DNA from: Sporomusa termitida
GTDB lineage: Bacteria > Bacillota > Negativicutes > Sporomusales > Sporomusaceae
Assembly: GCF_007641255.1 (NCBI RefSeq)
Contig: NZ_CP036259.1
Span: 4,652,501 to 4,716,500 of the forward strand
Direction of reading: 5' to 3'
Length of the DNA stretch: 64,000 bases
The notes beneath the pieces were generated by a model. The model searched no databases, was not told the DNA's origin, and saw nothing but the letters and a program-made list of their open reading frames with translations. The translations under genes and the position numbers were made by a program. Positions 1 to 64,000 of the stretch are shown here, piece after piece (position 1 is the first letter of the stretch; every line of letters begins with the position of its first letter).

Positions 1-541
1 TACCAATATTAAAATGGTAATCATTAAAAAACTGATCATAGTGGCCGGCCGACCAATGCAAATATACCTTAACCGGCCAGCCATACCCCTGGGCAGACTG
101 CTGCAGGGCTGCTTTAGCTGTAAAGGCCATTTGTTTGATCTCCGCTAAAGTCACTGGCTGCATGAGCCTGTCGTCCTGCCGCCCACTGCTTTCTTCCTGC
201 TCCTGATCCTCATGTAAATCGGGTGTACCGGCAGCTTTCTGCATCTCCCGGATGGCGGCAACCTCGGTATCAATTACCCAGCCGATCAGTACTGTCGGCA
301 CCAGGATCCCCCGCCAGCCCAGGATTGCATTGACCTGGCCGATAGCCGCTGCCCGTTTTTCACTGTTGGCCATGCTGTCAGCAAACTTATCAAGTTGCAA
401 TATAATGCCGCGAATCAACTCGCGAAAGTGTCCGGCCGGCAACTTGGCAAAGAGAACAAATAATCCCATCGCCAGAATATTGGCCCCAATCAGTATACTT
501 GCAATATATCCCAGTATCTGAAATTCATTGGAACTTATCAA
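1..541 (-). CDS. N-acetylmuramoyl-L-alanine amidase-like protein, 3' end cut by window
   Basis: Open frame from a TTG start at 541 to the window edge, about 180 codons, no stop. The start is chosen because an AAAGGAGGT ribosome site lies at 550-558, eight bases upstream, and no ATG is in frame nearby. The N-terminus has one hydrophobic helix (about residues 8-28), then a helical stretch, another short hydrophobic segment near residue 75, an acidic Glu/Gln linker, and then a segment reading VYLHWSAGHYDQFF. The HWSAG pattern resembles the first zinc-ligand strand of amidase_2-type cell wall amidases, so a membrane-attached peptidoglycan amidase is likely. The catalytic core lies outside the window, so the call is tentative. 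Confidence 0.5.
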   Translation of the reverse strand, partial: MISSNEFQILGYIASILIGANILAMGLFVLFAKLPAGHFRELIRGIILQLDKFADSMANSEKRAAAIGQVNAILGWRGILVPTVLIGWVIDTEVAAIREMQKAAGTPDLHEDQEQEESSGRQDDRLMQPVTLAEIKQMAFTAKAALQQSAQGYGWPVKVYLHWSAGHYDQFFNDYHFNIG

Positions 542-677
542 TAATAACGACCTCCTTTATTGTAATATATTTATGCAGTATGCTTTCTGACACATAAACG
601 GTCCGGCGGTCTGAATTTTTTTCAATTACCGGCAGCCGGTCCCCTTCCCAGCAGCCGACTAAGGCAATGGGTGGGGG

Positions 678-719
678 AAAACAATAATCCATAGACAAAA
701 GTCTATGGATTATTGTTTT
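678..719 (-). terminator. Rho-independent terminator
   Basis: Perfect 19-bp inverted repeat (678-696 and 701-719) with an AAAA loop and T-rich ends on both strands. It sits downstream of the DUF362 gene and upstream of the amidase-like gene, so it ends the merR-DUF362 transcript. Confidence 0.85.
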
Positions 720-794
720 GCAAACAGCACTGCGAAGCCTATCCCCCCCGGGACAGTGGTTCGTTGCTCCAATTGTTATACGATATTAACAAGA

Positions 795-1919
795 TCAGAC
801 TTCAATAAGTTCGTAGGCTTTTCTCCCCAGCCCGATCTTCTCCGCATAATCGACGCACACCAGCCAGTTTGTTTCCGGATGGGCAGCATGAAAATGATCA
901 TCCCCGGCCGCATTAGAATTTTTGTTTTTTAGCTGCTCTGCCAAATAACTGCCGGCAATCACTGGCGCCTGATTAGCCATATCGGCACAAGCCATATCCA
1001 GCGCCACCGGATCAAAGGAAGCAAACATGCCGATATCAGGTATAATCGGCAGGTCATTTTCCGCATGGCAGTCACAAAAAGGAGCTACATCAATCACCAT
1101 GCTGATATGAAAATGCGGCCTGCCGTTCAATACCGCCCAGGTATATTCGGCAATTTTTTTATTAAGAACATCATTAGACTCATCCCAGGCCGCAACAATT
1201 GCATTAAAATGGCAGGCACCGATACAGCGGCCACAGCCAACACACTGCCGATGGTCAATTGCAGCCTTACCGTCGGCAACGGTTATGGCCTTATGAGCAC
1301 AGTTTCTTGCACAGGCCCCGCACCCTACACAAGCTTTACTTCTTACCGCCGGTTTCCCGTCACTGTGCATCTCCATTTTGCCCGCCCGCGAGCCACAGCC
1401 CATACCGATATTCTTCAGGGCGCCGCCAAACCCGGTAAGCTCATGACCTTTAAAATGTGTCAGGCTGATTACTATATCGGCATCCATGACGGCCCGTCCA
1501 ATTTTGGCTTCCTTTATATATTCGCCACCGGGTACCGGCACATAAGCCTCATCGGTTCCTTTCAGACCGTCGCCGATGATAATCTGGCAGCCGGTGCTGA
1601 ATGGATTATAGCCATTCTCATAGGCGGCATCCAAATGCTCAAGGGCATCTTTCCGCCGGCCTACATATAAGGTATTGCAATCAGTAAGAAATACCTTGCC
1701 GCCTAAATCTTTTATCAGATCGGCAATCACTTTAGCGTAATTGGGCCTGAGATAAGCAAGATTGCCCGGCTCACCAAAATGAATTTTAATGGCGGCAAAT
1801 TTACCTTTAAAATCAATCTGTTCAATTCCTGCCTGCTTCACCAGCCGCTCCAGCTTCTGCAGCAAATTCAGTTTGGCAGTGGCCCGCAAATTCGTGAAAT
1901 AAACCTTTGACTTCTCCAT
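795..1919 (-). CDS. DUF362 domain protein with two 4Fe-4S clusters
   Basis: 374 residues. An N-terminal DUF362 region (about 1-190) is followed by a bacterial two-cluster ferredoxin module (about 193-245) with two CxxCxxCxxxC motifs (KACVGCGACARNC and RQCVGCGRCIGAC), then the rest of DUF362. Proteins of this family are cytoplasmic iron-sulfur proteins common in anaerobes; the substrate is unknown, so an electron-transfer or sensing role is inference. No signal peptide is visible. ATG at 1919 has GAGGAGG just upstream. The merR-type gene lies 32 bp upstream on the same strand, so the two form an operon and the regulator probably controls this protein. A strong terminator follows at 678-719. 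Confidence 0.85.
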   Translation of the reverse strand: MEKSKVYFTNLRATAKLNLLQKLERLVKQAGIEQIDFKGKFAAIKIHFGEPGNLAYLRPNYAKVIADLIKDLGGKVFLTDCNTLYVGRRKDALEHLDAAYENGYNPFSTGCQIIIGDGLKGTDEAYVPVPGGEYIKEAKIGRAVMDADIVISLTHFKGHELTGFGGALKNIGMGCGSRAGKMEMHSDGKPAVRSKACVGCGACARNCAHKAITVADGKAAIDHRQCVGCGRCIGACHFNAIVAAWDESNDVLNKKIAEYTWAVLNGRPHFHISMVIDVAPFCDCHAENDLPIIPDIGMFASFDPVALDMACADMANQAPVIAGSYLAEQLKNKNSNAAGDDHFHAAHPETNWLVCVDYAEKIGLGRKAYELIEV

Positions 1920-1951
1920 TACACAGCCTCCTCTAGTTATATAAGTAAAAA

Positions 1952-2350
1952 TCAGCTTTTATGAGCTGGATTGCAAACGTCGCCGCCGGCTCCTGCCGCA
2001 ACCTTTTCGTAACACCCCAGTTTCTTATTAATCCTGGCCAGGCAGCCCTGCATCTGCTCAATCCTCTGTTCAACAGCCAGTTTGTGGCGTACTATCATTT
2101 GCCTGCGGGTTTCCATAGTACTGTCTCCTTCGATACAAAGGTCCACATAGCATTTGATCTCGCCGACAGGCATGCCTGTATCCCGCAGGCAGCGAATCAA
2201 CATAACCCATTCCAGGTCATTATCGTCAAACACCCTGTTGCCGCTATGATCGCGTTTAACGAACGGCAGTAAACCTGCCTTTTCATAATAGCGAAGAGTA
2301 TAGGCGGTCAGATTAAGCTTTGCGGCTACCTCCTTAATAGCATATCCCAT
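1952..2350 (-). CDS. MerR-family transcriptional regulator
   Basis: 132 residues. The N-terminal winged helix-turn-helix (about 1-70; KEVAAKLNLTAYTLRYYEKAGLL) is diagnostic for MerR. A long dimerisation helix (about 80-115) follows. The C-terminus has a few Cys (LCIEG at about 87, CLARINKKLGCYEK, DVCNPAHKS) but not the spaced metal-binding loop of MerR, ZntR or CueR, so it belongs with the AdhR/stress-responsive type. It is first gene of an operon with the DUF362 protein and is probably autoregulated: its promoter (2423-2453) has the 19-bp spacer and central inverted repeat that MerR proteins need. Confidence 0.9.
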   Translation of the reverse strand: MGYAIKEVAAKLNLTAYTLRYYEKAGLLPFVKRDHSGNRVFDDNDLEWVMLIRCLRDTGMPVGEIKCYVDLCIEGDSTMETRRQMIVRHKLAVEQRIEQMQGCLARINKKLGCYEKVAAGAGGDVCNPAHKS

Positions 2351-2422
2351 AAGTCAACCTCCCACAGCATTCAGCTAAGCATGTTAAACCAGGCCGGAAG
2401 CGCAGTAACATGCCTGCATTTT

Positions 2423-2453
2423 ATCATACACCTTAGAGTGTGCTCTATGTCAA
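2423..2453 (-). promoter_or_regulatory. MerR-type promoter with 19-bp spacer and operator
   Basis: On the minus strand TTGACA (2453-2448) and TATGAT (2428-2423) are separated by exactly 19 bp, too long for normal sigma-A but typical of MerR-activated promoters. The spacer contains the inverted repeat TAGAG-N4-CTCTA (2434-2447), like operators of AdhR-type MerR proteins. It reads into the MerR gene itself. Confidence 0.8.
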
Positions 2454-2519
2454 TAGGCACAGGTGTGAAAAACCTCCCGCTTCCCGGCTGCGGCCGGAAA
2501 CAAAGACCGGAAGGTAGAT

Positions 2520-2552
2520 AAAAAAGATCCGCAGACGCTTATTATCTGCGGA
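2520..2552 (-). terminator. Terminator of the LivK-type gene
   Basis: Inverted repeat TCCGCAGA (2528-2535)/TCTGCGGA (2545-2552) with a 9-base loop, followed on the minus strand by a run of T (2525-2520). It lies 12 bp after the stop codon of the substrate-binding protein gene. Confidence 0.8.
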
Positions 2553-2563
2553 CCCTTATTGCT

Positions 2564-3727
2564 TTACGGCCTTATTGTCTCCTTATAAACCTGCTTGCCC
2601 TCTTTCATTTCTATAATAACAACCCCTCTGACCGCATCATGAGTATCGTTCAGATCCATGTCGCCGCTTACACTCCTGAAATTCCTGGTTGCGGCCAGAG
2701 CCTCGCTAATCTTCGCTGCGTCCGTACTATTGGCCCGTTTAATGCCATCAATCAGCAAATAAGCGGCATCATAGCCCATCGCCGCCATGGAATCCGGTAT
2801 TTGGCCGTATTCCTGCTTGTAAGCCTCAACAAAGGCATTAGAAACGGGATTTTTATCTTCTACTGAATAAAAGTTAGTAAAATAAGTATTATTCAAGGCG
2901 CTGGCGCCGCCGATCTCAACAAGGCGGGGCGAATCCCAGGCGTCGCCGCCCAGAACCGGGATATCAATGCCTAATTCCCTGGCTTGTTTTACAATCTTAC
3001 CCACATCTTCATAGTACCCGGGAATGTATAATAAATCCGGATTTTGCGCCTTAATCTTGGTCAGCACCGACTTAAAGTCCTGGTCTTTTTGAAGATAGGC
3101 CTCTTCGGCAACAATTTGGCCGCTGCCCTGCGTAAAGGCAGTTTTGAATACACGGGCCAGGCCTTTGCTATAATCACTTGAATTATCAATCATAATCGCC
3201 GCATTTTTCGCATTGAAATTATGTAAGGCAAAATTAGCCCCCACGGTACCTTGGAAAGAATCAATAAAACAGGCCCGGAAGGTATACTTCTTTACTTGTC
3301 CTGTTTTTTCGTCGACAGTAACCTTGGGGTTAACGGTAGCCGCGGCTACAAAAGGAATCTTGTTGTCTTCCGAAACCGTTGAGCCTGCGATACCGCAGGA
3401 ACTGACGGTAAAGCCGGTCACGGCAATTACCCGGTCCTGCGTGATCACTTTCGTCATCGCATTGGCCGACTCAGAAGGTTCCCCCTTATTGTCAGCGGCA
3501 ACGATTTGAATCTGCTTTCCTAACACCCCGCCGCCGGCATTTATTTCTTTAAAGGCCAGCTTGGCACCGCTGGCGGCCGAGGTGCCGTAGGTTGCGGTGT
3601 TGCCTGTAAGTTCATAGATCATGCCAATTTTAATATCCTCGCCGGCCTTATTGCCGCACCCGGCAATTAAACCGGCAATCCATATCAATACAATGACCAG
3701 GCACCTCACCTTGGGCAATCTTCTCAT
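2564..3727 (-). CDS. Branched-chain amino acid type ABC substrate-binding lipoprotein
   Basis: 387 residues from the chosen start. Reading opens further upstream to 3769, but AAGGAGG lies nine bases before the ATG at 3727, giving a clean lipoprotein signal ending in LIAGC (Cys near residue 24). The mature part is a type I periplasmic binding protein (Peripla_BP_6, LivJ/LivK family): IKIGMIYELTGNTATYG opening strand, GVLGKQIQIVAADN, and ITQDRVIAVTGFTVSSCG. Ligand is likely an amino acid or a small amide or acid; which one cannot be told. No permease or ATPase genes are next to it, so it is an orphan component. A TATAAT at 3858-3853 may be its -10, but I see no good -35. Confidence 0.88.
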   Translation of the reverse strand: MRRLPKVRCLVIVLIWIAGLIAGCGNKAGEDIKIGMIYELTGNTATYGTSAASGAKLAFKEINAGGGVLGKQIQIVAADNKGEPSESANAMTKVITQDRVIAVTGFTVSSCGIAGSTVSEDNKIPFVAAATVNPKVTVDEKTGQVKKYTFRACFIDSFQGTVGANFALHNFNAKNAAIMIDNSSDYSKGLARVFKTAFTQGSGQIVAEEAYLQKDQDFKSVLTKIKAQNPDLLYIPGYYEDVGKIVKQARELGIDIPVLGGDAWDSPRLVEIGGASALNNTYFTNFYSVEDKNPVSNAFVEAYKQEYGQIPDSMAAMGYDAAYLLIDGIKRANSTDAAKISEALAATRNFRSVSGDMDLNDTHDAVRGVVIIEMKEGKQVYKETIRP

Positions 3728-4174
3728 CACAGTCATCCTCCTTACAAAATAATCAGGAAAAAATACCAAATCCGGTCTTGCAGCGAAAAATACTCCCCCC
3801 TCCCCGTATCAATGCAGCTGGCTAATGACAACCTCTTATTGGCATAAATTTTATTATAATTCAGTGTGTTTAGCAAGGACTTTTTATTATCTTGCCCGGG
3901 CACTATGCATGGCCGGTTGCCAGTGAATCGCCGGTTCACAGACCAGGTTAAGCAAGGAACGCCCGGTGCCGCTGATGCACTGACAGGCGGGCGGATTTCT
4001 GGCGATTGGAAAATAGTCCAGGAGCATTTGGCAATATATCCATTTACTCCGGCTCCGGCTCTTGCTATCCTAGTGGATAAGCACTGAGATTAATCCTCAT
4101 TTACATTGCCTGCAATTATAATTACTTGCCCCGACAAGGCACCAGCCTAAACGTATGCAGAGGAGTCGAAGAGA
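3728..4174. other. Intergenic region between divergent genes
   Basis: 447 bp. The left part should hold the promoter of the LivK-type gene (minus-strand TATAAT at 3858-3853), and the right part the promoter of the TonB-dependent receptor. I found no convincing Fur box, riboswitch or terminator; open frames here have no coding character. Confidence 0.6.
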
Positions 4175-6400
4175 ATGAAGAAAAAAACGTCCCGCACCAA
4201 AAAAAGCCTGCTCTATGCCCTGATCGGCAGCAGTCTCTTTTGGCAGGTCCCGGTAAGCTATGCCGAAGAAGCGCCGGCCCCCGCCCCGGCTGAACAAACA
4301 GCCGCCGGATCGCGTGAATTTACTCTGGAAGGAGTAGAAGTTACCGCCAGCCGTGAAACCCTCCCGCCCGCCTACGCCGGCGGCCAGGTAGCCCGCGGCG
4401 GCAACCTGGGCATATTGGGCAACAAGGATTTTATGAATACGCCGTTTAGCATCGTCAGTTATACCGCTGAGACCATCGAAAATCAGCAGGCCGCCACCCT
4501 GCAAGACGTACTCAGCAATGATGCCTCCATCCGTTTCACCACCTCCAGCGGACATGCCAATGAAAATTTCTCCATCCGCGGCTTCGATGTAAATTATGAG
4601 CATCTTTATTTTAACGGCATGTTCGGCCTGGCGCCCGAGAATCGCGTGCCGGTCGAGTTTCTGGAGCGGGTGGAAGTACTCAAAGGGCCCAGTTCCTTTC
4701 TCTACGGCGGGGTAAACACCTCGGTGGGCGGCGCCATCAACCTGGTGCCCAAACGCGCCGGCGAGGAAGACATTACCAACTTTACCACCAGCTACACCTC
4801 CGAAGCCCATTTGGGCGGCCATCTCGACATTGGGCGCCGTTTCGGCAAGAACAAGGAATGGGGCATCCGCTTCAACGGTCTGTATGCGGATGGTGACACC
4901 GCAACCGACGGCCAGTCCAGGGAGCGGCTGCTGGCCGCGCTGGGGCTGGATTACCGTCATGACCGCTGGCGTCTGTCCCTGGACGCTTACGGCTCGCAGG
5001 AAAGCTTCGACAACGGCTATATCTCCATGTACAATCTGCCGCAGGGATATGTGAAAGCGCCCGACGGCTCGACCAATGCGTATAAAGGAATCTCCGGCAC
5101 TTCCCGGAACAACGGACTGCTGTTTAAGGGCGAATACGACCTGCGGGACAATTTGACCGCTTACGCCAGCTTCGGCCAGGCGTCCAACAGGCAAACCGGC
5201 ATGAGTACCGGCAACCACGTCAGGCTTCTGGCGGACGGGACGGCGCTCCGCCGCAATCTCTGGAAACAATATATGTGGAGCGACACAACTTCCGCCGAGG
5301 CAGGACTGCGCGGCTCGTATCAGACCGGTTCGGTAAAACACGAGTTGGTATTGAACGCCAGTAATACGGTTATCGATTCCGGTAATCCTAATAACTATCT
5401 TGTAGCACCAGCCTTATGGTATGCTTGGCCAGGTTCGTCGGTAGATCTATCTAATCCGGACTCGATTGGCAGCATTTTTGATAGTGTAGCCTGGCCGGAA
5501 AAGGGCAGGAAAACGAGTGAAACGAACCTGTCCGGCCTGCTGCTGGCCGACACGCTGTCTTTTGACGAAGAAAAAGTCCAATTAACACTGGGAATACGGC
5601 GGCAGAATGTAGAAACGAAAAACTTTAACGCAACTACCGGCAACACAAGTTCCGCCTATGACTCGCACGCGAACACGCCGGTCGTAGGGTTGGTCATCAA
5701 ACCCTGGGGGGAATCGGTGTCACTTTACGCCAATTACATTGAGATGCTTTCCCCCGGCACAACCATCACGAATGCAGCCTATGCCAACAATGGGACAGTA
5801 TTGGCGCCCTATAAAAGCAAGCAGCACGAATTCGGTGCTAAATGGGACCAAGGCCGTTTCGCCAATACCCTCTCCTTCTTTCAAATCACTAAGCCAAGCT
5901 TAGCCGACACCGTCATTGGGAATGAGACATTTCGAGACTATGACGGCGAACAGAAAAACCGCGGCATTGAATGGAGTGCTTTCGGGCAAGTGGCTAAAAA
6001 CCTGCGTCTTTTGGGCGGGGTTACCTATCTGCGGAGCGAACTGGTCCGCACAGATAAAGGGACAAATCAAGGCAATACGCCTTATGGAGTTCCTAAATGG
6101 ATGATGAACGCCGGCGTGGAGTGGGATACCCCGTGGAACGAGGATGTAACGTTATCACTCCGGGCCGTATACACCGGGACACAGTATCTCGACAACGCCA
6201 ATACGACTAAACTGCCCAGTTGGGTGCGCTATGACTTCGGCGCGCGGTATAAAACTAACGTCAACAATGTCCCGGTTACCTTCCGTGCCAATATTGAAAA
6301 TCTGTTTGATAAGCATTACTGGGCAGGAGCTTTTAACGATAGTCATGTCACCCTGGGCGGTCCCCGCACCGTTAAGCTGTCGGCCACAATGCAGCTGTAA
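4175..6400 (+). CDS. TonB-dependent siderophore receptor
   Basis: 741 residues, full length for the family. Signal peptide at about 1-30 (basic start, hydrophobic core, ending SYA). A TonB-box-like stretch EGVEVTA follows near residue 52. The plug domain (about 85-210) has the typical TPFSIVSYTAETI, the FSIRGFDV strand and the LERVEVLKGPSSFLYG segment found in ferric-siderophore receptors. The rest is a 22-strand beta barrel ending NLFDKHYWAGA and GGPRTVKLSATMQL; the last residue is Leu rather than the usual Phe. It imports ferri-siderophore across the outer membrane with ExbBD-TonB energy. It is followed within 14 bp by the DUF3649 and PepSY genes, making an iron-uptake operon. The ATG is preceded by AGAGGAG. 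Confidence 0.93.
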   Translation: MKKKTSRTKKSLLYALIGSSLFWQVPVSYAEEAPAPAPAEQTAAGSREFTLEGVEVTASRETLPPAYAGGQVARGGNLGILGNKDFMNTPFSIVSYTAETIENQQAATLQDVLSNDASIRFTTSSGHANENFSIRGFDVNYEHLYFNGMFGLAPENRVPVEFLERVEVLKGPSSFLYGGVNTSVGGAINLVPKRAGEEDITNFTTSYTSEAHLGGHLDIGRRFGKNKEWGIRFNGLYADGDTATDGQSRERLLAALGLDYRHDRWRLSLDAYGSQESFDNGYISMYNLPQGYVKAPDGSTNAYKGISGTSRNNGLLFKGEYDLRDNLTAYASFGQASNRQTGMSTGNHVRLLADGTALRRNLWKQYMWSDTTSAEAGLRGSYQTGSVKHELVLNASNTVIDSGNPNNYLVAPALWYAWPGSSVDLSNPDSIGSIFDSVAWPEKGRKTSETNLSGLLLADTLSFDEEKVQLTLGIRRQNVETKNFNATTGNTSSAYDSHANTPVVGLVIKPWGESVSLYANYIEMLSPGTTITNAAYANNGTVLAPYKSKQHEFGAKWDQGRFANTLSFFQITKPSLADTVIGNETFRDYDGEQKNRGIEWSAFGQVAKNLRLLGGVTYLRSELVRTDKGTNQGNTPYGVPKWMMNAGVEWDTPWNEDVTLSLRAVYTGTQYLDNANTTKLPSWVRYDFGARYKTNVNNVPVTFRANIENLFDKHYWAGAFNDSHVTLGGPRTVKLSATMQL

Positions 6401-6414
6401 GCGGGGTAGCAGTA

Positions 6415-6741
6415 ATGAATATTACCATAGGTAATTCCGTCCGCCGGCTGCGAGAACTGTTGGCCGGCACCGACCCAGTAACCCAAACCGTTTTGCGCAT
6501 TCTGGCCGCCGTTTTCGGCGGCTATGCGCTCAATGCCAGCGTCCTGACGGCCCTGGCGCTGCTGCTGCCCTGGCCCAAAGTCGAGATATTGTTTTTTACC
6601 GCCCTTTTCTCCGCCCTCATCTATCCGGCGGTACTGCTTTGGGTTTTTGCCGCCCCCACCGCCCAGCGCGCCTGGCGGGATTTGCTGAACGTTATCCTGC
6701 TGAGCGGGCTGCTGGCGCTGGTTGCCGCCTGGACAAACTAG
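6415..6741 (+). CDS. DUF3649-like small membrane protein
   Basis: 108 residues with three predicted membrane helices (about 28-50, 55-80, 88-105) and a short cytoplasmic start. The LRILAAVFGGYALNA and LPWPKVEI segments match the small DUF3649 family, which is almost always coded between TonB-dependent receptors and PepSY membrane proteins. Its function is unknown; it is assumed to help iron release or reduction at the inner membrane. It lies 14 bp after the receptor and 12 bp before the PepSY gene, so it is co-transcribed. Confidence 0.75.
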   Translation: MNITIGNSVRRLRELLAGTDPVTQTVLRILAAVFGGYALNASVLTALALLLPWPKVEILFFTALFSALIYPAVLLWVFAAPTAQRAWRDLLNVILLSGLLALVAAWTN

Positions 6742-6753
6742 AGGAGAAAATTC

Positions 6754-8298
6754 ATGAATCAGTCTACATTCACCCGAACTTTTACGCGGGCCATGAGCGA
6801 GCTGCATACCTGGGGCGGCTTAGTGTTCGGCTGGCTGCTCTTCGTCATTTTTTTCACCGGTACCCTGGCGGTGTTCTCAGCGGAAATCACCCACTGGATG
6901 CAGCCTGCCGTCAGACCTGCTCAGACCGAACCGGCCCAGGCCATCGCCGCCGCCGATAAAAAGCTCCGTCAGCTTGCGCCCAAGGCCGATCTCTGGATGA
7001 TCGCCATGCCGCAGGAGCGCTCGCCAGGCCTGGAGATCATCTGGAAAAAAGGCCTGGCCACCTTAGAAAAACAGCTTGACCCGCAAAGCGGAACTCTCCT
7101 TAAGTCGCCGGAGACCGAAGGCGGTCACTTTCTGGCCCATTTCCACTTTCAGCTGCACAGCGGCAAAAGCGGTTTATGGCTGGTCAGTTTCGCCTCGGTC
7201 GTCATGCTGGCCGCCTTGGTATCCGGCATTGCCATCCGGACGCAGGTCTTTACAGAATTTTTCCGGCTGCGCTGGCGAAAAAACTGGCTAAGCGCCCATA
7301 CCCTGACCGGTGTGCTCACCCTGCCTTTTGTCGTTCTCATTACCTATACGGGCCTGACAGTTACTTTATTTATGGTGCAGCCCGCCATTCCCCAGGTGTT
7401 GTATGGCAGTTCCTGGAAAAGCCCCGCCACCGTGGCGGCTAATAACTATGAACGGCCCCGCGCCAATCTGCCCGGTGAATTAGTGCCGCTTGCCCGGCTC
7501 CTGCCCCTGGCCGAGGAAGAACTGGGAAAAGGAAAGATTTCCTTCATCCGCGTCAGTAATCCCGGTGACCGGCAAGCGGTTGTCACCTTCTTCCGGACCG
7601 TTGACGACACTATTGTCGCCATGAGCAGCCGGGCTGCTTTCGACGGGGTTACCGGCGAAATGCTTGGCAGCCAGACGACCTGGAATAAATACGTCAAATT
7701 CTATCGGACCCTGGTTGGCCTGCACATCGCCAGGTTCGGCGGCTATCCCCTAGCCTGGCTGTATTTTACCGCCGGCCTGGTCAGTTGTGCAATGATTGCC
7801 GCCGGCCTGGTCTTTTTCACCGTCAAACGCCGCTGCCGCTATGCCCGGAGCAGTGCGGCGGCGCAAATGATGTATCGGGCCATTGAAGCGCTGAACACAA
7901 CGGCGGTTACCGGCATCATCATTGCCTGCGGCGCTTATTTGTGGGCCAACCGGCTGCTGCCGTCCACGCTCAGCGGCCGGGCCGACGCCGAGATTACGGT
8001 GTTTTTCGGCATATGGCTGCTCATGCTGCTCCATGCCTTTCTGCGCCCGCCGCTGCGGGCCTGGACCGAGCAATTGGGTATTGCCGCCGGGCTTTGTATG
8101 GGGCTGCCTGTTCTTAACGCTCTTACCACCAAGGTCGGATTGTTGCCGGCCATTGCCCGCAGGGACTGGATGACTGCCGGCGTTGATCTGACAGCCGTCG
8201 TGCTGGGCCTATTGCTGGCAATCACCGCCTGGCAGGTCGCCTTAAAACAACAGCGGGCAGAACAATGCCGCTCCGTTTCCAATACCGTCAATAGTTAA
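6754..8298 (+). CDS. PepSY-associated membrane protein (PiuB type)
   Basis: 514 residues. First membrane helix at about 15-40 with the family hallmark LHTWGGLVFGWLLFVIFFTG, periplasmic PepSY-like parts, and helices around 140-165, 188-210 and 340-365, then extra C-terminal helices (about 380-500). The His in LHTWGG and HTLTG are conserved in this family and could bind haem. Such proteins are Fur-controlled in many bacteria and are thought to reduce or release iron from siderophores at the inner membrane. Start ATG at 6754 has GAGGAG nearby. It is the last gene of the receptor operon and is followed by a strong terminator. Confidence 0.85.
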   Translation: MNQSTFTRTFTRAMSELHTWGGLVFGWLLFVIFFTGTLAVFSAEITHWMQPAVRPAQTEPAQAIAAADKKLRQLAPKADLWMIAMPQERSPGLEIIWKKGLATLEKQLDPQSGTLLKSPETEGGHFLAHFHFQLHSGKSGLWLVSFASVVMLAALVSGIAIRTQVFTEFFRLRWRKNWLSAHTLTGVLTLPFVVLITYTGLTVTLFMVQPAIPQVLYGSSWKSPATVAANNYERPRANLPGELVPLARLLPLAEEELGKGKISFIRVSNPGDRQAVVTFFRTVDDTIVAMSSRAAFDGVTGEMLGSQTTWNKYVKFYRTLVGLHIARFGGYPLAWLYFTAGLVSCAMIAAGLVFFTVKRRCRYARSSAAAQMMYRAIEALNTTAVTGIIIACGAYLWANRLLPSTLSGRADAEITVFFGIWLLMLLHAFLRPPLRAWTEQLGIAAGLCMGLPVLNALTTKVGLLPAIARRDWMTAGVDLTAVVLGLLLAITAWQVALKQQRAEQCRSVSNTVNS

Positions 8299-8344
8299 CC
8301 GCCGGCCTTTTCTCAATAGGCTGCAAACACCACTGATTTATACC

Positions 8345-8386
8345 AAAAGCCACAGGGGTTCTATACATAGATCCCCTGTGGCTTTT
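8345..8386 (+). terminator. Terminator of the receptor operon
   Basis: Perfect 14-bp inverted repeat AAAAGCCACAGGGG (8345-8358)/CCCCTGTGGCTTTT (8373-8386) with a loop that can itself pair. The ends are A/T rich, so it can also stop the opposite FAH gene, which ends at 8425. Confidence 0.88.
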
Positions 8387-8424
8387 ATTTGCTTATATAC
8401 AGTACAGTTTCACGTATGGCTGCC

Positions 8425-9288
8425 CTATTTTAATGTATTCTGCAGCGTACCAATTTTTTCAATGGTGACAGCAACCGTATCGCCGGCAGCCAGCCATTGC
8501 TGCTGCGCCGGCGGACAGCCCAGAATCACCCCGCCCGGCGTGCCGGAAAAAATGATATCACCCGGCTTTAGGGTCATATAGTTAGAGCAGTAGCTGACAA
8601 TGGCCGCACAGTCGAAAATCATATCCCGCGTATTGCCCGACTGGCGGCTAACGCCGTTAACACTGCAGGAAATAGCGAGATTATGCGGGTCTATCTCATC
8701 AGCCGTCACCAGCCAGGGACCGATGGGCGCGAACTGATCACAAGTCTTGCCCAGCAGCCACTGGCCGGTCCGGAATTGAAGGTCTCTGGCGCTTAAGTCG
8801 TTGCCCACGGTATAGCCAAATACATAGGCAAGAGCCTCTGCCGGCGAAATACGGGACGCTTCCCGGCCAATGACAATGACTAATTCAGCCTCATAATCAA
8901 ATTGCACTGCATCGGGAGGCAAGGCAATAACCTCGTTATGGGCAGCAAGCGCATTATTAAATTTGCTGAACAGGATGGGCACGGCCGGCACCTCAATATC
9001 ACATTCGTCCCGGTGACTGACGTAATTTAAGCCAACACAAATAATCTTTTCGGGATTAATGACACAGGGGGCATAATGTAACCCTGCCGCGGGCAGGGCT
9101 TCGCCCTCCTTTTCCACTAATTCCGCCAGTTGCGGCCAGGCTGCTTCTCCGGCAGCGATAACCTGTTCCATGGTGACTGGCACCTGGACGCCATAAACCT
9201 GAGCCCTTTCTTTTACATCAATAATACCACGCTCGCTTTTGATTCCCAGGCGAACCTCTTCGCCAAGCCTGAAATTAACAAATCTCAT
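8425..9288 (-). CDS. Fumarylacetoacetate hydrolase family protein
   Basis: 287 residues, usual size for the FAH superfamily. The N-terminal domain (1-75) is variable; the catalytic FAH domain (about 80-285) shows IICVGLNYVSHRDE, the metal-binding FDYEAELVIVIG, GYTVGNDLSARDLQ and the closing FSGTPGGV. These cytoplasmic, divalent-metal enzymes cleave C-C bonds or decarboxylate in aromatic or acid breakdown (e.g. oxaloacetate, acylpyruvate or homoprotocatechuate pathways). The exact substrate cannot be set from sequence. ATG at 9288 has AAGGAG eight bases upstream. The LysE gene lies 26 bp upstream on the same strand, so they may be co-transcribed. Confidence 0.9.
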   Translation of the reverse strand: MRFVNFRLGEEVRLGIKSERGIIDVKERAQVYGVQVPVTMEQVIAAGEAAWPQLAELVEKEGEALPAAGLHYAPCVINPEKIICVGLNYVSHRDECDIEVPAVPILFSKFNNALAAHNEVIALPPDAVQFDYEAELVIVIGREASRISPAEALAYVFGYTVGNDLSARDLQFRTGQWLLGKTCDQFAPIGPWLVTADEIDPHNLAISCSVNGVSRQSGNTRDMIFDCAAIVSYCSNYMTLKPGDIIFSGTPGGVILGCPPAQQQWLAAGDTVAVTIEKIGTLQNTLK

Positions 9289-9314
9289 ACAGCTCTCATC
9301 TCCTTATGTTTTCA

Positions 9315-9941
9315 TCAACGCTCAGCTGTCAGCAATTTTACTCCTAAAAGTAAATAGATGCCCCCGCAGATTTTATTAAGCCAATGGGCCGCACTGTTAT
9401 TCTGGCGAAGAAAAGCCGTGGCACGGGCAGAACAAAATGCCAGTAATAGACACCATAAAGTACCGGTAACTAAAAAGGTTATCCCCAAAAAAACAAATGG
9501 CACAATTCCATAACTATTTTGCGGCTCAATGAACTGAGGTAAAAACGAAATAAAAAATAGCGCTACCTTCGGATTAAGCACATTGGTGAGTAACCCCTGC
9601 CAATAGATATCCCGGCCGGACATATCGTTTTCCTGCAGGCCAAGCAGCGGGTTATGTTGGGCCCGTAAAGTAGTGATACCCAACCAGGCCAGATAAAGCG
9701 CACCGGCTGTTTTAACAACAGTAAAGGCTACTGCCGATTGGGCCAGAATAACCGATAAGCCCAGTGCGGCCAGCACGGTATGAACGGCGCAGCCGGAACT
9801 GATGCCCAGGACCGAATAGATTCCCGCCCGGCGGCCTTGTGATATACTGCGGCTTAAAATATACATGGTATCCGACCCGGGCGTAATATTGAGGATAATA
9901 CCGGCAATAAGAAACATTTCGTAGTGAACAATGCCAAACAT
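9315..9941 (-). CDS. LysE/RhtB-family amino acid exporter
   Basis: 208 residues when started at the ATG at 9941, the normal length for RhtB proteins; longer reading back to 10022 adds unrelated residues. A GGGGG ribosome site precedes this ATG. Six membrane helices are predicted, with the family signature GIILNITPGSDTMYIL near the N-terminus and GLLTNVLNPKVALFFISFLPQF in the middle. These inner-membrane proteins export amino acids or homoserine-lactone-like compounds. Paired with the FAH gene downstream by 26 bp. Confidence 0.9.
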   Translation of the reverse strand: MFGIVHYEMFLIAGIILNITPGSDTMYILSRSISQGRRAGIYSVLGISSGCAVHTVLAALGLSVILAQSAVAFTVVKTAGALYLAWLGITTLRAQHNPLLGLQENDMSGRDIYWQGLLTNVLNPKVALFFISFLPQFIEPQNSYGIVPFVFLGITFLVTGTLWCLLLAFCSARATAFLRQNNSAAHWLNKICGGIYLLLGVKLLTAER

Positions 9942-10095
9942 TGCATGCTGCCCCCTTTCCCCTGTAACTGGCCCCCATACGTATTGCCAGCTGTATTTTA
10001 TCCCGGCGGTTGCCGGAAACAATAGTCAAAATATCAAACACCCGCAAATGTATTTTATTCAAAATCCCAGAGGTGACAATAAAAGATGGATTAGG

Positions 10096-10120
10096 GGCTG
10101 CCGCCACCGGCAGCCTTTTT
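10096..10120 (+). terminator. Hairpin with T-run, plus strand
   Basis: GGCTGCCG (10096-10103)/CGGCAGCC (10108-10115) with a CCAC loop, followed by TTTTT. No plus-strand gene lies upstream, so it may end antisense or unseen small transcription from the 9950-10090 region. Confidence 0.6.
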
Positions 10121-10128
10121 ATACCTTA

Positions 10129-10156
10129 AAAACAGTATAGTGCATTATACTGTTTT
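10129..10156 (-). terminator. Terminator overlapping the MFS stop codon
   Basis: Perfect 11-bp inverted repeat AAAACAGTATA (10129-10139)/TATACTGTTTT (10146-10156) with a 6-base loop. On the minus strand it ends in TTTTT and contains the stop codon of the broken MFS gene. Confidence 0.75.
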
Positions 10157-11004
10157 GTAAATATCAATCGGCCAAAATATCCATTTTGCCGCCAATAGCA
10201 GTAAGCTTCCGGCAATCGCCCCGTAGATTGCATACGGTCCCCAGACTTCGTTAAGTGTATAACCAATAAACGGGCCTAACGCCGCCCCAATATCAATGGC
10301 CAAGGCATAGGCTGTCATAAAAGCCTTTTGCGGTGAATAACAGGCAACAGCATCAATTACGGTCGTTAAAATTGTGGCGGTCAACAGAATGGCTACAATC
10401 AGTAGAAGCCACACGGCAACCGGAAGTTGTACCGGGATTAGTAAAAACAAGGCGGCCGCCAAGGTTAAGGTTACCATTAATATGGCCCGGCGGCCAAACC
10501 GGCCATCTGATATCTTGCCAAACCAGGGAGCCAGCCACGGCTCCCAGCCCCAGCGTAAAGCCTGCAGAAAACCGGCAACTGAAGCGGCTCCCCAAGTGAT
10601 GCCGAAGATCAGGTTAGTTTCAGAGTAATGAAGCTGAACTAAATAACTTAACGTTGCCACGAAGATCCCCTGATACACCGCAGCAATAACCAAACCTGTC
10701 ATTAATGTCCGAAATACATTGAGGTTAAACAGTTCCGGAACGGCTACCGGCTTACTTCTGTCATTGACAGGCAGGGTTGAGCCGGAAAGGGACCGGACTG
10801 CAGACGGAATAGCCAGCAAGGTGACGGCCCCAAAAAAATTGCGGTGACACTAATCCCATATTGATCGGCCAGAATCCCGCCCAGCAGCATGCCACCCAGG
10901 CTTCCCAGGCGGTATAGCCCGTTATATAAGCCCATATAATAGCCCCGGTTCGTATTGTCTGCAACCTCAAGAATGGTAAATCGCACAAGCTCGTCATGCA
11001 ACAA
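10145..11004 (-). pseudogene. MFS transporter, truncated and frameshifted
   Basis: Two overlapping minus-strand frames together make one major facilitator protein. Frame one (from about 11004) gives the TM4-TM5 region LYNGLYRLGSLGGMLLGGILAD up to SVTAIFLG; the second frame (to 10145) continues as VTLLAIPSAVRS and then the whole C-terminal half with six helices. The switch is at a CCCCAAAAAAA run (10828-10838 on the plus strand), so one base has been gained or lost. The first three helices (about 100 residues) are missing: upstream of 11004 the same frame meets two stops. It therefore looks truly truncated, not only mis-sequenced. The substrate is unknown. Confidence 0.8.
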
Positions 11005-11169
11005 TTATCAGAGCCGGCACCACAGCGCATTTGCTACAAAGTAACACCCAAATACCCCAGCCAAAGAACGCTGGACAACATTAGCCTGGTCGAACAATAT
11101 CTCCGGCTGTGTGGCCTCATAACTGCGGTTTACAAGTAAGTCCGACAATCTGTGTGTTAAAAATATTGC

Positions 11170-11637
11170 TTATCTGCCAAATTTGCCGGTCATATGGATA
11201 ATTTCTATTTTATAAACACTAACCGCTTTAATCGCCCTGTCGATATAGGCCTGTCCCTGCGCTTGATAATTGCCGGAGTATTTCTCTATTAATAATACCA
11301 GCGCCTTTCTTTTCTCCTGTTCATCAGTGACTGCCGCTGCCCGGCCATAGATTATCGCGCAGTCATATTCTGTATCAAATTTCTCCGGCAGTAATTTATA
11401 ATAGTTAACCGCTGAAAAACTAACCTTACTATTTTTTTTAATAGCGTCAATTTTATAACCGTCCCGGGCTGAGTGAAAATAGATCGTCCTGTCGCTATAA
11501 ACATAATTTAACGGCACAGAATAGGGATAGCCATTTTCCCCCATACAGGCCAAGGTCCCATAATCAGCTTCCTTTAAAATTGTGACAGTTTCCGCCTGGG
11601 ACATAAGTTTTTCTTTACGCCGCATCTCCCTGAACAT
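11170..11637 (-). CDS. NimA-like flavin (pyridoxamine 5'-phosphate oxidase family) protein
   Basis: 155 residues, starting MFREMRRKEK as is common in this family. The split-barrel fold is shown by GTLACMGENGYPYSVPLNYVY, IYFHSARDGYKIDAIKKN and the closing IIHMTGKFG. Members bind FMN and include nitroimidazole-resistance (NimA) reductases; most are of unknown substrate. Cytoplasmic. A GAGGAAGG site lies about 12 bases before the ATG. It is preceded by a 335-base untranslated stretch that may contain a structured RNA (11882-11972) with its own promoter on the same strand. Confidence 0.88.
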   Translation of the reverse strand: MFREMRRKEKLMSQAETVTILKEADYGTLACMGENGYPYSVPLNYVYSDRTIYFHSARDGYKIDAIKKNSKVSFSAVNYYKLLPEKFDTEYDCAIIYGRAAAVTDEQEKRKALVLLIEKYSGNYQAQGQAYIDRAIKAVSVYKIEIIHMTGKFGR

Positions 11638-11881
11638 GACAACAGCCGCCTTCCTCGCAAAGTCGAAATTACTCTCTCTATATTTCCATCAGTCTATAAA
11701 ATATCTCCCGGGTCAGTATCTATTTTTGCACCGCGCCAGTTCTTGTCAGCCCCGGCTTATAGCATATTTCCCGGACAGGGGCCCGGGCCCCGTCCTTTCC
11801 GGAAAAATCCCCGGCCGGCCAGTTGATCTTACTTGCAATTCACCGCAAACAGGCTATAATTAGAAATAGGTGGAAATTAAA

Positions 11882-11972
11882 GTCGCCGTGACCTGAAAGT
11901 GTTAGCGCACTTCCAGGCCCGCGCAAGGTGAAAACAGCACCTACACGTAACAGTCAAGCTGTCCACGACGAT
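11882..11972 (-). ncRNA. Possible structured RNA or leader, three-way junction
   Basis: About 90 bases, minus strand, starting seven to eight bases after a TATAAT box (11984-11979). The 5' GTCGTGGAC (11970-11962) can pair with GGTCACGGCGAC at the 3' end (11893-11882). Inside are AGGTG-N7-CACCT (11942-11926) and CCTGGAAGTG-N6-CACTTTCAGG (11917-11892), the last a 10-bp stem with a G-U pair on the minus strand that would be an A-C mismatch on the plus strand. That favours minus-strand RNA. I do not recognise a known riboswitch class and see no T-run terminator, so it may be a leader of the NimA-like gene. Confidence 0.4.
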
Positions 11973-11978
11973 ATTTTT

Positions 11979-12008
11979 ATTATACACCCGTCTTTCGCCG
12001 CAAGACAA
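11979..12008 (-). promoter_or_regulatory. Sigma-A-like promoter of the possible RNA/NimA-like gene
   Basis: On the minus strand TTGTCT (12008-12003) and a perfect TATAAT (11984-11979) are 18 bp apart. Transcription would start near 11972 and read toward the NimA-like gene. Confidence 0.55.
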
Positions 12009-12302
12009 GCGGGGCGCGGGGATAAAAGATATTGCCGCCGGCGCCGGGCTGTGAGTGCGACTTAGACGCAGCAAAGCATTCCCTCTCCTCACGCCTGCCA
12101 TTGTCAGCAGCAGGGTAACATTGCCCTGCCGGTTTGACCGCCTTGCTGACCGGGACCGGCTAGGTCCGGCTTATTGGGGTTGGGGATTTAGCAAGCATCG
12201 CAGCCAAGCGCATGTGTAGACCAACGACCTCGCATGCGCTTTAATTTCCCCCTGTAAACAGCTGGCGCCTTCTGCTCCAGCCTTAGTATAGGGGGTATAT
12301 AT
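12009..12302. other. Non-coding region with a long-loop hairpin
   Basis: No gene seen. It holds a 9-bp inverted repeat AAGCGCATG (12206-12214)/CATGCGCTT (12233-12241) with an 18-base loop followed by TAATTT, which could be a weak plus-strand terminator, and the upstream region of the small gene at 12303. Confidence 0.5.
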
Positions 12303-12644
12303 GTGTTTGATGAAAATGGAACCCGGGTTGGGCTAAGAGAGACGTTAAACCAGGCTTTTGATCAGTATGTCTTTATCAGGGTTGACCATATCCTCAACCT
12401 GGCCGGCACGAAGGACGCCGGCTACAGCAAGACGGCCCGGGAAGTCAGTGCCGCCCTCGACCGGCTGCTGGCGTTGGCCCGGGCCCTGAAAACCCAGCAG
12501 CCGGAAATGACCGGTCTGGTCATGGATTTTGAGGCTTTGACAGCGCTGGAGTCCGGACAGGCGGCCGAGATTGCCTACAGGCAGGGACTAAGGGACAGCA
12601 GCCGCCTGCGGCAGGAATTTATGACCCTCCTGCAGCAGCAGTAG
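12303..12644 (+). CDS. Small helical protein, DUF6809-like
   Basis: 113 residues, GTG start at 12303 with an AGGGGG site seven bases upstream. It is soluble and helical with no signal peptide, no membrane helix and no Cys. The order (N-terminal segment, a helix rich in Leu/Ala, then EIAYRQGLRDSSRLRQEFM near the end) resembles the small DUF6809 proteins that carry a closing GF-x-G-A-R-L motif, but the match is weak. Function unknown. It stands alone, facing the CsoR operon, with a GC-rich hairpin (12656-12677) just after the stop. Confidence 0.6.
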   Translation: MFDENGTRVGLRETLNQAFDQYVFIRVDHILNLAGTKDAGYSKTAREVSAALDRLLALARALKTQQPEMTGLVMDFEALTALESGQAAEIAYRQGLRDSSRLRQEFMTLLQQQ

Positions 12645-12690
12645 GATTGCCGCCCCACCGGCGCCGCCAGGCCGGTGCGCCAGAGTAAAA

Positions 12691-12732
12691 AGCGCTGTTT
12701 GCCTATTGCCAGCCCAATAGATAAACAGCGCT
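12691..12732 (-). terminator. Terminator of the CsoR operon
   Basis: AGCGCTGTTT (12691-12700)/AAACAGCGCT (12723-12732) with an inner CTATT/AATAG pair, followed on the minus strand by TTTTT. Also serves as a barrier for the gene at 12303. Confidence 0.85.
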
Positions 12733-12768
12733 CTTCATTATGCTCAGGCAGGATAACCGCCAGCCGGT

Positions 12769-12960
12769 TTATCTGTTATCGCCCCGCTGCCTGAAAGCAC
12801 GCAGCTTTACAATCAATTTAGCAATCGACTTCCAGACAAGGGGAACAAAAGCAACCGCCAGGGGCACATAATTGACCACAGACCGGAAAACGGTGCCGGA
12901 GTGAGCGAAAGTAATCGACGGAATAAACAATAAGACTGCCACCAGTACCAACGCCTTCAT
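12769..12960 (-). CDS. Small membrane protein downstream of CsoR
   Basis: 63 residues from ATG 12960, which has GGAGGG six bases before it; the longer frame to 13038 overlaps csoR and is not used. The first 19 residues (MKALVLVAVLLFIPSITFA) look like a signal peptide or anchor; then SGTVFRSVVNYVPLAVAFVPLVWKSI forms a second membrane segment and the C-terminus is basic. No Cys or metal motif is seen apart from one His. It lies 13 bp after csoR in the same operon, so a role in copper handling is inferred from context only. Confidence 0.7.
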   Translation of the reverse strand: MKALVLVAVLLFIPSITFAHSGTVFRSVVNYVPLAVAFVPLVWKSIAKLIVKLRAFRQRGDNR

Positions 12961-12973
12961 AAGCTTCCCTCCA

Positions 12974-13249
12974 CTAACGAATATAATGGTTAAGCGCCGC
13001 CTGCAGCTTACCCATGAATTCCTCATGTTCACCTTCATTGACGGCGTGAACCAGACAATGCTCCAGATGATCCTTCAGGATAAGCTTGGCTGTATTATCA
13101 AGCGCCTTGCGGATAGCGGCAATCTGCAGCAAAACCTCCGGACAGTCACGGCCTTCGGCCACCATTTGCTTAACGGCCCGGGTATGGCCCTCTATGCGGG
13201 CCAGCCTGTTTACTACCTGCTTCTGATGTGTGTGTACATGGCTATCCAC
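12974..13249 (-). CDS. csoR: CsoR-family copper-sensing repressor
   Basis: 91 residues, all helical DUF156 fold. Cys36 (GRDCPEVL), His61 and Cys65 (KDHLEHC) stand at exactly the spacing of the Cu(I)-binding Cys-His-Cys of CsoR, rather than the His-rich set of RcnR. The N-terminus adds HVHTH. It is a cytoplasmic tetrameric repressor that leaves DNA when it binds Cu(I). Its own promoter contains a GC-rich palindrome (13272-13290) as expected for CsoR autoregulation. The small membrane protein follows in the operon; no copper ATPase or chaperone is in view. Confidence 0.88.
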   Translation of the reverse strand: MDSHVHTHQKQVVNRLARIEGHTRAVKQMVAEGRDCPEVLLQIAAIRKALDNTAKLILKDHLEHCLVHAVNEGEHEEFMGKLQAALNHYIR

Positions 13250-13267
13250 GCTAACACCTCCCTCTAT

Positions 13268-13297
13268 ATTTTATCCCCCCCAGGGGGATAAAGTCAA
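13268..13297 (-). promoter_or_regulatory. csoR promoter with CsoR operator
   Basis: Minus-strand TTGACT (13297-13292), an 18-bp spacer, and TAAAAT (13273-13268). The spacer is almost filled by the palindrome TATCCCCC-N3-GGGGGATA (13272-13290), a good match to CsoR operators, so a bound repressor would block RNA polymerase. Confidence 0.85.
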
Positions 13298-13310
13298 GAT
13301 ATTAACAAGT

Positions 13311-13351
13311 AAAAATTGGAAAACCGGCTCACGGCCGGTTTTCCAATTTTT
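13311..13351 (-). terminator. Strong terminator overlapping the end of the small Cys-rich gene
   Basis: Perfect 18-bp stem (13311-13328 and 13334-13351) with a 5-base loop and A/T ends. It covers the last codons and stop of the gene at 13329-13514. Confidence 0.88.
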
Positions 13352-13514
13352 GTTTCTCAGTAAAGCCCAGGCATTGCTGCCCGGACGACTCTCTGACAAC
13401 AGCGCTGGGTGTTTTAAAGCTTTTAAACCCCATAGCCTTACACCCATAGCGGAAATTCTTATCCCAGGTAATATAATAGTGCTGGCAATTTGTACATCTT
13501 GGTTTCTCATGCAT
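13329..13514 (-). CDS. Small conserved four-Cys protein
   Basis: 61 residues. Cys residues in CTNCQHYYITWDKNF, YGCKAMGF and QQCLGF suggest a small metal-binding knuckle. This family is widely conserved in bacteria as a stand-alone short protein, often misnamed uracil-DNA glycosylase; its function is not known. Cytoplasmic, no signal peptide. ATG at 13514 has GAGGTGG upstream. It lies 23 bp after the nitroreductase gene, in the same direction, so it is probably co-transcribed. The final five codons are part of the terminator stem. Confidence 0.75.
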   Translation of the reverse strand: MHEKPRCTNCQHYYITWDKNFRYGCKAMGFKSFKTPSAVVRESSGQQCLGFTEKQKLENRP

Positions 13515-13537
13515 CTGCTGCCACCTCAGCCTACAGC

Positions 13538-14188
13538 TTACCCGCGAATCTGAAAGACGTCGTCTTCCGGCTTACGGGGGCTTACGGCCGGCTCGCGGGC
13601 GGGGTAGCCCACAATAATTGCGGCCGTAATGATATCTGTATCACCTAACTCGAAATAGCTTTTGATTTCATTATATGTAACACTATCAACCCCAGAAAGT
13701 TCATTGTCAATTTCCCCGACAATACAGGCTCCCAGCCCTTGATTCATTGCCTCCAGAATCATGAAGCCATAAGCAATACCCATATTTTCAAAGGTCCTGG
13801 CTATTAACGAAGACGTCGTATTAGCCAACGCCTCGGCAATCCGGTTATTTAAGAATGTTTTATCAATATCCTCATTGGCCATCGCAACACCGGTGTTCGC
13901 AAGCAGTTCTCTTAAACGGTCCCGCTGATGCTCCCGCTCCCAGGAGTTCAGTTTACCCACACAGAGGATAACAGCAGGGGCCTTCTTGATGAGCGCGCCC
14001 ATGGAAAACCCGGCCGCCAGTTTATCTTTATCAGGCGTTTCGGCCAGTGCGATAAACTGCCAAGGCTGGATATTTTTCCAGGACGGCGCCCGGCGGCCGG
14101 CCTGCATAATACTGATAAGCTTTTCTTGCTCTACCGGTTGGGGTAAAAACTTTCTAACGCTTTTCCATTCTGCAATTGGTGCTAACAT
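13538..14188 (-). CDS. Nitroreductase family protein
   Basis: 216 residues from ATG 14188, chosen because AAGGAGG lies nine bases upstream; the frame opens earlier at 14275 without a ribosome site. The FMN-binding nitroreductase fold is seen in WKSVRKFLPQPV, the AGRRAPSWKNIQPWQFIAL segment and the C-terminal IIVGYPA. One central region (about 95-135) is longer than usual. Cytoplasmic FMN flavoprotein reducing nitro or quinone compounds with NAD(P)H. It follows a MarR regulator by 67 bp in one operon, suggesting induction by the compounds it reduces. Confidence 0.88.
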   Translation of the reverse strand: MLAPIAEWKSVRKFLPQPVEQEKLISIMQAGRRAPSWKNIQPWQFIALAETPDKDKLAAGFSMGALIKKAPAVILCVGKLNSWEREHQRDRLRELLANTGVAMANEDIDKTFLNNRIAEALANTTSSLIARTFENMGIAYGFMILEAMNQGLGACIVGEIDNELSGVDSVTYNEIKSYFELGDTDIITAAIIVGYPAREPAVSPRKPEDDVFQIRG

Positions 14189-14255
14189 GCCTGGTTCCTC
14201 CTTATGTTCTTCATCCAATATTATGTGAGCAAAATATGTAGAAACACGAATATCC

Positions 14256-14681
14256 CTATAACCTGGCAAAAACATTCAGCAGGACTTTGCGGAAAGCAGC
14301 GATTTCCTCCTCAGTACATTCTGCCAGCATAGAATTGCAAATGCGATCCATAATCTCGGTAATCCGGCCCTCCAGCGCCCGCGCCGCTGCTGTCAGACAA
14401 ATAAGAAAAGACCGGCGGTCCTCCTGCTGTCCTGTCCGCAATACCAAACCGGACCTCTCCAGGCGGTCGATGATGCCGGTTAAGGTAGAATTATCCAAAT
14501 AGCATTTTTTACCCAGCTCAGTGATTGAGATGCCGTCACCTTTATACAAGGTATAGATAACAGCCATTTGCCCGGGAGTAATGTTAAGCTTTTCCTTAGC
14601 CAGCAATCTTCTGGTATAGTTATAGTGTTTTTGCTCCGCCTTAGCCAACAATAAACAGGTACTGTCAAAAATTTGCAACAT
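14256..14681 (-). CDS. MarR-family transcriptional regulator
   Basis: 141 residues. Winged helix-turn-helix at about 50-105 (ISITELGKKCYLDNSTLTGIIDRLERSGLVLR, then the wing QQEDRRSFLICLT). Flanking helices form the dimer. It probably represses its own operon with the nitroreductase; a TTGCATGCAA palindrome (14707-14716) lies between its promoter and start codon. One Cys in the recognition region (KKCYLD) could be redox sensitive, but that is a guess. Confidence 0.9.
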   Translation of the reverse strand: MLQIFDSTCLLLAKAEQKHYNYTRRLLAKEKLNITPGQMAVIYTLYKGDGISITELGKKCYLDNSTLTGIIDRLERSGLVLRTGQQEDRRSFLICLTAAARALEGRITEIMDRICNSMLAECTEEEIAAFRKVLLNVFARL

Positions 14682-14706
14682 ACTATCTAATCCCTTTACA
14701 AAATAC

Positions 14707-14758
14707 TTGCATGCAAACCATATTAAGTACTATATCACACCTGCTGGCACTGGTGCAA
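14707..14758 (-). promoter_or_regulatory. Promoter and MarR operator
   Basis: Minus-strand TTGCAC (14758-14753), an 18-bp spacer, and TATAGT (14734-14729). Just downstream is the perfect palindrome TTGCATGCAA (14716-14707), probably the MarR site. Confidence 0.6.
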
Positions 14759-14833
14759 GTCTCGATATTTGCGAAAACTGCTGCCAAGGGATATACGGAA
14801 TAGCACAGCCCCTATCCCCTGGCAAGGGGGCAA

Positions 14834-15748
14834 TCAATAGACAGGCATACAAAAATCCGCGTATTTTTTCAGCCTGGCAGTCGCAACCTGGAAGAAAAGC
14901 TCTTTAAGCTTCCGGCATACCGGTCCCTGCTGGCCGGTGCCGATCCTGCGGTCATCCACCTCGACAACGGCGACAACCTCCATCGCGGTGCCACTAAAAA
15001 AAACCTCGTCAGCGGCATATAGCTCGGTCCTGGTAATGCTCCTCTCAATGACCTCAATCCCCAGCTCCTCCCTTGCCAAAATCATTACCGTATCCCGGGT
15101 AATGCCTTCGAGAATATTATCAGAGGGCGGCGGCGTAATCAATTTTCCCTTACGGACCATAAATACATTCTCACCCGGTCCCTCACAAACATGACCATTA
15201 CGGGTTAAAAACAGGGCTTCATCATAGCCCCGCCGCACCACCTCCAGCGACGCCAGCCCCGAGTTGAGATAAGCGGCTGTTGGTTTGGTACGCGGCGGCA
15301 GCATATTGTCCCCTAACCGTTCCCAGGAGGTAAAGGCCGCCCGCAGCTCATCCTTGCCGACAAAACTGCCCAGCGGCTGACAATAAATCACAATTCGGTT
15401 ATCGTCATCCAGCAGGGTCGGGAAGATCTGATCAGACCCTTTAAAAGCAAGGGGACGGATGTAGACGGTGCTGTGAAAGTTATGTTTTTTTAGCAGGTCC
15501 AGCGTGGCCTGGCACAATTCCTCTACCGTATAAGGAATGTTGATATATAAAGTTTTACAGGACTGCAGCAGCCGCTCATAGTGCTCCCGCATGCGAAAGG
15601 CGTACAACTGCTTCTCAGCATCATCCCAGTAGGCCCTAATCCCTTCAAAGCAGCCGAGGCCGTAATTAAACCCTTTACAGCGAATGCTAATATGTACCTC
15701 ACTTTCGGGAACTATCTTGCCATCATAAAAAACATACATATTTTCCAT
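14834..15748 (-). CDS. ilvE: Branched-chain amino acid aminotransferase
   Basis: 304 residues, fold-type IV PLP enzyme. Visible family marks are FNYGLGCFEGIRAYW near residue 30, the catalytic Lys region RTKPTAAYLNSGLASLEVVRRGYDEALFL (Lys near 155), the EGPGENVFMV phosphate site and SGTAMEVVAVVEV. It transfers the amino group between glutamate and the keto acids of Leu, Ile and Val. Cytoplasmic. ATG 15748 has GAGGAGG upstream. It is monocistronic, with a hairpin (15798-15815) in its leader; no T-box motif was seen there. The neighbours are not other ilv genes. Confidence 0.92.
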   Translation of the reverse strand: MENMYVFYDGKIVPESEVHISIRCKGFNYGLGCFEGIRAYWDDAEKQLYAFRMREHYERLLQSCKTLYINIPYTVEELCQATLDLLKKHNFHSTVYIRPLAFKGSDQIFPTLLDDDNRIVIYCQPLGSFVGKDELRAAFTSWERLGDNMLPPRTKPTAAYLNSGLASLEVVRRGYDEALFLTRNGHVCEGPGENVFMVRKGKLITPPPSDNILEGITRDTVMILAREELGIEVIERSITRTELYAADEVFFSGTAMEVVAVVEVDDRRIGTGQQGPVCRKLKELFFQVATARLKKYADFCMPVY

Positions 15749-16205
15749 TAACAGTACCCTCCTCAGAAGTGTTAAATAAAAACAGAGGTCGCCCGGGAGC
15801 GGCTCTACAGCCGCTTATTTATAACACATTTAATAATTATCCGCATTTTATGTCACGCTTTACATAACTAAACCCGTCCCCTTATACGCTTGTTTTTAAA
15901 TATACTAAGAATACTCCTGCCCGTCAAGTTTCATTTACCCACAGCCTGTGCTGGCACAGAACGTCACAAGGATACCCGCCGGTAAAATGCAGCCATAAAC
16001 ATATTTATTAAAGGCTAGTATATAGCCTTTTTTTATTGCCTCACTATCGTTGTCACCAGCTAATAATCCCCAGAAGCAGCGCAAATAAACCAGTAACAGG
16101 CAAAAACTACTCAGGTAAATTGACATTTATTAAGTTAACATTAATAAAGCCGATTACGCTAGACAGAAGTCCCCTTTTTAGAATATAATTAAATTCATAT
16201 TTAAA
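15749..16205. other. Divergent intergenic region
   Basis: 457 bp. Contains a hairpin AGCGGCT-CTAC-AGCCGCT (15798-15815) in the ilvE leader, and TATAAT (about 16184) before the TetR gene. No gene is seen. Confidence 0.5.
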
Positions 16206-16871
16206 ATGAAGTTTTTAAATAAATACAGAAAATTTCGAAAGAAGGTGAAGACAGCGAAAGTCGAAATATGTACCGATAAGCCAACCGTTAATAAAATCAT
16301 TGAAGCGGCACTCCCCTTATTTGCGACGAAAGGCATGGCTTCTGTTTCGGTTAAAGAGTTGGCAGATGCTGCCGGCGTAAATATTGCCCTGATTTCCTAT
16401 TATTTCGGCGGCAAGGAAAACTTGTATGCCTATGTATTGGAAAAACAGCTATCGACATTAGGCGACGCAATCGATATTATCAGCAAGGAAGATATTTCCG
16501 CTATCATGAAGATAAGGCAGTTTGCGGATATCCTGGTCGTCATTCACAAAAAAAATCCATACATAGACCGACTTTTTTATATTGAAATATTTAATCCAAC
16601 CAAATATTTTAACACCCTTGTAAAAACCGCCGCCAAACGGATGCACTTTTTTTTGAGTAATTGTATTCTAGATGCGGTGGCAAGTGGTGAATTCAGAGCT
16701 GATATTGACCCTCAATTAGCGGCTATGTCATTGCTCAGGATATTGAATTTATCATTTACATCACAGCACCTTTGCAAAGAGATTCTGCCGGCCAGAGACG
16801 ACCTTGCCCAGCAATATATGGCCCAGGCCGTGGAAATTTATTTAACCGGAGTCACTAATAATTTTAAATAG
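16206..16871 (+). CDS. TetR-family regulator of the first RND operon
   Basis: 221 residues. The helix-turn-helix (about 28-75) reads IIEAALPLFATKGMASVSVKELADAAGVNIALISYYFGGKENLY, typical of TetR. The C-terminal ligand domain is helical. The N-terminus is long and basic (MKFLNKYRKFRKKVKTAK) and there is no clear ribosome site before the ATG at 16206, so the real start may be further in. It lies 24 bp upstream of the RND adaptor and most likely represses this efflux operon until a toxic ligand binds. Confidence 0.87.
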   Translation: MKFLNKYRKFRKKVKTAKVEICTDKPTVNKIIEAALPLFATKGMASVSVKELADAAGVNIALISYYFGGKENLYAYVLEKQLSTLGDAIDIISKEDISAIMKIRQFADILVVIHKKNPYIDRLFYIEIFNPTKYFNTLVKTAAKRMHFFLSNCILDAVASGEFRADIDPQLAAMSLLRILNLSFTSQHLCKEILPARDDLAQQYMAQAVEIYLTGVTNNFK

Positions 16872-16895
16872 CAAAAAGCGAGGAAGCGAGGAGAA

Positions 16896-18035
16896 ATGAC
16901 GGTGAACAAAAAAAACATCATATGGCTAGCTATACTACTTCTGCTGTTAACAACAGGCTGCAGTAAACAACAAGCTGCCCGTCCACCGCAGGAGGTTGTG
17001 GTTAAGGCAATGCAGGTCCTGCAGCAGGATACACCTATTACATACGAGTTTGTGGGTGAAATTGTAGCTAAAGATGAAGTCCAGATCAAAGCTCAGGTAT
17101 CCGGCAATATTGCCCGCAAATTAGTTAAAGGCGGCGATACTGTCTATGCCGGTCAACCTTTATTTGAAATTGACCGGCGCAATTATGCGGCGGCAGTAGC
17201 CGACGCTCAGGCGCAGGTAGCCCAGGCCCAGGCCTCACTTAGCAACATTCGCCGTGATGTTGTGCGTTATCAAGACCTAGCTGACCAGGGAGGTATTGCC
17301 GATCAGGTTTTAGACACCGCTGTAGCGCAGGCCGAACAGGCCCAAGCCCAGGCTAACGCCTATCTGGCCAAGCTGGCTCAGGCCCAGAATGATTTGGCAG
17401 ATACAATAATCGTATCACCGGTGGATGGCCGGATTGGTGTAGGCGAATTAAGTTCCGGCATGTATGCTCAGGCCGGCAGCACAGTAATCGCAACCGTTTC
17501 CACTGTTGACCCCGTACAGGTCCGGTTTAGCATGAGCGAAAACGAATATTTGAAGTTTTCCCGTCTGGGCAACACGCCTGATTCCTGGGGCCAGAACCTT
17601 AGCCTGGTCCTCAGTGATGGCACTAAATATTCGCTTACCGGGCATTTGGAGCAGGTTGACCGGGGCTTGAGCAGCCAGACTGGCACGCTGGCGATGAAAG
17701 CCGCCTTTGGCAACCCGCAACAATTACTGGTACCTGGCATGTTTGCCCGGATTGTGGCTGTCGGCGAAACCAGGCCTGGGGCATTACTGATTCCCCAGCG
17801 GGCGGTGCAGGAAATGCTGGGCAAAACCTTTGTCACAGTTGTCGGCGCCAACAATGAAGCGGTAACGAAACCCGTAATACTGGGTCCGAAAGTAGACAGC
17901 CTGCAAATTGTGGAAGAAGGTCTTACAGCCCAGGATGTTGTTGTTGTTGAAGGCTTTGCGAAGTCGCAGCCGGGATCTCCTCTCAAAGTTACAATGATCG
18001 GACTGAATGACCTGACAATTCCGGTCGCGAAATAA
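16896..18035 (+). CDS. RND efflux periplasmic adaptor (AcrA type) lipoprotein
   Basis: 379 residues. Lipoprotein signal with LTTGC (Cys near 22). Barrel-sandwich lipoyl halves flank a long Ala/Gln-rich coiled coil (about 105-160; ADAQAQVAQAQASLSN). The beta-barrel and membrane-proximal domains follow (FSMSENEYLKF; GMFARIVAVGETR; ALLIPQRAVQEMLGKTFV). It joins the inner-membrane pump to an outer-membrane channel. It lies 13 bp upstream of the pump. No TolC gene is in this operon, so the TolC-family protein at 55748 or another elsewhere must serve. Confidence 0.93.
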   Translation: MTVNKKNIIWLAILLLLLTTGCSKQQAARPPQEVVVKAMQVLQQDTPITYEFVGEIVAKDEVQIKAQVSGNIARKLVKGGDTVYAGQPLFEIDRRNYAAAVADAQAQVAQAQASLSNIRRDVVRYQDLADQGGIADQVLDTAVAQAEQAQAQANAYLAKLAQAQNDLADTIIVSPVDGRIGVGELSSGMYAQAGSTVIATVSTVDPVQVRFSMSENEYLKFSRLGNTPDSWGQNLSLVLSDGTKYSLTGHLEQVDRGLSSQTGTLAMKAAFGNPQQLLVPGMFARIVAVGETRPGALLIPQRAVQEMLGKTFVTVVGANNEAVTKPVILGPKVDSLQIVEEGLTAQDVVVVEGFAKSQPGSPLKVTMIGLNDLTIPVAK

Positions 18036-18048
18036 GGGGGGCGGATTT

Positions 18049-21000
18049 ATGGCACAATTTTTTATCAACCGACCGATCTTTGCGATCGTTATAGCAATTC
18101 TAATTACCCTGGCCGGCGGTATTGCTGCCTTTAGTCTGCCGGTGGCCCAGTATCCGCAGATTACGCCACCCCAGGTCAGCATCAGCACTTTGTATACCGG
18201 GGCCAATGCCGACGTAGTAGAAAAAACCGTAGCCCAGGTCATCGAGCAACAGGTAAACGGCGTGGAGGGCGCGGTGGCAATGACCTCGACCAGTGCCGAT
18301 TCCGGCCGTTATTCGCTTAATGTTAAATTCGAACTGGGGCAAAATCCGGATATGGTGACAATGTACACCCAAAACCGTGTCGCCCAGGCAAATGCCGGCC
18401 TGCCGCAGGATGTACAGCTTATGGGCGTAACAACCCGCAAGGTTTCACCAGACACCGCCCTGTATTTTAGTCTTATCTCACCCGACAACACCTATGACGG
18501 TGTATTTCTCAAAAACTACGGCAGTATTAACGTTATCGACGATATTCGCCGGGTCAAAGGAGTCGGCGATGTTGGCGAATATGGCACCGACTTTGGTATG
18601 CGTATTTGGCTCAAGCCTGATAAGCTGGCCCAGTTAGGGGTCACGGCCGCTGACGTTGCCAGTGCCATCAAAGAGCAAAACGTGCAGGCGCCGGCCGGTA
18701 CTATCGGCCAGCTGCCGTCGGTGGCACATCAGGAATTTCAGTATACGGCCAGTATTCAGGGCCGTCTCGTCACCGAAGAAGACTTTAAGAAGGTAATCAT
18801 CCGCTCGCAAAGCGATGGCTCGGCTATTCACCTGGGTGATGTAGCCACAGTTGAGCTAAGCGCAAAAGACAATGGTTTTAAGAGCAGCTTCAATGGGCAT
18901 GATTCGGTTGTTTTTGCCGTGCAACTGACAACAGAAGCCAATGCCCTGGAGACAATCGCCGGGGTGCGGCAGGTTATTGAGGATGCCTCCAAACGGTTTC
19001 CCCCAGGAGTGGAATACCGTATCCTTACCGATAATACCAAGTATATCAGTGAATCTTTAGAAAAGGTTCTGCATACTTTTCTGGAAGCCCTGGCCCTGGT
19101 ACTTATCATCGTTTACCTTTTCCTGCAAAACTGGCGGGCCACGTTAATCCCTATGCTGGCCGTGCCGGTTTCCCTGATCGGAACCTTTGGCGCTTTTGTG
19201 TTCCTGGGTTTCTCTATCAATACACTGACACTGTTTGCCATGGTACTCGCCATTGGCCTGGTTGTGGATGATGCCATTATCGTGGTCGAGGCAGTTGAGC
19301 ACCATATGCGTAAATCCGGCCTTAACCCGAAAGAGGCTACCGTCCGGGCGATGCAAGAGGTTTCCGGCCCGGTTATCGCTATCGCCTTCGTACTTGCCTC
19401 TGTTTTTATTCCGGTGGCATTTTTCGGGGGAACTACCGGTGTTTTGTATAAGCAGTTTGCCCTGACAATTGCCGTCTCCATGGCCCTGTCGGCAATTGTG
19501 GCCCTGTCGCTGACCCCGGCGTTATGCAGCCTCCTGCTGCAGCCGCATACCGGCGAGAAGCGCACCGGCGTACTGGGCAAATTCTTCGATCGGTTTAACA
19601 TGTGGTTTGACCACATTACCGAAAAATATTCCAACGGTGTCCGCCATTCCATCCGCCGGGCCGGTTTATGGGGTGTAGGACTGGCAGTTATCGGCATCTT
19701 GTGTGTCGGTATGCTGCGAATTATTCCATCTACCTTCGTGCCGAGTGAAGACCAGGGCTTCATGTTATCGGTTGTCAGCCTGCCTGAAGCCGCCAGCATG
19801 AACCGTACCCGGGCCATTGCCACTGAGGTCGGCGAAATCTACCGTTCGCTGCCAGGTGTGGAAAATACGATGGAAATTACCGGTTATGATATGCTAGCCG
19901 GCGGCCAGAAGCCGAACGGCGCCATGGTTATTGCCGGCCTGAAACCATGGGCGGAGCGGACTGAGCCCAATACCCAGCTTAATGCGATTATCGGGCAGGC
20001 AATGGGACAAGTAAGCACAATACCGGAAGCCACCGTTTTCGCCTTTAATCCGCCTTCCCTGCCGGGAATCGGCTCTGTCGGCGGCCTCACGTTTATGATT
20101 CAGGACAGAGGCGGCTCAACGCTGGAGGAAATGAATAATGTATCCCAGCAATTTGTTGCCGAAGCCAGGAAACGGCCGGAGCTGGGCATGGCCCAATCAA
20201 GCTTCCGCGCTGATACGCCTGCTTACCGCTATGACGTAGACCGGGAAAAAGCCAAAGCCCTGGGGGTTCCGATTCAGGATATTTTTACAACCCTGCAAAC
20301 CTTCCTGGGTGGCGTTCAGGTCAATGACTTTAACCGGTTTGGCCGGACCTACAAGGTTATGCTGCAGGCTGAACCTGAATTCCGGGCCGATGTGGATGCA
20401 ACCCGCTTCTTCTATGTGCGCAGCTCGGCCGGTACTATGGTACCGCTCAATACCCTGGTCACCCCCGTTGCCACCAGCGGTCAGACACTGATCAAACGGT
20501 TTAACGGTTATCCGGCTATGCAGATTACTGCCACCACAGCCGCCGGTTACAGTTCCGGCCAGGCCATGCAGGCCCTGGAAGAAGTAGCGGCTACTGTTTT
20601 ACCCTCAACATTTACGTATGAATGGGCGGATTTAAGCCGGGAAGAAAAACTGGCTAGCGGTCAAACCCCGGTTATTTTCGGGTTTGCGCTGTTATTCGTG
20701 TTTTTGTGCCTGGCAGCGTTATATGAAAGCTGGAATATCCCCTTTGCCGTATTACTTTCAGTGCCCACAGGCATTTTAGGCTCAGTGCTGTTCCAATATG
20801 CCCGCGGACTGGAAAACAGCGTTTATATGCAGATCGGCCTGGTCATGCTTATCGGTCTGGCCGCCAAAAACGCAATCCTGATTGTCGAATACGCCAAGGT
20901 CAGGACGGACAATGGCATGGAGCCTGTGCAAGCGGCAATTGAGGCCTCTAAACTCAGACTGCGGCCAATTCTCATGACCTCCTTTGCCTTTATCCTAGGC

Positions 21001-21183
21001 TGCATCCCGCTAGCCTTGTCAACCGGCGCCGGTGCTGCCGCCCGAGCCGCGCTGGGGACAACGGTCGTAGGTGGCATGCTCATGGCCACCGGCCTGGGAA
21101 TCTTCCTGGTTCCTGTATTATTTGTTGTTATTGAATACGGAGCTGCTAAATTCAAGGCTTTCAAACTAAGACGCAGCGCCTAA
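18049..21183 (+). CDS. RND efflux pump, AcrB/HAE1 type
   Basis: 1044 residues, full length. Twelve membrane helices in the usual layout with two large periplasmic loops. FFINRPIFAIVIAI opens the first helix. Helix 4 has GLVVDDAIIVVEAVE with the paired Asp that carry protons, and the second half has GLAAKNAILIVEYAK with the matching Lys. The pump works as a trimer in the inner membrane and exports drugs or lipophilic compounds by proton antiport. It is preceded by a GGGGGG site and the adaptor gene. The operon ends at a strong terminator. Confidence 0.95.
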   Translation: MAQFFINRPIFAIVIAILITLAGGIAAFSLPVAQYPQITPPQVSISTLYTGANADVVEKTVAQVIEQQVNGVEGAVAMTSTSADSGRYSLNVKFELGQNPDMVTMYTQNRVAQANAGLPQDVQLMGVTTRKVSPDTALYFSLISPDNTYDGVFLKNYGSINVIDDIRRVKGVGDVGEYGTDFGMRIWLKPDKLAQLGVTAADVASAIKEQNVQAPAGTIGQLPSVAHQEFQYTASIQGRLVTEEDFKKVIIRSQSDGSAIHLGDVATVELSAKDNGFKSSFNGHDSVVFAVQLTTEANALETIAGVRQVIEDASKRFPPGVEYRILTDNTKYISESLEKVLHTFLEALALVLIIVYLFLQNWRATLIPMLAVPVSLIGTFGAFVFLGFSINTLTLFAMVLAIGLVVDDAIIVVEAVEHHMRKSGLNPKEATVRAMQEVSGPVIAIAFVLASVFIPVAFFGGTTGVLYKQFALTIAVSMALSAIVALSLTPALCSLLLQPHTGEKRTGVLGKFFDRFNMWFDHITEKYSNGVRHSIRRAGLWGVGLAVIGILCVGMLRIIPSTFVPSEDQGFMLSVVSLPEAASMNRTRAIATEVGEIYRSLPGVENTMEITGYDMLAGGQKPNGAMVIAGLKPWAERTEPNTQLNAIIGQAMGQVSTIPEATVFAFNPPSLPGIGSVGGLTFMIQDRGGSTLEEMNNVSQQFVAEARKRPELGMAQSSFRADTPAYRYDVDREKAKALGVPIQDIFTTLQTFLGGVQVNDFNRFGRTYKVMLQAEPEFRADVDATRFFYVRSSAGTMVPLNTLVTPVATSGQTLIKRFNGYPAMQITATTAAGYSSGQAMQALEEVAATVLPSTFTYEWADLSREEKLASGQTPVIFGFALLFVFLCLAALYESWNIPFAVLLSVPTGILGSVLFQYARGLENSVYMQIGLVMLIGLAAKNAILIVEYAKVRTDNGMEPVQAAIEASKLRLRPILMTSFAFILGCIPLALSTGAGAAARAALGTTVVGGMLMATGLGIFLVPVLFVVIEYGAAKFKAFKLRRSA

Positions 21184-21197
21184 TATTAGGCACTAAG

Positions 21198-21236
21198 AAA
21201 AGATCCGTAGACAGGAAAACTGTCTACGGATCTTTT
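21198..21236. terminator. Bidirectional terminator between the RND pump and ribB
   Basis: Perfect 17-bp stem AAAAGATCCGTAGACAG (21198-21214)/CTGTCTACGGATCTTTT (21220-21236) with a GAAAA loop. It lies 14 bp after the pump stop and one base from the ribB stop, so it ends both convergent transcripts. Confidence 0.93.
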
Positions 21237-21237
21237 G

Positions 21238-21885
21238 CTATTTAGACTCCAGGGCCTCCCGGTACCGGATAATATCGGCCACAGTGACTACCGGCATGTT
21301 ATTCTTTTCAGCAAACGCTATTATTTCCGGCAAACAAGCCATCGTCCCCTCCGGATTGGTAAGTTCACATAAAACACCGTAAGGTTTCAGGCCGGCCAGC
21401 CGCATGAGGTCAACATTAGCCTCGGTATGGCCCGGGCGTTCCAGTACGCCGCCGGCCCGCGCTTTTAGCGGAAATACGTGCCCGGGACGCCGCAGGTGAT
21501 CCGGGCAGGCCTGTTCGGCAATCGCCGCCTGTACTGTTGTAACCCGGTCAGCCGCAGAAACCCCGGTAGTGACGCCGCTTGCGGCCTCAATTGATATAGT
21601 AAAGGCAGTTTGAAAGTGGCTTGTATTATGATCTACCATCATCGGCAAGGCCAAGGCCTCCACCTTTTCTGCCGGCAGGCACAGGCAAACAATCCCGCTG
21701 CCTTCACGGATGAGCATTGCCATCTGCTGTTGAGTCAGTGACTCAGCCGCAAAAAATATATCTCCCTCATTTTCCCGGTGTTCATCATCAGTAACCAGGA
21801 CACCCTGTCCTTTACGCAAGGCCTTAAGAGCCTGTTCCACCCGTTCAAAAGGATTGCCAAACCGGACTAATAACTGCTGATTCAA
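21238..21885 (-). CDS. ribB: 3,4-dihydroxy-2-butanone 4-phosphate synthase
   Basis: 215 residues. RibB signatures: [19 protein letters not shown] (metal-binding acidic loop), [24 protein letters not shown], and RRPGHVFPL near 145, with [18 protein letters not shown]. It converts ribulose 5-phosphate to the four-carbon precursor of riboflavin. It is a stand-alone RibB without the GTP cyclohydrolase II (RibA) half. The start is TTG at 21885; AGGAGG lies eight bases upstream. Controlled by the FMN riboswitch at 21978-22117. No other rib genes are beside it. Confidence 0.93.
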
Positions 21886-21977
21886 AGTAGTCGCCTCCTA
21901 TTTTTAGTCGACTCACCCGAATCAGGGCGCTGGGGACAGCTAGCGATAAGTGCTGTCAATAAACTGGCTAACTGTCT

Positions 21978-22117
21978 CATCCTCTTTCATCCGGACTATA
22001 CCGTCGGCTCTGGCTTCTCACCAGATCTGCTGACCTCCTTAAACAAGGAGCGCTCGCGGGCTCCCCAGCTGCCTGGGATACCGCCGGTGGGGACTTGCAC
22101 CCCGCCCTGAGAATAAG
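21978..22117 (-). promoter_or_regulatory. FMN riboswitch (RFN element)
   Basis: On the minus strand the conserved blocks appear in order: TCAGGGCGGGGTGCAAGTCC, CACCGGCGGTA, AGCCCGCGAGCG, GGTCAGCAGATCTGGTGAGA, AGCCAGAGCCGACGGTATAG and TCCGGATGAAAGAGGA. This is a full RFN element. No T-run terminator follows. The ribB ribosome site (21894-21898) lies between AGTCG (21913-21909) and CGACT (21893-21889) that can pair, so translational control is plausible. Confidence 0.95.
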
Positions 22118-22126
22118 TCTGACTAT

Positions 22127-22154
22127 AGAATACTACTTTCACCAGGATTGTCAA
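22127..22154 (-). promoter_or_regulatory. ribB promoter
   Basis: Minus-strand TTGACA (22154-22149), 16-bp spacer, TATTCT (22132-22127), just upstream of the riboswitch. Confidence 0.65.
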
Positions 22155-22241
22155 GCATAGGCACGACTAAGGCTGCCGGCGGCCTAAAGGGCTTGGCCCA
22201 AGCCAAGTCTTTGCCGATTACCGGCACCAAGCGATCGGTTC

Positions 22242-25200
22242 TTAACCAGCCTTGCTTTCTTTAGTTTCCGGGTTGACATTAAACCAGACAGCATACATTG
22301 TCGGCAAAACAAGCAAGGTCATCGCGGTTGCGCCCAGCAGGCCGCCGCTGATAGCCACCGCCATCGGCCCCCAGAACGTGCTGGGAACCAGTGGCAGCAT
22401 GCCGAAGATTGCCGCCGCCGCCGTAAGCACGATGGGGCGAAGCCTCAGCACGGCTGAGTTGATGATGGCCTCCCAGGGTGTCTCGCCGGCTTTGATATGC
22501 TTCTCAATCTGATCAATCAGTATGACCGAGTTACGGATAATCATCCCGCTAAGGGCCAAAATCCCGAGTTCGGCCACAAAGCCCATCGGCCGGCCTGTTA
22601 ACAGCATGGCCAGGCTGACCCCGATAATTCCGAGCGGAGCGGTTAGAATGGTAAGGATCATTAAAGATATATTTTGCAGCTGCAGCATAAGCAGTACTAC
22701 AATAACCACAATCATTACCGGCACCGCTTTAAGCAAAAAGTCGATGGAGGTTTTGCTTTCCTCATACGAACCGCCAATGTCAATACTATAGCCGGAAGGA
22801 AGGCCCTCGCGGACTGACGCTAGACTTGCATACACCTCTTTGGTGGCATCATTACCGGTTACACCTGGGGCTACCTCTGCTTGCACAGTAATCGTTGGCT
22901 TCAGGTTGTGCCGCCAGATTAAACCTTCTTCCGCATCGTAACTTATTGTGGCGATTTGCTCTAGAGGCACAAATTTACCGTTGCCGATGTGTACCGGCAG
23001 ATCTTTAATACTGGCTAAATCTTTCCTGGTTTGGGCATCTATGCGAAAAACAATACCCACCGTCTTGTCCTGCTCGTAATACTCGGCAATGGCAGCGCCG
23101 GACAGCTGGCTCTGTAAATCCTGAGCCAAGCCCTGGCTATTAAGGCCAAGCATTCTGGCCTTGTCCTGGTCAACCGTTAAATGCATAATTTTGCTTTTTT
23201 CATTCCAGTCAAAATTAACCTTTGTAAGGCTTGAATTAGCGGCCATCGCCTCACTGACCTGGCTTGCGATCTCCCGTACTTTCTCGTGATCATACCCGGT
23301 AACGCGCAGCATAACCGGGTATTCTGAGGGGGGACCGGTTTGGATCAGCTTAACATGGCCCCGCACATTGGCAAAATTATCGTCAAACAACTTATCGATC
23401 TTTGTATTCAGAGCCTCCCGGGCCTGTAAGTTTTTGGCAACGATGATAAACTGGGCATAGTTGCTAGTGGGCAGCTTGGGCTCCATGGTAAGAATAAAGC
23501 GTGGTGCCCCTTTGCCGACATAATAGCTGTAGCTCTCAATATCCGGGTCACCGGCGAGGCTGTCGGCTAATTTTTTCGCTTCCTGCCCGGTTGCTGCCAG
23601 CGAGGTCCCTTCCGGCAACGTCATTTCAACAATTAGCTCCGGCCGGACGGACGGCGGGAAAAACTCTTGTTTGACAAACTGTAATAAAAAGATCGAACCA
23701 ATAAAACAGACTGCCGTTATGCCCAGCACCAGCTTTTTATGCTGCAGACACCACGTGAGAATCCGGCGGAATAGCCGGTAAAATTTTGTATCATACATAT
23801 TATGGCCTGACCCTGCCGTATGTTTGGGCTTGATTAACTTATACCCCAGCAGCGGCGTTACCATAACAGATACAAGCCAGGAAATTAACAGGGCAATTGT
23901 TATCACCGGGAATAAGCTGCTGGTAAATTCAGCCGCCGCCCCCTGCGAAAAGCCGATAGGTATAAAGCCGGCGCAAGTGATAAGTGTACCTGTAAGCATT
24001 GGGAAAGCGGTAGCCGTGTAGGCGTAGCAGGCAGCCTCAAAACGCCCCCACCCCTGCTCCAGCTTTACAGTCATCATTTCAATAGCGATGATAGCATCAT
24101 CAACCAGCAAGCCCAGAGCCATGATTAAGGCCCCTAACGATACTTTGTGTAAATCTATACCCCCGATCTCCATCCCTACAAATATCCCGGCGATAACCAG
24201 GGGAATGCATAAAGCAACCACGATGCCTGACTGAACACCAAGGCTGAGAAAGCTGACTGCCAACACAATAATGACAGCTTCCCCCAGGGATTTAATAAAT
24301 TCGTTAATTGATTCTTTAACTACTTGGGGTTGATTGGACACCTGACTGATTTTCATGCCGAGCGGCAAATCCTTTTTTATCACCGCTATGGCCTTCTCCA
24401 GCTCTGTACCCAGGGTAAGAATGTTCCCCCCGCTGTCCATAGAAAGAGCAATACCGATTGCCGGCTGCCCGTTAACATACATTTTAGGTTCCATGGGTTC
24501 GGCATAACTACGCTCAATCTTAGCAATATCACCAAGGCGAAAAGTCCGTTCACTAATTCGAATCGGCATGTTACGCAGGCCATCGACGTTTTCGAACAAC
24601 CCCGACACCCGCAGGTATATATTGTCTGAGGCTGTCTCTACCATACCGGAGGCCGCCATAGCACTTTGTGCTTTTACGGCCGCAATAATCAGATTAGGGT
24701 CTATTCCCAGCCCGGCTAGTTTGCTGCTTTCCATTTCAATATAAATTTTTTCCGGTTGAACGCCGATGAGTTCAACCTTTTTGACATTATTTACACCAAG
24801 GAGTGTCCTGCGGATCTCCTCGGCTTTTTCCCGCATATCCTCGTAGCTGAACTCTTCAGAGGTGAGGGCATAAATACTGCCGAACACGTCATCAAACCGG
24901 TCATTGAATGCAGGTCCGACCACCCCTTGCGGCAGTGTGCCTTGGATATCATTAACCATATTACGTACTTCCAGCCAGGTGGGCCGCACATCCTTTTCGC
25001 TTACCGTATCTTTTAATACTACATAAATTACGGCTTGGCCCGGCCGCGAATAGCTTTTTAAATAATCCAAGCCAGGAGTATCCTGCAGCTTTTTCTCAAT
25101 TTTATCTGTGACCTGCTCTTCTACCTCGCGGGCATTGGCCCCAGGCCAGGCAACCGACACAATCATCTGACGAATGACAAAGTCAGGGTCCTCCATCCTG

Positions 25201-25307
25201 CCCAGTTTCTGGTAGGAAAAAATGCCGGCCACAAAAACCAGCAAGACAAAGAAATACACAAGCTGCTTATGGTTAAGTGCCCATTCGGTCAGATTTAACT
25301 TACTCAT
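22242..25307 (-). CDS. RND efflux pump, second system
   Basis: 1021 residues from ATG 25307 (AAAGGTG site), overlapping the adaptor stop by eight bases. Twelve membrane helices; first helix LVYFFVLLVFVAGIFSYQKLG, then GRMEDPDFVIRQMIVSVAWPGA, which marks the branch of RND pumps near MdtB/TriC/VexK rather than AcrB. Helix 4 carries GLLVDDAIIAIEMM with the proton-relay Asp pair. Inner membrane, exports organic compounds. Terminator not obvious after the stop; the ribB leader lies downstream on the same strand. Confidence 0.93.
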   Translation of the reverse strand: MSKLNLTEWALNHKQLVYFFVLLVFVAGIFSYQKLGRMEDPDFVIRQMIVSVAWPGANAREVEEQVTDKIEKKLQDTPGLDYLKSYSRPGQAVIYVVLKDTVSEKDVRPTWLEVRNMVNDIQGTLPQGVVGPAFNDRFDDVFGSIYALTSEEFSYEDMREKAEEIRRTLLGVNNVKKVELIGVQPEKIYIEMESSKLAGLGIDPNLIIAAVKAQSAMAASGMVETASDNIYLRVSGLFENVDGLRNMPIRISERTFRLGDIAKIERSYAEPMEPKMYVNGQPAIGIALSMDSGGNILTLGTELEKAIAVIKKDLPLGMKISQVSNQPQVVKESINEFIKSLGEAVIIVLAVSFLSLGVQSGIVVALCIPLVIAGIFVGMEIGGIDLHKVSLGALIMALGLLVDDAIIAIEMMTVKLEQGWGRFEAACYAYTATAFPMLTGTLITCAGFIPIGFSQGAAAEFTSSLFPVITIALLISWLVSVMVTPLLGYKLIKPKHTAGSGHNMYDTKFYRLFRRILTWCLQHKKLVLGITAVCFIGSIFLLQFVKQEFFPPSVRPELIVEMTLPEGTSLAATGQEAKKLADSLAGDPDIESYSYYVGKGAPRFILTMEPKLPTSNYAQFIIVAKNLQAREALNTKIDKLFDDNFANVRGHVKLIQTGPPSEYPVMLRVTGYDHEKVREIASQVSEAMAANSSLTKVNFDWNEKSKIMHLTVDQDKARMLGLNSQGLAQDLQSQLSGAAIAEYYEQDKTVGIVFRIDAQTRKDLASIKDLPVHIGNGKFVPLEQIATISYDAEEGLIWRHNLKPTITVQAEVAPGVTGNDATKEVYASLASVREGLPSGYSIDIGGSYEESKTSIDFLLKAVPVMIVVIVVLLMLQLQNISLMILTILTAPLGIIGVSLAMLLTGRPMGFVAELGILALSGMIIRNSVILIDQIEKHIKAGETPWEAIINSAVLRLRPIVLTAAAAIFGMLPLVPSTFWGPMAVAISGGLLGATAMTLLVLPTMYAVWFNVNPETKESKAG

Positions 25308-26370
25308 AGCGCACCTTTTGACCTGCCCGCAGCTTCTGAACACCGGCGGTAACTATTAGGTCCCCATCCTGAAGCCCGTCCAAAACTTCAAGCTTGCCGT
25401 CACCGAATGCTCCGGCTTTTATAGGACGCAAGCTTACCATGCCATCCTTAATGATCCACACCTGTGGTGTATCGCCAGTCTGATACACGGCCGACAGTGG
25501 AATATACACGGCCTGCAGGTCAGTGGGACCGGCCACCGTCACATTAGCAGTCATCCCCAGATTGATGCCGTCAGGCGGGGTAGGCAAACTAATTCTGACT
25601 TTGTAAGTTCTGGCCACTTTGTCAGCCACCGGCGAAATCTCTCTGACTTTCCCCTCGGCGGTAACGCCAGGCAGTGCCCAAAAGCCGACCTGCACCTGCT
25701 GGCTATTACGCATTTCATCAATGCGATTTTCCGGCACATTGATTTCTATTTCACGTTCCCCATTCTTTACAATGGTAACGACTGACTGTCCGGCACTTAC
25801 TACCTGGCCGGCCTCAGCATCAACAGCAGCGATAACTCCGGCACTATCGGCCACCAGCGTGCTATAGCCCAGCTGGTTAGCGCCCTGGTTATATTGGGCT
25901 GTTGCCTGGCGGACAGCAGCCAGGGCGACTTCATAGGCATTCTGGTATTGATCCAGCTGCATCCGGCTGGCCGCGCCTTGCTCATATAAATTACGGTAAC
26001 GTTCAAGATTCGCCTGCGCCAAACTCAGCTGGGACTGGGCTGAAGCTACTTGCGCAGAACTAATGTTGACCGTTTGCGCTATATCTTTGGCATCAATTTC
26101 CATAAGAACATCCCCGGACTGAACCACACTGCCAAGCTCAACATTTCTTTTCATAATCTTCCCGCTGACCTGGAAAGCAAGCTGCGTCTCATACCGGCCG
26201 CGCACTTCACCGGCATAGTTTGCGGCTTGGCCGGAAGCGTCCAGCCTGACAAGCTGTGAGCGGACAAATGGTGTATCTTCCCTAGCGGTCTCTGTTTTCG
26301 TGCAGCCAGTTAGGCTAACCGACGCCAGCAGCACCAACAGTACGGTAAAGCTGGCAAAAGACTTATGCAT
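25300..26370 (-). CDS. RND efflux adaptor lipoprotein, second system
   Basis: 356 residues from ATG 26370 with AAAGGAGG seven bases upstream; the longer frame to 26394 is not used. Lipobox SLTGC. Lipoyl/hairpin region about 65-190 (AQVASAQSQLSLAQANLERYRNLYEQGA), barrel about 200-280 (EIEINVPENRIDEM), and C-terminal domain PLSAVYQTGDTPQVWIIKDGMVSLRPI. Links the pump to an outer-membrane channel. Co-transcribed with tetR upstream (36 bp) and translationally coupled to the pump. Confidence 0.92.
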   Translation of the reverse strand: MHKSFASFTVLLVLLASVSLTGCTKTETAREDTPFVRSQLVRLDASGQAANYAGEVRGRYETQLAFQVSGKIMKRNVELGSVVQSGDVLMEIDAKDIAQTVNISSAQVASAQSQLSLAQANLERYRNLYEQGAASRMQLDQYQNAYEVALAAVRQATAQYNQGANQLGYSTLVADSAGVIAAVDAEAGQVVSAGQSVVTIVKNGEREIEINVPENRIDEMRNSQQVQVGFWALPGVTAEGKVREISPVADKVARTYKVRISLPTPPDGINLGMTANVTVAGPTDLQAVYIPLSAVYQTGDTPQVWIIKDGMVSLRPIKAGAFGDGKLEVLDGLQDGDLIVTAGVQKLRAGQKVRYE

Positions 26371-26406
26371 AACAGGCCCTCCTTTAACATTCATTTATAA
26401 GCCGGT

Positions 26407-26982
26407 CTACTTTTTCACAAGCGCATTAACAATGAAATCAATGAGTACCTCGGTATAGTGCTGCTCATTTTGCTCCTGGCGCAGCGGCCCCGTGCGGGCG
26501 TAGCTGAAGGCCTGGAACAGCTTAAAACCGGCATAGGCAACAATTCTTTCATCCACTTCACGGAACCTGCCCTGCTGCTTCCCTTCACGAATAATCCCGG
26601 CGATCATTGAGATAATCTCCTCATCAATCATTTCATGGTACTTTCTGTTGATAAACGCCAGGAACAATTCATCATCTTTAAGAATTCTGGTGACAAAATG
26701 GTCCTGGTTAAAATGCCCTATTGCTTTGCGGGTTAGCTGGATTAAGCGCTCAAGCGGGTCAGACACAGCTCCCATTTGAGCAAACAGAAGTTCTATCGTT
26801 TTGTGGCACTCACGCAGTAACAGACAGCTGAACATATCTTCTTTGTCGTTAAAATGCTCGTAAATTGTCTTCTTGGAAATTTTGCAGTCCTTGCTGATCT
26901 CATCCATCGTGGTCTTCTTGAAGCCGAAGCGTTCCATGCGCTCTTTGGCCTTATCGAGAATAAGATTTTTTATGTCCTCCAT
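26407..26982 (-). CDS. TetR-family regulator of the second RND operon
   Basis: 191 residues. Helix-turn-helix at about 8-52 (ERFGFKKTTMDEISKDCKISKKTIYEHFNDKEDMF). Helical ligand domain follows. First gene of the operon tetR-adaptor-pump, so it likely represses itself and the pump. ATG 26982 has an AGGGGG site. A good promoter lies 68-96 bp upstream, with an imperfect AAACTA-N11-TAGTTT repeat (27046-27068) that may be its operator. Confidence 0.9.
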   Translation of the reverse strand: MEDIKNLILDKAKERMERFGFKKTTMDEISKDCKISKKTIYEHFNDKEDMFSCLLLRECHKTIELLFAQMGAVSDPLERLIQLTRKAIGHFNQDHFVTRILKDDELFLAFINRKYHEMIDEEIISMIAGIIREGKQQGRFREVDERIVAYAGFKLFQAFSYARTGPLRQEQNEQHYTEVLIDFIVNALVKK

Positions 26983-27049
26983 TATCTTCCCCCTGTTCTT
27001 AGGGATCGGCGAATTTGGCCTGTGTCATTTCTTCCCTAACTCATAAACT

Positions 27050-27078
27050 ATTATAGTGTTTTAGTTTCCAAAAATCAA
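27050..27078 (-). promoter_or_regulatory. Promoter of the tetR-RND operon with possible operator
   Basis: Minus-strand TTGATT (27078-27073), 17-bp spacer, perfect TATAAT (27055-27050). AAACTA (27068-27063) and TAGTTT (27051-27046) form an inverted repeat across the -10 region, a fit site for TetR binding. Confidence 0.7.
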
Positions 27079-27121
27079 TAGGTGCCTGCTTTCCCAAGCC
27101 AGGTTTTTCACCCCGGCCCTT

Positions 27122-28057
27122 TTACTGCGGACTCCTCCTGGCCGCGCTCTGCCGGTGTTCACGGCTGTCCGCAGCTTCCCCCTGGGCATTATTGTTGCAT
27201 TGCACAGAGACTACCGCTGCGATAACCAGAATAACGCCAACCAGTTGCCAGGAAGTCAGGACCTCGCCGAACAACAAGATCCCCACCAGGGTGGCTACGA
27301 TTGGCTCCAGGGTTGCGGCGATAGCAGCCCGGCCTGCCTCTACATAAGCTAAAGCCGTTGTGTAGCACCAATAGGCAAGAATGGTGGAAAAAAAGCTGAA
27401 ACCAATACAGTAAGCGACCACCGGCCAGTGAAAAAACATGGTACGCGCTGCCCACAACTCACTTACCGGCAGCATGGCGGCAGCAGCAAACCAAAAGGTA
27501 TAAACGGTTACAGTCAGCGCGCTATAATACTGCAAGGCGAATTTACTGAAGATGCTGTACAGCGCGTAGCCAAAACCGGCACCGAGGCCGGCAGCCAAAC
27601 CGTAAAAAGGAACCGTCCCCGCCGCGCCGGGCAGAATTCCCACGACGAGGGCGCAGCCGCAGAAAGTTACGGCAAGGGCCGCAATTTTTCCCTTAGTCAG
27701 CCTTTCGCCAAACAGCAGCCTGGATAATACCAGTACAAAAGCCGGCGCCGTGTAAAGCAGGATGGCAGCAACCGCCACTGAGGTTTCCCGGATGGCAGTA
27801 AAATAGCTCCAATTGAAAAAGGCAATACTCAATACACCGGTACCAATAAAATACTTGGCATGCTGTAGCCGGATTCTAAGCAGGCTGCCATCTTTAATAG
27901 CAACATATACAGTTAAAACAACAGCACTGATGCCCACCCGCAGCGCCACAATCTGAAGTGTTGAAAACCCGTATTCTGCCAGGCCTGTTACAAAAATCGA
28001 GATAATGCCCCATAATGTGGCGGCAATCAGGATCAAGGCATACGCCCATGTCTTCAT
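27122..28057 (-). CDS. EamA/DMT-family transporter
   Basis: 311 residues from ATG 28057; the frame opens earlier at 28132 but the transporter domain starts here (MKTWAYALILIAATLWGI). Ten membrane helices in two EamA repeats (about 1-140 and 150-295), with FFSTILAYWCYTTAL and EPIVATLVGILLFGE typical of the second. Inner-membrane exporter of amino acids or metabolites. It begins 95 bp after the PLP aminotransferase on the same strand and may be co-transcribed. The C-terminus is a polar tail. Confidence 0.88.
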   Translation of the reverse strand: MKTWAYALILIAATLWGIISIFVTGLAEYGFSTLQIVALRVGISAVVLTVYVAIKDGSLLRIRLQHAKYFIGTGVLSIAFFNWSYFTAIRETSVAVAAILLYTAPAFVLVLSRLLFGERLTKGKIAALAVTFCGCALVVGILPGAAGTVPFYGLAAGLGAGFGYALYSIFSKFALQYYSALTVTVYTFWFAAAAMLPVSELWAARTMFFHWPVVAYCIGFSFFSTILAYWCYTTALAYVEAGRAAIAATLEPIVATLVGILLFGEVLTSWQLVGVILVIAAVVSVQCNNNAQGEAADSREHRQSAARRSPQ

Positions 28058-28152
28058 TCTTGTTCCCGCTTCCTCAGTTATATTTAGAACTGTTATGATA
28101 ATCGCATCTTGCATAATAAATGCATCGGTCAAACGGCTAAAGGAAGTATTCC

Positions 28153-29334
28153 TCAGTACTCCTTTATTACCATGGCCAGGCGTCTAATTCCTTCCCAAAT
28201 TTGCTCTTCCGGCATATTGGAATAATTCAGCCTAAAAGTGTTTTCTACCTTTCTCGTAGGAAAAAAAGAATCACCGGGGACAAAAGCGACATTGTGCTGG
28301 AGGCAACGGTTTAACAATGCAACCGCATTTACCTGCTCCGGCAACACTACCCAAGTGAATAAGCCCCCGTGAGGACGGTTAAACCGTATTTCCCCGGCGA
28401 AGTATTCCTGCATGGCATTGATCATCGCATCTCTGCGCTGTTTATAAACCTTGATTATCCGCTGTATGTGTTCTTCAAAATTATATACTTCCATATACAT
28501 GGATATTTCTCTTTGACTGATGGAGGAAGTATGCAGATCAGCACCTTGCTTAAGCAGAACATATTTTTCAATAAACCTAATGTCGGCAGCTATCCAGCCA
28601 ATCCGGAGACCGGGGCAAAAGGTCTTGGAAAAGGTACTCACAAATATAACCAGGCCTTTGCTGTCAAAGGCTTTAATTGCCGGCAGCAGGTCGCCTTCAT
28701 ACCGCAATTCACCATAAGGATTATCCTCAATTACTGGCACTTCATACTTGCTTATCACCTTGATAAACTGCTTACGCCGCTCTAAGGACCACGTCCTGCC
28801 GGTAGGGTTCTGGAAATCAGGAATAACATAAACAAGCTTTATATTGGCAACAGTTTGCAGAATTTTTTCTAATTCCGCAATAATAATACCCTTATTGTCG
28901 GTGGGCACTTCCATAAATCTCGGCTCATAGGCTGAGAAAGCGCTTATAGCCGCTAAATAAGTAGGGCTCTCACATAAAACTACATCACCGGCATTTAAAA
29001 ACAGCTTTCCCGAAAAATCAAGGGCTTGCTGTGACCCGCTGGTTATTAAAACATTTGCCGGCTGAACAACTGTTTTAAATCTGGCATTCATCCTGGCGGC
29101 AATTTGCTTGCGCAACGGTTCAAAGCCCTCGGTGGTGGAGTATTGCAGCGCCTGGCTTCCTGACTCTTCAAGCACTTTGACAGCAATATGTTTCATTTCC
29201 TCCACCGGAAACAGCTCCGGCGCCGGCAGGCCGCCGGCAAAAGAGATTACCTCCGGCCGCTGAGTAATCTTCAATATCTCTCGTATTTCCGATTTTTTCA
29301 AAAACTCTGTCCGCCGGGCAAAGGTTACAGTCAT
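28153..29334 (-). CDS. PLP-dependent aminotransferase, LysN/2-aminoadipate type
   Basis: 393 residues, fold-type I. Marks: ISFAGGLPAPELFP at the N-terminus, LITSGSQQALDF, YVIPDFQNPTGRTWS, and the PLP Lys in FVSTFSKTFCPGLRIGWI (about 232). This is the aromatic/2-aminoadipate group that has no DNA-binding domain. It moves amino groups between aromatic, branched or aminoadipate substrates and 2-oxoglutarate. Cytoplasmic. Coupled with the EamA exporter downstream, which might export its product. Confidence 0.9.
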   Translation of the reverse strand: MTVTFARRTEFLKKSEIREILKITQRPEVISFAGGLPAPELFPVEEMKHIAVKVLEESGSQALQYSTTEGFEPLRKQIAARMNARFKTVVQPANVLITSGSQQALDFSGKLFLNAGDVVLCESPTYLAAISAFSAYEPRFMEVPTDNKGIIIAELEKILQTVANIKLVYVIPDFQNPTGRTWSLERRKQFIKVISKYEVPVIEDNPYGELRYEGDLLPAIKAFDSKGLVIFVSTFSKTFCPGLRIGWIAADIRFIEKYVLLKQGADLHTSSISQREISMYMEVYNFEEHIQRIIKVYKQRRDAMINAMQEYFAGEIRFNRPHGGLFTWVVLPEQVNAVALLNRCLQHNVAFVPGDSFFPTRKVENTFRLNYSNMPEEQIWEGIRRLAMVIKEY

Positions 29335-29498
29335 AATACCCCTCCTATGATCAAACGTCCACTATAACAGGTCTTGCAATAATTCCTCTTATCATACACC
29401 TTCAAAAGACAATCGTAAATATCCACTGCCGCGCTATTTTGAGGAAATTGGATACTTTATACAAAAATCAACGTTGGAATAAATATTACAATAATTAG

Positions 29499-29528
29499 AA
29501 AAATCCGTAGATGGAACACTACGGATTT
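29499..29528 (-). terminator. Terminator of the alkylation repair gene
   Basis: AAATCCGTAG (29501-29510)/CTACGGATTT (29519-29528), 8-base loop, minus-strand T-run at 29503-29499. Stem shares the ATCCGTAG core with several others in the window. Confidence 0.8.
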
Positions 29529-29597
29529 CATATTTGGGGTAATCTACACCAGCTTCCAATTGACAACTCTCCAGGACAACCTTAGTAAGCCCGCTGA

Positions 29598-30740
29598 TTA
29601 ACACTGTTCAGGCTCATCTTTCTTGTTCTGGCCCAGAACAAGTGTAACCTCTGAATAAGCAACTTCCTGTCCGTTTACCAGCAGTGTAATCCGGTGCCGG
29701 CCCGGATAGTGGCGGCGGGTGGTCAGATCTGACCAGTTGTGAGTACGAACCCCGGTCAAATGTGCTCCACCGGGCACTGTTTTATCTGACAGCAGAAACA
29801 GTTTGCGTACTGTATGGCCTCTGGCCTTCACGAAATCAATCCCGTATTCGATCCGGATATGCGCCGGCTCGCCTTCCCGGATAGCAAGCTCATACCGCAG
29901 TTCGCAACTCCCGCCGCCCGGCAGCACCGGCGGGAATGCCGTTAAGGCGGCACCAGCGGTAAGCGCTGCTGCACCTGCTGGTTCGGCATAACCGAATAGC
30001 GCCAAAGCCTCCGGCTCAGCGTTGCGTATCAATGTACGGCAACCATGGCGCACAATCCAGTCAGTGTGCGGGTGCACACCTTGCCAGCGACGGGCTGTTG
30101 CCAGCACAAGCGCCGGGTGATCCTTGGCGATGTCATTGAGGTTGTTAGCAACGCTCTTACGCACATAGGGCGACGGGTCTGTCTTCAGTAGTTCCAGTAC
30201 CTGCAAAACCAAAGCAGGGTCATGTTTGAACATAGTAAGCGCCTCACCCCACGGCAAACGGGGGCGGCAGCCCTCACTGGCCAGCCGCCGGACATGCTCA
30301 TTCGGATGTTTCGCCCACTTCGCCATTTGCTGCATCATCCGCTGGGGCTCGCGCAGCAGAAACGGCCTTACGGCAAACTCAGACGAGGACTGCACCGTAA
30401 ATCTGGCCAGCGCTTGCATAGATAGATCCCAGTGCTCCTCGGCCTGGCCATACACGGCCACAAAATCGGGGAAGAACAAATAGGGAAAACCGCTGCAGCT
30501 TTCGTCAATGGCATATAAAATTCTCAGCGCCTCTTCGTAGCTACTTGGCAAATACAGCCCCAGCGCCGTTGTAATTCTTCGCATACGGGCCTTCAGCGCC
30601 AGTTGATCCCACACCGCTTGATTGCCTGTCACGGTAGTGATAAAACCGACGGTGTCAAAAGCAGGATAAGCACCGCGCACCTTCTCGCTGAATTGCTGCA
30701 AAAACACCTTATTATATACCGCTTTTAAAGGGTCGGCCAC
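29598..30740 (-). CDS. DNA alkylation repair protein (AlkC-like, HEAT repeats)
   Basis: 380 residues, GTG start at 30740 with TAGGAGGG upstream. The middle (about 100-250) is HEAT-like: EEHWDLSMQALARFTVQSSSEFAVRPFLL, EHVRRLASEGCRPRLPWG, DPSPYVRKSVANNLNDIAKDHP, which matches AlkC/AlkD glycosylases that remove 3-methyl or 7-methyl purines. The C-terminal 110 residues form a beta-rich add-on (NWSDLTTRRHYPGRHRITLLVNG) seen in longer AlkC-type members. Cytoplasmic, single gene with its own terminator. Confidence 0.85.
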   Translation of the reverse strand: MADPLKAVYNKVFLQQFSEKVRGAYPAFDTVGFITTVTGNQAVWDQLALKARMRRITTALGLYLPSSYEEALRILYAIDESCSGFPYLFFPDFVAVYGQAEEHWDLSMQALARFTVQSSSEFAVRPFLLREPQRMMQQMAKWAKHPNEHVRRLASEGCRPRLPWGEALTMFKHDPALVLQVLELLKTDPSPYVRKSVANNLNDIAKDHPALVLATARRWQGVHPHTDWIVRHGCRTLIRNAEPEALALFGYAEPAGAAALTAGAALTAFPPVLPGGGSCELRYELAIREGEPAHIRIEYGIDFVKARGHTVRKLFLLSDKTVPGGAHLTGVRTHNWSDLTTRRHYPGRHRITLLVNGQEVAYSEVTLVLGQNKKDEPEQC

Positions 30741-31011
30741 TTCGTTCCCTCCTACTACTTCATCTCCCTCAAAACCAAGAATATTTGCGCATCTTTTCCC
30801 TCACTGCTGCGTTGTCGTCACCTTACATATGTCCGATATGCGCGGCCCGCGCAAGTAATAAGAGACATATCACCTACCAGCCTTATTAAAGCAGATCTTA
30901 CTGAATCAGTTAGCGTCCTCCGCCTTGCATTGCGAAAAAATCTACGCAAACTATTCCCCTGGTTTTAAGAAAGATGAAGTACGAGTTGCTGCCGTTATCC
31001 ATAAGCAAAAA

Positions 31012-32202
31012 TTACTTTATATAGGTAATGCCATTTGGTGTAACACTCAATTGTTCAGGTCCCTGTTCTGTCATTACGAAGCTGCTTTCCGTCCCGATTG
31101 CCCCTTCCGGAAATACAAACTTAGGTTCCAGCGCAAAAGTCATGCCCGGTTTGACCGGAGTAGTGAGCCCTTTAGCCAATATTGGCCATTCATCAAGTTC
31201 TAAGCCTATCCCATGGCCAATAAACTTAGCCTGGTTTTCCTTGTAACCCATAAAATAATCTTTGTAGCCCAATTCTCCGGCCAGTGTAATCGCTAATAAA
31301 TATGGCGCCTCGGCCGGTATTCCCGGCTTCATGGCTTTAATTATTTCCGCTTCTATGAACAAGGCATCTTCGTAGGCCTTAACCAATCTGGGGGTGAGTT
31401 CGCCGATACAAAATATTCTGGTCTGGTCACCTGTATAACCTTGCAGTACACAAGTATAATCAATATAAATGACTTCATTACGCTGGATCGGTTTCCAGCC
31501 TGCGCCCTGCGGCTGGGACGGACTAACCCCCATTCCCCCTACCGGCCCGTCAAAGAAGCTGGGGAATGCGCCACTGCTGCCTGTACACAGATTGCCAAAA
31601 AACAGCTCCTGATTAAACGCCCTCATTTTACAGCAATTAGAGTAGCCGCGTTTACGCATTTCTGCCTCAAATAAGGCAGCCGCTTCAACCTCCAGCATTC
31701 CTTCGCGCAGAAAATCCGGAACTGCTGAGAAGGCTTTATCAATTACCTGTAAGGAGTTACGGATAAGCTCGATTTCATACGGTGATTTAATGGCGCGGGT
31801 ATCTTTGATCAAGGGAGAGACATCACTGAACACGACATGGGGAAACATTTTTTTATAGGTATTATACAGATTGACCGGCAGTACATCTAAGGCCAGTCCG
31901 AGCTTAACGGGATTAGCAAACTGGTCATTGATAATACCTGCAATTTCCTTGGGGCTCTTAATAGCAATAATGTTTTTTAAAGGTGATTCGTTTTGGGCAC
32001 GATGTAAACTTTTTTTTACCATAAGTAACGGCTCGCCCTTGGCCGGCACGTACAACACTGAATTTTGCACAGTACCTGTGAAGTAAAACATATCACTGTT
32101 CAGCAAAATCAGGGCCCCATCAAGGTCCTGCTTACACAAAGCCGCCTGAAACCTAGCGATTCTGGTTTTAATCTCTGCTCCCGGGGTAAAATTCATTTTC
32201 AT
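31012..32202 (-). CDS. M24-family metallopeptidase (Xaa-Pro dipeptidase-like)
   Basis: 396 residues. N-terminal creatinase-like domain (about 1-150) and pita-bread catalytic domain. The five metal ligands are visible: two Asp in YIDYTCVLQGYTGDQTR, His in IGHGIGLELDE, Glu in FALEPKFVF and Glu in GTESSFVM. It is likely to cleave Xaa-Pro dipeptides in the cytoplasm with Mn or Co. Monocistronic. Confidence 0.9.
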   Translation of the reverse strand: MKMNFTPGAEIKTRIARFQAALCKQDLDGALILLNSDMFYFTGTVQNSVLYVPAKGEPLLMVKKSLHRAQNESPLKNIIAIKSPKEIAGIINDQFANPVKLGLALDVLPVNLYNTYKKMFPHVVFSDVSPLIKDTRAIKSPYEIELIRNSLQVIDKAFSAVPDFLREGMLEVEAAALFEAEMRKRGYSNCCKMRAFNQELFFGNLCTGSSGAFPSFFDGPVGGMGVSPSQPQGAGWKPIQRNEVIYIDYTCVLQGYTGDQTRIFCIGELTPRLVKAYEDALFIEAEIIKAMKPGIPAEAPYLLAITLAGELGYKDYFMGYKENQAKFIGHGIGLELDEWPILAKGLTTPVKPGMTFALEPKFVFPEGAIGTESSFVMTEQGPEQLSVTPNGITYIK

Positions 32203-32474
32203 TTCCTCCCATCCATGCTGTTCATTGGCCCAGGCTGAATTATTACAGTTAACTTACCTCGTTACTCTGACACAGATAAGTTATGCCAATGCGCTTTACA
32301 GAACTACAATCTTTTAGTTTAATTTATATTTCAATTTTATCGATATTGCTGATTTCAGTCAATCTTAGCCTCTCCAACTTATGGGGTAAAGAAACACGGC
32401 TTGCGCCGAGCCTTTGGCGAAAGTGTAAGCCGGTGTTGCCCTTAGCCAGGCAAAGCTATACTTTCTATCACGAT
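32203..32474. other. Intergenic region
   Basis: Holds the upstream region of the M24 gene on the minus strand. I see no gene or known element. Confidence 0.5.
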
Positions 32475-32504
32475 AAAAAATCCGTAAACATTAGTTTACG
32501 GATT
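32475..32504 (-). terminator. Terminator of the 73-residue gene
   Basis: AATCCGTAAAC (32479-32489)/GTTTACGGATT (32494-32504) with ATTA loop, followed on the minus strand by six T. It starts 17 bp after the stop at 32522 and so supports that small gene as real. Confidence 0.85.
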
Positions 32505-32521
32505 AATAGCCCGGGGATTGT

Positions 32522-32743
32522 TCAGCAGGACGCCTGTTTTAGATATTTAAGCAAACGGGTCAGCTTGCCACAGTTTAAAGAATCGTAAATAGTCATATCA
32601 TAAGTGTCAACGCCTCTTAATATAGCCTGCGCTGCACTCATAGCCTGCAGATGCTTTTTACATATAAAGCCGAAGTCCCTCCGCAATTCCCAGGTAATAG
32701 CCGGAATATTGTCTGAACAACGTGTAATAGTCTTGTTCTTCAT
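32522..32743 (-). CDS. Small Cys-containing protein of unknown function
   Basis: 73 residues, ATG 32743 preceded by GAGGTGAAAGG. Not recognised. It is soluble with Cys at positions 9, 28, 58 and the C-terminus (RCSDN, FICKKHLQAM, NCGKL, ASC); the CKKH and NCGK parts may be metal-binding. The immediate strong terminator (32475-32504) and a good ribosome site are the main signs that it is a gene. It is divergent from the LysR gene, so they share a 136-bp regulatory region and LysR may control it. Confidence 0.6.
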   Translation of the reverse strand: MKNKTITRCSDNIPAITWELRRDFGFICKKHLQAMSAAQAILRGVDTYDMTIYDSLNCGKLTRLLKYLKQASC

Positions 32744-32800
32744 TACCTTTCACCTCAGTTTATATCAATAAATCCAATTTATTTTTATGTTTGATACTAG

Positions 32801-32815
32801 TATAACCCAGTTATA
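32801..32815. promoter_or_regulatory. Possible LysR operator
   Basis: Perfect palindrome TATAAC-CCA-GTTATA between the divergent small gene and the LysR gene. It contains a T-N-A pattern as LysR sites do; a similar half-site lies at about 32855. Confidence 0.45.
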
Positions 32816-32879
32816 TATAAATTTAAAATATATGATTTTTATGTTAATATAGTTATAAGTTATACAAAGGAGGGGCATT

Positions 32880-33758
32880 ATGGAATTACGGCAATTAGAG
32901 TATTTCCAAATGGTTTGTCGTTTAAATAGCATATCGAAGGCGGCCGAACAATTACACGTTGCCCAGCCCTCTGTTTCCATTGCAATCCAAAAATTAGAGG
33001 AAGAACTGGAAATCCAGTTATTTTATAGGACACACCGGCGAATAACCCTAACCGCGGAGGGAATGGTCTTTTTGCAGCGGGTTAACACTATTCTCACACT
33101 CGTTGGCGATTCGATCAACGAGATGAACGACCTCAAAGCATTGCCCAAAGGATCGATTAAAATAGGCATCCCCCCGATGATCGGGATATTTCTCTTTCCA
33201 CGAATATTTGCACAATTTCGCAAAAAATTTCCTCACATTGAGCTCTCAGCGGTTGAGGGCGGTTCATTAACCATTCACAATTTAATAGAGCAGGGTAGAA
33301 TTGATATTGGTATTATAACCCAATCAGACTCGTCCTCCGCTTTAGAAATATTACCGATTACCACAGGTCAGATCCACGTATGCCTGCCGCATTGTCATCC
33401 GCTTAGCACCCTGTCAAGTATACCCTTTGACAAACTGGTTGATCAGCCATTCATTTTACTTAAAGAAGATACCTACAATCGCCAGGTAGTCCTGGAGGAA
33501 TGCAAAAAACATCTCTTCGTACCCCAGATTGTTTTCTCGTCCAGCCAGGTTGAGACAATTATCAGTTTAGTTGAGCTGGAAATAGGTATTTCATTTCTCT
33601 TTGATGCCATCGCAAGGAACTACCCTACTATTTACAGCTGCCCTTTATCTGAGCCAATGAATTTTCATATTGTACTGGCATGGAATAAAAACAAATACTT
33701 AACAAGCACCGCCAAGGCTTTTATTAATTTTATGACCAGCATGCATCGGCATCAGTAA
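32880..33758 (+). CDS. LysR-family transcriptional regulator
   Basis: 292 residues. N-terminal winged helix (1-60; LEYFQMVCRLNSISKAAEQLHVAQPSVSIAIQKLEEELEIQLF), then the effector-binding two-lobe domain (90-290) with IKIGIPPMIG and GRIDIGIITQ. AAGGAGGGG before the ATG. Probably controls the divergent 73-residue gene or the nearby transporter; the effector cannot be read from sequence. Confidence 0.92.
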   Translation: MELRQLEYFQMVCRLNSISKAAEQLHVAQPSVSIAIQKLEEELEIQLFYRTHRRITLTAEGMVFLQRVNTILTLVGDSINEMNDLKALPKGSIKIGIPPMIGIFLFPRIFAQFRKKFPHIELSAVEGGSLTIHNLIEQGRIDIGIITQSDSSSALEILPITTGQIHVCLPHCHPLSTLSSIPFDKLVDQPFILLKEDTYNRQVVLEECKKHLFVPQIVFSSSQVETIISLVELEIGISFLFDAIARNYPTIYSCPLSEPMNFHIVLAWNKNKYLTSTAKAFINFMTSMHRHQ

Positions 33759-33939
33759 TTATGCAGATCCCAAAAGCCTGCCGAAATCAACTGCCAGCAG
33801 ACTGTTGTTTTCCCTTAGTACTATTTTTTAAAAAAAGTTACAATTTATTCTTGACAAACACCGATATCCATGCAACAATGTAACAAGTTATTCGTCTGCA
33901 GGCGTATACTATCAAGTAATTTACATTGATTAAAAATGA

Positions 33940-34187
33940 TGATTGGGCAATATGCAAACATATCTCGCTTTCAGAGAACCGGTGGCTGGTGAAAACCGGT
34001 GCAGATATTTGCTAAACTCACCCAGGAATTCTTTTGCTGAAACTAAGCGAAAACCTTAGGTAGGCTAAAGCGTTTATCTGCGTTAAAGAAATCAGCCCAT
34101 ATACAATGGCTGAGTAATGAGCCTAAGTTAGGGTGGTACCGCGATAACATCGCCCCTATTGACGTTAATGTCAATAGGGGCTTTTTT
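33940..34187 (+). promoter_or_regulatory. T-box leader, probable leucine specifier (CUC)
   Basis: Stem I starts near 33940 (TTGGG ... CCCA); the AGAGA-type loop and GGTGGCTGGTG apex motif are present. The specifier loop (about 34012-34019) reads TAAACTCA just before the CCCA strand; CTC followed by A fits a Leu codon. The antiterminator core AGGGTGGTACCGCG is at 34130-34143, with TGGT able to pair tRNA ending ACCA (Leu has A73). Terminator: 12-bp stem 34152-34163/34170-34181 then six T. A TTGACA at 33851-33856 may be the -35. Uncharged tRNA-Leu would turn on the transporter gene. Confidence 0.88.
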
Positions 34188-34220
34188 ATTCACAAAATTA
34201 AAGAAAAGAGGGCGCTATAT

Positions 34221-35351
34221 ATGGGAAACCCAAAAATTGGTTCGGCCGGAACAGCCTTTGCTATGGCGGCAGTCTGGTTTGCAACCCATAGTGGTGGTGG
34301 CTTTGCCACCGGCAACCAGGAAGTAAATTTCTTTGTAAAGTATGGCTGGTATTCAGTTTTTCTGCCACTAGTAGCTATGGCACTGCTGGGCTGGGGACAC
34401 CGCAATGCACTGGTCCTGGCCAAAGACTATAAAACCTATGATTATAAGAGTTTTGGTGATGCCCTGTTTCATCCTTATGAAAAGTACTTTTCCTTAGTCT
34501 TTGAGTTTGGCTTTATCATGCTGATCGCCTGTGGTGTAAGTACCGCTATCGCCGGTTCCGGCGCCCTTTTAAAAAGCTCGCTGGGGATTCCCTATGGAAT
34601 AGGGATAGTGACTGTAGGCTTTGTTTTACTGCTATTGACGATATTCGGCAGTGAGTTAATCATTAAAGTCTTAAATCTGAAAACTTATTTTCTGATTGTT
34701 ACTTTACTGATACTTTGTGTATTAGGCATTCAAATGGGGGCGTTTAATTTTCAGCGGGTTTTAACGACTAATGAAACCTTTGGCACCAGCTTTGTTGATG
34801 CCGTTTGGTACATGTTGATTTATATCGGCTTTCAGGCTTTTACTGTTTTGCCTATTATTTCCGTTTCCCACCATATAAAAACAACAAAAGAATGCAATAT
34901 GTTTATGTTATTTGGCACCCTCTTAAACGGGATCTTCCTGGCAGTTGTCTGTATCATGTTATTAGGGTTTAGCCCGGAGATTCTCGACCAAACGCTGCCA
35001 GTATACTTTGTCACTGTACAACTTGGCTTACCCTGGCTAAAAATATTATATAGTGTCATATTATTTGTTGCACTGCTGGGTACAGGTATATCCCTGGTAT
35101 TTTCCACAGTAGCCCGCTTCGAACCGGTTCTGACCGGCAAGGGTATGTTAAACAGTTTGCGTGCACGCAGAATAGCAATCTCTTTCATTACCATAGCTAT
35201 TTGTACCGGTATCTCAATATTTGGCTTAACCAATATTGTGGTCAAAGGGTATGGTTCAGTAGGTTATATCGGTCTGTTTTTTGTGCTGCTGCCGGAAATT
35301 ATTGTCGGCACAATAAAAATCCGGAAGAATGCCAAACTGCGCAAAGAATAA
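34221..35351 (+). CDS. YkvI-family membrane transporter under T-box control
   Basis: 376 residues, about ten membrane helices, no signal peptide. Opening helix has GTAFAMAAVWFATHSGGGFATGNQEV, a glycine-rich broken helix as in APC/LeuT-fold carriers; YkvI proteins are of this type and uncharacterised. The T-box that precedes it, with a likely Leu specifier, indicates amino acid import, probably leucine or a branched-chain compound. GAGGG before the ATG. It stands alone downstream of the LysR gene, with a hairpin (35412-35449) after it. Confidence 0.8.
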   Translation: MGNPKIGSAGTAFAMAAVWFATHSGGGFATGNQEVNFFVKYGWYSVFLPLVAMALLGWGHRNALVLAKDYKTYDYKSFGDALFHPYEKYFSLVFEFGFIMLIACGVSTAIAGSGALLKSSLGIPYGIGIVTVGFVLLLLTIFGSELIIKVLNLKTYFLIVTLLILCVLGIQMGAFNFQRVLTTNETFGTSFVDAVWYMLIYIGFQAFTVLPIISVSHHIKTTKECNMFMLFGTLLNGIFLAVVCIMLLGFSPEILDQTLPVYFVTVQLGLPWLKILYSVILFVALLGTGISLVFSTVARFEPVLTGKGMLNSLRARRIAISFITIAICTGISIFGLTNIVVKGYGSVGYIGLFFVLLPEIIVGTIKIRKNAKLRKE

Positions 35352-35411
35352 GCGATTGATCCGGAACTTTTAATTGCAATCCACATAACACCAAGAATAA
35401 ATCTTAGAAAT

Positions 35412-35449
35412 CAGCCAACCCCAAGAACTGATTGTTCATGGGTTGGCTG
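35412..35449 (+). terminator. Possible terminator of the YkvI-type gene
   Basis: CAGCCAACCC (35412-35421)/GGGTTGGCTG (35440-35449) with an 18-base loop; only a weak T-rich tail follows. Confidence 0.55.
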
Positions 35450-35557
35450 TCTGATTATTATATATTCCCGACCGTGACTGAATCCCGGCTGCCAGTCACC
35501 TGGATTCAGCTTGCCAAAGCCGAGTATTATTGGGGGTTGTATTTTTTGACCCAAAAT

Positions 35558-35584
35558 AAAAAGCCGTCTACAGCAGCAGACGAC
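35558..35584 (-). terminator. Terminator of the microprotein gene
   Basis: Minus-strand GTCGTCT (35584-35578)/AGACGGC (35569-35563) with an 8-base loop and TTTTT (35562-35558). It lies about 78 bp after the stop of the gene at 35662-35772. Confidence 0.7.
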
Positions 35585-35661
35585 TCTACACGAACCAATA
35601 AATAAGCGGGCGGTAACCTCACAAATTGGTTGTGTCTCCATGATAAAACGGGCATTAATTT

Positions 35662-35772
35662 TTAGCAAATTGAGTTACAGTCATCTTCAAAACAGAACAG
35701 TAGTAAAATAATAATGATAATTATGATAAACCAATTACCACCACCACGACCACCGAATCCTCCCCATCCCAT
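35662..35772 (-). CDS. 36-residue Gly-rich membrane microprotein (YjcZ-like)
   Basis: Too short for usual gene calling. ATG 35772 is preceded by AAGGAGG about ten bases upstream. The peptide has a Gly/Trp-rich start (MGWGGFGGRGGGNW), one hydrophobic run of about 12 residues (seven Ile, three Leu) and an acidic, Cys-containing tail (CFEDDCNSIC). This layout is like the tiny YjcZ-type sporulation proteins of sporeformers, but with added Cys. A terminator follows. Expected in a membrane; function unknown. Confidence 0.65.
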   Translation of the reverse strand: MGWGGFGGRGGGNWFIIIIIIILLLFCFEDDCNSIC

Positions 35773-35901
35773 AGAAAAGACCTCCTTTTTTTTTGTGTAG
35801 CGAAGTGATGTACATTATATCTTATGATGCTGGCACAAGATCTGTCACTGGGATGATAGACTGCCCCGCAAAAAAAAGCAAAAAACAAGCCCTGCCTTTA
35901 G

Positions 35902-35933
35902 AAAAAAACAAAAAGCCCCCGCTTGCGAGGGCT
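35902..35933 (-). terminator. Terminator of the charged secreted protein gene
   Basis: Minus-strand AGCCCTCG/CGGGGGCT type stem (35933-35914, one G-U pair) followed by a long T-rich run to 35902. Confidence 0.75.
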
Positions 35934-35942
35934 AAATTAACA

Positions 35943-36320
35943 TTACCGGCGATGGAGAATTCTCTTTATTTCATATACTGCTCTCTTATGCCGTTCTATC
36001 TCACGTTTTTGCCGTTCATGCCAGGCCCTTCTGCTTTCAAAGGGCCGGCGCTTCATTTCGTGTTTATGCCGTTCGTTTTCCCGGCGCAGCCGTTCATTAT
36101 ACTCTCGCCGCCGCTCTCGTTCATACCGCTCCCGTTCGTGCCGGTCCCGTTCGTATCGATGATCCCGGTGGCGGTCATGTCGATCATGACGGGCAAGCTG
36201 TACTATTCGTTGCGCATCATCATTATATAGTGCTGAAGCTTCGGCTACGGTTGCAAACAAACCAAATTGCATGATCCCAGCCAGGGAATAAACAATCGTC
36301 TTCTTAACCAGGATATTCAT
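35943..36320 (-). CDS. Secreted Arg/His/Glu-rich repetitive protein
   Basis: 125 residues from ATG 36320, with GGAGGAGGG upstream (a TTG in the same frame at 36338 is less likely). Signal peptide about 1-27 (VKKTIVYSLAGIMQFGLFATVAEASA). The mature part is nearly all charged: short repeats such as RHDRH, RERYERERR and ERHKHEMKRR. It probably forms a long alpha helix and could bind metals through its many His or bind nucleic acid or cell wall. I do not recognise a family; it recalls RcnB-type charged periplasmic proteins only in composition. Confidence 0.7.
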   Translation of the reverse strand: MNILVKKTIVYSLAGIMQFGLFATVAEASALYNDDAQRIVQLARHDRHDRHRDHRYERDRHERERYERERRREYNERLRRENERHKHEMKRRPFESRRAWHERQKREIERHKRAVYEIKRILHRR

Positions 36321-36429
36321 ATATTGTCCCTCCTCCAATTGCTACTTCAAGCATAATGTGGAAGTGTGACAAAAGAATGACAAAATATAAAAAGCCTCCC
36401 GACAAATGCCGAAAAGCCTTATTTTCTGG

Positions 36430-36505
36430 TGCGCCCGGGAGGACTCGAACCACCGGCTGACGCGGTTTAGGAAACCACCGCTCTATCCACCTGAGCTACG
36501 GGCGC
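36430..36505 (-). tRNA. tRNA-Arg (anticodon CCU)
   Basis: Full cloverleaf on the minus strand: acceptor GCGCCCG/CGGGCGC, D arm AGCTCAGGTGGATAGAGC, anticodon arm GGTTTCCTAAACC, T arm GGTTCGAGTCC, and encoded CCA (36429-36427). The anticodon loop is where the integrative element joins, so the 5' half (36466-36505) is element-supplied. Promoter at 36683-36711; a GU-rich hairpin with TTTTT (36411-36390) lies downstream. Confidence 0.97.
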
Positions 36506-36510
36506 ATGTT
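36466..36510. repeat. attL, 45-bp direct repeat in tRNA-Arg
   Basis: Identical to 47834-47878. It covers the tRNA from the anticodon to the 5' end plus five upstream bases. Homology with the right side goes on to 36726 with gaps and mismatches (last 53 bases about 50 identical to 48028-48080). Confidence 0.93.
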
Positions 36511-36682
36511 ATAAAGTGTTGATTTTGCTGTATTCCTTACCTGCTTATCATAGCCTATTTTTGCTCAAAAACCAACTTTTAATGCACAAATGGAATTCGA
36601 ATGGAATTCAAATTGGCATCGTTTGGAGTAACGGCAAATTGGCATAATTGGCAGGCTCGGCACTATTTGAGATACGATAATT

Positions 36683-36711
36683 AGTATAGCATTTTGGATA
36701 TCAAGTGTCAA
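36683..36711 (-). promoter_or_regulatory. Promoter now driving tRNA-Arg (element copy)
   Basis: Minus-strand perfect TTGACA (36711-36706), 17-bp spacer, TATACT (36688-36683). It lies 178 bp upstream of the tRNA and is a copy of the one at 48037-48065. Confidence 0.75.
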
Positions 36712-36791
36712 TTGTCAGGTAGTGGGAAAAGGAAAAACCAACTAAATCATTATCTGCTTTATGCAATGACATAAATTAATTCTCCAATAAG

Positions 36792-37679
36792 TTATATGCT
36801 ACTTGTGAAAACTTTATAAAAATTGTTACGCATACCCTCTATATCCTTATCACCTGTCAGGCGGCTCAGACAGGCTTGAGAAATAGACATTCCCGCTAAA
36901 CCATGAATTAAAGCAATATAATGGCAATTAAAGGCATCCGTACAACATTCTAAAATCACACTATTTAAATCTTGATTAAACAACTTATAAGGGAATAAAT
37001 GGTTTACTATTTTTTCATAGCTATCAACAGCCTCGACCTCGGCGTCTTTATCCCACATAAATAATAGAAACATAGCTGCCCCCAATCGAAACAGGTATTT
37101 TGAATGCAAATCTGGAAATTCAGCAGCATTCTCTAAAATATATTCATTAACTTGGCAGGTTTCGTAATTAATTACTCCACCTGGCAACAACTTTGGCTCT
37201 CTAATAAATTGAATTTTTAAGTTACCATACTCTTGAGATGGTACGGGCGACATGTTCATCCAGAGACCACCGAACAAAGACACTTTGCAAGAAGGTAAAC
37301 ATGCCTTACCCATAATATAATCCAAATTCTTTTGAAACCAGCTAACATCAGCATTCTCAACCCTGGCTGAATTAAAAGCCATCTTTAGGAGCCAGCGAGT
37401 AACGGTGTGATAATCGTATTTAATCTCAAATTTCATATCCTCGGAAAAGTCCTGTAAAAAGTAAGTTTCTACAAAGTTTTTCCCATAACTATCAAGTGAA
37501 CTAAGTACACCTCCATTACAATTTGGGCAAACATCTTTAATAACTGCTTCGCCAGGATATGCTTTTTTTCGAACGAAATCAAAAGCAAGGTCACATTCAG
37601 GGAAAAGTCTAATTATTCCAGCAGGTATAATGTGTTCTCTAGTAACTTTTGTATCATTATTACAGTATGCACAAATCAT
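36792..37679 (-). CDS. HNH-like nuclease-domain protein
   Basis: 295 residues from ATG 37679 (GGAGGG site ten bases before). The N-terminus has CAYCNNDTKVTREHIIPAGI, then VCPNCNGGVLSSLDSYGKNF: two CxxC zinc knuckles around REH, the layout of HNH/McrA-like nucleases in mobile elements. The remaining 220 residues are helical and not recognised. Last gene of the module KAP NTPase - PD-(D/E)XK-like - HNH, 63 bp after the second. As cargo of an integrated island it is probably a DNA- or RNA-cutting effector, but that is inference. Confidence 0.7.
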   Translation of the reverse strand: MICAYCNNDTKVTREHIIPAGIIRLFPECDLAFDFVRKKAYPGEAVIKDVCPNCNGGVLSSLDSYGKNFVETYFLQDFSEDMKFEIKYDYHTVTRWLLKMAFNSARVENADVSWFQKNLDYIMGKACLPSCKVSLFGGLWMNMSPVPSQEYGNLKIQFIREPKLLPGGVINYETCQVNEYILENAAEFPDLHSKYLFRLGAAMFLLFMWDKDAEVEAVDSYEKIVNHLFPYKLFNQDLNSVILECCTDAFNCHYIALIHGLAGMSISQACLSRLTGDKDIEGMRNNFYKVFTSSI

Positions 37680-37742
37680 TTGAAAGTCCCTCCAACCCAA
37701 CATCCAGTGACGTCCATTGTAAGTAACGGAAAAGCTTTACTG

Positions 37743-38217
37743 TTAATTCTCAATAAATGTTGTAACCCATTCAATTATACTGTCTGGCAAGTCATGAATG
37801 TCCATTATGTCTTCCCTATTATATATCGCTCGTTGAATGTTGTTCTGTTGCCCAGCCTTGATATCACCACCAGAAATATGCTTAGAAATTTCATTAGTAT
37901 TGAGGAAATACGCATACCCATCCTCATGAGCCAGCACCCATTTAAGATACTTGCAGAAGTATAGCGGTTTCTTCTGCAGGATTTCTGGCTGAAAAACCAT
38001 CTCCAATACCATCTCCGATACCTACCCTATTTTTTGACCTAGTGAAATATTTTAGCTCTAAAAACAGAGCTATTGGAGCTTCTGTGTTTTCAATACATAG
38101 GATAACGTCTGCAACATTTTTGCTTTCCAAAACTATTAATGATAAGCCTCTGCCTTTTACTAATCCATCAATATTCGTTATGAGCCAACCTCTAAAATCC
38201 TCTTCATTAATAAACAT
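37743..38217 (-). pseudogene. Small PD-(D/E)XK-nuclease-like protein, frameshifted
   Basis: Two frames join into about 157 residues. The first (ATG 38217, AGGAG site) gives MFINEEDFRGWLITNIDGL ... ADVILCIENTEAPIALFLELKYF, in which Asp followed by ELK resembles the PD-(D/E)XK core. The second gives FQPEILQKKPLYFCKYLKWVLAHEDGYAYFLN to the stop at 37743. The break is at a run of five A (37992-37996, plus strand) next to the repeat coding GIGDGIGDG. Removing one A restores one frame, so it may be a sequencing error. It starts 17 bp after the KAP gene. Confidence 0.6.
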
Positions 38218-38233
38218 AACTTCTCCTATCCAT

Positions 38234-40903
38234 TTATCTGCTAACATCCCCAAATTTTCCCCAAGGACTTAAATTCTTACCTTTTAGTGCATCCTCAAAC
38301 ATATTCAAAATCTTTATTTGCTCCTCGTTAATAACATCTCGGTTAATTTTTTCCACGCGTTTACAAAACAAATCAAAATTTCCATTAAGAAGCCTTTTGA
38401 TATCAGCTAAATCATAATATACAATTTCTGTATATCCATAGTTTGAGCCTGCTTGTGTTCGTCCAGTATTTATATATAATCCAATAAAATTTATAAGGAA
38501 ACTATCTTCTACTATTTTCTCTTCAAGATATTGGTTTACTTCCTCTTTTCTTCCCCAAACATTAGCCCATGTTTTCCAAACGTGCAGTAACATTCTCAAT
38601 TGTCTATGTTCTTCTAGCCTTCGGGATGTTGACCACTCCCGAATTTTTGATAAACCTTTTTGTTCTAGCAAATCTAAGTCTTGAGTTGAAAAAGTCCGAT
38701 ATTCCTCTGGTTCTGGGTTTTTCTTCAACCCATATCTTCCATGCTCTTGGTCATATAGATAGATATCATAAATAAGGGGATATAAGCTATTATTCACTTT
38801 ATCCGAAATACTTAAGAATAATTGTCCTCTATCTAGTTGATTAGAAAATCTTTTACATAACTGATAAGTAATTCTTGCAATTTTTAATTCCGTAACTATT
38901 AAATCTGAACTATAACTATTAGGGAACTTATCTCCTTCATCTAGCAGAACAGTTAAAACAGTATTTATAGTAGAAGTAGGTACTTTATTCTCTAAAGAGG
39001 TATAATTTTGAAACACCTCTAAAAATCGAAGTATTCTTCCATCTTCAATTAAATCGTTTATATATTTTCTAAATAAAATTTCATCATGTAAGGCTTGTAA
39101 TATACTATCAATTTCAAAAGGAGATATATCATCCTTAGAGATATCTAACTGGAAATATAATTGAAATCTTTCAGGGTGACAAATACGGTTTTCCGTAAAC
39201 CATTCATTTAATGAACCAATTCCATAAAAATTATTATCATAAACACTTTCAAGTTTAGGAAATAATCTTTTTAATAAAGCTAATATGTTATATTTTGATT
39301 GCTTTACCGCATCATCAATAATAGTACGTATTCTCCGTTGTTCTTCTTCTTTATGTTGCAAATCTTCTTTCGCTATACCTGCTAGTAAGTTTATATTATC
39401 CCGAATAATACAGTATGTGGTGTAGTCAAAGACCTTTATTGCAATAATAGCCAGTAAATCAATAGTATTAACTTGATTTTTCGTCAAGCTGAACTGAAAT
39501 CGTAGAGAATTCATATATCTATTTACATCTCGAATATTAAAAAAGAAATCTTTAAAGCCATCATACCAAATATTCATCCACCGCATTTGGTCAATTGTAG
39601 AATTAGCAAATATTCCATTAAGATTATCATTCAGTTTAAAATAAACATTTTCTAATTTGACTGCTGGAATATCTAAATCCACTTGTATGATTTTTTCTAA
39701 ATACTTTTCACCATCTATTTGCTGACCAGTTCCCTGCTCCGAGCATAAACTGTTTATAACCACTTTTTTATCAAAAGATAATACATATATAGTATTGGTG
39801 AAATTTGCTATTGATTTTACTAACTGAAAGACTTGACGTACTTCAATATTTGTTAAACGGTCTATATCATCAACTATTACAATTATCTTCCCTGAATATT
39901 CACCTATAGCTTTATCAAGCTGACTTCTTGTTTCCTTCAAGCTGTTTACATGATTGTTTGCAATTAATCCTCCTAGGTTTTTTATGAACTTTGAAAAATC
40001 TACAACGGGTGTAGTTAAAGCTGTTGATGTTAATACTTGCCCTAATAAAGTTGAGTAAGCATCCAATTTATCACTAATATTTTTTGAACCTAGATATGTA
40101 TTTGAACTCTTAATAGCGTCTGATAAAATTTTAAAGAATTGCTCTATCAACTGGTTTGGGTCTGAAAAATTCCATGGATTAAATTCAACTACACAAGGTT
40201 TGATAAGTTTATCTTTATAATAGTTATTTATATATTCTACAGACATATTTACAACTGACGATTTCCCAGAACCCCATTCCCCAGTTATCCCAATGGCAAG
40301 GCTATTACTATCTGTATAACCAATAATTGCCTTAGCTATTGCTTCTGAGAACTCCTTTCTGTCAAGTTCATCTTCACTTGTCGATTTTATTGGAACATCT
40401 GTTTTAAACATCTCTAACGAAGTACTACTATTCGTGTATAGGTCTTTCAATTTATTGAAATAGGCTACTTTCATTTTGGCTATTATCCAACGAAGAAAAA
40501 ACAAAATACTAAAGAATAAAATGGCTAAAATTAACTGATTTAATTTGAATCCAACGTAGCCACCTGAAAAATAAGCAATAGCCGAATATACTAGAAACCC
40601 AATTGGGATGAGTAATATAAAATAATCAATCAGAACAAAAGGCTTAATTGAAAGTAATCTAAATAATAAAAGAACAACTCCGACTAATCCTATTGCCCAT
40701 ACAAATACAATAGGATTAGTCATTAGCTCTGATAACTTTGGTATCTGCTCTGAAGATAATATAACTCGCCTATCGATATAAGCAAAAGCAATTACAACGA
40801 TAATTCCTATTCCCCAGATTAATTGATACACATTCAGATATTTATATAAAGCGGATAGATTTCTGCAAAGTTGAATAAATTTTAACTCAAACCATTTTTT
40901 CAT
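38234..40903 (-). CDS. KAP-family P-loop NTPase with membrane helices
   Basis: 889 residues. Four membrane helices in the first 150 residues (about 28-45, 66-84, 93-112, 125-142) then a P-loop domain: Walker A GITGEWGSGKSSVVN near 208, the KAP feature FNPWNFSDPNQL, and Walker B IIVIVDDIDRL with the following NIEVRQVFQLVKSIANF near 345. The long C-terminal half (about 480-889) is helical and unrecognised. KAP NTPases include PifA, the F-plasmid phage-exclusion protein, and are often membrane linked. Next to a small nuclease-like protein and an HNH protein, an abortive-infection or exclusion role is probable. RBS AGGGGTG before the ATG. Confidence 0.85.
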   Translation of the reverse strand: MKKWFELKFIQLCRNLSALYKYLNVYQLIWGIGIIVVIAFAYIDRRVILSSEQIPKLSELMTNPIVFVWAIGLVGVVLLLFRLLSIKPFVLIDYFILLIPIGFLVYSAIAYFSGGYVGFKLNQLILAILFFSILFFLRWIIAKMKVAYFNKLKDLYTNSSTSLEMFKTDVPIKSTSEDELDRKEFSEAIAKAIIGYTDSNSLAIGITGEWGSGKSSVVNMSVEYINNYYKDKLIKPCVVEFNPWNFSDPNQLIEQFFKILSDAIKSSNTYLGSKNISDKLDAYSTLLGQVLTSTALTTPVVDFSKFIKNLGGLIANNHVNSLKETRSQLDKAIGEYSGKIIVIVDDIDRLTNIEVRQVFQLVKSIANFTNTIYVLSFDKKVVINSLCSEQGTGQQIDGEKYLEKIIQVDLDIPAVKLENVYFKLNDNLNGIFANSTIDQMRWMNIWYDGFKDFFFNIRDVNRYMNSLRFQFSLTKNQVNTIDLLAIIAIKVFDYTTYCIIRDNINLLAGIAKEDLQHKEEEQRRIRTIIDDAVKQSKYNILALLKRLFPKLESVYDNNFYGIGSLNEWFTENRICHPERFQLYFQLDISKDDISPFEIDSILQALHDEILFRKYINDLIEDGRILRFLEVFQNYTSLENKVPTSTINTVLTVLLDEGDKFPNSYSSDLIVTELKIARITYQLCKRFSNQLDRGQLFLSISDKVNNSLYPLIYDIYLYDQEHGRYGLKKNPEPEEYRTFSTQDLDLLEQKGLSKIREWSTSRRLEEHRQLRMLLHVWKTWANVWGRKEEVNQYLEEKIVEDSFLINFIGLYINTGRTQAGSNYGYTEIVYYDLADIKRLLNGNFDLFCKRVEKINRDVINEEQIKILNMFEDALKGKNLSPWGKFGDVSR

Positions 40904-40941
40904 AATATCACCCCTTTTAGAAAAGCGTCCTTATAAACAAC

Positions 40942-40965
40942 AAAACGGAACTATATGTACCGTTT
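40942..40965 (-). terminator. Hairpin between the DUF4062 and KAP genes
   Basis: AAAACGG (40942-40948)/CCGTTTT (40959-40965) with an 11-base loop; on the minus strand the right arm is followed by a T-rich tail. It would split the cargo into two transcripts. Confidence 0.5.
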
Positions 40966-41006
40966 TTGTATTTTACCTAATACTAGTCGTTTTAGCTGAA
41001 TTTTAA

Positions 41007-42383
41007 TCATATTTCTAACTGTTTATCATCATTACTGTTCTGAACTATTGTAATAGGTAAGCTATATGTTTGTGGCTCGGAATATTCTTCACATATTATA
41101 GTTACTTGTACCTCAAATTTTCCAGGTTGAAATGGAATTAACACGAATTCCCCAATTGTTCGTGTTTTTGTATGCATAAGTGTATCTAGTTGTATCGAGA
41201 CTTTATTTTGTTGAATATCTATGGAATAATCTCTATTAATATTCATAGCTAATAATTTATTTGACGTGTTAGACAAATTATAACTTGGCAAGGTTATATT
41301 GCTATGTTGTTGCAACATTAACCAAGAAGGTCCAGAAAGTCTTTTCTCGCGTTCTTTTTTATATTTCCGCTCACCTTTTTCTATAGGATTTTCAGGCATA
41401 ATATTCTCGGGAAATTCCCAGTCTTCAACATCTTCTTTCTCAGCCACAATTACACCTTGAGGTAAGATTATGTCTACAAATATTTCATTCGCTTTACTTT
41501 TCCCATGGTTTGAAATCGCAATAGAAAAATATGTCGGATTATTTTTGGCTATATAATATTCCGTTATTTTCTGATTATAACTATCTATTTCTTCTTGAGA
41601 TGGAAATTCTGCATTATTGTATTTATCAATATCCTCTTGAGCAACGTATTTAGTAAGATGGCTGGGAACATCGTCCATGTTTAATGGTTTAGGGTACTCT
41701 ACCAGTGGCAACTGCAAGTTTTTACAAATGACATTAGTCAAATCATCCTTCGTAAAGCAAACATCAATTTCAGGTGCTTTTTCTCCCACTTGTTTTTTCA
41801 ACTCATCTAAGGCTTCACGCAAATCTCTGTTTTCTTTACTTAAAGCAGTTAATTCATTTGTCATTTCTGGCGAAATAGCTTTATCGGCTCTAACCCATCC
41901 AATACCTGGTTTTTTCCCAAATGTTTTTGTTAAAGCAACTGCAACTTTTCCACCTAAATCATCTATATTCTTCCATGTATCACGCATCTTATTAGCTTCA
42001 GCTTTTATAATAAATCTATTAAGTTTTTCTATCTTTTCAGCTTCGCTATCACGTTCGTCTGGTTTTGTAGCAACATTTCGGTCACGAATAAATGCCAAAA
42101 TAGGTATGCCCTTTGATTTTGCATAGTCATATTCCTTTTCAGTATAACTAATGCCTTCAGCAGTTTCAGAACCATATCTATGACCTATGATAATAACATA
42201 ATAGTCACTTTGGTCTATTGTATCTTTTATAACTTGCCATTGGTCATCATCAGCAGCACTAAACATTTCCATTCCAATTGGAAAATGGTACATACTAAGA
42301 ACAGTTTCAATAACCTTTTCTCTGGCTTTAACTAAATCGTTGTATGTCGAGCTAATAAATATTTGATATTTCTTTTCAGACAC
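41007..42383 (-). CDS. DUF4062-domain protein
   Basis: 458 residues. The first 95 residues are DUF4062: YQIFISSTYNDLVKAREKVIETVLSM, MEMFSAADDDQWQVIKDTIDQSDYYVIIIGHRYGS, and YTEKEYDYAKSKGIPILAFI. This fold is a sensor or effector-like module found fused to many signalling and NLR-like proteins. A coiled coil follows (about 180-205) and then a beta-rich C-terminal region (about 280-450) not recognised. Cytoplasmic. It lies between the 176-residue gene and KAP in the same direction. I cannot say whether it belongs with the SIR2-like or with the KAP module. Confidence 0.75.
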   Translation of the reverse strand: MSEKKYQIFISSTYNDLVKAREKVIETVLSMYHFPIGMEMFSAADDDQWQVIKDTIDQSDYYVIIIGHRYGSETAEGISYTEKEYDYAKSKGIPILAFIRDRNVATKPDERDSEAEKIEKLNRFIIKAEANKMRDTWKNIDDLGGKVAVALTKTFGKKPGIGWVRADKAISPEMTNELTALSKENRDLREALDELKKQVGEKAPEIDVCFTKDDLTNVICKNLQLPLVEYPKPLNMDDVPSHLTKYVAQEDIDKYNNAEFPSQEEIDSYNQKITEYYIAKNNPTYFSIAISNHGKSKANEIFVDIILPQGVIVAEKEDVEDWEFPENIMPENPIEKGERKYKKEREKRLSGPSWLMLQQHSNITLPSYNLSNTSNKLLAMNINRDYSIDIQQNKVSIQLDTLMHTKTRTIGEFVLIPFQPGKFEVQVTIICEEYSEPQTYSLPITIVQNSNDDKQLEI

Positions 42384-42469
42384 ATTATCACCTTCAATCC
42401 GATGCTACTATTTCCTATGAACATATCATACTGCTATAAAAATCATATAATCACAATACCTTTTGCTAT

Positions 42470-43000
42470 TTACACATATAGATAGTCTCCATTGGGGGTA
42501 TGAGTAAACGAATATCCATACTCCCTAGATAATTTATTCCATATCGCCAGAACTTGTCTCTTATGCTCGTTAGTCCAATCTGGATAATTACTCGACAATA
42601 TCATAAGTACATTTTGAAATTCCGTAATTATCTCTTGTCCTCTGTTTTCAGGACATAAACTGTTAATAAAAAACTCCTCCAGTTTTAACCCTATAACTAT
42701 TCCGATTATTTTAGCATGTTGGATAAGTATAGTCCAAAATAAAAAGGCAGCATTAAATGCTAAATCATATAATGTTTGTTTGCCATCAAGAAAATCACTC
42801 TTTATGGTTTCGACATAATTAAACATTTGTGCCAAGTTTTCTTTGGTACTTTTTATTTCAAAATCTAGTGCTTTTTCACTCATCCATTTTGCTGAATGTA
42901 TGCAAGCTGCAAGTTCACTAAATAAAATATCAATATTATAAAAAAATGCAGGCTCAATTATTTTACTTTCTTTTTCTTTTTGTGTGCATATAACGTACAT
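42470..43000 (-). CDS. Hypothetical protein of the island
   Basis: 176 residues, not recognised. Mostly helical, with a more hydrophobic part (about 83-112; AFNAAFLFWTILIQHAKIIGIVIGLKLEEFF), which could be one membrane helix or a protein core. No catalytic motif, signal peptide or zinc pattern is clear. It lies 60 bp after the SIR2-like gene and 86 bp before the DUF4062 gene, so co-expression with one of them is likely. Start is uncertain because no strong ribosome site is seen. Confidence 0.55.
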   Translation of the reverse strand: MYVICTQKEKESKIIEPAFFYNIDILFSELAACIHSAKWMSEKALDFEIKSTKENLAQMFNYVETIKSDFLDGKQTLYDLAFNAAFLFWTILIQHAKIIGIVIGLKLEEFFINSLCPENRGQEIITEFQNVLMILSSNYPDWTNEHKRQVLAIWNKLSREYGYSFTHTPNGDYLYV

Positions 43001-43060
43001 AAAACATTAAGATAGTCAAAATATTTATTGTCAAATAATAGTTTAATTGAAATCGGTAAG

Positions 43061-44387
43061 TTATTCTTCAAACCTTTTATCCCCCCACCATACATCACGG
43101 TCCATGTCAATATCATCTGCAATTAAATGAATAAATCCCTTTTTATTTATATCAATTGGCATCGTGTGTTTATCTAATATGTTTGCAATACGCTCATACT
43201 GCAATTTACTTAATGCATTATGTACACTTTGCAAAAAGTCATCACTATTTTTATGAATATTATAGACTTGTAGTAAAATATCTTTATATTCCATATAACA
43301 CAAATCAAGCATATGTCTAATGATTTTTTCATTACTACGTATACCTGACTTTTTTAACCATCTAATATATTGTTCAGCAGTAAAAAAACACTCTTTACTA
43401 TAATCTATTCTTTTATCATCTATATTCTCAAGTCTCATTTTTTGGCAAAATAAGTTTTTTTCTAATTCCCTTTTTTCCATTGTGTTAGGTAGGCTATCGA
43501 TTAATCCATCAATGAAGTCTTCCGCAAGTTCTTCTGCTGGGGCATCTGTAGAAGAAGCAATATCATGCAAAATTTTTCGTATCTCATTTGCATGAGAAGA
43601 AGCTTCACTATTATAGCTTATGGTTTCTATGTTATAACTTTTCTTTAAATATATAATCTGCTCATCACTTGGATTATTTAGTACAATATAATGCTTAGAA
43701 TTAAAATATTCATTATGCTCTTTTATGATATTTTGAATAAATACATCATTAAAAGAGAAGCCCATAAATAAAAACGTTTTAGTTCCTGTAAAAAGTGAGA
43801 ACAGGGTTTTATATTTATTATCACTATAAAGTTCTCGATATTTATCATTGCTTATAACAATGCTACTAGTATCTGAAATATTACCATGAAGATGAAATAT
43901 CCTGACTTTATCTTTTTCAGTTAAAATTCTTTGAGTACTTTCATTTGATATCTGTCAAATTAACAGGAATAAGGTTCGATTTTATAAAATTATTAAGAAT
44001 ATGGTCATAGTTCGTTGTAATATAATTAGTAAAATTCATATTACCTAAATCCGCGTAATTATGTTCCGCGTTAGCAATACTTAAATTTATACTTTTATTC
44101 ACTTTATCAACTATATACTCCTGGATGTCTTGTTCAGACCGTCCTAGGTATTTCTTGAAAATATCAACGGCTTCCCAATACTCATATTTATTTAAATGAA
44201 ATTCAAGAAGCGTATTTAGTGGTAATTCTTCCTTACTGTTAATATCCATAGCTATTGCCATATCTCTAATAAGGCAACCCCAATCGGGAACACGAAATGC
44301 TACCGATAACCCTGCACCTATAAACGGTACTAGATTACCTTCATGATAAAGCTTTCTTAAACTATTAATATAAACTCTATTACTCAT
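43061..44387 (-). pseudogene. SIR2-like protein, frameshifted
   Basis: N-terminal frame (ATG 44387, GAGGAG site) gives LVPFIGAGLSVAFRVPDW and NYITTNYDHILNNF, the NAD-binding start of SIR2-like proteins of defence systems. It stops at 43941. The second frame continues at once: ISNESTQRILTEKDKVRIFHLHGNIS (catalytic-type His), then FLFMGFSFNDVF and a helical C-terminal half to 43061. A single missing base near 43944-43955 explains the break. Whole product about 440 residues. Intact relatives are NAD+-degrading abortive-infection effectors. Here it is either inactivated or mis-sequenced. Confidence 0.75.
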
Positions 44388-44548
44388 AAATTACTCCTCT
44401 AAGTTACCAGAATTATTTTTCTGAATTTTAATTCTGCTTATATTCAGGAAAGTCCTTCCATTTAAGGTCAAAATTCAACATTTTAACCATTGTTCACTTG
44501 ATTGTTTTTCGGTGAATTATTGCTGCCATTTCTCTCATAAAAGGTGTA

Positions 44549-44568
44549 AAATACTTGGACCAGTATTT
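44549..44568. promoter_or_regulatory. Palindrome upstream of the recombinase
   Basis: AAATACT (44549-44555)-N6-AGTATTT (44562-44568), 23 bases before the start codon, overlapping where a ribosome site and promoter should be. May be an operator, but no repressor gene is visible in the element. Confidence 0.4.
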
Positions 44569-44591
44569 ACCCCTTAGAAAGGTGGTCCACT

Positions 44592-45728
44592 ATGGCACGA
44601 GCAAAAGGTGAGGGAACTATATCCCAACGCAAAGATGGGAGTTGGATAGCTCAGTATGATTTAGGCACTGTTAATGGCAAACGAAAAAGAAAAACGTTGA
44701 CAGGTAAGACAAAAAAAGACGTTCTTCAAAAGCTGAATGACCTAAAAGTTACTCTTCAAACTCAGACCTATACAGACATAAACCGAATAAGTTTTGGAGA
44801 TTATCTACTCCAATGGTTCGAACTAAAAAAAACGTTACAACAAATAAAGGCTTCTACCTTACGCGGCTATGAAATAAATATGCGTATGCACATTATACCC
44901 GAACTTGGTCATATTCAACTCCAAAAGCTAACTACATCAATGATAAATAACTTTTATGCTAAAAAAATGAAACAAAATTGCTTTGACAGTGAGAAGCCAC
45001 TATCGGCTACAACCATACTCAGAATGCATAATATTATTCATAACTGCTTAGAATTTGCTGTTCGGGATAACCTAATAATCCGCAATGTTGCTGACCATGC
45101 AATTCGCCCAAAAGTCCGAAAAAAAGAAATGAAGGCATTGGACAACAATGAAATTAAAAAATTTGTACAAGCGGTAAAAGAATATCAATCATTGCCATCT
45201 ACTCGAACAAAAAATGTATATCCTTCTCTAATGCTTACTCTGTCTACTGGCTGTCGCAGGGGTGAAATTCTTGGACTTAGATGGAAAAACGTTGATTTTA
45301 GAAATAAAACGGTCAAGATTGAAGAAACCGTACTAGAGCTTGGCGGTGATGTGATTGTTGAAACCCCTAAGACTGAGAAATCACGTCGTACTATTTCTAT
45401 ACCTGATGAAATGGTAGAAATATTGAAACGGCATAGGCAGTACGCCAAAGGAACGTATGTCTTTCCTGTAAAGAACAATATGGATAAGCCCATGAAACCA
45501 GAAAACGTGGTCAGATTTTTTAGGGCTGTATTAAAGCATGCTGGCATGAAATTTAGGTTTCATGACCTGCGACACACCAATATATCTCAGATGTTATTAA
45601 ATGGCGTAGACTTAAGTACTGCCATGGCAAGAAGCGGTCATTCACAGGTGTCAACATTAATGGGATATTGCCATACCAATATTGAAAAAGAGAAAGAAGC
45701 GGGTAATCTATTCGCCAAATTCATATAA
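44592..45728 (+). CDS. Tyrosine recombinase/integrase
   Basis: 378 residues. AP2-like arm-binding domain (1-55; GTISQRKDGSWIAQYDLG), core-binding domain (65-165), catalytic domain (175-375). Catalytic residues are seen: Arg in LSTGCRRGEILGLRW, Lys near TPKTEKSRR, HDLRHT, SGHSQ and Tyr in LMGYCHT. This is the phage/Tn916-like family of Firmicutes. It probably inserted the element at the anticodon loop of tRNA-Arg. No excisionase gene is next to it. It ends just before a 14-bp terminator stem. Confidence 0.95.
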   Translation: MARAKGEGTISQRKDGSWIAQYDLGTVNGKRKRKTLTGKTKKDVLQKLNDLKVTLQTQTYTDINRISFGDYLLQWFELKKTLQQIKASTLRGYEINMRMHIIPELGHIQLQKLTTSMINNFYAKKMKQNCFDSEKPLSATTILRMHNIIHNCLEFAVRDNLIIRNVADHAIRPKVRKKEMKALDNNEIKKFVQAVKEYQSLPSTRTKNVYPSLMLTLSTGCRRGEILGLRWKNVDFRNKTVKIEETVLELGGDVIVETPKTEKSRRTISIPDEMVEILKRHRQYAKGTYVFPVKNNMDKPMKPENVVRFFRAVLKHAGMKFRFHDLRHTNISQMLLNGVDLSTAMARSGHSQVSTLMGYCHTNIEKEKEAGNLFAKFI

Positions 45729-45730
45729 TT

Positions 45731-45764
45731 ATTGACCCCCACCAAAATATTGGTGGGGGTCAAT
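45731..45764. terminator. Bidirectional terminator after the recombinase
   Basis: ATTGACCCCCACCA (45731-45744)/TGGTGGGGGTCAAT (45751-45764) with a 6-base loop; AAAAATTTT-type tail on the plus side. Separates the recombinase from the convergent phosphoesterase gene. Confidence 0.88.
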
Positions 45765-45838
45765 AAAAATTTTAAACTTAAATGATTGATATTAAAAATC
45801 ATATTGGGAAGAGGCATGAATAATACCTCTTTTCCAAC

Positions 45839-47599
45839 TCAAACTAAAGGTAAATTAACTCTGTTTTTGTACTTAAATTCCCCCAGCTTAAGTTCATATT
45901 CATCAATAATAATATTAAAAAGAACACCTGATTTTATATCCCTCTCCAAATCTACCACTTGAAATGAGTTTCGATTATTTCTAATTTTCCCCGAAAGTGA
46001 CCCAGCGGATACTAATAAAATATCTCCATTTAAATCTTCAATATATATTTGCTGACGTTCAATCATGGGTTGATGTTGGTGTCCTGAAAAGACGATTTTA
46101 AATTTTTTCTCCATTAATATTTGCTTTAATTGAAATATATTCAAAATATCTTTATACTGATTTATTTCAATATTGGGATGTGGATTAAGATTATGATGAA
46201 CTACAGCAATTCTTGTATATGTTGAGAAACCAGATATCTTTTCAGATAGTTCATCAATAAGTTGCTTAAATGACTGCATTTCCTGTTCTTCAATGAATAT
46301 AAAATCACTATCACAAGAATAAATCGTATTAAACCCTATAATAAACATTTTTTGTTCATCATCTATAAGGTATCTCCTGTTTCTATTAACGGGACTAAAA
46401 TAATCTTGGAAATAGCATAAAAAATTTGCATATTGTGTCTGTGGTGTAGAACTTTTATTACAATCATGGTTTCCTGGAACTAAATAAATTCTTTGAAGAT
46501 TGATACCTAGTTTCTCAATAGCCTTTTGGCATTGAATATAACCAGCTTCTTCATTTTTTGAAGTAATGTCACCACTGATTGCCATAAAGGTATTGGCATC
46601 ATAAATTGTTGGCAAAATTCGAGAAAACGCTTCAAAAGCTGGTTGCTTTACTTTTAATACATCTTTCGATTTATCTTTATTATCAAGTCCATCATTTTCG
46701 AGAGACCCGAAATGTAAATCTGAGATATGTATAATTTTTATTCTCTCAGAGTTTCCTCTTTCAATCTGCTCTTCATCAACAGTAACTTTATCACTAGACG
46801 CGATGTCCCCTTTGCTCTTCTTAAGATATTTAATACCTTCTTTTGTAATTTCAACTGCGGTAAAATTTCTAAAATCATAATATAATAAATTCTCGCGAAA
46901 GCATTGTATAACTCTTGCTTCCACATAGCTCTTAGCTGTTGAAATAGTTTCTTTATCAAATAGAGATTTTACTTCACTCCAGTATTTATATTGACTTAAA
47001 TCGGAATTATATTGACTAAAAAATCTCAAAGACAGTTCTTCGAAATACATTTTTTTTTCGAACTGATTTTTATAATCATACAGTATTTCCAATATATTTA
47101 TTCTTATTTTTTCTTCATCTTCATTTGGAATACACAACTCAACCTTCGGGATTTGAAAGGTTTCTACTGCTATTTCTTCATTCGTATTTGTAATTTTACT
47201 ATCACTAAAAATTTCAACTTTTTGTTTCTTCTGAACTAACTTAGTCCAATATTTATACCCGTCTAAAGTCAACTTAATATCTAAATCCTTTTTGAAAACA
47301 TCGTGTACTCTACAAATTAGCCCCTTCTTTTCTAAGCCACTAACGAGATAATGATAAAGAGCTTCAATAGCTTCATACTCATCAATTTTTACTTTATGGA
47401 TAATATTTCCCCAGGTATCTTCATCTTCTTCAGAAAACTTATATGAAAAGAAAAAATTTAATAAATCAATTCTAATGCCTGCTCCTTCTGCCTCTCCGTA
47501 TACAAGTGTCCCATTATCAGACAACCCAGATTCCACATATATATGAGACAACATAATTTTTACCGCTTGGTTTAAATTCGTTACATTATAATCAATCAT
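45839..47599 (-). CDS. Calcineurin-like phosphoesterase with unknown N-terminal half
   Basis: 586 residues. The C-terminal half (about 290-560) is a metallophosphoesterase with all metal motifs: IIHISDLHFG, FMAISGDIT, YLVPGNHDCN, IAVVHHN and FSGHQHQPM. The first 285 residues are helical with likely winged-helix parts (ALYHYLVSGLEKKGLI; LTLDGYKYW) and look like a sensor or nucleic-acid binding region. Such enzymes hydrolyse phosphodiesters, possibly cyclic nucleotides or DNA ends. Stand-alone at the right end of the element. AAGGGAG site before the ATG. A defence role is inferred from position only. Confidence 0.8.
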   Translation of the reverse strand: MIDYNVTNLNQAVKIMLSHIYVESGLSDNGTLVYGEAEGAGIRIDLLNFFFSYKFSEEDEDTWGNIIHKVKIDEYEAIEALYHYLVSGLEKKGLICRVHDVFKKDLDIKLTLDGYKYWTKLVQKKQKVEIFSDSKITNTNEEIAVETFQIPKVELCIPNEDEEKIRINILEILYDYKNQFEKKMYFEELSLRFFSQYNSDLSQYKYWSEVKSLFDKETISTAKSYVEARVIQCFRENLLYYDFRNFTAVEITKEGIKYLKKSKGDIASSDKVTVDEEQIERGNSERIKIIHISDLHFGSLENDGLDNKDKSKDVLKVKQPAFEAFSRILPTIYDANTFMAISGDITSKNEEAGYIQCQKAIEKLGINLQRIYLVPGNHDCNKSSTPQTQYANFLCYFQDYFSPVNRNRRYLIDDEQKMFIIGFNTIYSCDSDFIFIEEQEMQSFKQLIDELSEKISGFSTYTRIAVVHHNLNPHPNIEINQYKDILNIFQLKQILMEKKFKIVFSGHQHQPMIERQQIYIEDLNGDILLVSAGSLSGKIRNNRNSFQVVDLERDIKSGVLFNIIIDEYELKLGEFKYKNRVNLPLV

Positions 47600-47765
47600 G
47601 AGTTCGCACTCCCTTGAAGTTCTTTTTTAAGTGAATTTTCGGTTATAACTTAAATAATTCCTTTATTTTACGCAAATTTTATCATTCACTTCAAACAATA
47701 TAAAAAGCCACATAATATAGCACTTAGGAAATGGCACTAATGGCATTTAAAAGGAATTCAAAAAC

Positions 47766-47792
47766 AAAAAAGCTCTGAGGAAACTCCTCAGA
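47766..47792 (-). terminator. Terminator next to the right att site
   Basis: Minus-strand TCTGAGGA (47792-47785)/TCCTCAGA (47781-47774), then a T-rich tail. It would end transcription that starts from the orphan promoter at 48037-48065 and passes through the half tRNA. Confidence 0.75.
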
Positions 47793-47833
47793 ACCATTGA
47801 TTTATCTATAATTATTCATTATGTAAACTCGGC

Positions 47834-47878
47834 TTTAGGAAACCACCGCTCTATCCACCTGAGCTACGGGCGCATGTT
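47834..47878. repeat. attR, 45-bp direct repeat (5' half of tRNA-Arg)
   Basis: Same as 36466-36510. It holds only the tRNA 5' half from the anticodon on, so it makes no full tRNA. Similarity to the left side continues to 48080. Confidence 0.93.
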
Positions 47879-48036
47879 TTAATCCTTAAAATAGCTGTAA
47901 TCTGCCGCAGTTTCTCACCTGTTATCATACTATTTTTTGCAGATAAAATCAACTTGTAAGCACCAATGGTATTCCAATTGGCAGGTAGAAAGTAACGGCA
48001 AATCGGCAGGTTGGCCTCTGTTGAGTAACGATAATT

Positions 48037-48065
48037 AGTATAGCATTTGTGATATCAAGTGTCAA
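48037..48065 (-). promoter_or_regulatory. Original tRNA-Arg promoter, now orphaned
   Basis: Minus-strand TTGACA (48065-48060), 17-bp spacer, TATACT (48042-48037). Same boxes as 36683-36711. It now reads into a half tRNA and the terminator at 47766. Confidence 0.75.
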
Positions 48066-48160
48066 TTGTCAGGTAGTGGAAGGTCAGCAAATATTAAACA
48101 AGGATGTCATACTCCATACGCTGTGCCGTATTTTTAGTGATTTTATGCATTCTAATAGGC

Positions 48161-48195
48161 AAAAAAGCCTGTCTGGTTCACAGACAGGCTTTTTT
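48161..48195. terminator. Terminator of the CNNM/CorC gene
   Basis: Perfect 15-bp stem AAAAAAGCCTGTCTG (48161-48175)/CAGACAGGCTTTTTT (48181-48195), GTTCA loop; T-runs on both strands. Lies 23 bp after the stop at 48218. Confidence 0.92.
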
Positions 48196-48217
48196 ATAGC
48201 AGCCTAATTACCAAGGG

Positions 48218-49537
48218 TTAGTCCAAACCCTCAAGGTCGCGGTGCATCTTTTTAACAAGCACTCTGGTTACGCGCATATGATCAACCTCAGTAATGATAA
48301 ACTCATATTCTTTGTATTCAATTTTGCTATTTGCTTTTGGCGGTAATTCTATATGCAGGCTGATCCAGCCACCGAAAGTGTCGACCTCTTCTGTTTCCAG
48401 TTGTAATTCAAAAAATTCATTGAACTCATCCAATAATACACGGGCATCTACTGAGTAAGTGTTATTATCCTGTATTTCAATCCAAGGACGCTCTTCATCA
48501 AATTCATCCTGAATTTCGCCAACAATTTCTTCCAATATATCTTCCACGGTTACTAAGCCGGCCGTACCACCATACTCATCAACTACAATCGCCATTTGCG
48601 TCCTGTTTTTTTGTAGCACTTTCAATAAATCACTGATATGCATGGTTTCCGGGATTGCCGTTACCTCCCGCACCATGTCCTGTAACTTAGGATTTTCTCC
48701 CTTTGCAATTGCTTTTAGAATATCTTTAATATGAACAAAACCAATAATATTATCCTTATCATCATCACATACCGGATAACGTGTCAGTTCCTCCGCCAGA
48801 GCTTTATCCAGATTTTCTTCAAAAGTATCCTGGATATCTAAACACACCATATCAGTACGGGGGACCATGATTTCCCGGGCATTGGTTTCGGCAAAATCAA
48901 AAATATTATCAACAAAAGTAAGTTCTGTCTTATTAATAAAGCCTTGCTTATGACTTTCTTCCATTAAAATTCGAATTTCCTCTTCCGTATGGGCAGCTTC
49001 ATGCTCATTAACAACCTGAATACCTATTAGACGGAGAATCCAGTTGGAAATCGTATTTAAAATCCATATGAACGGATACATTAACTTATAAAAACCAATC
49101 AGTGGCACTGATGTCCATAATGTGACTTGGGCTGCTTGTTGTATTGCCAAGGACTTAGGGGCTAATTCACCGAGGATAATGTGTAAGGCAGTAATGATAG
49201 AAAAAGCAATGACAAAAGAAACCGTGTGAACCACCTGGCTGGAAAAACCCCAATCCAGCATAATAGGTTCAAATATTGCGGCAACAGCCGGTTCACCGAT
49301 CCAGCCCAAACCAAGTGAAGCAAGGGTAATGCCCAGCTGGCAAGCCGATAAATACGCATCAAGATGATCGACAATTTTTTTTGCAAATTTTGCTCTTGTG
49401 TTTCCTTCCTGCAAAAGTGTTTCAATTCGAGTACTTCGTACTTTAACCATGGCAAATTCAGCGGCAACAAAAAAACCATTAAAAAAAACAAGCAATATTA
49501 CCAGAAACAAATTTAACAGCATAGACGCAGGGTCCAA
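48218..49537 (-). CDS. CNNM/CorC (HlyC)-family membrane protein
   Basis: 439 residues. N-terminal DUF21 domain with four membrane segments (about 1-180; ILLVFFNGFFVAAEFAMVKVRSTRI), two CBS domains (about 205-330; REIMVPRTDMVCL, MAIVVDEYGGTAGLVTVEDILEEIVGEI) and the C-terminal CorC/HlyC domain (about 345-430). Members export or regulate Mg or Co and are sometimes named hemolysins without proof. TTG start at 49537 fits the usual MDP beginning, although the ribosome site GGGAG is very near it. Confidence 0.9.
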   Translation of the reverse strand: MDPASMLLNLFLVILLVFFNGFFVAAEFAMVKVRSTRIETLLQEGNTRAKFAKKIVDHLDAYLSACQLGITLASLGLGWIGEPAVAAIFEPIMLDWGFSSQVVHTVSFVIAFSIITALHIILGELAPKSLAIQQAAQVTLWTSVPLIGFYKLMYPFIWILNTISNWILRLIGIQVVNEHEAAHTEEEIRILMEESHKQGFINKTELTFVDNIFDFAETNAREIMVPRTDMVCLDIQDTFEENLDKALAEELTRYPVCDDDKDNIIGFVHIKDILKAIAKGENPKLQDMVREVTAIPETMHISDLLKVLQKNRTQMAIVVDEYGGTAGLVTVEDILEEIVGEIQDEFDEERPWIEIQDNNTYSVDARVLLDEFNEFFELQLETEEVDTFGGWISLHIELPPKANSKIEYKEYEFIITEVDHMRVTRVLVKKMHRDLEGLD

Positions 49538-49951
49538 TAACTCCCTATCTCTCAGTTAGTGGAGAGAATAGGCTCACCTCCATATATTTTAATATCTGTT
49601 TTTCTTTTAAACCAGTGTCCTAATTGAAAAGAGGTTGACTGCTGCCCAACCTCTCTTTACTGCATATAAACTGGGTAAATCCTGAATATTGATGGGTTAC
49701 ATGCCATATAATATTCATATTTGATATACATTATATTGGTTCCAGCCATAAATCACAACAGCGCTGTATGTTCAAAATAACCCAAACTAAGCCGCTTAGG
49801 CATAAAAAATCATACTAAAGTACTTAAGTATTATTAAGGGTACCTCCCAAAGGCTTATACTAGCCTTTTCATTATATTTCCCTTAGTTAAAGCCTTACCC
49901 ACTTAGAAATAGGTCCCATTTACGGCTAGCGACTCTTAAGCGAGCATCAAA
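49538..49951. other. Intergenic region with two hairpins
   Basis: 414 bp without a gene. AGAGGTTG (49630-49637)/CAACCTCT (49647-49654) and an imperfect stem at 49812-49831 with minus-strand TTTTTT (49809-49804) are both likely minus-strand terminators for the ACT gene. The rest should hold the promoter of the CNNM gene. Confidence 0.5.
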
Positions 49952-50361
49952 TTACAGTGAAGCCCCTGCTTCAAATGCTATTTCATAGCCGGCATAAGTA
50001 AGTGTTTGCAAAGCTGCCTCAAGGTCTCTCGCTTTTACCAGAATATAATCTGTATTATATGTGGAAATAGCAAAAATGCTAATACCTGCTTGGGCAAGGA
50101 CTGTGGAGATTGCTGACAATATGCCGACTAACTAAAAGTCAGTACTCCGGTTATTTTAAGCGCCCGCCAGCTTCGCTCACACAGAACCGTGTCCGGTGGA
50201 ATTACCGGATCAGGGCAGACAATTGATATTTCCTCAGTTGTTTTAGTAATTGAAAAGAACTCACCCTGATAAGCCCACTGAGGAATCTGCTGGCTGGAGT
50301 TTAGTTGACAAACCCCCAGTTGAACTGGTAAAACTGCAAATTTCAGCTTGTTTCTGTTCAT
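49952..50361 (-). pseudogene. ACT-domain protein, frameshifted
   Basis: N-terminal part (ATG 50361, AGGAGG site): KFAVLPVQLGVCQLN, WAYQGEFFSITKTTEEISIVCP and RSWRALKITGVLTFS, then a stop. The next frame reads GILSAISTVLAQAGISIFAISTYNTDYILV to 49952, which is the rest of the two-ACT fold of this small (about 135-residue) family. Loss of one T near 50127-50134 explains the break. Intact relatives are amino acid sensing proteins of unknown role. May be a sequencing error. Confidence 0.8.
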
Positions 50362-50475
50362 TTTTCCTCCTTAGCAAGCGCGGCCTGTTGCCAATAGATA
50401 GACGAAAACTAAGATTCGTTAACCGGTTGTATATATAAAATATATACTGAATATATTTTACAATATTTCCAGGTG

Positions 50476-52230
50476 TCATGCCACTAAAGCCCAGCCGCCT
50501 TTCTCTTTAATCGTCAGTATCTTATCGTGATAGGGAAGAAGGCTGCTGCGGTGGCCCACACTGACAATCCCGGTTGTCTTAAGCTCATTGCGGAGCATTT
50601 TATACAGCCTTTTTTCGGTTGCCTCATCCAATCCGGAAGTGGCTTCATCCAAGAACAGCCACGGCGGTTGCTGCAAAATAGCACGGGCAAAAGCAATCCG
50701 CTGCTGCTCTCCCGTGGACAGGATGTGCGACCAGTTTTCCCGGTCATCCAGAAGTTCCACCAGGTCATTTAAATTACACTTTTTCAGAACGGCCACGATT
50801 TCTTCATCAGGGCAGGTCAGACCTGACTGCGGATAAAGCAGCGCCTCCCGTAAAGTTCCTTCCGGCAGATAGGGCTTTTGCGGCAAAAATAAGCACTGCT
50901 GGTTGTGCGGTATCCGGGTACAGCCCTCGCCAAAAGGCCAGATGCCGGCTATCGCTTTGATCAGCATGCTTTTACCGCAGCCTGACGGCCCGGTAATCAG
51001 CAAAGAATCTCCGGCCTGCAGCTTCATGGCAAAGTCATGTATCAGCAACTTGCCATTTGGCAGCCGGACATTTAATCCCTCGACCGAAAAAGTCATATCC
51101 GGAGAAGCAATAACCCGGATTGCTGAATTTCCCCCTACCAGCCGCATCTGTTCCATCATGTCCATAAAATTTGCCAGTCTTTTGACGATTGCTTCCAATT
51201 TTGCCAGTTCTTTATACCAACCAACAAAAAATGTCAGGGACTTTTGCACCCTGTCAAAGGCCGCTGTGATCTGCATCAGACCGCCGAGTTGAATCTGCCC
51301 GCTGAAAAACCGCGGAACTGTTATGATATAAGGAAGCGGTTCAGCGCCCCGGTATAAACAAAAAATTAAACAATCCAGCACTTTTTGCCTGTTTATATAT
51401 TTATATAAATTATCATAGACTTTTTTTAAATAGCCCTTCAGCAAATATCGCTCCCGCTGCTCGCCTGTATATAGGGCAATTGCCTCCGCATATTCCCGCA
51501 AACGTATTAAGCCAAAGCGAAAATTAGCCTCAAAACACTGCTGTTGAAAATTAAGGTGTACCAGGGACTGTCCAAATTTGGCCACAATTAAATTAACCAT
51601 AATAGCATAGCCAAGCGCAATCCAGACCATATCACCGGGAATAACAATACTCCATTCTTGCCAGGACAAAGAAAAAGATCCGGACAATTGCCAAAGAATT
51701 ATTATAAAACTGCATAAAATCCCTAATGTATATAAAAACCATATGAAAATTTTCAAAAGCAGTTCAATGAACAGTTTAACATCTTCACTCATGCGCTGGT
51801 CAGGATTATCAATACTATTATCGCTTATATGCATATAATAGTATTTTTTAGAGTGCAGATATTCCTGTATAAACCGTTCTGTCAGCCAGGTGCGCCATTT
51901 CAGCTCCAGTATTTGGTGCAAATAACGCTGATAAACAGTCACCGCTAAAGCGGCTACAGTTAGAATAAGCCAGAGAAAAATAGAATCAAAAAATGCCGCC
52001 AAATCCCGGTCCTGCAGGGTATTAAAAAAAATATTACGCCACTTGTTGAGCCATACCTGCAAATAAACATCAATAGCTGTCAGGCTAATGATGGCCAGTA
52101 ATAATAACCCGGCATATTTTTTTTCTTGGGATCGCCAATAGCCATTGCCAACTCGCCAAATTCCCCGCAGCAACGTGAATTTTTTTACTTTCGCCAACTG
52201 ATCTTCTGCCAGCTTATTTTCTACTAACAT
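50476..52230 (-). CDS. SbmA/YddA-like ABC transporter, fused permease and ATPase
   Basis: 584 residues. N-terminal membrane part with about six helices (about 30-330; ERFIQEYLHSKKYYYMHI is typical of the SbmA/BacA-like branch). C-terminal ATPase: Walker A LLITGPSGCGKSMLIK, ABC signature LSTGEQQRIAFARAIL, Walker B PPWLFLDEATSGLD. These proteins move peptides, vitamin or siderophore-like compounds. A Fur-like box overlaps its promoter (52375-52404), so it is expressed in iron lack and could export or import a siderophore-related molecule. Confidence 0.87.
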   Translation of the reverse strand: MLVENKLAEDQLAKVKKFTLLRGIWRVGNGYWRSQEKKYAGLLLLAIISLTAIDVYLQVWLNKWRNIFFNTLQDRDLAAFFDSIFLWLILTVAALAVTVYQRYLHQILELKWRTWLTERFIQEYLHSKKYYYMHISDNSIDNPDQRMSEDVKLFIELLLKIFIWFLYTLGILCSFIIILWQLSGSFSLSWQEWSIVIPGDMVWIALGYAIMVNLIVAKFGQSLVHLNFQQQCFEANFRFGLIRLREYAEAIALYTGEQRERYLLKGYLKKVYDNLYKYINRQKVLDCLIFCLYRGAEPLPYIITVPRFFSGQIQLGGLMQITAAFDRVQKSLTFFVGWYKELAKLEAIVKRLANFMDMMEQMRLVGGNSAIRVIASPDMTFSVEGLNVRLPNGKLLIHDFAMKLQAGDSLLITGPSGCGKSMLIKAIAGIWPFGEGCTRIPHNQQCLFLPQKPYLPEGTLREALLYPQSGLTCPDEEIVAVLKKCNLNDLVELLDDRENWSHILSTGEQQRIAFARAILQQPPWLFLDEATSGLDEATEKRLYKMLRNELKTTGIVSVGHRSSLLPYHDKILTIKEKGGWALVA

Positions 52231-52374
52231 AAAATTGTCAACCTACGCTCCTCATTTAATGCCAGATTGTGAAATACTGTCATTTTTCTATTCAAAATAG
52301 GCTATTTTTATAAATTGTAAATTAATGAATCATTTCTTCCGGGGTTATTATTTTTATAGGTGAATTTAAAAACA

Positions 52375-52404
52375 ATTATATATGATAATGAAAATCAATG
52401 TCAA
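52375..52404 (-). promoter_or_regulatory. Promoter with Fur box before the ABC transporter
   Basis: Minus-strand TTGACA (52404-52399), 18-bp spacer, perfect TATAAT (52380-52375). The 19-mer GATAATGAAAATCAATGTC (52384-52402) matches the Fur consensus at 16 of 19 positions and fills the spacer. Confidence 0.85.
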
Positions 52405-52674
52405 TTAAGCAATGATTTATCGCCCTCTGTCTCTTGCCCGCTGAAAGTAGGAATACATCTGGAGCAAATGCTTCCCCGTAATTATAAATAGCAAGAACCA
52501 CTACCGCATTAATTATAAGACGGTAATGGTTCTTTTATCTTTATTCTATGATACTGCCGACTAGTAATATATCACCAGCGCCCGAGAAATACGGCACAGG
52601 CAGCCCGGCTCAGGATTAGACCCTGGGCAAGCTGTATCGCAGTGGAACTACCGTGCCCATACACCCCCCAGGTG
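52405..52674. other. Intergenic region with a hairpin
   Basis: An imperfect stem AGAACCA-C-TACCG (52494-52506)/CGGTA-A-TGGTTCT (52521-52533) with TTTT on the plus side may be a terminator. No gene is seen. Confidence 0.5.
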
Positions 52675-53973
52675 CTACTGGCGCCACCAGTGATATACTG
52701 TCAGCACAAGCGGGATCGCCAGGGCAAGCGCGGATGCGTCATTCCATTCCCGGCCTGCCAGCGGTGCAATAAGGCCAAACAGGGTAAGCACGATGATAGC
52801 AGCCGGTAAACGCCAGATTTGCCATGCTGACTGCCGTACCGGCCGTACAGGTTTAACAGCCGGCTGTTTATTGGCCGCTGCCTTGCCTTTATCGGGACTG
52901 AATTTAACAAACCAGGCGTAAATGCCGGTAATAATCATAATACAGGTCAGGCCATCTGTAACAAACCATAAAATTTTCAGCGGCAAGGTGTCATGATTGC
53001 TGAAATGAACCGGGCTGGCCATTGAAAATGCCTGCAGGTACCAGGGCTGCTCAGGAATGGCGGTAATCTCACCGGTCGCCGCATCGACCCAGACAGACTT
53101 ATTCACATAGGCGCCAAAACCCTCGCCCTGGGTCCGGACTGTATAATGCCAGGGCATCTTCCCGCCTGCCTGCGGCAGTTCCAGTCCTGTTATCCGCCGG
53201 TCAGGCAAGGCTGTTTTGGCGCTTGCCAGCGCAGAATCAAGAGAAATACGCTGTTCAGGAAAAGGCTTGCCCTCATATGCCTGCAGAAACTCCCGGCGGA
53301 TATGCTCATTCCAGGCATTGTGAGCCGGACCGGCAAATACAAATATAAAACCGCTTATACTTAATAATACCGTCCAGGAAAGCGTGACAATGCCCAGCAG
53401 TTTATGCCAGTCCATCCAGTAACCCCGCCGGCTGGTGGTGCGAAGGGAGCCAAATGCTGCCGTTTTCATAAACGGGGCATACAGCCACAGGCCTGAAATC
53501 AGGGCAACCACACTTAACCCGCACATAAAGCCGAGCACCTGCCTGCCGAAAGATCCAAGATACATATCCACATGCATCCTGTACATAAAATTGATAAATT
53601 GTTGAATAAACTCATACTTAACCTGTTGATTGGAGCGCTCAGCAAATTGGCCTGTATTCAGGTCCAGGCGAGTATACTGATAGCCTTTGCCGGCCCCCTG
53701 CAGGGAAAAGCCGATGGTCTGGTTAGCATGGTCCAGGTAAATGGCCCGCAGATCGTAACCGGGATAACGGGCCACAGCCGTTTCCGCCAGCCTGCTTACA
53801 GACAGGTCTGCTGCGGCCGCCGTGACTACAACTGAATTTGCCGGGTTACTGACCTGGTTAAAGGCTGCGATCTCCCGGCCAAAAATTAACGGCAAAGCGC
53901 TGAAACACATGATGAAAAGAAAAATAGCGCATATCAGACTTGTCCATTTGTGAATTTTATACCAGTATTTCAT
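52675..53973 (-). CDS. PepSY-domain membrane protein, Fur-controlled
   Basis: 432 residues. First helix MKYWYKIHKWTSLICAIFLFIMCFSALPLIFG; then periplasmic PepSY parts and more helices (about 155-175, 190-215, 330-350, and two at the C-terminus 385-430). His in the KIHKW and DWHKLLG parts are placed like those of PiuB-type proteins and may bind haem. Likely supports iron release from siderophores at the inner membrane. A second PepSY gene of another branch is at 6754. Fur box upstream at 54075. Confidence 0.87.
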   Translation of the reverse strand: MKYWYKIHKWTSLICAIFLFIMCFSALPLIFGREIAAFNQVSNPANSVVVTAAAADLSVSRLAETAVARYPGYDLRAIYLDHANQTIGFSLQGAGKGYQYTRLDLNTGQFAERSNQQVKYEFIQQFINFMYRMHVDMYLGSFGRQVLGFMCGLSVVALISGLWLYAPFMKTAAFGSLRTTSRRGYWMDWHKLLGIVTLSWTVLLSISGFIFVFAGPAHNAWNEHIRREFLQAYEGKPFPEQRISLDSALASAKTALPDRRITGLELPQAGGKMPWHYTVRTQGEGFGAYVNKSVWVDAATGEITAIPEQPWYLQAFSMASPVHFSNHDTLPLKILWFVTDGLTCIMIITGIYAWFVKFSPDKGKAAANKQPAVKPVRPVRQSAWQIWRLPAAIIVLTLFGLIAPLAGREWNDASALALAIPLVLTVYHWWRQ

Positions 53974-54074
53974 AGTTATAAAAGCTCCCCCCTGCCCGGT
54001 AGTAACGGGCAGCTATCCGGTAGTCCCGGGTATCAAGCTGACAATACTGCCATGACTTGCCGTTTTTTTTAAAT

Positions 54075-54093
54075 AAAAATAATAATCATTATC
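54075..54093 (-). promoter_or_regulatory. Fur box upstream of the PepSY gene
   Basis: Minus-strand GATAATGATTATTATTTTT: GATAATGAT agrees with the left half of the 19-bp Fur consensus and the right half is weaker. 100 bp before the start codon. Confidence 0.7.
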
Positions 54094-54434
54094 ATATAGG
54101 TGTTAAAAATTTTTTCCTGCCGCCTAATTTCACTGCTGGGGATATTCAGAACCTAATTGCACTTTTACTAGTATAACAATCCCGAATTTTATCCGTCAAG
54201 AACCTTGGCTACCGCCAAACCATTTGTAATGTACGCCTGCACACTGCTGAGAATGCCTGCCAGCCAACAGGTAAGCGGTGCTAAACGAGTCTGCCGCGTG
54301 CCAGAAAGGAGCAGAAATATATCATTGGGGATTATAGGGCCGCCTTTAATCCGTTAGGGGCAGCCTGTGCAAAAACAGCATCGCTGTCGGCGGCTACCGG
54401 CATAGGTAGAAAAAATAAATACAAGGGGAAAAAA
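54094..54434. other. Non-coding region
   Basis: No gene, no clear repeat or RNA element seen. Confidence 0.4.
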
Positions 54435-54463
54435 GCGTCTGCCATGCTTTGGCATGCAGACGC
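54435..54463. terminator. Terminator after the AraC remnant
   Basis: GCGTCTG-C-CATGC (54435-54447)/GCATG-CAGACGC (54452-54463), with T-runs on both strands (AAAA before, TTTT after). Confidence 0.7.
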
Positions 54464-54480
54464 CTTTTGGCAATGAGTGA

Positions 54481-54626
54481 AGTCCTGTCAATTTGCCCTT
54501 ACCTGTCCAGGCTTTAAAGCAACGGTTGAGTTTAGAAACGCTCATGCCGGCAAACTGCGCCAGTTGGCTGGTCTTGGGCGAGTGGAGTATATCTGTTTTC
54601 CTTGTCAGCCGGCCGGACAGTGCGGC
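54481..54626 (-). pseudogene. AraC-family regulator remnant
   Basis: Minus-strand frame between a stop at 54627-54629 and the terminator reads SQLAQFAGMSVSKLNRCFKAWTG, which is the first helix-turn-helix of a PchR-like AraC regulator (SLAELARLAGMSESKLKRCF type). Nothing of the sensor domain or the second HTH is left. It lies in the iron region, so it is probably what remains of a siderophore regulator. Confidence 0.6.
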
Positions 54627-54781
54627 TTACCGCCTCCTGCCGCTGGTAGACGCAGCAAAAGACCGACAACCAGCAACCGGTTTGACGCCATAATTGCGCT
54701 AGGCTGCGCCACTGTTATAAGTTGTATTATGAATGCGGTGCTTCAGTATGCGGTTGCTATAAAGTACTTAAATTAAAAATA

Positions 54782-54827
54782 AGCTGCCAAAAAGCACAGG
54801 ACATACAAGCTGTGCTTTTTGGCAGCT
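54782..54827 (-). terminator. Terminator of the TonB-C-like gene
   Basis: Perfect 18-bp stem AGCTGCCAAAAAGCACAG (54782-54799)/CTGTGCTTTTTGGCAGCT (54810-54827). It follows the stop at 54869 by about 40 bp; a minus-strand T-rich tail lies beyond. Confidence 0.88.
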
Positions 54828-54868
54828 ATTAATCATCGGGCTGAGATTCCCTGCCCGGCTGGCATTTT

Positions 54869-55312
54869 TTATTGATCCGGGGCCTGTTCGTCGCCGGCCT
54901 GGCTGACAGCTTCCTCTTCCGGCAGATATTTTTCCACTTTGATATTTAGCGGCAGCACAATGGAGCTGGCTATCGCCTGCTGATCGCCCGTGTAGGCCGG
55001 CGTAAACACCGATTGCTGAATGGAATCAATAACTGCCTGATCGAAGGCTGCATCGCCGGAACTTGTTATGACCTGTATATTACTGTCCATAGTTCCGGTC
55101 TCAGTGATTGTTGCCTTAATTCTTACCAGTATGGTTTGCTCCGAGTATTTCTCCCGCAATTCCGAGGTGAGGCCAACAGGCGCTAATGTGACAATCTTAG
55201 GAGGTGTCACAGGGTCTTGCCCCTGAGCCATAGCCGGCATGGTCATCCCCAGCCCCATCACTGCAAATAACAGGACTGCAACAAACCATTTTACTTTCTG
55301 AATATATTTCAT
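54869..55312 (-). CDS. Secreted TonB C-terminal-like domain protein
   Basis: 147 residues with a signal peptide (about 1-29, ending AMA) instead of the usual N-terminal membrane anchor plus Pro-rich spacer. The rest is a TonB-C-type fold (about 42-128; ILVRIKATITETGTMDSNIQVITSSGDAAFDQAVIDSIQQSVFTPA). The YP or YPxxA motif of true TonB is missing. It is periplasmic and perhaps modulates receptor or TonB contacts; it cannot transduce energy alone. It is divergent from the TolC gene. Confidence 0.75.
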   Translation of the reverse strand: MKYIQKVKWFVAVLLFAVMGLGMTMPAMAQGQDPVTPPKIVTLAPVGLTSELREKYSEQTILVRIKATITETGTMDSNIQVITSSGDAAFDQAVIDSIQQSVFTPAYTGDQQAIASSIVLPLNIKVEKYLPEEEAVSQAGDEQAPDQ

Positions 55313-55684
55313 GCAACCACCCTCTCCTGACTTTTATCTATTGGTTTCGGCAAAAGGATGTAAATTCCTGCACATGAGAACAATTCTTATTTATATATAA
55401 AGCAAATTGTTTGCAATTTTGTTGCCGGTCAATAGAACACACCGTAAAGGCAGTGAGCTAATTTGTTAACTATTATCAAATTCAGCAAGCTTGTTGCCCA
55501 TGGCTAGTGCTCCAAAGCAACATAAGTTTACTCCTGTTTAACAGGCACTATTGCTATTTGCCTTTAGAGAAGTCAACAATATTGCCCTCTGGGGCATAGG
55601 CTACCCGTTTTTCCACCTGCGTCAGGCCGGCGCTGTGAGAGTTGACCGCCCTGATGCCAATTGTTATAATAATCAGGGTGCATT
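55313..55684. other. Divergent intergenic region
   Basis: Holds promoters for the TonB-C-like gene and the TolC gene. A minus-strand open stretch (about 55565-55690) reads IRAVNSHSAGLTQVEKRVAYAPEGN and stops; it may be a degraded gene end. CCCTGAT/ATCAGGG forms a hairpin at about 55653-55678. Confidence 0.4.
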
Positions 55685-55703
55685 GATAATGATTACATTT
55701 ATC
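55685..55703 (+). promoter_or_regulatory. Fur box upstream of the TolC-family gene
   Basis: GATAATGATTACATTTATC: 15 of 19 match the Fur consensus, 45 bp before the start codon. Confidence 0.75.
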
Positions 55704-55747
55704 ATCAAAGTTTCGTAAAATTCCACCACGGTCCTATTATAAGGCTA

Positions 55748-57034
55748 ATGACAGCAAAGGGGGCGAGGACGATTAATATAAGGCAGACAATCCTCCAGGC
55801 CGGCTTTGTTCTGATTTGCTGCTGCCTACCGCTTCAGAGCTATGCCACCAGTCCGGTCAGGCTCACCCTGCCGGACAGCATCCGTATGGCGATAACCAGC
55901 AGTCACGAGGTCAAAATTGCTGAGTTGGAGGCACGCAAAGTTGATTTGGAACTAAAAAAAAATAAAGCCCGTTACCTGCCTACGGTAAGCATGACGCATA
56001 CTCAAACCCAGGTAGCCGAAAAGCCCAAACCGGAGTATGGCAACTATGTAACCGTCAGGCTTCCTTTATATGACGGCGGGCGAACCAAGGACCGCGTGGC
56101 CCAGTCAAAAACCACGGTTATTGGCTTAACCGACTATTTGGATCACGCAAAGCAGCAAGTGGCGGTTAACGTATTCCTGGATTATTATGATGCCCTGGCA
56201 GCGCAAGAGCGCAAAGTTCTGACTGAACAGGCTGTCCACCAGCTTACACATTATCTTGACGCAGTCAGACGCCAGACTGCAGACGGCGATAGATCCCGGA
56301 CAGAAGCTGATCTGGCCCGATTCCGCCAGTATGATACACTGCTGCGCCAGCAGGAACAGCGGCAGGCATTCGGTAAGCTGAACCATTTACTGCACCTGCC
56401 GCCGGATCAGGAGCTGATCCTGGCCGAAACACCTGCGCAACCGGTGCCTGGCAGGCTGGATGAGGCAATCGACCTAGCCCTGAACCATCGCCAGGATCTG
56501 GCCCAAACCCGCCGGAACCTTCAGGTTGCCACCTTAGGCACAAAGGTGGCGGCCAAAGAATCCCGGCCTACTGTTTATCTCTATTTCGTCATGTACGATC
56601 TGGGGATGCCCGAACAATACTGGTACTCCAGCCTGTATGTAACCGGCGATTTGTTTGATGGCGGCCAGACTAGATTGAAAACCCGGCAGTCTGATCTAAA
56701 TGCCGCTATCGCGGCAGAGCAGATGCAGCAAAAGATAGAAACTATAAGGTGGGAAACAACAAAAGCATTTGAATGCTGGCAGCAGTCAGGCCGGAATCTG
56801 GCTGTCGCCGAACAGCCGGTAACCAGGGCGGAAGAAGCATATGCAGCGGTTGCCGAGCGCTATCGAGCCGGCCAAAGCAATATAGAAACTGTCCTAGGTG
56901 CGCATGCGGACTTAATAACGGCAAAAACCAATCACCTCAACGCCCGCTATGACCACTACAAGAATCAAGTCCGCTTATTGCACGCCACCGGTACGCTGCC
57001 AACATTCTCACAAGCAACAGATATGGCTCCGTAA
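55748..57034 (+). CDS. TolC-family outer membrane efflux protein
   Basis: 428 residues. Signal peptide-like start (about 12-34; TILQAGFVLICCCLPLQSYA), then the duplicated OEP structure with long helices (about 45-190, 245-425) and SLYVTGDLFDGGQTR between. It should form a trimeric outer-membrane channel. It sits under a Fur box just before exbB-exbD-tonB, so it is probably used for iron-related export, such as siderophore secretion, and perhaps also by the RND pumps. ATG 55748 has a weak site (AAGG). Confidence 0.88.
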   Translation: MTAKGARTINIRQTILQAGFVLICCCLPLQSYATSPVRLTLPDSIRMAITSSHEVKIAELEARKVDLELKKNKARYLPTVSMTHTQTQVAEKPKPEYGNYVTVRLPLYDGGRTKDRVAQSKTTVIGLTDYLDHAKQQVAVNVFLDYYDALAAQERKVLTEQAVHQLTHYLDAVRRQTADGDRSRTEADLARFRQYDTLLRQQEQRQAFGKLNHLLHLPPDQELILAETPAQPVPGRLDEAIDLALNHRQDLAQTRRNLQVATLGTKVAAKESRPTVYLYFVMYDLGMPEQYWYSSLYVTGDLFDGGQTRLKTRQSDLNAAIAAEQMQQKIETIRWETTKAFECWQQSGRNLAVAEQPVTRAEEAYAAVAERYRAGQSNIETVLGAHADLITAKTNHLNARYDHYKNQVRLLHATGTLPTFSQATDMAP

Positions 57035-57180
57035 ATAATGAAAAAACCGCTGCCGGAAAAACATGTTATATATATTCCTGCGCTGAAAATAACAGTTAGC
57101 ATAGGCTGGGGTTATTTTTCAGGGTTTAATTGTAAATTGATACTGCTGTCTATTTTTTATAAAATAATTGCATTCATCTA

Positions 57181-57210
57181 TTGAAAATGATTATCAGTTT
57201 CTGCTATTAT
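57181..57210 (+). promoter_or_regulatory. exbB promoter with Fur box
   Basis: TTGAAA (57181-57186), 18-bp spacer, TATTAT (57205-57210). GAAAATGATTATCAGTTTC (57183-57201) matches the Fur consensus at 15 of 19 places and overlaps -35 and spacer. Confidence 0.8.
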
Positions 57211-57317
57211 AAAAAGGGGCAACTCTTTCGCTCAGATATACGGCCTTGGTGGTATACAGTATATCCAGGCAAGAGTATAGATGGTTATTAAATGATTACA
57301 TATAAAAGGAGAGAATT

Positions 57318-57968
57318 ATGGAACTTATTACACAAACTATTAATTTATTTCACAAAGGCGGGCCAGTCATGTACCTTTTGCTTGCCTGCTCGCTGTTTGT
57401 CGTTACTATTGCCGTCGAACGTTTTCTCTACTACCGCAGCCGGTCTGCCCACTCACAGTCTTTCCAGCAGCAGCTGCTGCCGTTGCTGGAAAAGCAAAAA
57501 TTTAGTGAGGCCGGGCAGGTCTGTGAGCAAGCAAGCCCCAATTTTTTGGCCGCCGTTGCCTTGGCAGGCCTTCAGGCCTGCCAGCGGGGTAGTCAGATTG
57601 AGAATGCCCTGGAAAGTGCGGCCACGCTGGCAGCAGCCCGCCTCCGTGAACACCTTGACGACCTGAGCATGATTGTCACCATCGCGCCTTTACTCGGGTT
57701 ATTAGGGACTGTTATCGGTATGATCAATTCTTTCAGTGTGTTCAATGTACAGGCTGGCCAGCCAATGGCCATTACCGGCGGTGTTGGTGAGGCCCTCATT
57801 GCCACAGCTACCGGACTCAGCGTCGCAATACTGGCACTAATCCTGCACAATTATTTCTCCCGCCGGGTCAACCTCATGGTAACCGACATTGAGCAAATGG
57901 CAGCCCTGATCGTCAGTCATGTACTGATCAAAAAAACGAGCAGGAGAGAATCCCATGAAATTGCGTAG
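57318..57968 (+). CDS. exbB: ExbB/TolQ proton channel protein
   Basis: 216 residues, three membrane helices (about 18-38, 118-140, 150-175). IAPLLGLLGTVIGMINSF and ALIATATGLSVAILALILHNYF are the conserved proton-channel helices. With ExbD it uses the proton gradient to energise TonB. AAAGGAGAG before the ATG. Overlaps exbD by 14 bases, so the genes are translationally coupled. Confidence 0.95.
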   Translation: MELITQTINLFHKGGPVMYLLLACSLFVVTIAVERFLYYRSRSAHSQSFQQQLLPLLEKQKFSEAGQVCEQASPNFLAAVALAGLQACQRGSQIENALESAATLAAARLREHLDDLSMIVTIAPLLGLLGTVIGMINSFSVFNVQAGQPMAITGGVGEALIATATGLSVAILALILHNYFSRRVNLMVTDIEQMAALIVSHVLIKKTSRRESHEIA

Positions 57969-58362
57969 CCTCCGTGTGGAAAACCAGCCGGAGCTTATGA
58001 TCATCCCGCTGATTGACATTATTTTCTTCCTACTGGTCTTCTTTATGATGAGTACGCTATACATGGTCGAACAGCATACAATCCCGGTTAACCTGCCCCA
58101 GGCAGCCACTGTTCAGCAGGATAAGCCCAGCAGTATCAATGTCACAGTATTAGAAAACGGCAGCATCATGTTTAATCAAGAAGAAATTCCCCTGGCACTG
58201 CTGAGCAAACGTGTAAACCTGGAGATTGGCAAAAAGTCTGACACTGTTTTTATCTTGCGCGGCGATAAGCAGGTAGCCTACGGCCAAATCGTAAGCGTTT
58301 TGGATTCACTAAAACAAGCGGGAGCCCACCGGGTATCGGTAGCGGTTGAGAAAGCGAGGTAA
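57955..58362 (+). CDS. exbD: ExbD/TolR protein
   Basis: 135 residues. One membrane helix (about 14-36) with the conserved proton-carrying Asp in MIIPLIDIIFFLLVFFM; periplasmic domain after. Partner of ExbB and TonB. Its ATG lies in the exbB end, and AGGAGAG of the exbB 3' part serves as its ribosome site. TonB begins four bases after its stop. Confidence 0.95.
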   Translation: MKLRSLRVENQPELMIIPLIDIIFFLLVFFMMSTLYMVEQHTIPVNLPQAATVQQDKPSSINVTVLENGSIMFNQEEIPLALLSKRVNLEIGKKSDTVFILRGDKQVAYGQIVSVLDSLKQAGAHRVSVAVEKAR

Positions 58363-58366
58363 CTGT

Positions 58367-59068
58367 ATGACCTATGCTTTTCATTGGCGTAAAGCCATCA
58401 CAGTGTCCGTCTGCCTGCATATTTTTATGGTAGTCACAGCCGGTTATCTGGTAGCCAGCTTGCCAACCTTAACAGCTATACCCGAGGAAATTGTTCTGGA
58501 AATGGACCTTGTAAGTGACCCCGGTGACCGGGCAAATATTGATCCAGGACCGCCGGCACCGGTTGTAACACCGCCTCCCCCCCAACCAGTGCCAGCTGAA
58601 CCAGTCCCGGCCGAGCCAATGCCAGTTGAAGCTGAAGCAAAACCGGTTATTACTACCAGTGAATTATCGGTTTCTAAGGTAGAACGTCCGGCAGTTCCCG
58701 CCGCTGGACAGCCACAGGCCGCCACTAATACTGGCAGCGGGTCCGGCACCGGGTCCGGCAGTGCGGGTACACCCGGAGCAGCCGGCGGCATCGCTGCCCC
58801 AGGTATTCTGAGCAAAGTCGATCCACATTATCCGCCAGCCGCCAGAAAGGCCGGGCAAGAAGGCACAGTGCTCTTAAGAATTCAAATTCTGGCTAATGGC
58901 CGGCCCGGTGAAATTAGTATCGCCCGTTCTACCGGTTATGAAGCCTTAGACGCAGCCGCGGCCGCGGCCGTGCGCAAATGGCAGTTTGTCCCGGCCAAAG
59001 ACCGCAGCAGCGGCCGGACAGTAGCCTGCACAACAACCATGCCGGTATCATTTCGCCTCCGTAACTGA
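58367..59068 (+). CDS. tonB: TonB energy transducer
   Basis: 233 residues from ATG 58367 (GAGG eight bases upstream; the TTG at 58346 is less likely). N-terminal membrane helix (about 9-32), Pro-rich periplasmic spacer (about 60-95; APVVTPPPPQPVPAEPVPAE), Gly/Ser-rich part, then the TonB C-terminal domain (about 155-233) with VDPHYPPAARKAGQEGTVLLRIQI and KWQFVPA. Links ExbBD to the receptor at 4175 and others. Ends in a strong terminator. Confidence 0.95.
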   Translation: MTYAFHWRKAITVSVCLHIFMVVTAGYLVASLPTLTAIPEEIVLEMDLVSDPGDRANIDPGPPAPVVTPPPPQPVPAEPVPAEPMPVEAEAKPVITTSELSVSKVERPAVPAAGQPQAATNTGSGSGTGSGSAGTPGAAGGIAAPGILSKVDPHYPPAARKAGQEGTVLLRIQILANGRPGEISIARSTGYEALDAAAAAAVRKWQFVPAKDRSSGRTVACTTTMPVSFRLRN

Positions 59069-59084
59069 CTCAGAACAGAAATAG

Positions 59085-59119
59085 AGAGCCATGCTGAACT
59101 ATTTATTCAGCATGGCTCT
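59085..59119. terminator. Terminator after tonB
   Basis: Perfect 14-bp stem AGAGCCATGCTGAA (59085-59098)/TTCAGCATGGCTCT (59106-59119), 7-base loop. Serves the convergent tonB and ABC ATPase genes. Confidence 0.85.
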
Positions 59120-59159
59120 TTGCTTACCCTTGCGGCTTCATAACTTTTGCCGCTGTTAT

Positions 59160-59951
59160 CTACAACGACTTGACTAAATCATAAGTAATGCAGACAGGTC
59201 TACCGGTTCGAGCCTCATTGATTACCTGGGCGTCAATCTGGAAAACATCCCGCAACATCGCCGGCACCATAACTGCTGCGGGCACCCCGTGACAAATCAC
59301 GGCCCCGCTCCGTATAGCAATCATATAATCAGCAAAGCGGGCCGCAAGATTAAGGTCATGCAGAACCATAACAATGGTGCATCCCTGGCTTTTATTCAGA
59401 TCGCCCAATAGTTCCAGTATCTCCAGTTGATGGGACAAGTCCAGATATGTGGTAGGTTCATCCAACAGGATAAGCTCGGTCTGTTGTGCCAGCGCCATAG
59501 CAATCCACACCCGCTGACGCTGCCCTCCCGATAGCGTATCTACAAAGCGCCCTGCAAATGCCGCCAGTCCTGTCACGGCCAGCGACCAGGCAATTATCCG
59601 GCGGTCCTCAGGGGAATGGCTGCCAAAACCCTGCTGATGGGGAAACCGTCCATAAGCGACAAGTTCGCTTACCGTCAACCCGCTGGGAGCAAGCGGGCAT
59701 TGGGGCAGAATTGCCATTTTGCGGGCAACAGCTTGTGTGGAGAGGGATCTAATATCCTTGCCATTGAGATAAACCGAGCCGTTTTGCGGCCGCAGGATAC
59801 GGCCTAAAGCCTTGAGAACAGTGGATTTTCCACTACCATTAGGGCCAATAAGAGCAGTTATTTTTCCTTGTGGAATTTGCATATGCAAGGCTTCAATAAT
59901 AGTAGTTTTTTCATAAGCGATACCTAGGTTTTCTGCTCGTATACTCTCCAT
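59160..59951 (-). CDS. Siderophore ABC transporter ATPase (FecE/FepC type)
   Basis: 263 residues from ATG 59951 (AAGGGGG site). Walker A ALIGPNGSGKSTVLK, signature LSGGQRQRVWIAMAL, Walker B LILLDEPTTYLD, switch His MVLHDLNL: the usual iron-complex ATPase. It drives import through the two FecCD permeases coded upstream. Last gene of its operon. Confidence 0.95.
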   Translation of the reverse strand: MESIRAENLGIAYEKTTIIEALHMQIPQGKITALIGPNGSGKSTVLKALGRILRPQNGSVYLNGKDIRSLSTQAVARKMAILPQCPLAPSGLTVSELVAYGRFPHQQGFGSHSPEDRRIIAWSLAVTGLAAFAGRFVDTLSGGQRQRVWIAMALAQQTELILLDEPTTYLDLSHQLEILELLGDLNKSQGCTIVMVLHDLNLAARFADYMIAIRSGAVICHGVPAAVMVPAMLRDVFQIDAQVINEARTGRPVCITYDLVKSL

Positions 59952-59974
59952 GATTAACACCCCCTTGCTACTTA

Positions 59975-61006
59975 TCACCTATTTTTCGCCAATAAAACCA
60001 TAAAGCACGGCACACCCACAATTGCAAAGATAATACCGGCTGGTATTTCTGAAGGTTGTACGACTGTGCGCGCCAGCATATCGGCCGCCACTAGCAGCAT
60101 AGCGCCGATTAAGGCACTGCACGGCAACAAAAGCTGATGCCCGGCTCCCACTAGCTGACGAGCCAGATGAGGAACAAGCAAGCCAACAAAGCTTATACCG
60201 CCGCAGACAGAAACACAGGCTGCTGCCAGCGCTACTGCAGCCACCAGCAAACCCCGGCGTTCCCGTTCCACCGCCACACCTAACCCCCATGCAGCCTCCT
60301 CCCCCATGTTTAACACATCCAGTACCCGTGCTTTATAAAGTACATAGGGAACAATAATCAGCAGCCATGGTAACACAATCATGACCTGCCGCCAGTTGGC
60401 ACCGCCAAACTGCCCGGCCAGCCACACCGCTATAAAATAAAACTGGCTTTCATCGAGAATAATAGTCAGCACAATGATGGCGGCACTAATGCCTGCCTGT
60501 ATGGCTATACCTGTCAGTATCAGCCGGATAGACGACAAGCCGGCCTGCTTTTTATAAGCCAGAAGATAAACCAGCGCCGCAGTGCCGCCGGCACCCATTA
60601 GTGCCAAAAACGGCAGTGTAAACAAGACCGGGCCCGCTTTGACCGGAAACAGCAGTACAAAAAGCACCACCATCAAGCCGGCGCCGGCATTGATCCCTAA
60701 TAAGCCGGGGTCTGCCAGCGCATTGCGGGAAATTCCCTGAATGATGCAGCCGGCCATAGCCAATCCCGCTCCCACCAGCATTGCGGTAACAATACGGGGC
60801 ATTCTAAAAACAAATAAGACCAGGTTTTCCTGATAGCTGCCGCCGCCACACAGAATGCGCAGGATATCGGTTGGCATTAAGCGTGTATACCCTTGATTCA
60901 TACTTATGACCATGCAAAGAATTAATAATAAACTTAAGATAATCAATATTGTCCCTGACCGCACTCTGCGCTGCTGACTCAGAAACGCCAGGCTGGGGGA
61001 GGGCAT
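59975..61006 (-). CDS. Siderophore ABC permease (FecCD), second
   Basis: 343 residues, about nine or ten membrane helices. FecCD marks: FRMPRIVTAMLVGAGLAMAGCIIQGISRNALADPGLLGINAGAGL, the cytoplasmic LGVAVERERR loop, and SFVGLLVPHLARQLVGAGHQ. ATG 61006 directly follows the stop of the first permease. Forms the membrane channel with it. Confidence 0.94.
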   Translation of the reverse strand: MPSPSLAFLSQQRRVRSGTILIILSLLLILCMVISMNQGYTRLMPTDILRILCGGGSYQENLVLFVFRMPRIVTAMLVGAGLAMAGCIIQGISRNALADPGLLGINAGAGLMVVLFVLLFPVKAGPVLFTLPFLALMGAGGTAALVYLLAYKKQAGLSSIRLILTGIAIQAGISAAIIVLTIILDESQFYFIAVWLAGQFGGANWRQVMIVLPWLLIIVPYVLYKARVLDVLNMGEEAAWGLGVAVERERRGLLVAAVALAAACVSVCGGISFVGLLVPHLARQLVGAGHQLLLPCSALIGAMLLVAADMLARTVVQPSEIPAGIIFAIVGVPCFMVLLAKNR

Positions 61007-62056
61007 CTATACCGCCCGCCTTTGCTGACGCACTAGATACAGGAAGAAGGGAACACCCAGGAGAGCGGTCAGAGCACCAATTGGTATTTCAAAGTCTGGA
61101 TTAAGTATACGCACACCGATATCGGCCACTACCAGTATCAGACTGCCCAATACAGCCGAGGCCGGAATAATAATACGGTAATCCCCCCCTAACAGATACC
61201 GGCACAAATGGGGAACAATAAGGCCGATAAAACTCACCGGTCCGATCATTGCCACCGATGCACCTGCTAATATCAAAACAACTAGGGTAACGCCCAAACT
61301 GACAAGCCCGCTTCTCAGACCCAGCCCCCGTGCGACCTCAGTCCCCAGACTAAGCAACGAAACTGAGCGTGCCAGCATAATTGCTGCCAGCAGCGCTATT
61401 CCTATCCAGGGAACCAGGATATGAAGCTGCTGCCAGCTTACCCCGGCCACACCGCCTGTAAGCCAAAACAGGATGTCTCTGGCAACACCAAAATATATGG
61501 CCATACCCTGGCCCAAAGCAGTGAGCCCGGCACTGACTGCAGCCCCTGCCAGCACCAGCCGCATTGGAGTTGCTCCGCCACGCGGCAATGCAGCAATTCC
61601 ATAAACCAGACCAGCACTAACCGCTGCCCCCAGAAAAGAAGACAGCATAATGAATACAGGAGAAATTCCGGGATAAAATGTAAAGCACAGCGACAAAGCA
61701 AAGGCTGCGCCTGCATTCAATCCCAGTAAACCCGAGTCTGCCATAGGATTCCGGGTAATACCCTGCATTAAGGCTCCCGCCACAGCCAAAGCAGCACCGG
61801 TCAACAGGCTTGCCAGCATGCGGGGCAGACGCACTTCCCGGATGACCAAATGCTGCATAGAGCCAGGATCAAAATGAAGCAGCGCTTCCCCGGCCACACT
61901 AACAGGCACCTGAATAATCCCTTGAAACAGCGATATTATGCTAACTAAAATCAATAAGCAAAGCCCCCCGGCCATAATGCATATAGACCCCGGCAGACAG
62001 CCTGATTTAGGAAAACGGTAACCGGCCTGAGCAGTGCCATCCCCGAAAACTGTCAT
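61007..62056 (-). CDS. Siderophore ABC permease (FecCD), first
   Basis: 349 residues, about ten membrane helices. RLPRMLASLLTGAALAVAGALMQGITRNPMADSGLLGLNAGAAF and SFIGLIVPHLCRYLLGGDYR identify FecCD. Begins 94 bp after the binding lipoprotein gene and is coupled to the second permease. Confidence 0.94.
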   Translation of the reverse strand: MTVFGDGTAQAGYRFPKSGCLPGSICIMAGGLCLLILVSIISLFQGIIQVPVSVAGEALLHFDPGSMQHLVIREVRLPRMLASLLTGAALAVAGALMQGITRNPMADSGLLGLNAGAAFALSLCFTFYPGISPVFIMLSSFLGAAVSAGLVYGIAALPRGGATPMRLVLAGAAVSAGLTALGQGMAIYFGVARDILFWLTGGVAGVSWQQLHILVPWIGIALLAAIMLARSVSLLSLGTEVARGLGLRSGLVSLGVTLVVLILAGASVAMIGPVSFIGLIVPHLCRYLLGGDYRIIIPASAVLGSLILVVADIGVRILNPDFEIPIGALTALLGVPFFLYLVRQQRRAV

Positions 62057-62150
62057 TAATAATCATCCCCATGCAATTAGTTCAAATCCACTGAATGCAA
62101 GCGATGTGCCGGTAGCTCATTGCACCAGTGCTTGTGTCCGGTAGCTGCCG

Positions 62151-63122
62151 TTATTTTGTCAGACTCTCGACAATACTATTAACTCCGCATTGTACTGCAA
62201 GTGCTCCCACTGTAAAAAACGATTGATCCAAGAAGTAGACATTTCCTTGTTTCACGGCCTTTAATGCATTCCAGATGGAGTTATCGCCCAATCGCTCCCG
62301 TCTGATCTCAATTCCTTTATTTTTCTTTAGGAAGATATGGTCGGGGTTAAGCTCTGCCAGCCTTTCCAGTGAAATCCTGCCAACGTTTACCGGATAGCCT
62401 GCAGGAACTGCTAAACCCAACCCACTCTCAGCGTCAAAAAATGCCGGTAAGCTTTGCGTGCCATAGATATAAAAATTGCCTTTATCATCAAGTGTAATAA
62501 CGGCAACAGTTTCTGTTTTACAGGGCGCTAGCTTAGCTCGTGATTGTTCAATCAAACTCTCTATTTCTATGATGCGCTGCTCTGCTGTCTGCTCCTGCCC
62601 AATTACTTTAGCCACTTCCCGCGGGACATTGCGCCAGTCCCGGGCAAGTTCCCGGGTGTCCAGCAAAACAACAGGTGCAATCATGGACAACTCATTATAT
62701 ATCCCCTCATTTAAAATTCCGCCAATAATTAAATCCGGTTGAACCTCCAATACTTTTTCGAGGTTTGCACTTGTTTGCCGGCCGAGATCAATTACGGGAT
62801 TAACGGCAAGATAAGGTTTGAGAGATTCCCATTCTGACAGAAATCCCTGCATTTGAGTTGCTGCAACAGGTGGTGTATTTAACATAAACATCGAATCTAC
62901 AAGGTTAAAAAATATAATAGCAATCCTCTCCGGCTGCTTGGCAATGAAAATCTCACGGCCTTTGGCATCTGTATAAATACGCGGGAAGGCTGCGTCCTTT
63001 CCCAGCTTCTCCACACTACCGGCCGGCTTAGCTACAAACTCCTGCTGCGTCTGATTACCGCACCCGGCTAACACCCCCGCCAAAATTACAATTGACAAAA
63101 TGAGAGGCAATACCCTATTCAC
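62151..63122 (-). CDS. Iron-siderophore binding lipoprotein (FecB/FepB type)
   Basis: 323 residues. Lipobox LAGCG (Cys near 21). Type III periplasmic binding fold (about 55-320) with PERIAIIFFNLVDSMFML, VQPDLIIGGILNEGIYNEL, and the closing FLDQSFFTVGALAVQCGVNSIVESL. It hands a ferri-siderophore to the FecCD permeases. First of the transport genes; the AraC gene lies 81 bp upstream. Confidence 0.93.
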   Translation of the reverse strand: MNRVLPLILSIVILAGVLAGCGNQTQQEFVAKPAGSVEKLGKDAAFPRIYTDAKGREIFIAKQPERIAIIFFNLVDSMFMLNTPPVAATQMQGFLSEWESLKPYLAVNPVIDLGRQTSANLEKVLEVQPDLIIGGILNEGIYNELSMIAPVVLLDTRELARDWRNVPREVAKVIGQEQTAEQRIIEIESLIEQSRAKLAPCKTETVAVITLDDKGNFYIYGTQSLPAFFDAESGLGLAVPAGYPVNVGRISLERLAELNPDHIFLKKNKGIEIRRERLGDNSIWNALKAVKQGNVYFLDQSFFTVGALAVQCGVNSIVESLTK

Positions 63123-63203
63123 AACTTCACCTCAAAAATTCACATTTTCCGGCCGCTTTATTGAATCGCTTGCAAAAAAAAATCAGGAATACATATTCCC
63201 AAT

Positions 63204-64000
63204 TCATCCAGTATTTTTTTGCAAACACCTTTGTAATGTACTGGGGCAAACTCCGGTGCGCTTCTTAAAAACCTTACTGAAGTAATAGGGATCAGTGTAA
63301 CCTACGTAAGCAGATATCTTTGCCACTGAACAGCCTGTGTTGCACAGCAATTGCCGCGCATGGCTGATCCGCTGTTCAATCAGATATTCATTCGGGCTTA
63401 TATCGGCATGTTTCTGAAATAGATAGGCAAGCTGCTTACTGTTCAAACCATACTGCGCAGCCAGGTCGGGCATCGTCAAGGGTTCCATAAAATGAGCATT
63501 CATATACTCCATCACCTGTTCCACCAGCCCCCGGCTGCTTTCATTCTGCCGATTGCTGTAACAATTCAGCACCTCGTCTATAATCGCAAAAAACAACGTT
63601 TTTGTCCGCAGAGCCTGCAGACTTCCCGGCACAATACTGGTATGGTAAAATTTTTGCAATAAATCGTTGATACGGGGGGTATACCCCGGTTCCAGTTCAT
63701 AATGAGATGCTGCGTAGGAAAACAGGCTCTTGTCGTTGTCGGCAATTCTATAGTGAACTAGTATAAATTCCCACTCGCCTTCTCCTACAACCTCTTTATC
63801 CAGTGTCATACTGGGCCCTGCGTGAAAAACCCGGCCGGGCTCCATCTCATAGGTTACACCATCAAAAGTCATCCTCGCCCTGCCGCGAAGGGGAAAAACA
63901 AGCCCTGAGGCCGGTGCAGTGTATTGACCCAGCTGCTTTCTCCCCGGTTCGATCACACTTCTATGGGCGTCATGAATATCAAAGGCTATCCGGGAAAAAT
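63204..64000 (-). CDS. AraC-family regulator, 5' end cut by window
   Basis: The frame is open to the window edge (a GTG at 63956 is only an internal codon; the sequence upstream reads RIAFDIHDAHRSVIEPGRKQLGQY without a stop). N-terminal cupin-like sensor region (GLVFPLRGRARMTFDGVTYEMEPG), then the two HTH motifs of AraC at the C-terminus (MPDLAAQYGLNSKQLAYLFQKHADISPNEYLIEQRISHA and VAKISAYVGYTDPYYFSKVFKKRTGVCPS). It precedes the siderophore transport operon and probably activates it when the siderophore is present. Confidence 0.92.
   Translation of the reverse strand, partial: FSRIAFDIHDAHRSVIEPGRKQLGQYTAPASGLVFPLRGRARMTFDGVTYEMEPGRVFHAGPSMTLDKEVVGEGEWEFILVHYRIADNDKSLFSYAASHYELEPGYTPRINDLLQKFYHTSIVPGSLQALRTKTLFFAIIDEVLNCYSNRQNESSRGLVEQVMEYMNAHFMEPLTMPDLAAQYGLNSKQLAYLFQKHADISPNEYLIEQRISHARQLLCNTGCSVAKISAYVGYTDPYYFSKVFKKRTGVCPSTLQRCLQKNTG

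Follow-up and report, generated by a model that had tools for sequence, protein, structure and literature searches.

Among the known type I toxins is SymE of Escherichia coli; Kawano, Aravind and Storz (2007) suggested that SymE genes swap protein regulators for small RNAs (PMC1891008, cited from part of its text). In the cited part of PMC4147584, SymR is described as overlapping the symE ribosome binding site and start codon. The cassette described here, from Sporomusa termitida, is similar in that a small cis-encoded antisense RNA is predicted opposite the mRNA of a small protein, and a SymE-type gene is the best match at 12 of 92 cassette loci. However, its antisense region (11868-11972) is some 330 bases upstream of the start codon (12303; Shine-Dalgarno, or SD, region 12288-12295), where all coordinates refer to the window, the whole 64,000-nucleotide stretch of DNA that was analysed. 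In addition, most cassette loci carry other genes, and the symR family (RF01809) reaches only 16.6 bits against a cut-off of 61 (E 2.4), on the sense strand. Membership of the window copy in SymE/SymR was rejected because its gene is not SymE, its RNA is not symR and its start site is left uncovered.

Two other type I systems are also similar in layout. According to the cited part of PMC4147584, the antitoxin RNAs of TisB/IstR-1 and Zor/Orz pair at a distance from the translation start, within a long 5' UTR, the tisB ribosome binding site is held in structure, and the antitoxin gene is not directly opposite its target, complementarity being short (21 nt for IstR-1). TisB is described there as a hydrophobic peptide of 29 residues, whereas the window protein has 113. 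In contrast to both systems, the antisense RNA of the cassette lies wholly opposite the leader, and the 5' end of the mRNA itself would compete for the anti-SD sequence. In plasmid control of the pT181 type, an antisense RNA acts against an mRNA leader with a downstream terminator-like hairpin. The cassette shares the folded antisense RNA against a leader and, in 88 of 92 loci, a terminator-like hairpin. Unlike pT181-type control, it is chromosomal and multicopy, no replication gene is seen, and its competing pairing is on the SD side, in the tail after the stem and not in the terminator stem. Finally, a type I toxin mRNA of H. pylori has metastable folds (PMC6733600, cited from part of its text); it is a different element, and the likeness lies in the idea that folding order decides translation. 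No description of the cassette was found in the open-licence literature, among the titles and abstract beginnings of the matches listed.

Altogether, we consider it rather probable that this stretch represents a copy of a modular translation switch under antisense-RNA control, one that resembles a type I toxin-antitoxin leader in its working but is no SymR homologue. The parts of the window copy are the following:

11833-11860, plus strand: sense promoter TTGCAA-N16-TATAAT from the promoter scan; best site at least 9/12 in 82 of 90 loci.
11865-11882, plus strand: start of the sense leader, AATAGGTGGAAATTAAAG, which faces the 3' end of the antisense RNA and is a near-complement of the tail at 12238-12256.
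11868-11972, minus strand: predicted antisense RNA, a closing stem and three hairpins followed by terminator-like UUUAAUUUCC; inferred start and end.
11882-11970, minus strand: folded core of the antisense RNA, from folding z and covariation; the hairpin loops vary among paralogues.
12008-11979, minus strand: antisense promoter TTGTCT-N18-TATAAT from the promoter scan; best site at least 9/12 in 90 of 90 loci.
12009-12205, plus strand: conserved part of the sense leader in the own-genome alignment, with blocks such as GGGCTGTGAGTGCGAC..ACGCAGCA and CCGGCTTATTGG.
12206-12241, plus strand: terminator-like hairpin AAGCGCATGTGTAG..CGCATGCGCTT, then TTTAATTT; z -3.40 for 12195-12260.
12238-12256, plus strand: tail GCTTTAATTTCCCCCTGTA, predicted to pair with the mRNA 5' end or, via CCCCCTGTA, with the SD.
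12288-12295, plus strand: SD region ATAGGGGG, which a predicted hairpin with the tail would sequester.
12303-12644, plus strand: cassette gene, an open reading frame with start GTG for a 113-residue protein of no Pfam family.

The sense leader measures about 440 nt and the predicted antisense RNA about 100 nt. By position, the latter is fully complementary to the first 110 nt or so of the leader, and its promoter sits inside the leader. A putative antisense RNA gene lies opposite the 5' end of the leader, with promoter-like sites on both strands, which is the arrangement expected of a type I system as far as sequence alone can tell. A promoter scan of 751 bases returned three promoter-like sites, against 0.4 expected from shuffles. 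An earlier note on this DNA had proposed the minus-strand promoter, which is indeed present at the position given; it had missed that the plus strand has a promoter scoring just as high, followed by a conserved leader and gene (11865-12644), and that the stretch is multicopy and dispersed.

The cassette is repeated in its own genome and recurs in others. When 60 genomes were searched at the DNA level, 23 had the stretch, among them the own genome, where at least 14 copies were scored; a unique leader is thus ruled out. A covariance model built from 43 copies recovered 25 own-genome copies, of which 24 score at least 107.7 bits and one, a decayed copy, 59.2; six extra rows of up to 34.4 bits were mirror matches over the same places. 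The window protein likewise has 25 matches at 24 places in this genome, its own included. The covariance search across the class, which the earlier note had called for, located the element in 30 of 300 sampled genomes, own included (16 of 227 among the better assemblies). In a sample of 299 genomes from the phylum, only the own genome and one weak match (43.7 bits, without the leader hairpin) appeared, and we take that match for chance. In the family around a Desulfosporosinus, 14 of 45 genomes carry the element. When named genomes were scanned with the exact pattern, 54 stretches turned up, from Sporomusa, Pelosinus, Propionispira, Propionispora, Anaerospora, Lucifera, Massilibacillus and Desulfosporosinus, together with a Megamonas bin and other Sporomusaceae or Selenomonadales bins.

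The repeated unit is a module. All 14 own-genome copies compared can be aligned from the promoter region through the antisense element and the leader into the gene region, with the exception that an intron interrupts the sense promoter of one copy (L037). They keep the same order of parts: the plus promoter comes first, then the folded element and the minus promoter, about 200 bases of leader, a hairpin with T-run, a C-rich tail, the SD (GGGGG) and the gene. Collapsing 118 loci by identity of the element plus 60 bases left 92 non-redundant ones, and a script found the leader hairpin, T-run and tail in 88 of these. The other four are L094, with a variant tail and the hairpin present; L095, with Ns; L118, at a contig end; and L082, which has no hairpin and is a probable chance hit. 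In three own-genome copies (G000:C1:917324-917643, 4130171-4130332 and 1164570-1164734), the genes are seemingly frame-shifted, shortened or broken by stops; the RNA part scores fully at two of them and is decayed at the third.

Promoter conservation was counted in 90 loci, with L091 and L113 left out for their short flanks. The sense promoter is poor (7-8/12) in eight, three of which are split by a group II intron. On the minus strand, TTGT at -35 and TATAAT at -10 with a spacing of 17 or 18 occur in at least 82 of 90 loci; ATTATA was required in trimming the first loci and forms part of the model, so the conservation of this -10 box is partly by construction, while the -35 box lies outside the search model. 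The introns occupy the same cassette base in all three loci, L037 in the own genome and L117 and L137 in Pelosinus fermentans. Their site, TAATT^ATA, is just past the U-run of the antisense RNA and falls within the -10 box of the sense promoter. The intron spans about 2133-2865 in L037 and starts at about 3574 in L117, where a second group II intron is apparently nested within the first; both junctions were read in these two loci and only the 5' junction in L137. Some group II introns prefer terminators. The site here is 26 bases from the stem, a greater distance than is usual for the terminator-preferring class, and we put no weight on this link.

The 5' end of the mRNA and the tail of the leader are central to the proposed switch. 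In most copies the predicted mRNA 5' end is AATAGGTGGAAATTAAAAAG. This sequence is complementary to the 3' end of the antisense RNA and near-complementary to the leader tail CTTTTTAATTTCCCCCTAT. Over 88 loci, the duplex of 5' end and tail has a mean energy of -21.0 kcal/mol when both come from one locus and -19.2 when they come from different loci, a difference matched by 0 of 5000 permutations. Moreover, the length of the A-run in the 5' end tracks that of the T-run in the tail (Spearman 0.73, n=84; own-genome copies 0.77, n=15). The tail's CCCCCTAT can also pair with AUAGGGGG at the SD, and the two change together, as in CCTCCTGTAA with TTACAGGAGG and CTCCCAT with ATGGGGG. Since the tail matches both the mRNA 5' end and the SD, it has two possible partners. 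MAFFT alignments gave little or no consensus here, as indels spoil it: two of eight pairs with two-sided change in the leader hairpin (75 sequences) and zero consensus pairs in the SD hairpin (78 sequences). For this reason, duplex energies were used to test the SD pairing; they average -13.3 kcal/mol within loci and -12.3 between (0 of 5000 permutations; 81 loci). These permutation tests ignore kinship, and related loci are not independent. The tail tests leave out L082, L094, L095 and L118, the run-length test also L029, L036, L037 and L081, and the before-SD folding test also L091; loci with no recognised SD are left out of the SD tests (80 loci in the equilibrium fold, 81 in the duplex test).

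Folding was predicted for cut and for full-length transcripts. In transcripts cut just before the SD, the predicted probability of pairing between 5' end and tail averages 0.81 and exceeds 0.5 in 86 of 87 loci, against 0.31 and 13 of 87 once the 5' end is shuffled. The window copy has a value of 0.77, whereas its 20 shuffles average 0.28 and do not exceed 0.61. At equilibrium, full leaders of 80 loci have on average an SD open at 0.13, SD:anti-SD pairing at 0.71 and 5' end:tail pairing at 0.19. With the 5' element blocked, as an antisense RNA would do, the predicted open SD falls from 0.13 to 0.04 and SD:anti-SD pairing rises from 0.71 to 0.91. No SD:tail pairing is predicted in four of the 80 loci (L010, L021, L120 and L135). 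Most SDs being already closed at equilibrium without the antisense RNA speaks against the switch. In the window copy the SD is open at 0.00 in both states, with no predicted change; the switch, if real, must therefore be kinetic and depend on folding order.

Such a switch could work as follows. One strand would give the leader of about 440 nt, which starts at the predicted AATAGGTGG and ends in the gene at 12303-12644, and the opposite strand would give a folded RNA of about 100 nt from the promoter within the leader. In the ON state, the 5' end of the new mRNA would pair with the tail before the SD exists, thereby freeing the SD from CCCCC so that ribosomes can start. In the OFF state, the antisense RNA would occupy the 5' end and the tail would close the SD hairpin; the hairpin at 12206-12241 may also terminate transcription, and the duplex may be cut. 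The sequence itself shows both promoters, the antisense fold with its covariation, the leader hairpin and the SD hairpin. It likewise shows a 5' end nearly complementary to the SD-pairing tail, and the joining of the cassette to different genes.

A different weight could be given to the leader hairpin. If 12206-12241 is a terminator, the cassette would act by antisense-controlled transcription attenuation of the pT181 type, and the SD pairing would be secondary. This reading accounts for the hairpin and T-run found by script in 88 of 92 leaders and seen also in L094, and it suits a long leader with an antisense RNA at its 5' end. However, the partner of the 5' end is found at and beyond the T-run. 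Because the tail is made after the termination decision, its pairing with the 5' end cannot be a classical antiterminator. The hairpin was also not listed by a simple terminator scan. We regard attenuation as an unlikely main mode of control.

Another point is which strand gives the folded RNA. The earlier note had proposed a fold of about 90 bases behind the minus promoter, and this stands: the stretch 11868-11984 folds on the minus strand with z -4.83, better than all 200 shuffles, and on the plus strand with z -2.40, with three of 200 shuffles as good. The junction had been drawn as three-way, whereas the actual fold, with its closing stem and three hairpins, is a four-way junction. Over 43 copies the minus fold has 30 consensus pairs, with 99.5% of 1290 cells paired. 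These copies remain from 51 first loci after nine rows were dropped (seven duplicates of other fetches; L008, a near-copy of L006; and L016, which has no 5' end), and the window row was taken from its own coordinates. The covariation that the earlier note had asked for was found in this alignment. Nine of the 30 pairs show two-sided change. Shuffled alignments give 2.8 such pairs, with none of 500 reaching nine, and sliding the fold gives no more than three. Four of five covariation measures beat 500 of 500 shuffles and the fifth beats 499. Pair 78-97 illustrates the pattern, with GU in 21 copies, AU in nine, GC in nine and UA in three.

Being the complement of a folded strand, the plus strand also has a consensus fold. 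One could suppose that the functional RNA is the structured 5' leader in its mirror fold, and that the minus promoter is accidental. The plus fold beats its shuffles at the z already given, 97.8% of the cells of its own consensus are paired, six pairs show two-sided change, and the sense promoter is conserved. Against this, the G-U pairs of the minus strand, a feature rightly claimed in the earlier note, become A-C on the plus strand: among 1290 cells the minus strand has 134 G-U cells and seven mismatches, the mirrored plus strand 137 mismatches. As 86 of the 134 G-U cells belong to two invariant pairs, the informative comparison is about 51 mismatches with seven. The further pair types of the plus strand are within the range of shuffles (413 of 500 as high), and at least 82 of 90 loci retain the minus -35 TTGT, a box outside the model. 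A functional plus-strand fold with an accidental minus promoter is in our view improbable. A U-run follows the minus fold, CUUUUUAAUUUCC in many copies and CGGCGAC-UUUAAUUUCC in the window copy. Covariation, strand asymmetry and this U-run lead us to favour the minus strand as the folded RNA.

This RNA seems to be new, as the earlier note had supposed when it spoke of an undescribed structured RNA. An Rfam 15 scan of the stretch gave no family above its gathering threshold, and a permissive search gave only three matches, with E from 2.4 to 9.9, the plus-strand symR hit among them. Known riboswitches and RNA families were thus rejected as its identity. Elsewhere in the window, Rfam gathering scores or ARAGORN place an FMN riboswitch at 21975-22118 (minus), a T-box leader at 33930-34160 (plus) and a tRNA-Arg(CCT) at 36427-36505 (minus). 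The hairpin loops are the most variable part of the element, with an identity of 0.53 in P3, 0.67 in P4 and 0.73 in P2, compared with 0.96 for paired columns and 0.92 for other unpaired columns. Among the own-genome rows of alignment A1, 15 of 15 P3 loops are distinct, as expected if the loops are addresses, and there are 11 distinct P4 loops. With such paralogue-specific loops, each antisense RNA would select its own mRNA.

A repeat of this kind could also be mobile or selfish DNA, the 5' end and the tail being terminal inverted repeats of a small, non-autonomous, gene-carrying element. The two do form near-perfect inverted repeats, about 25 copies lie in one genome in both orientations, and the spread is patchy over Negativicutes and Desulfosporosinus. 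But conservation extends beyond both supposed ends, into the promoter and the SD hairpin, and strand-specific covariation is not needed for a DNA repeat. Viral contigs (scanned with the exact pattern), plasmids and phages gave no matches at the settings used, on which ground a phage, plasmid or viral origin was also rejected. Mobile DNA thus appears a very improbable account of the cassette as a whole. Finally, the view, following the earlier note, that the element is a cis-regulatory leader of the minus-strand NimA-like gene, metabolite-sensing or other, for which the orientation is suitable and a promoter exists, can practically be dismissed, since the fold is followed by a U-run about 235 bases short of that gene's start, tblastn found NimA relatives at none of 67 other element-bearing loci (with flanks of varying length), and elsewhere the element keeps company with the opposite-strand gene. 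The NimA-like protein itself (11170-11637, minus) has the pyridoxamine-oxidase fold and scores 157.6 bits with the NimABCDEF model; the cut-off being 260, it is a relative and not a certified resistance gene. Another gene of the window, at 12974-13249 (minus), is for a metal-sensing repressor of the CsoR/RcnR kind (PF02583, 91.2 bits).

The translation switch, as we read it, is joined to several kinds of genes. Taking the best seed match within 1500 bases, in any sense-strand reading frame and thus beyond the frame directly behind the SD, the 92 loci comprise 25 of the window type, 18 DUF6809-like, three DUF6809, 12 SymE, nine of the MYRTYR type, five with a 55-residue Desulfosporosinus protein, four of the HYNKGF type, three with an ACT/PAS sigma-54 activator and 13 with none, seven of the latter having less than 500 bases of downstream sequence. 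The names MYRTYR, HYNKGF and window type were coined in this analysis. SymE toxins, DUF6809 proteins and the sigma-54 regulator are certainly unrelated to one another; the MYRTYR, window and other types belong to no family. All three SymE-type proteins scanned match SymE_toxin (PF08845) at 43.5-45.4 bits against a cut-off of 29, and one scanned with the NCBIfam SymE model gave 23.2 bits where 132 are needed. One SymE-type copy (L086) is in the window's own genome. With the Pfam DUF6809 model (cut-off 27), one protein (L120) scores 85.8 bits and four related ones 19.0 to 25.6. In two Sporomusa genomes (G007 and G001), 14 of 17 fetched copies precede a protein start MN(I/S)..ETELY.. that leads, where translated, to about 60 residues of no family; the proposal that this protein is Spo0E-like found no support in family scans. 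At L111, L136 and L091, in Sporomusa acidovorans and a Megamonas bin, the cassette stands ahead of the gene for the ACT-PAS-sigma-54 activator, whose family name rests on Pfam and which we take to be TyrR-like.

As the products include relatives of the SymE toxin, some copies of the cassette are probably type I toxin-antitoxin loci. However, the sigma-54 regulator of three loci does not look toxin-like, the window protein has no family, and its profile link to the DUF6809-like proteins is weak. The window protein matches no Pfam family and does not belong to the SymE family. Assignment to DUF6809 was rejected, as no Pfam score reaches 27 and the profile comparison gives a probability of 36.7% with E 0.00036. 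Its AlphaFold2 model (mean pLDDT 64.5, all helix) is too weak for a fold search. Models of anti-phage defence match neither the window protein nor the SymE-type protein, and a DUF6809-like protein has one weak partial match (DpdH, 13.7 bits). To call the window copy toxic would be a guess.

A broader picture can be offered tentatively: a plug-in cassette in which one conserved antisense/leader switch has been copied to about 25 places of a single chromosome and, in different species, combined with several gene types, the diverged loops insulating each antisense RNA from the others. If so, these bacteria would hold a naturally evolved set of RNA switches insulated from one another, and in each of them the 5' end of the mRNA and an antisense RNA would contest control of the SD. 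One RNA switch design would be reused many times per genome for unrelated genes, with the loops as addresses, and the avoidance of cross-talk among paralogous antisense RNAs would become testable within one organism. Such a family would also be a source of possibly orthogonal expression switches. For Sporomusa, Pelosinus, Desulfosporosinus and their relatives, it would represent a regulatory system for SymE and DUF6809 genes.
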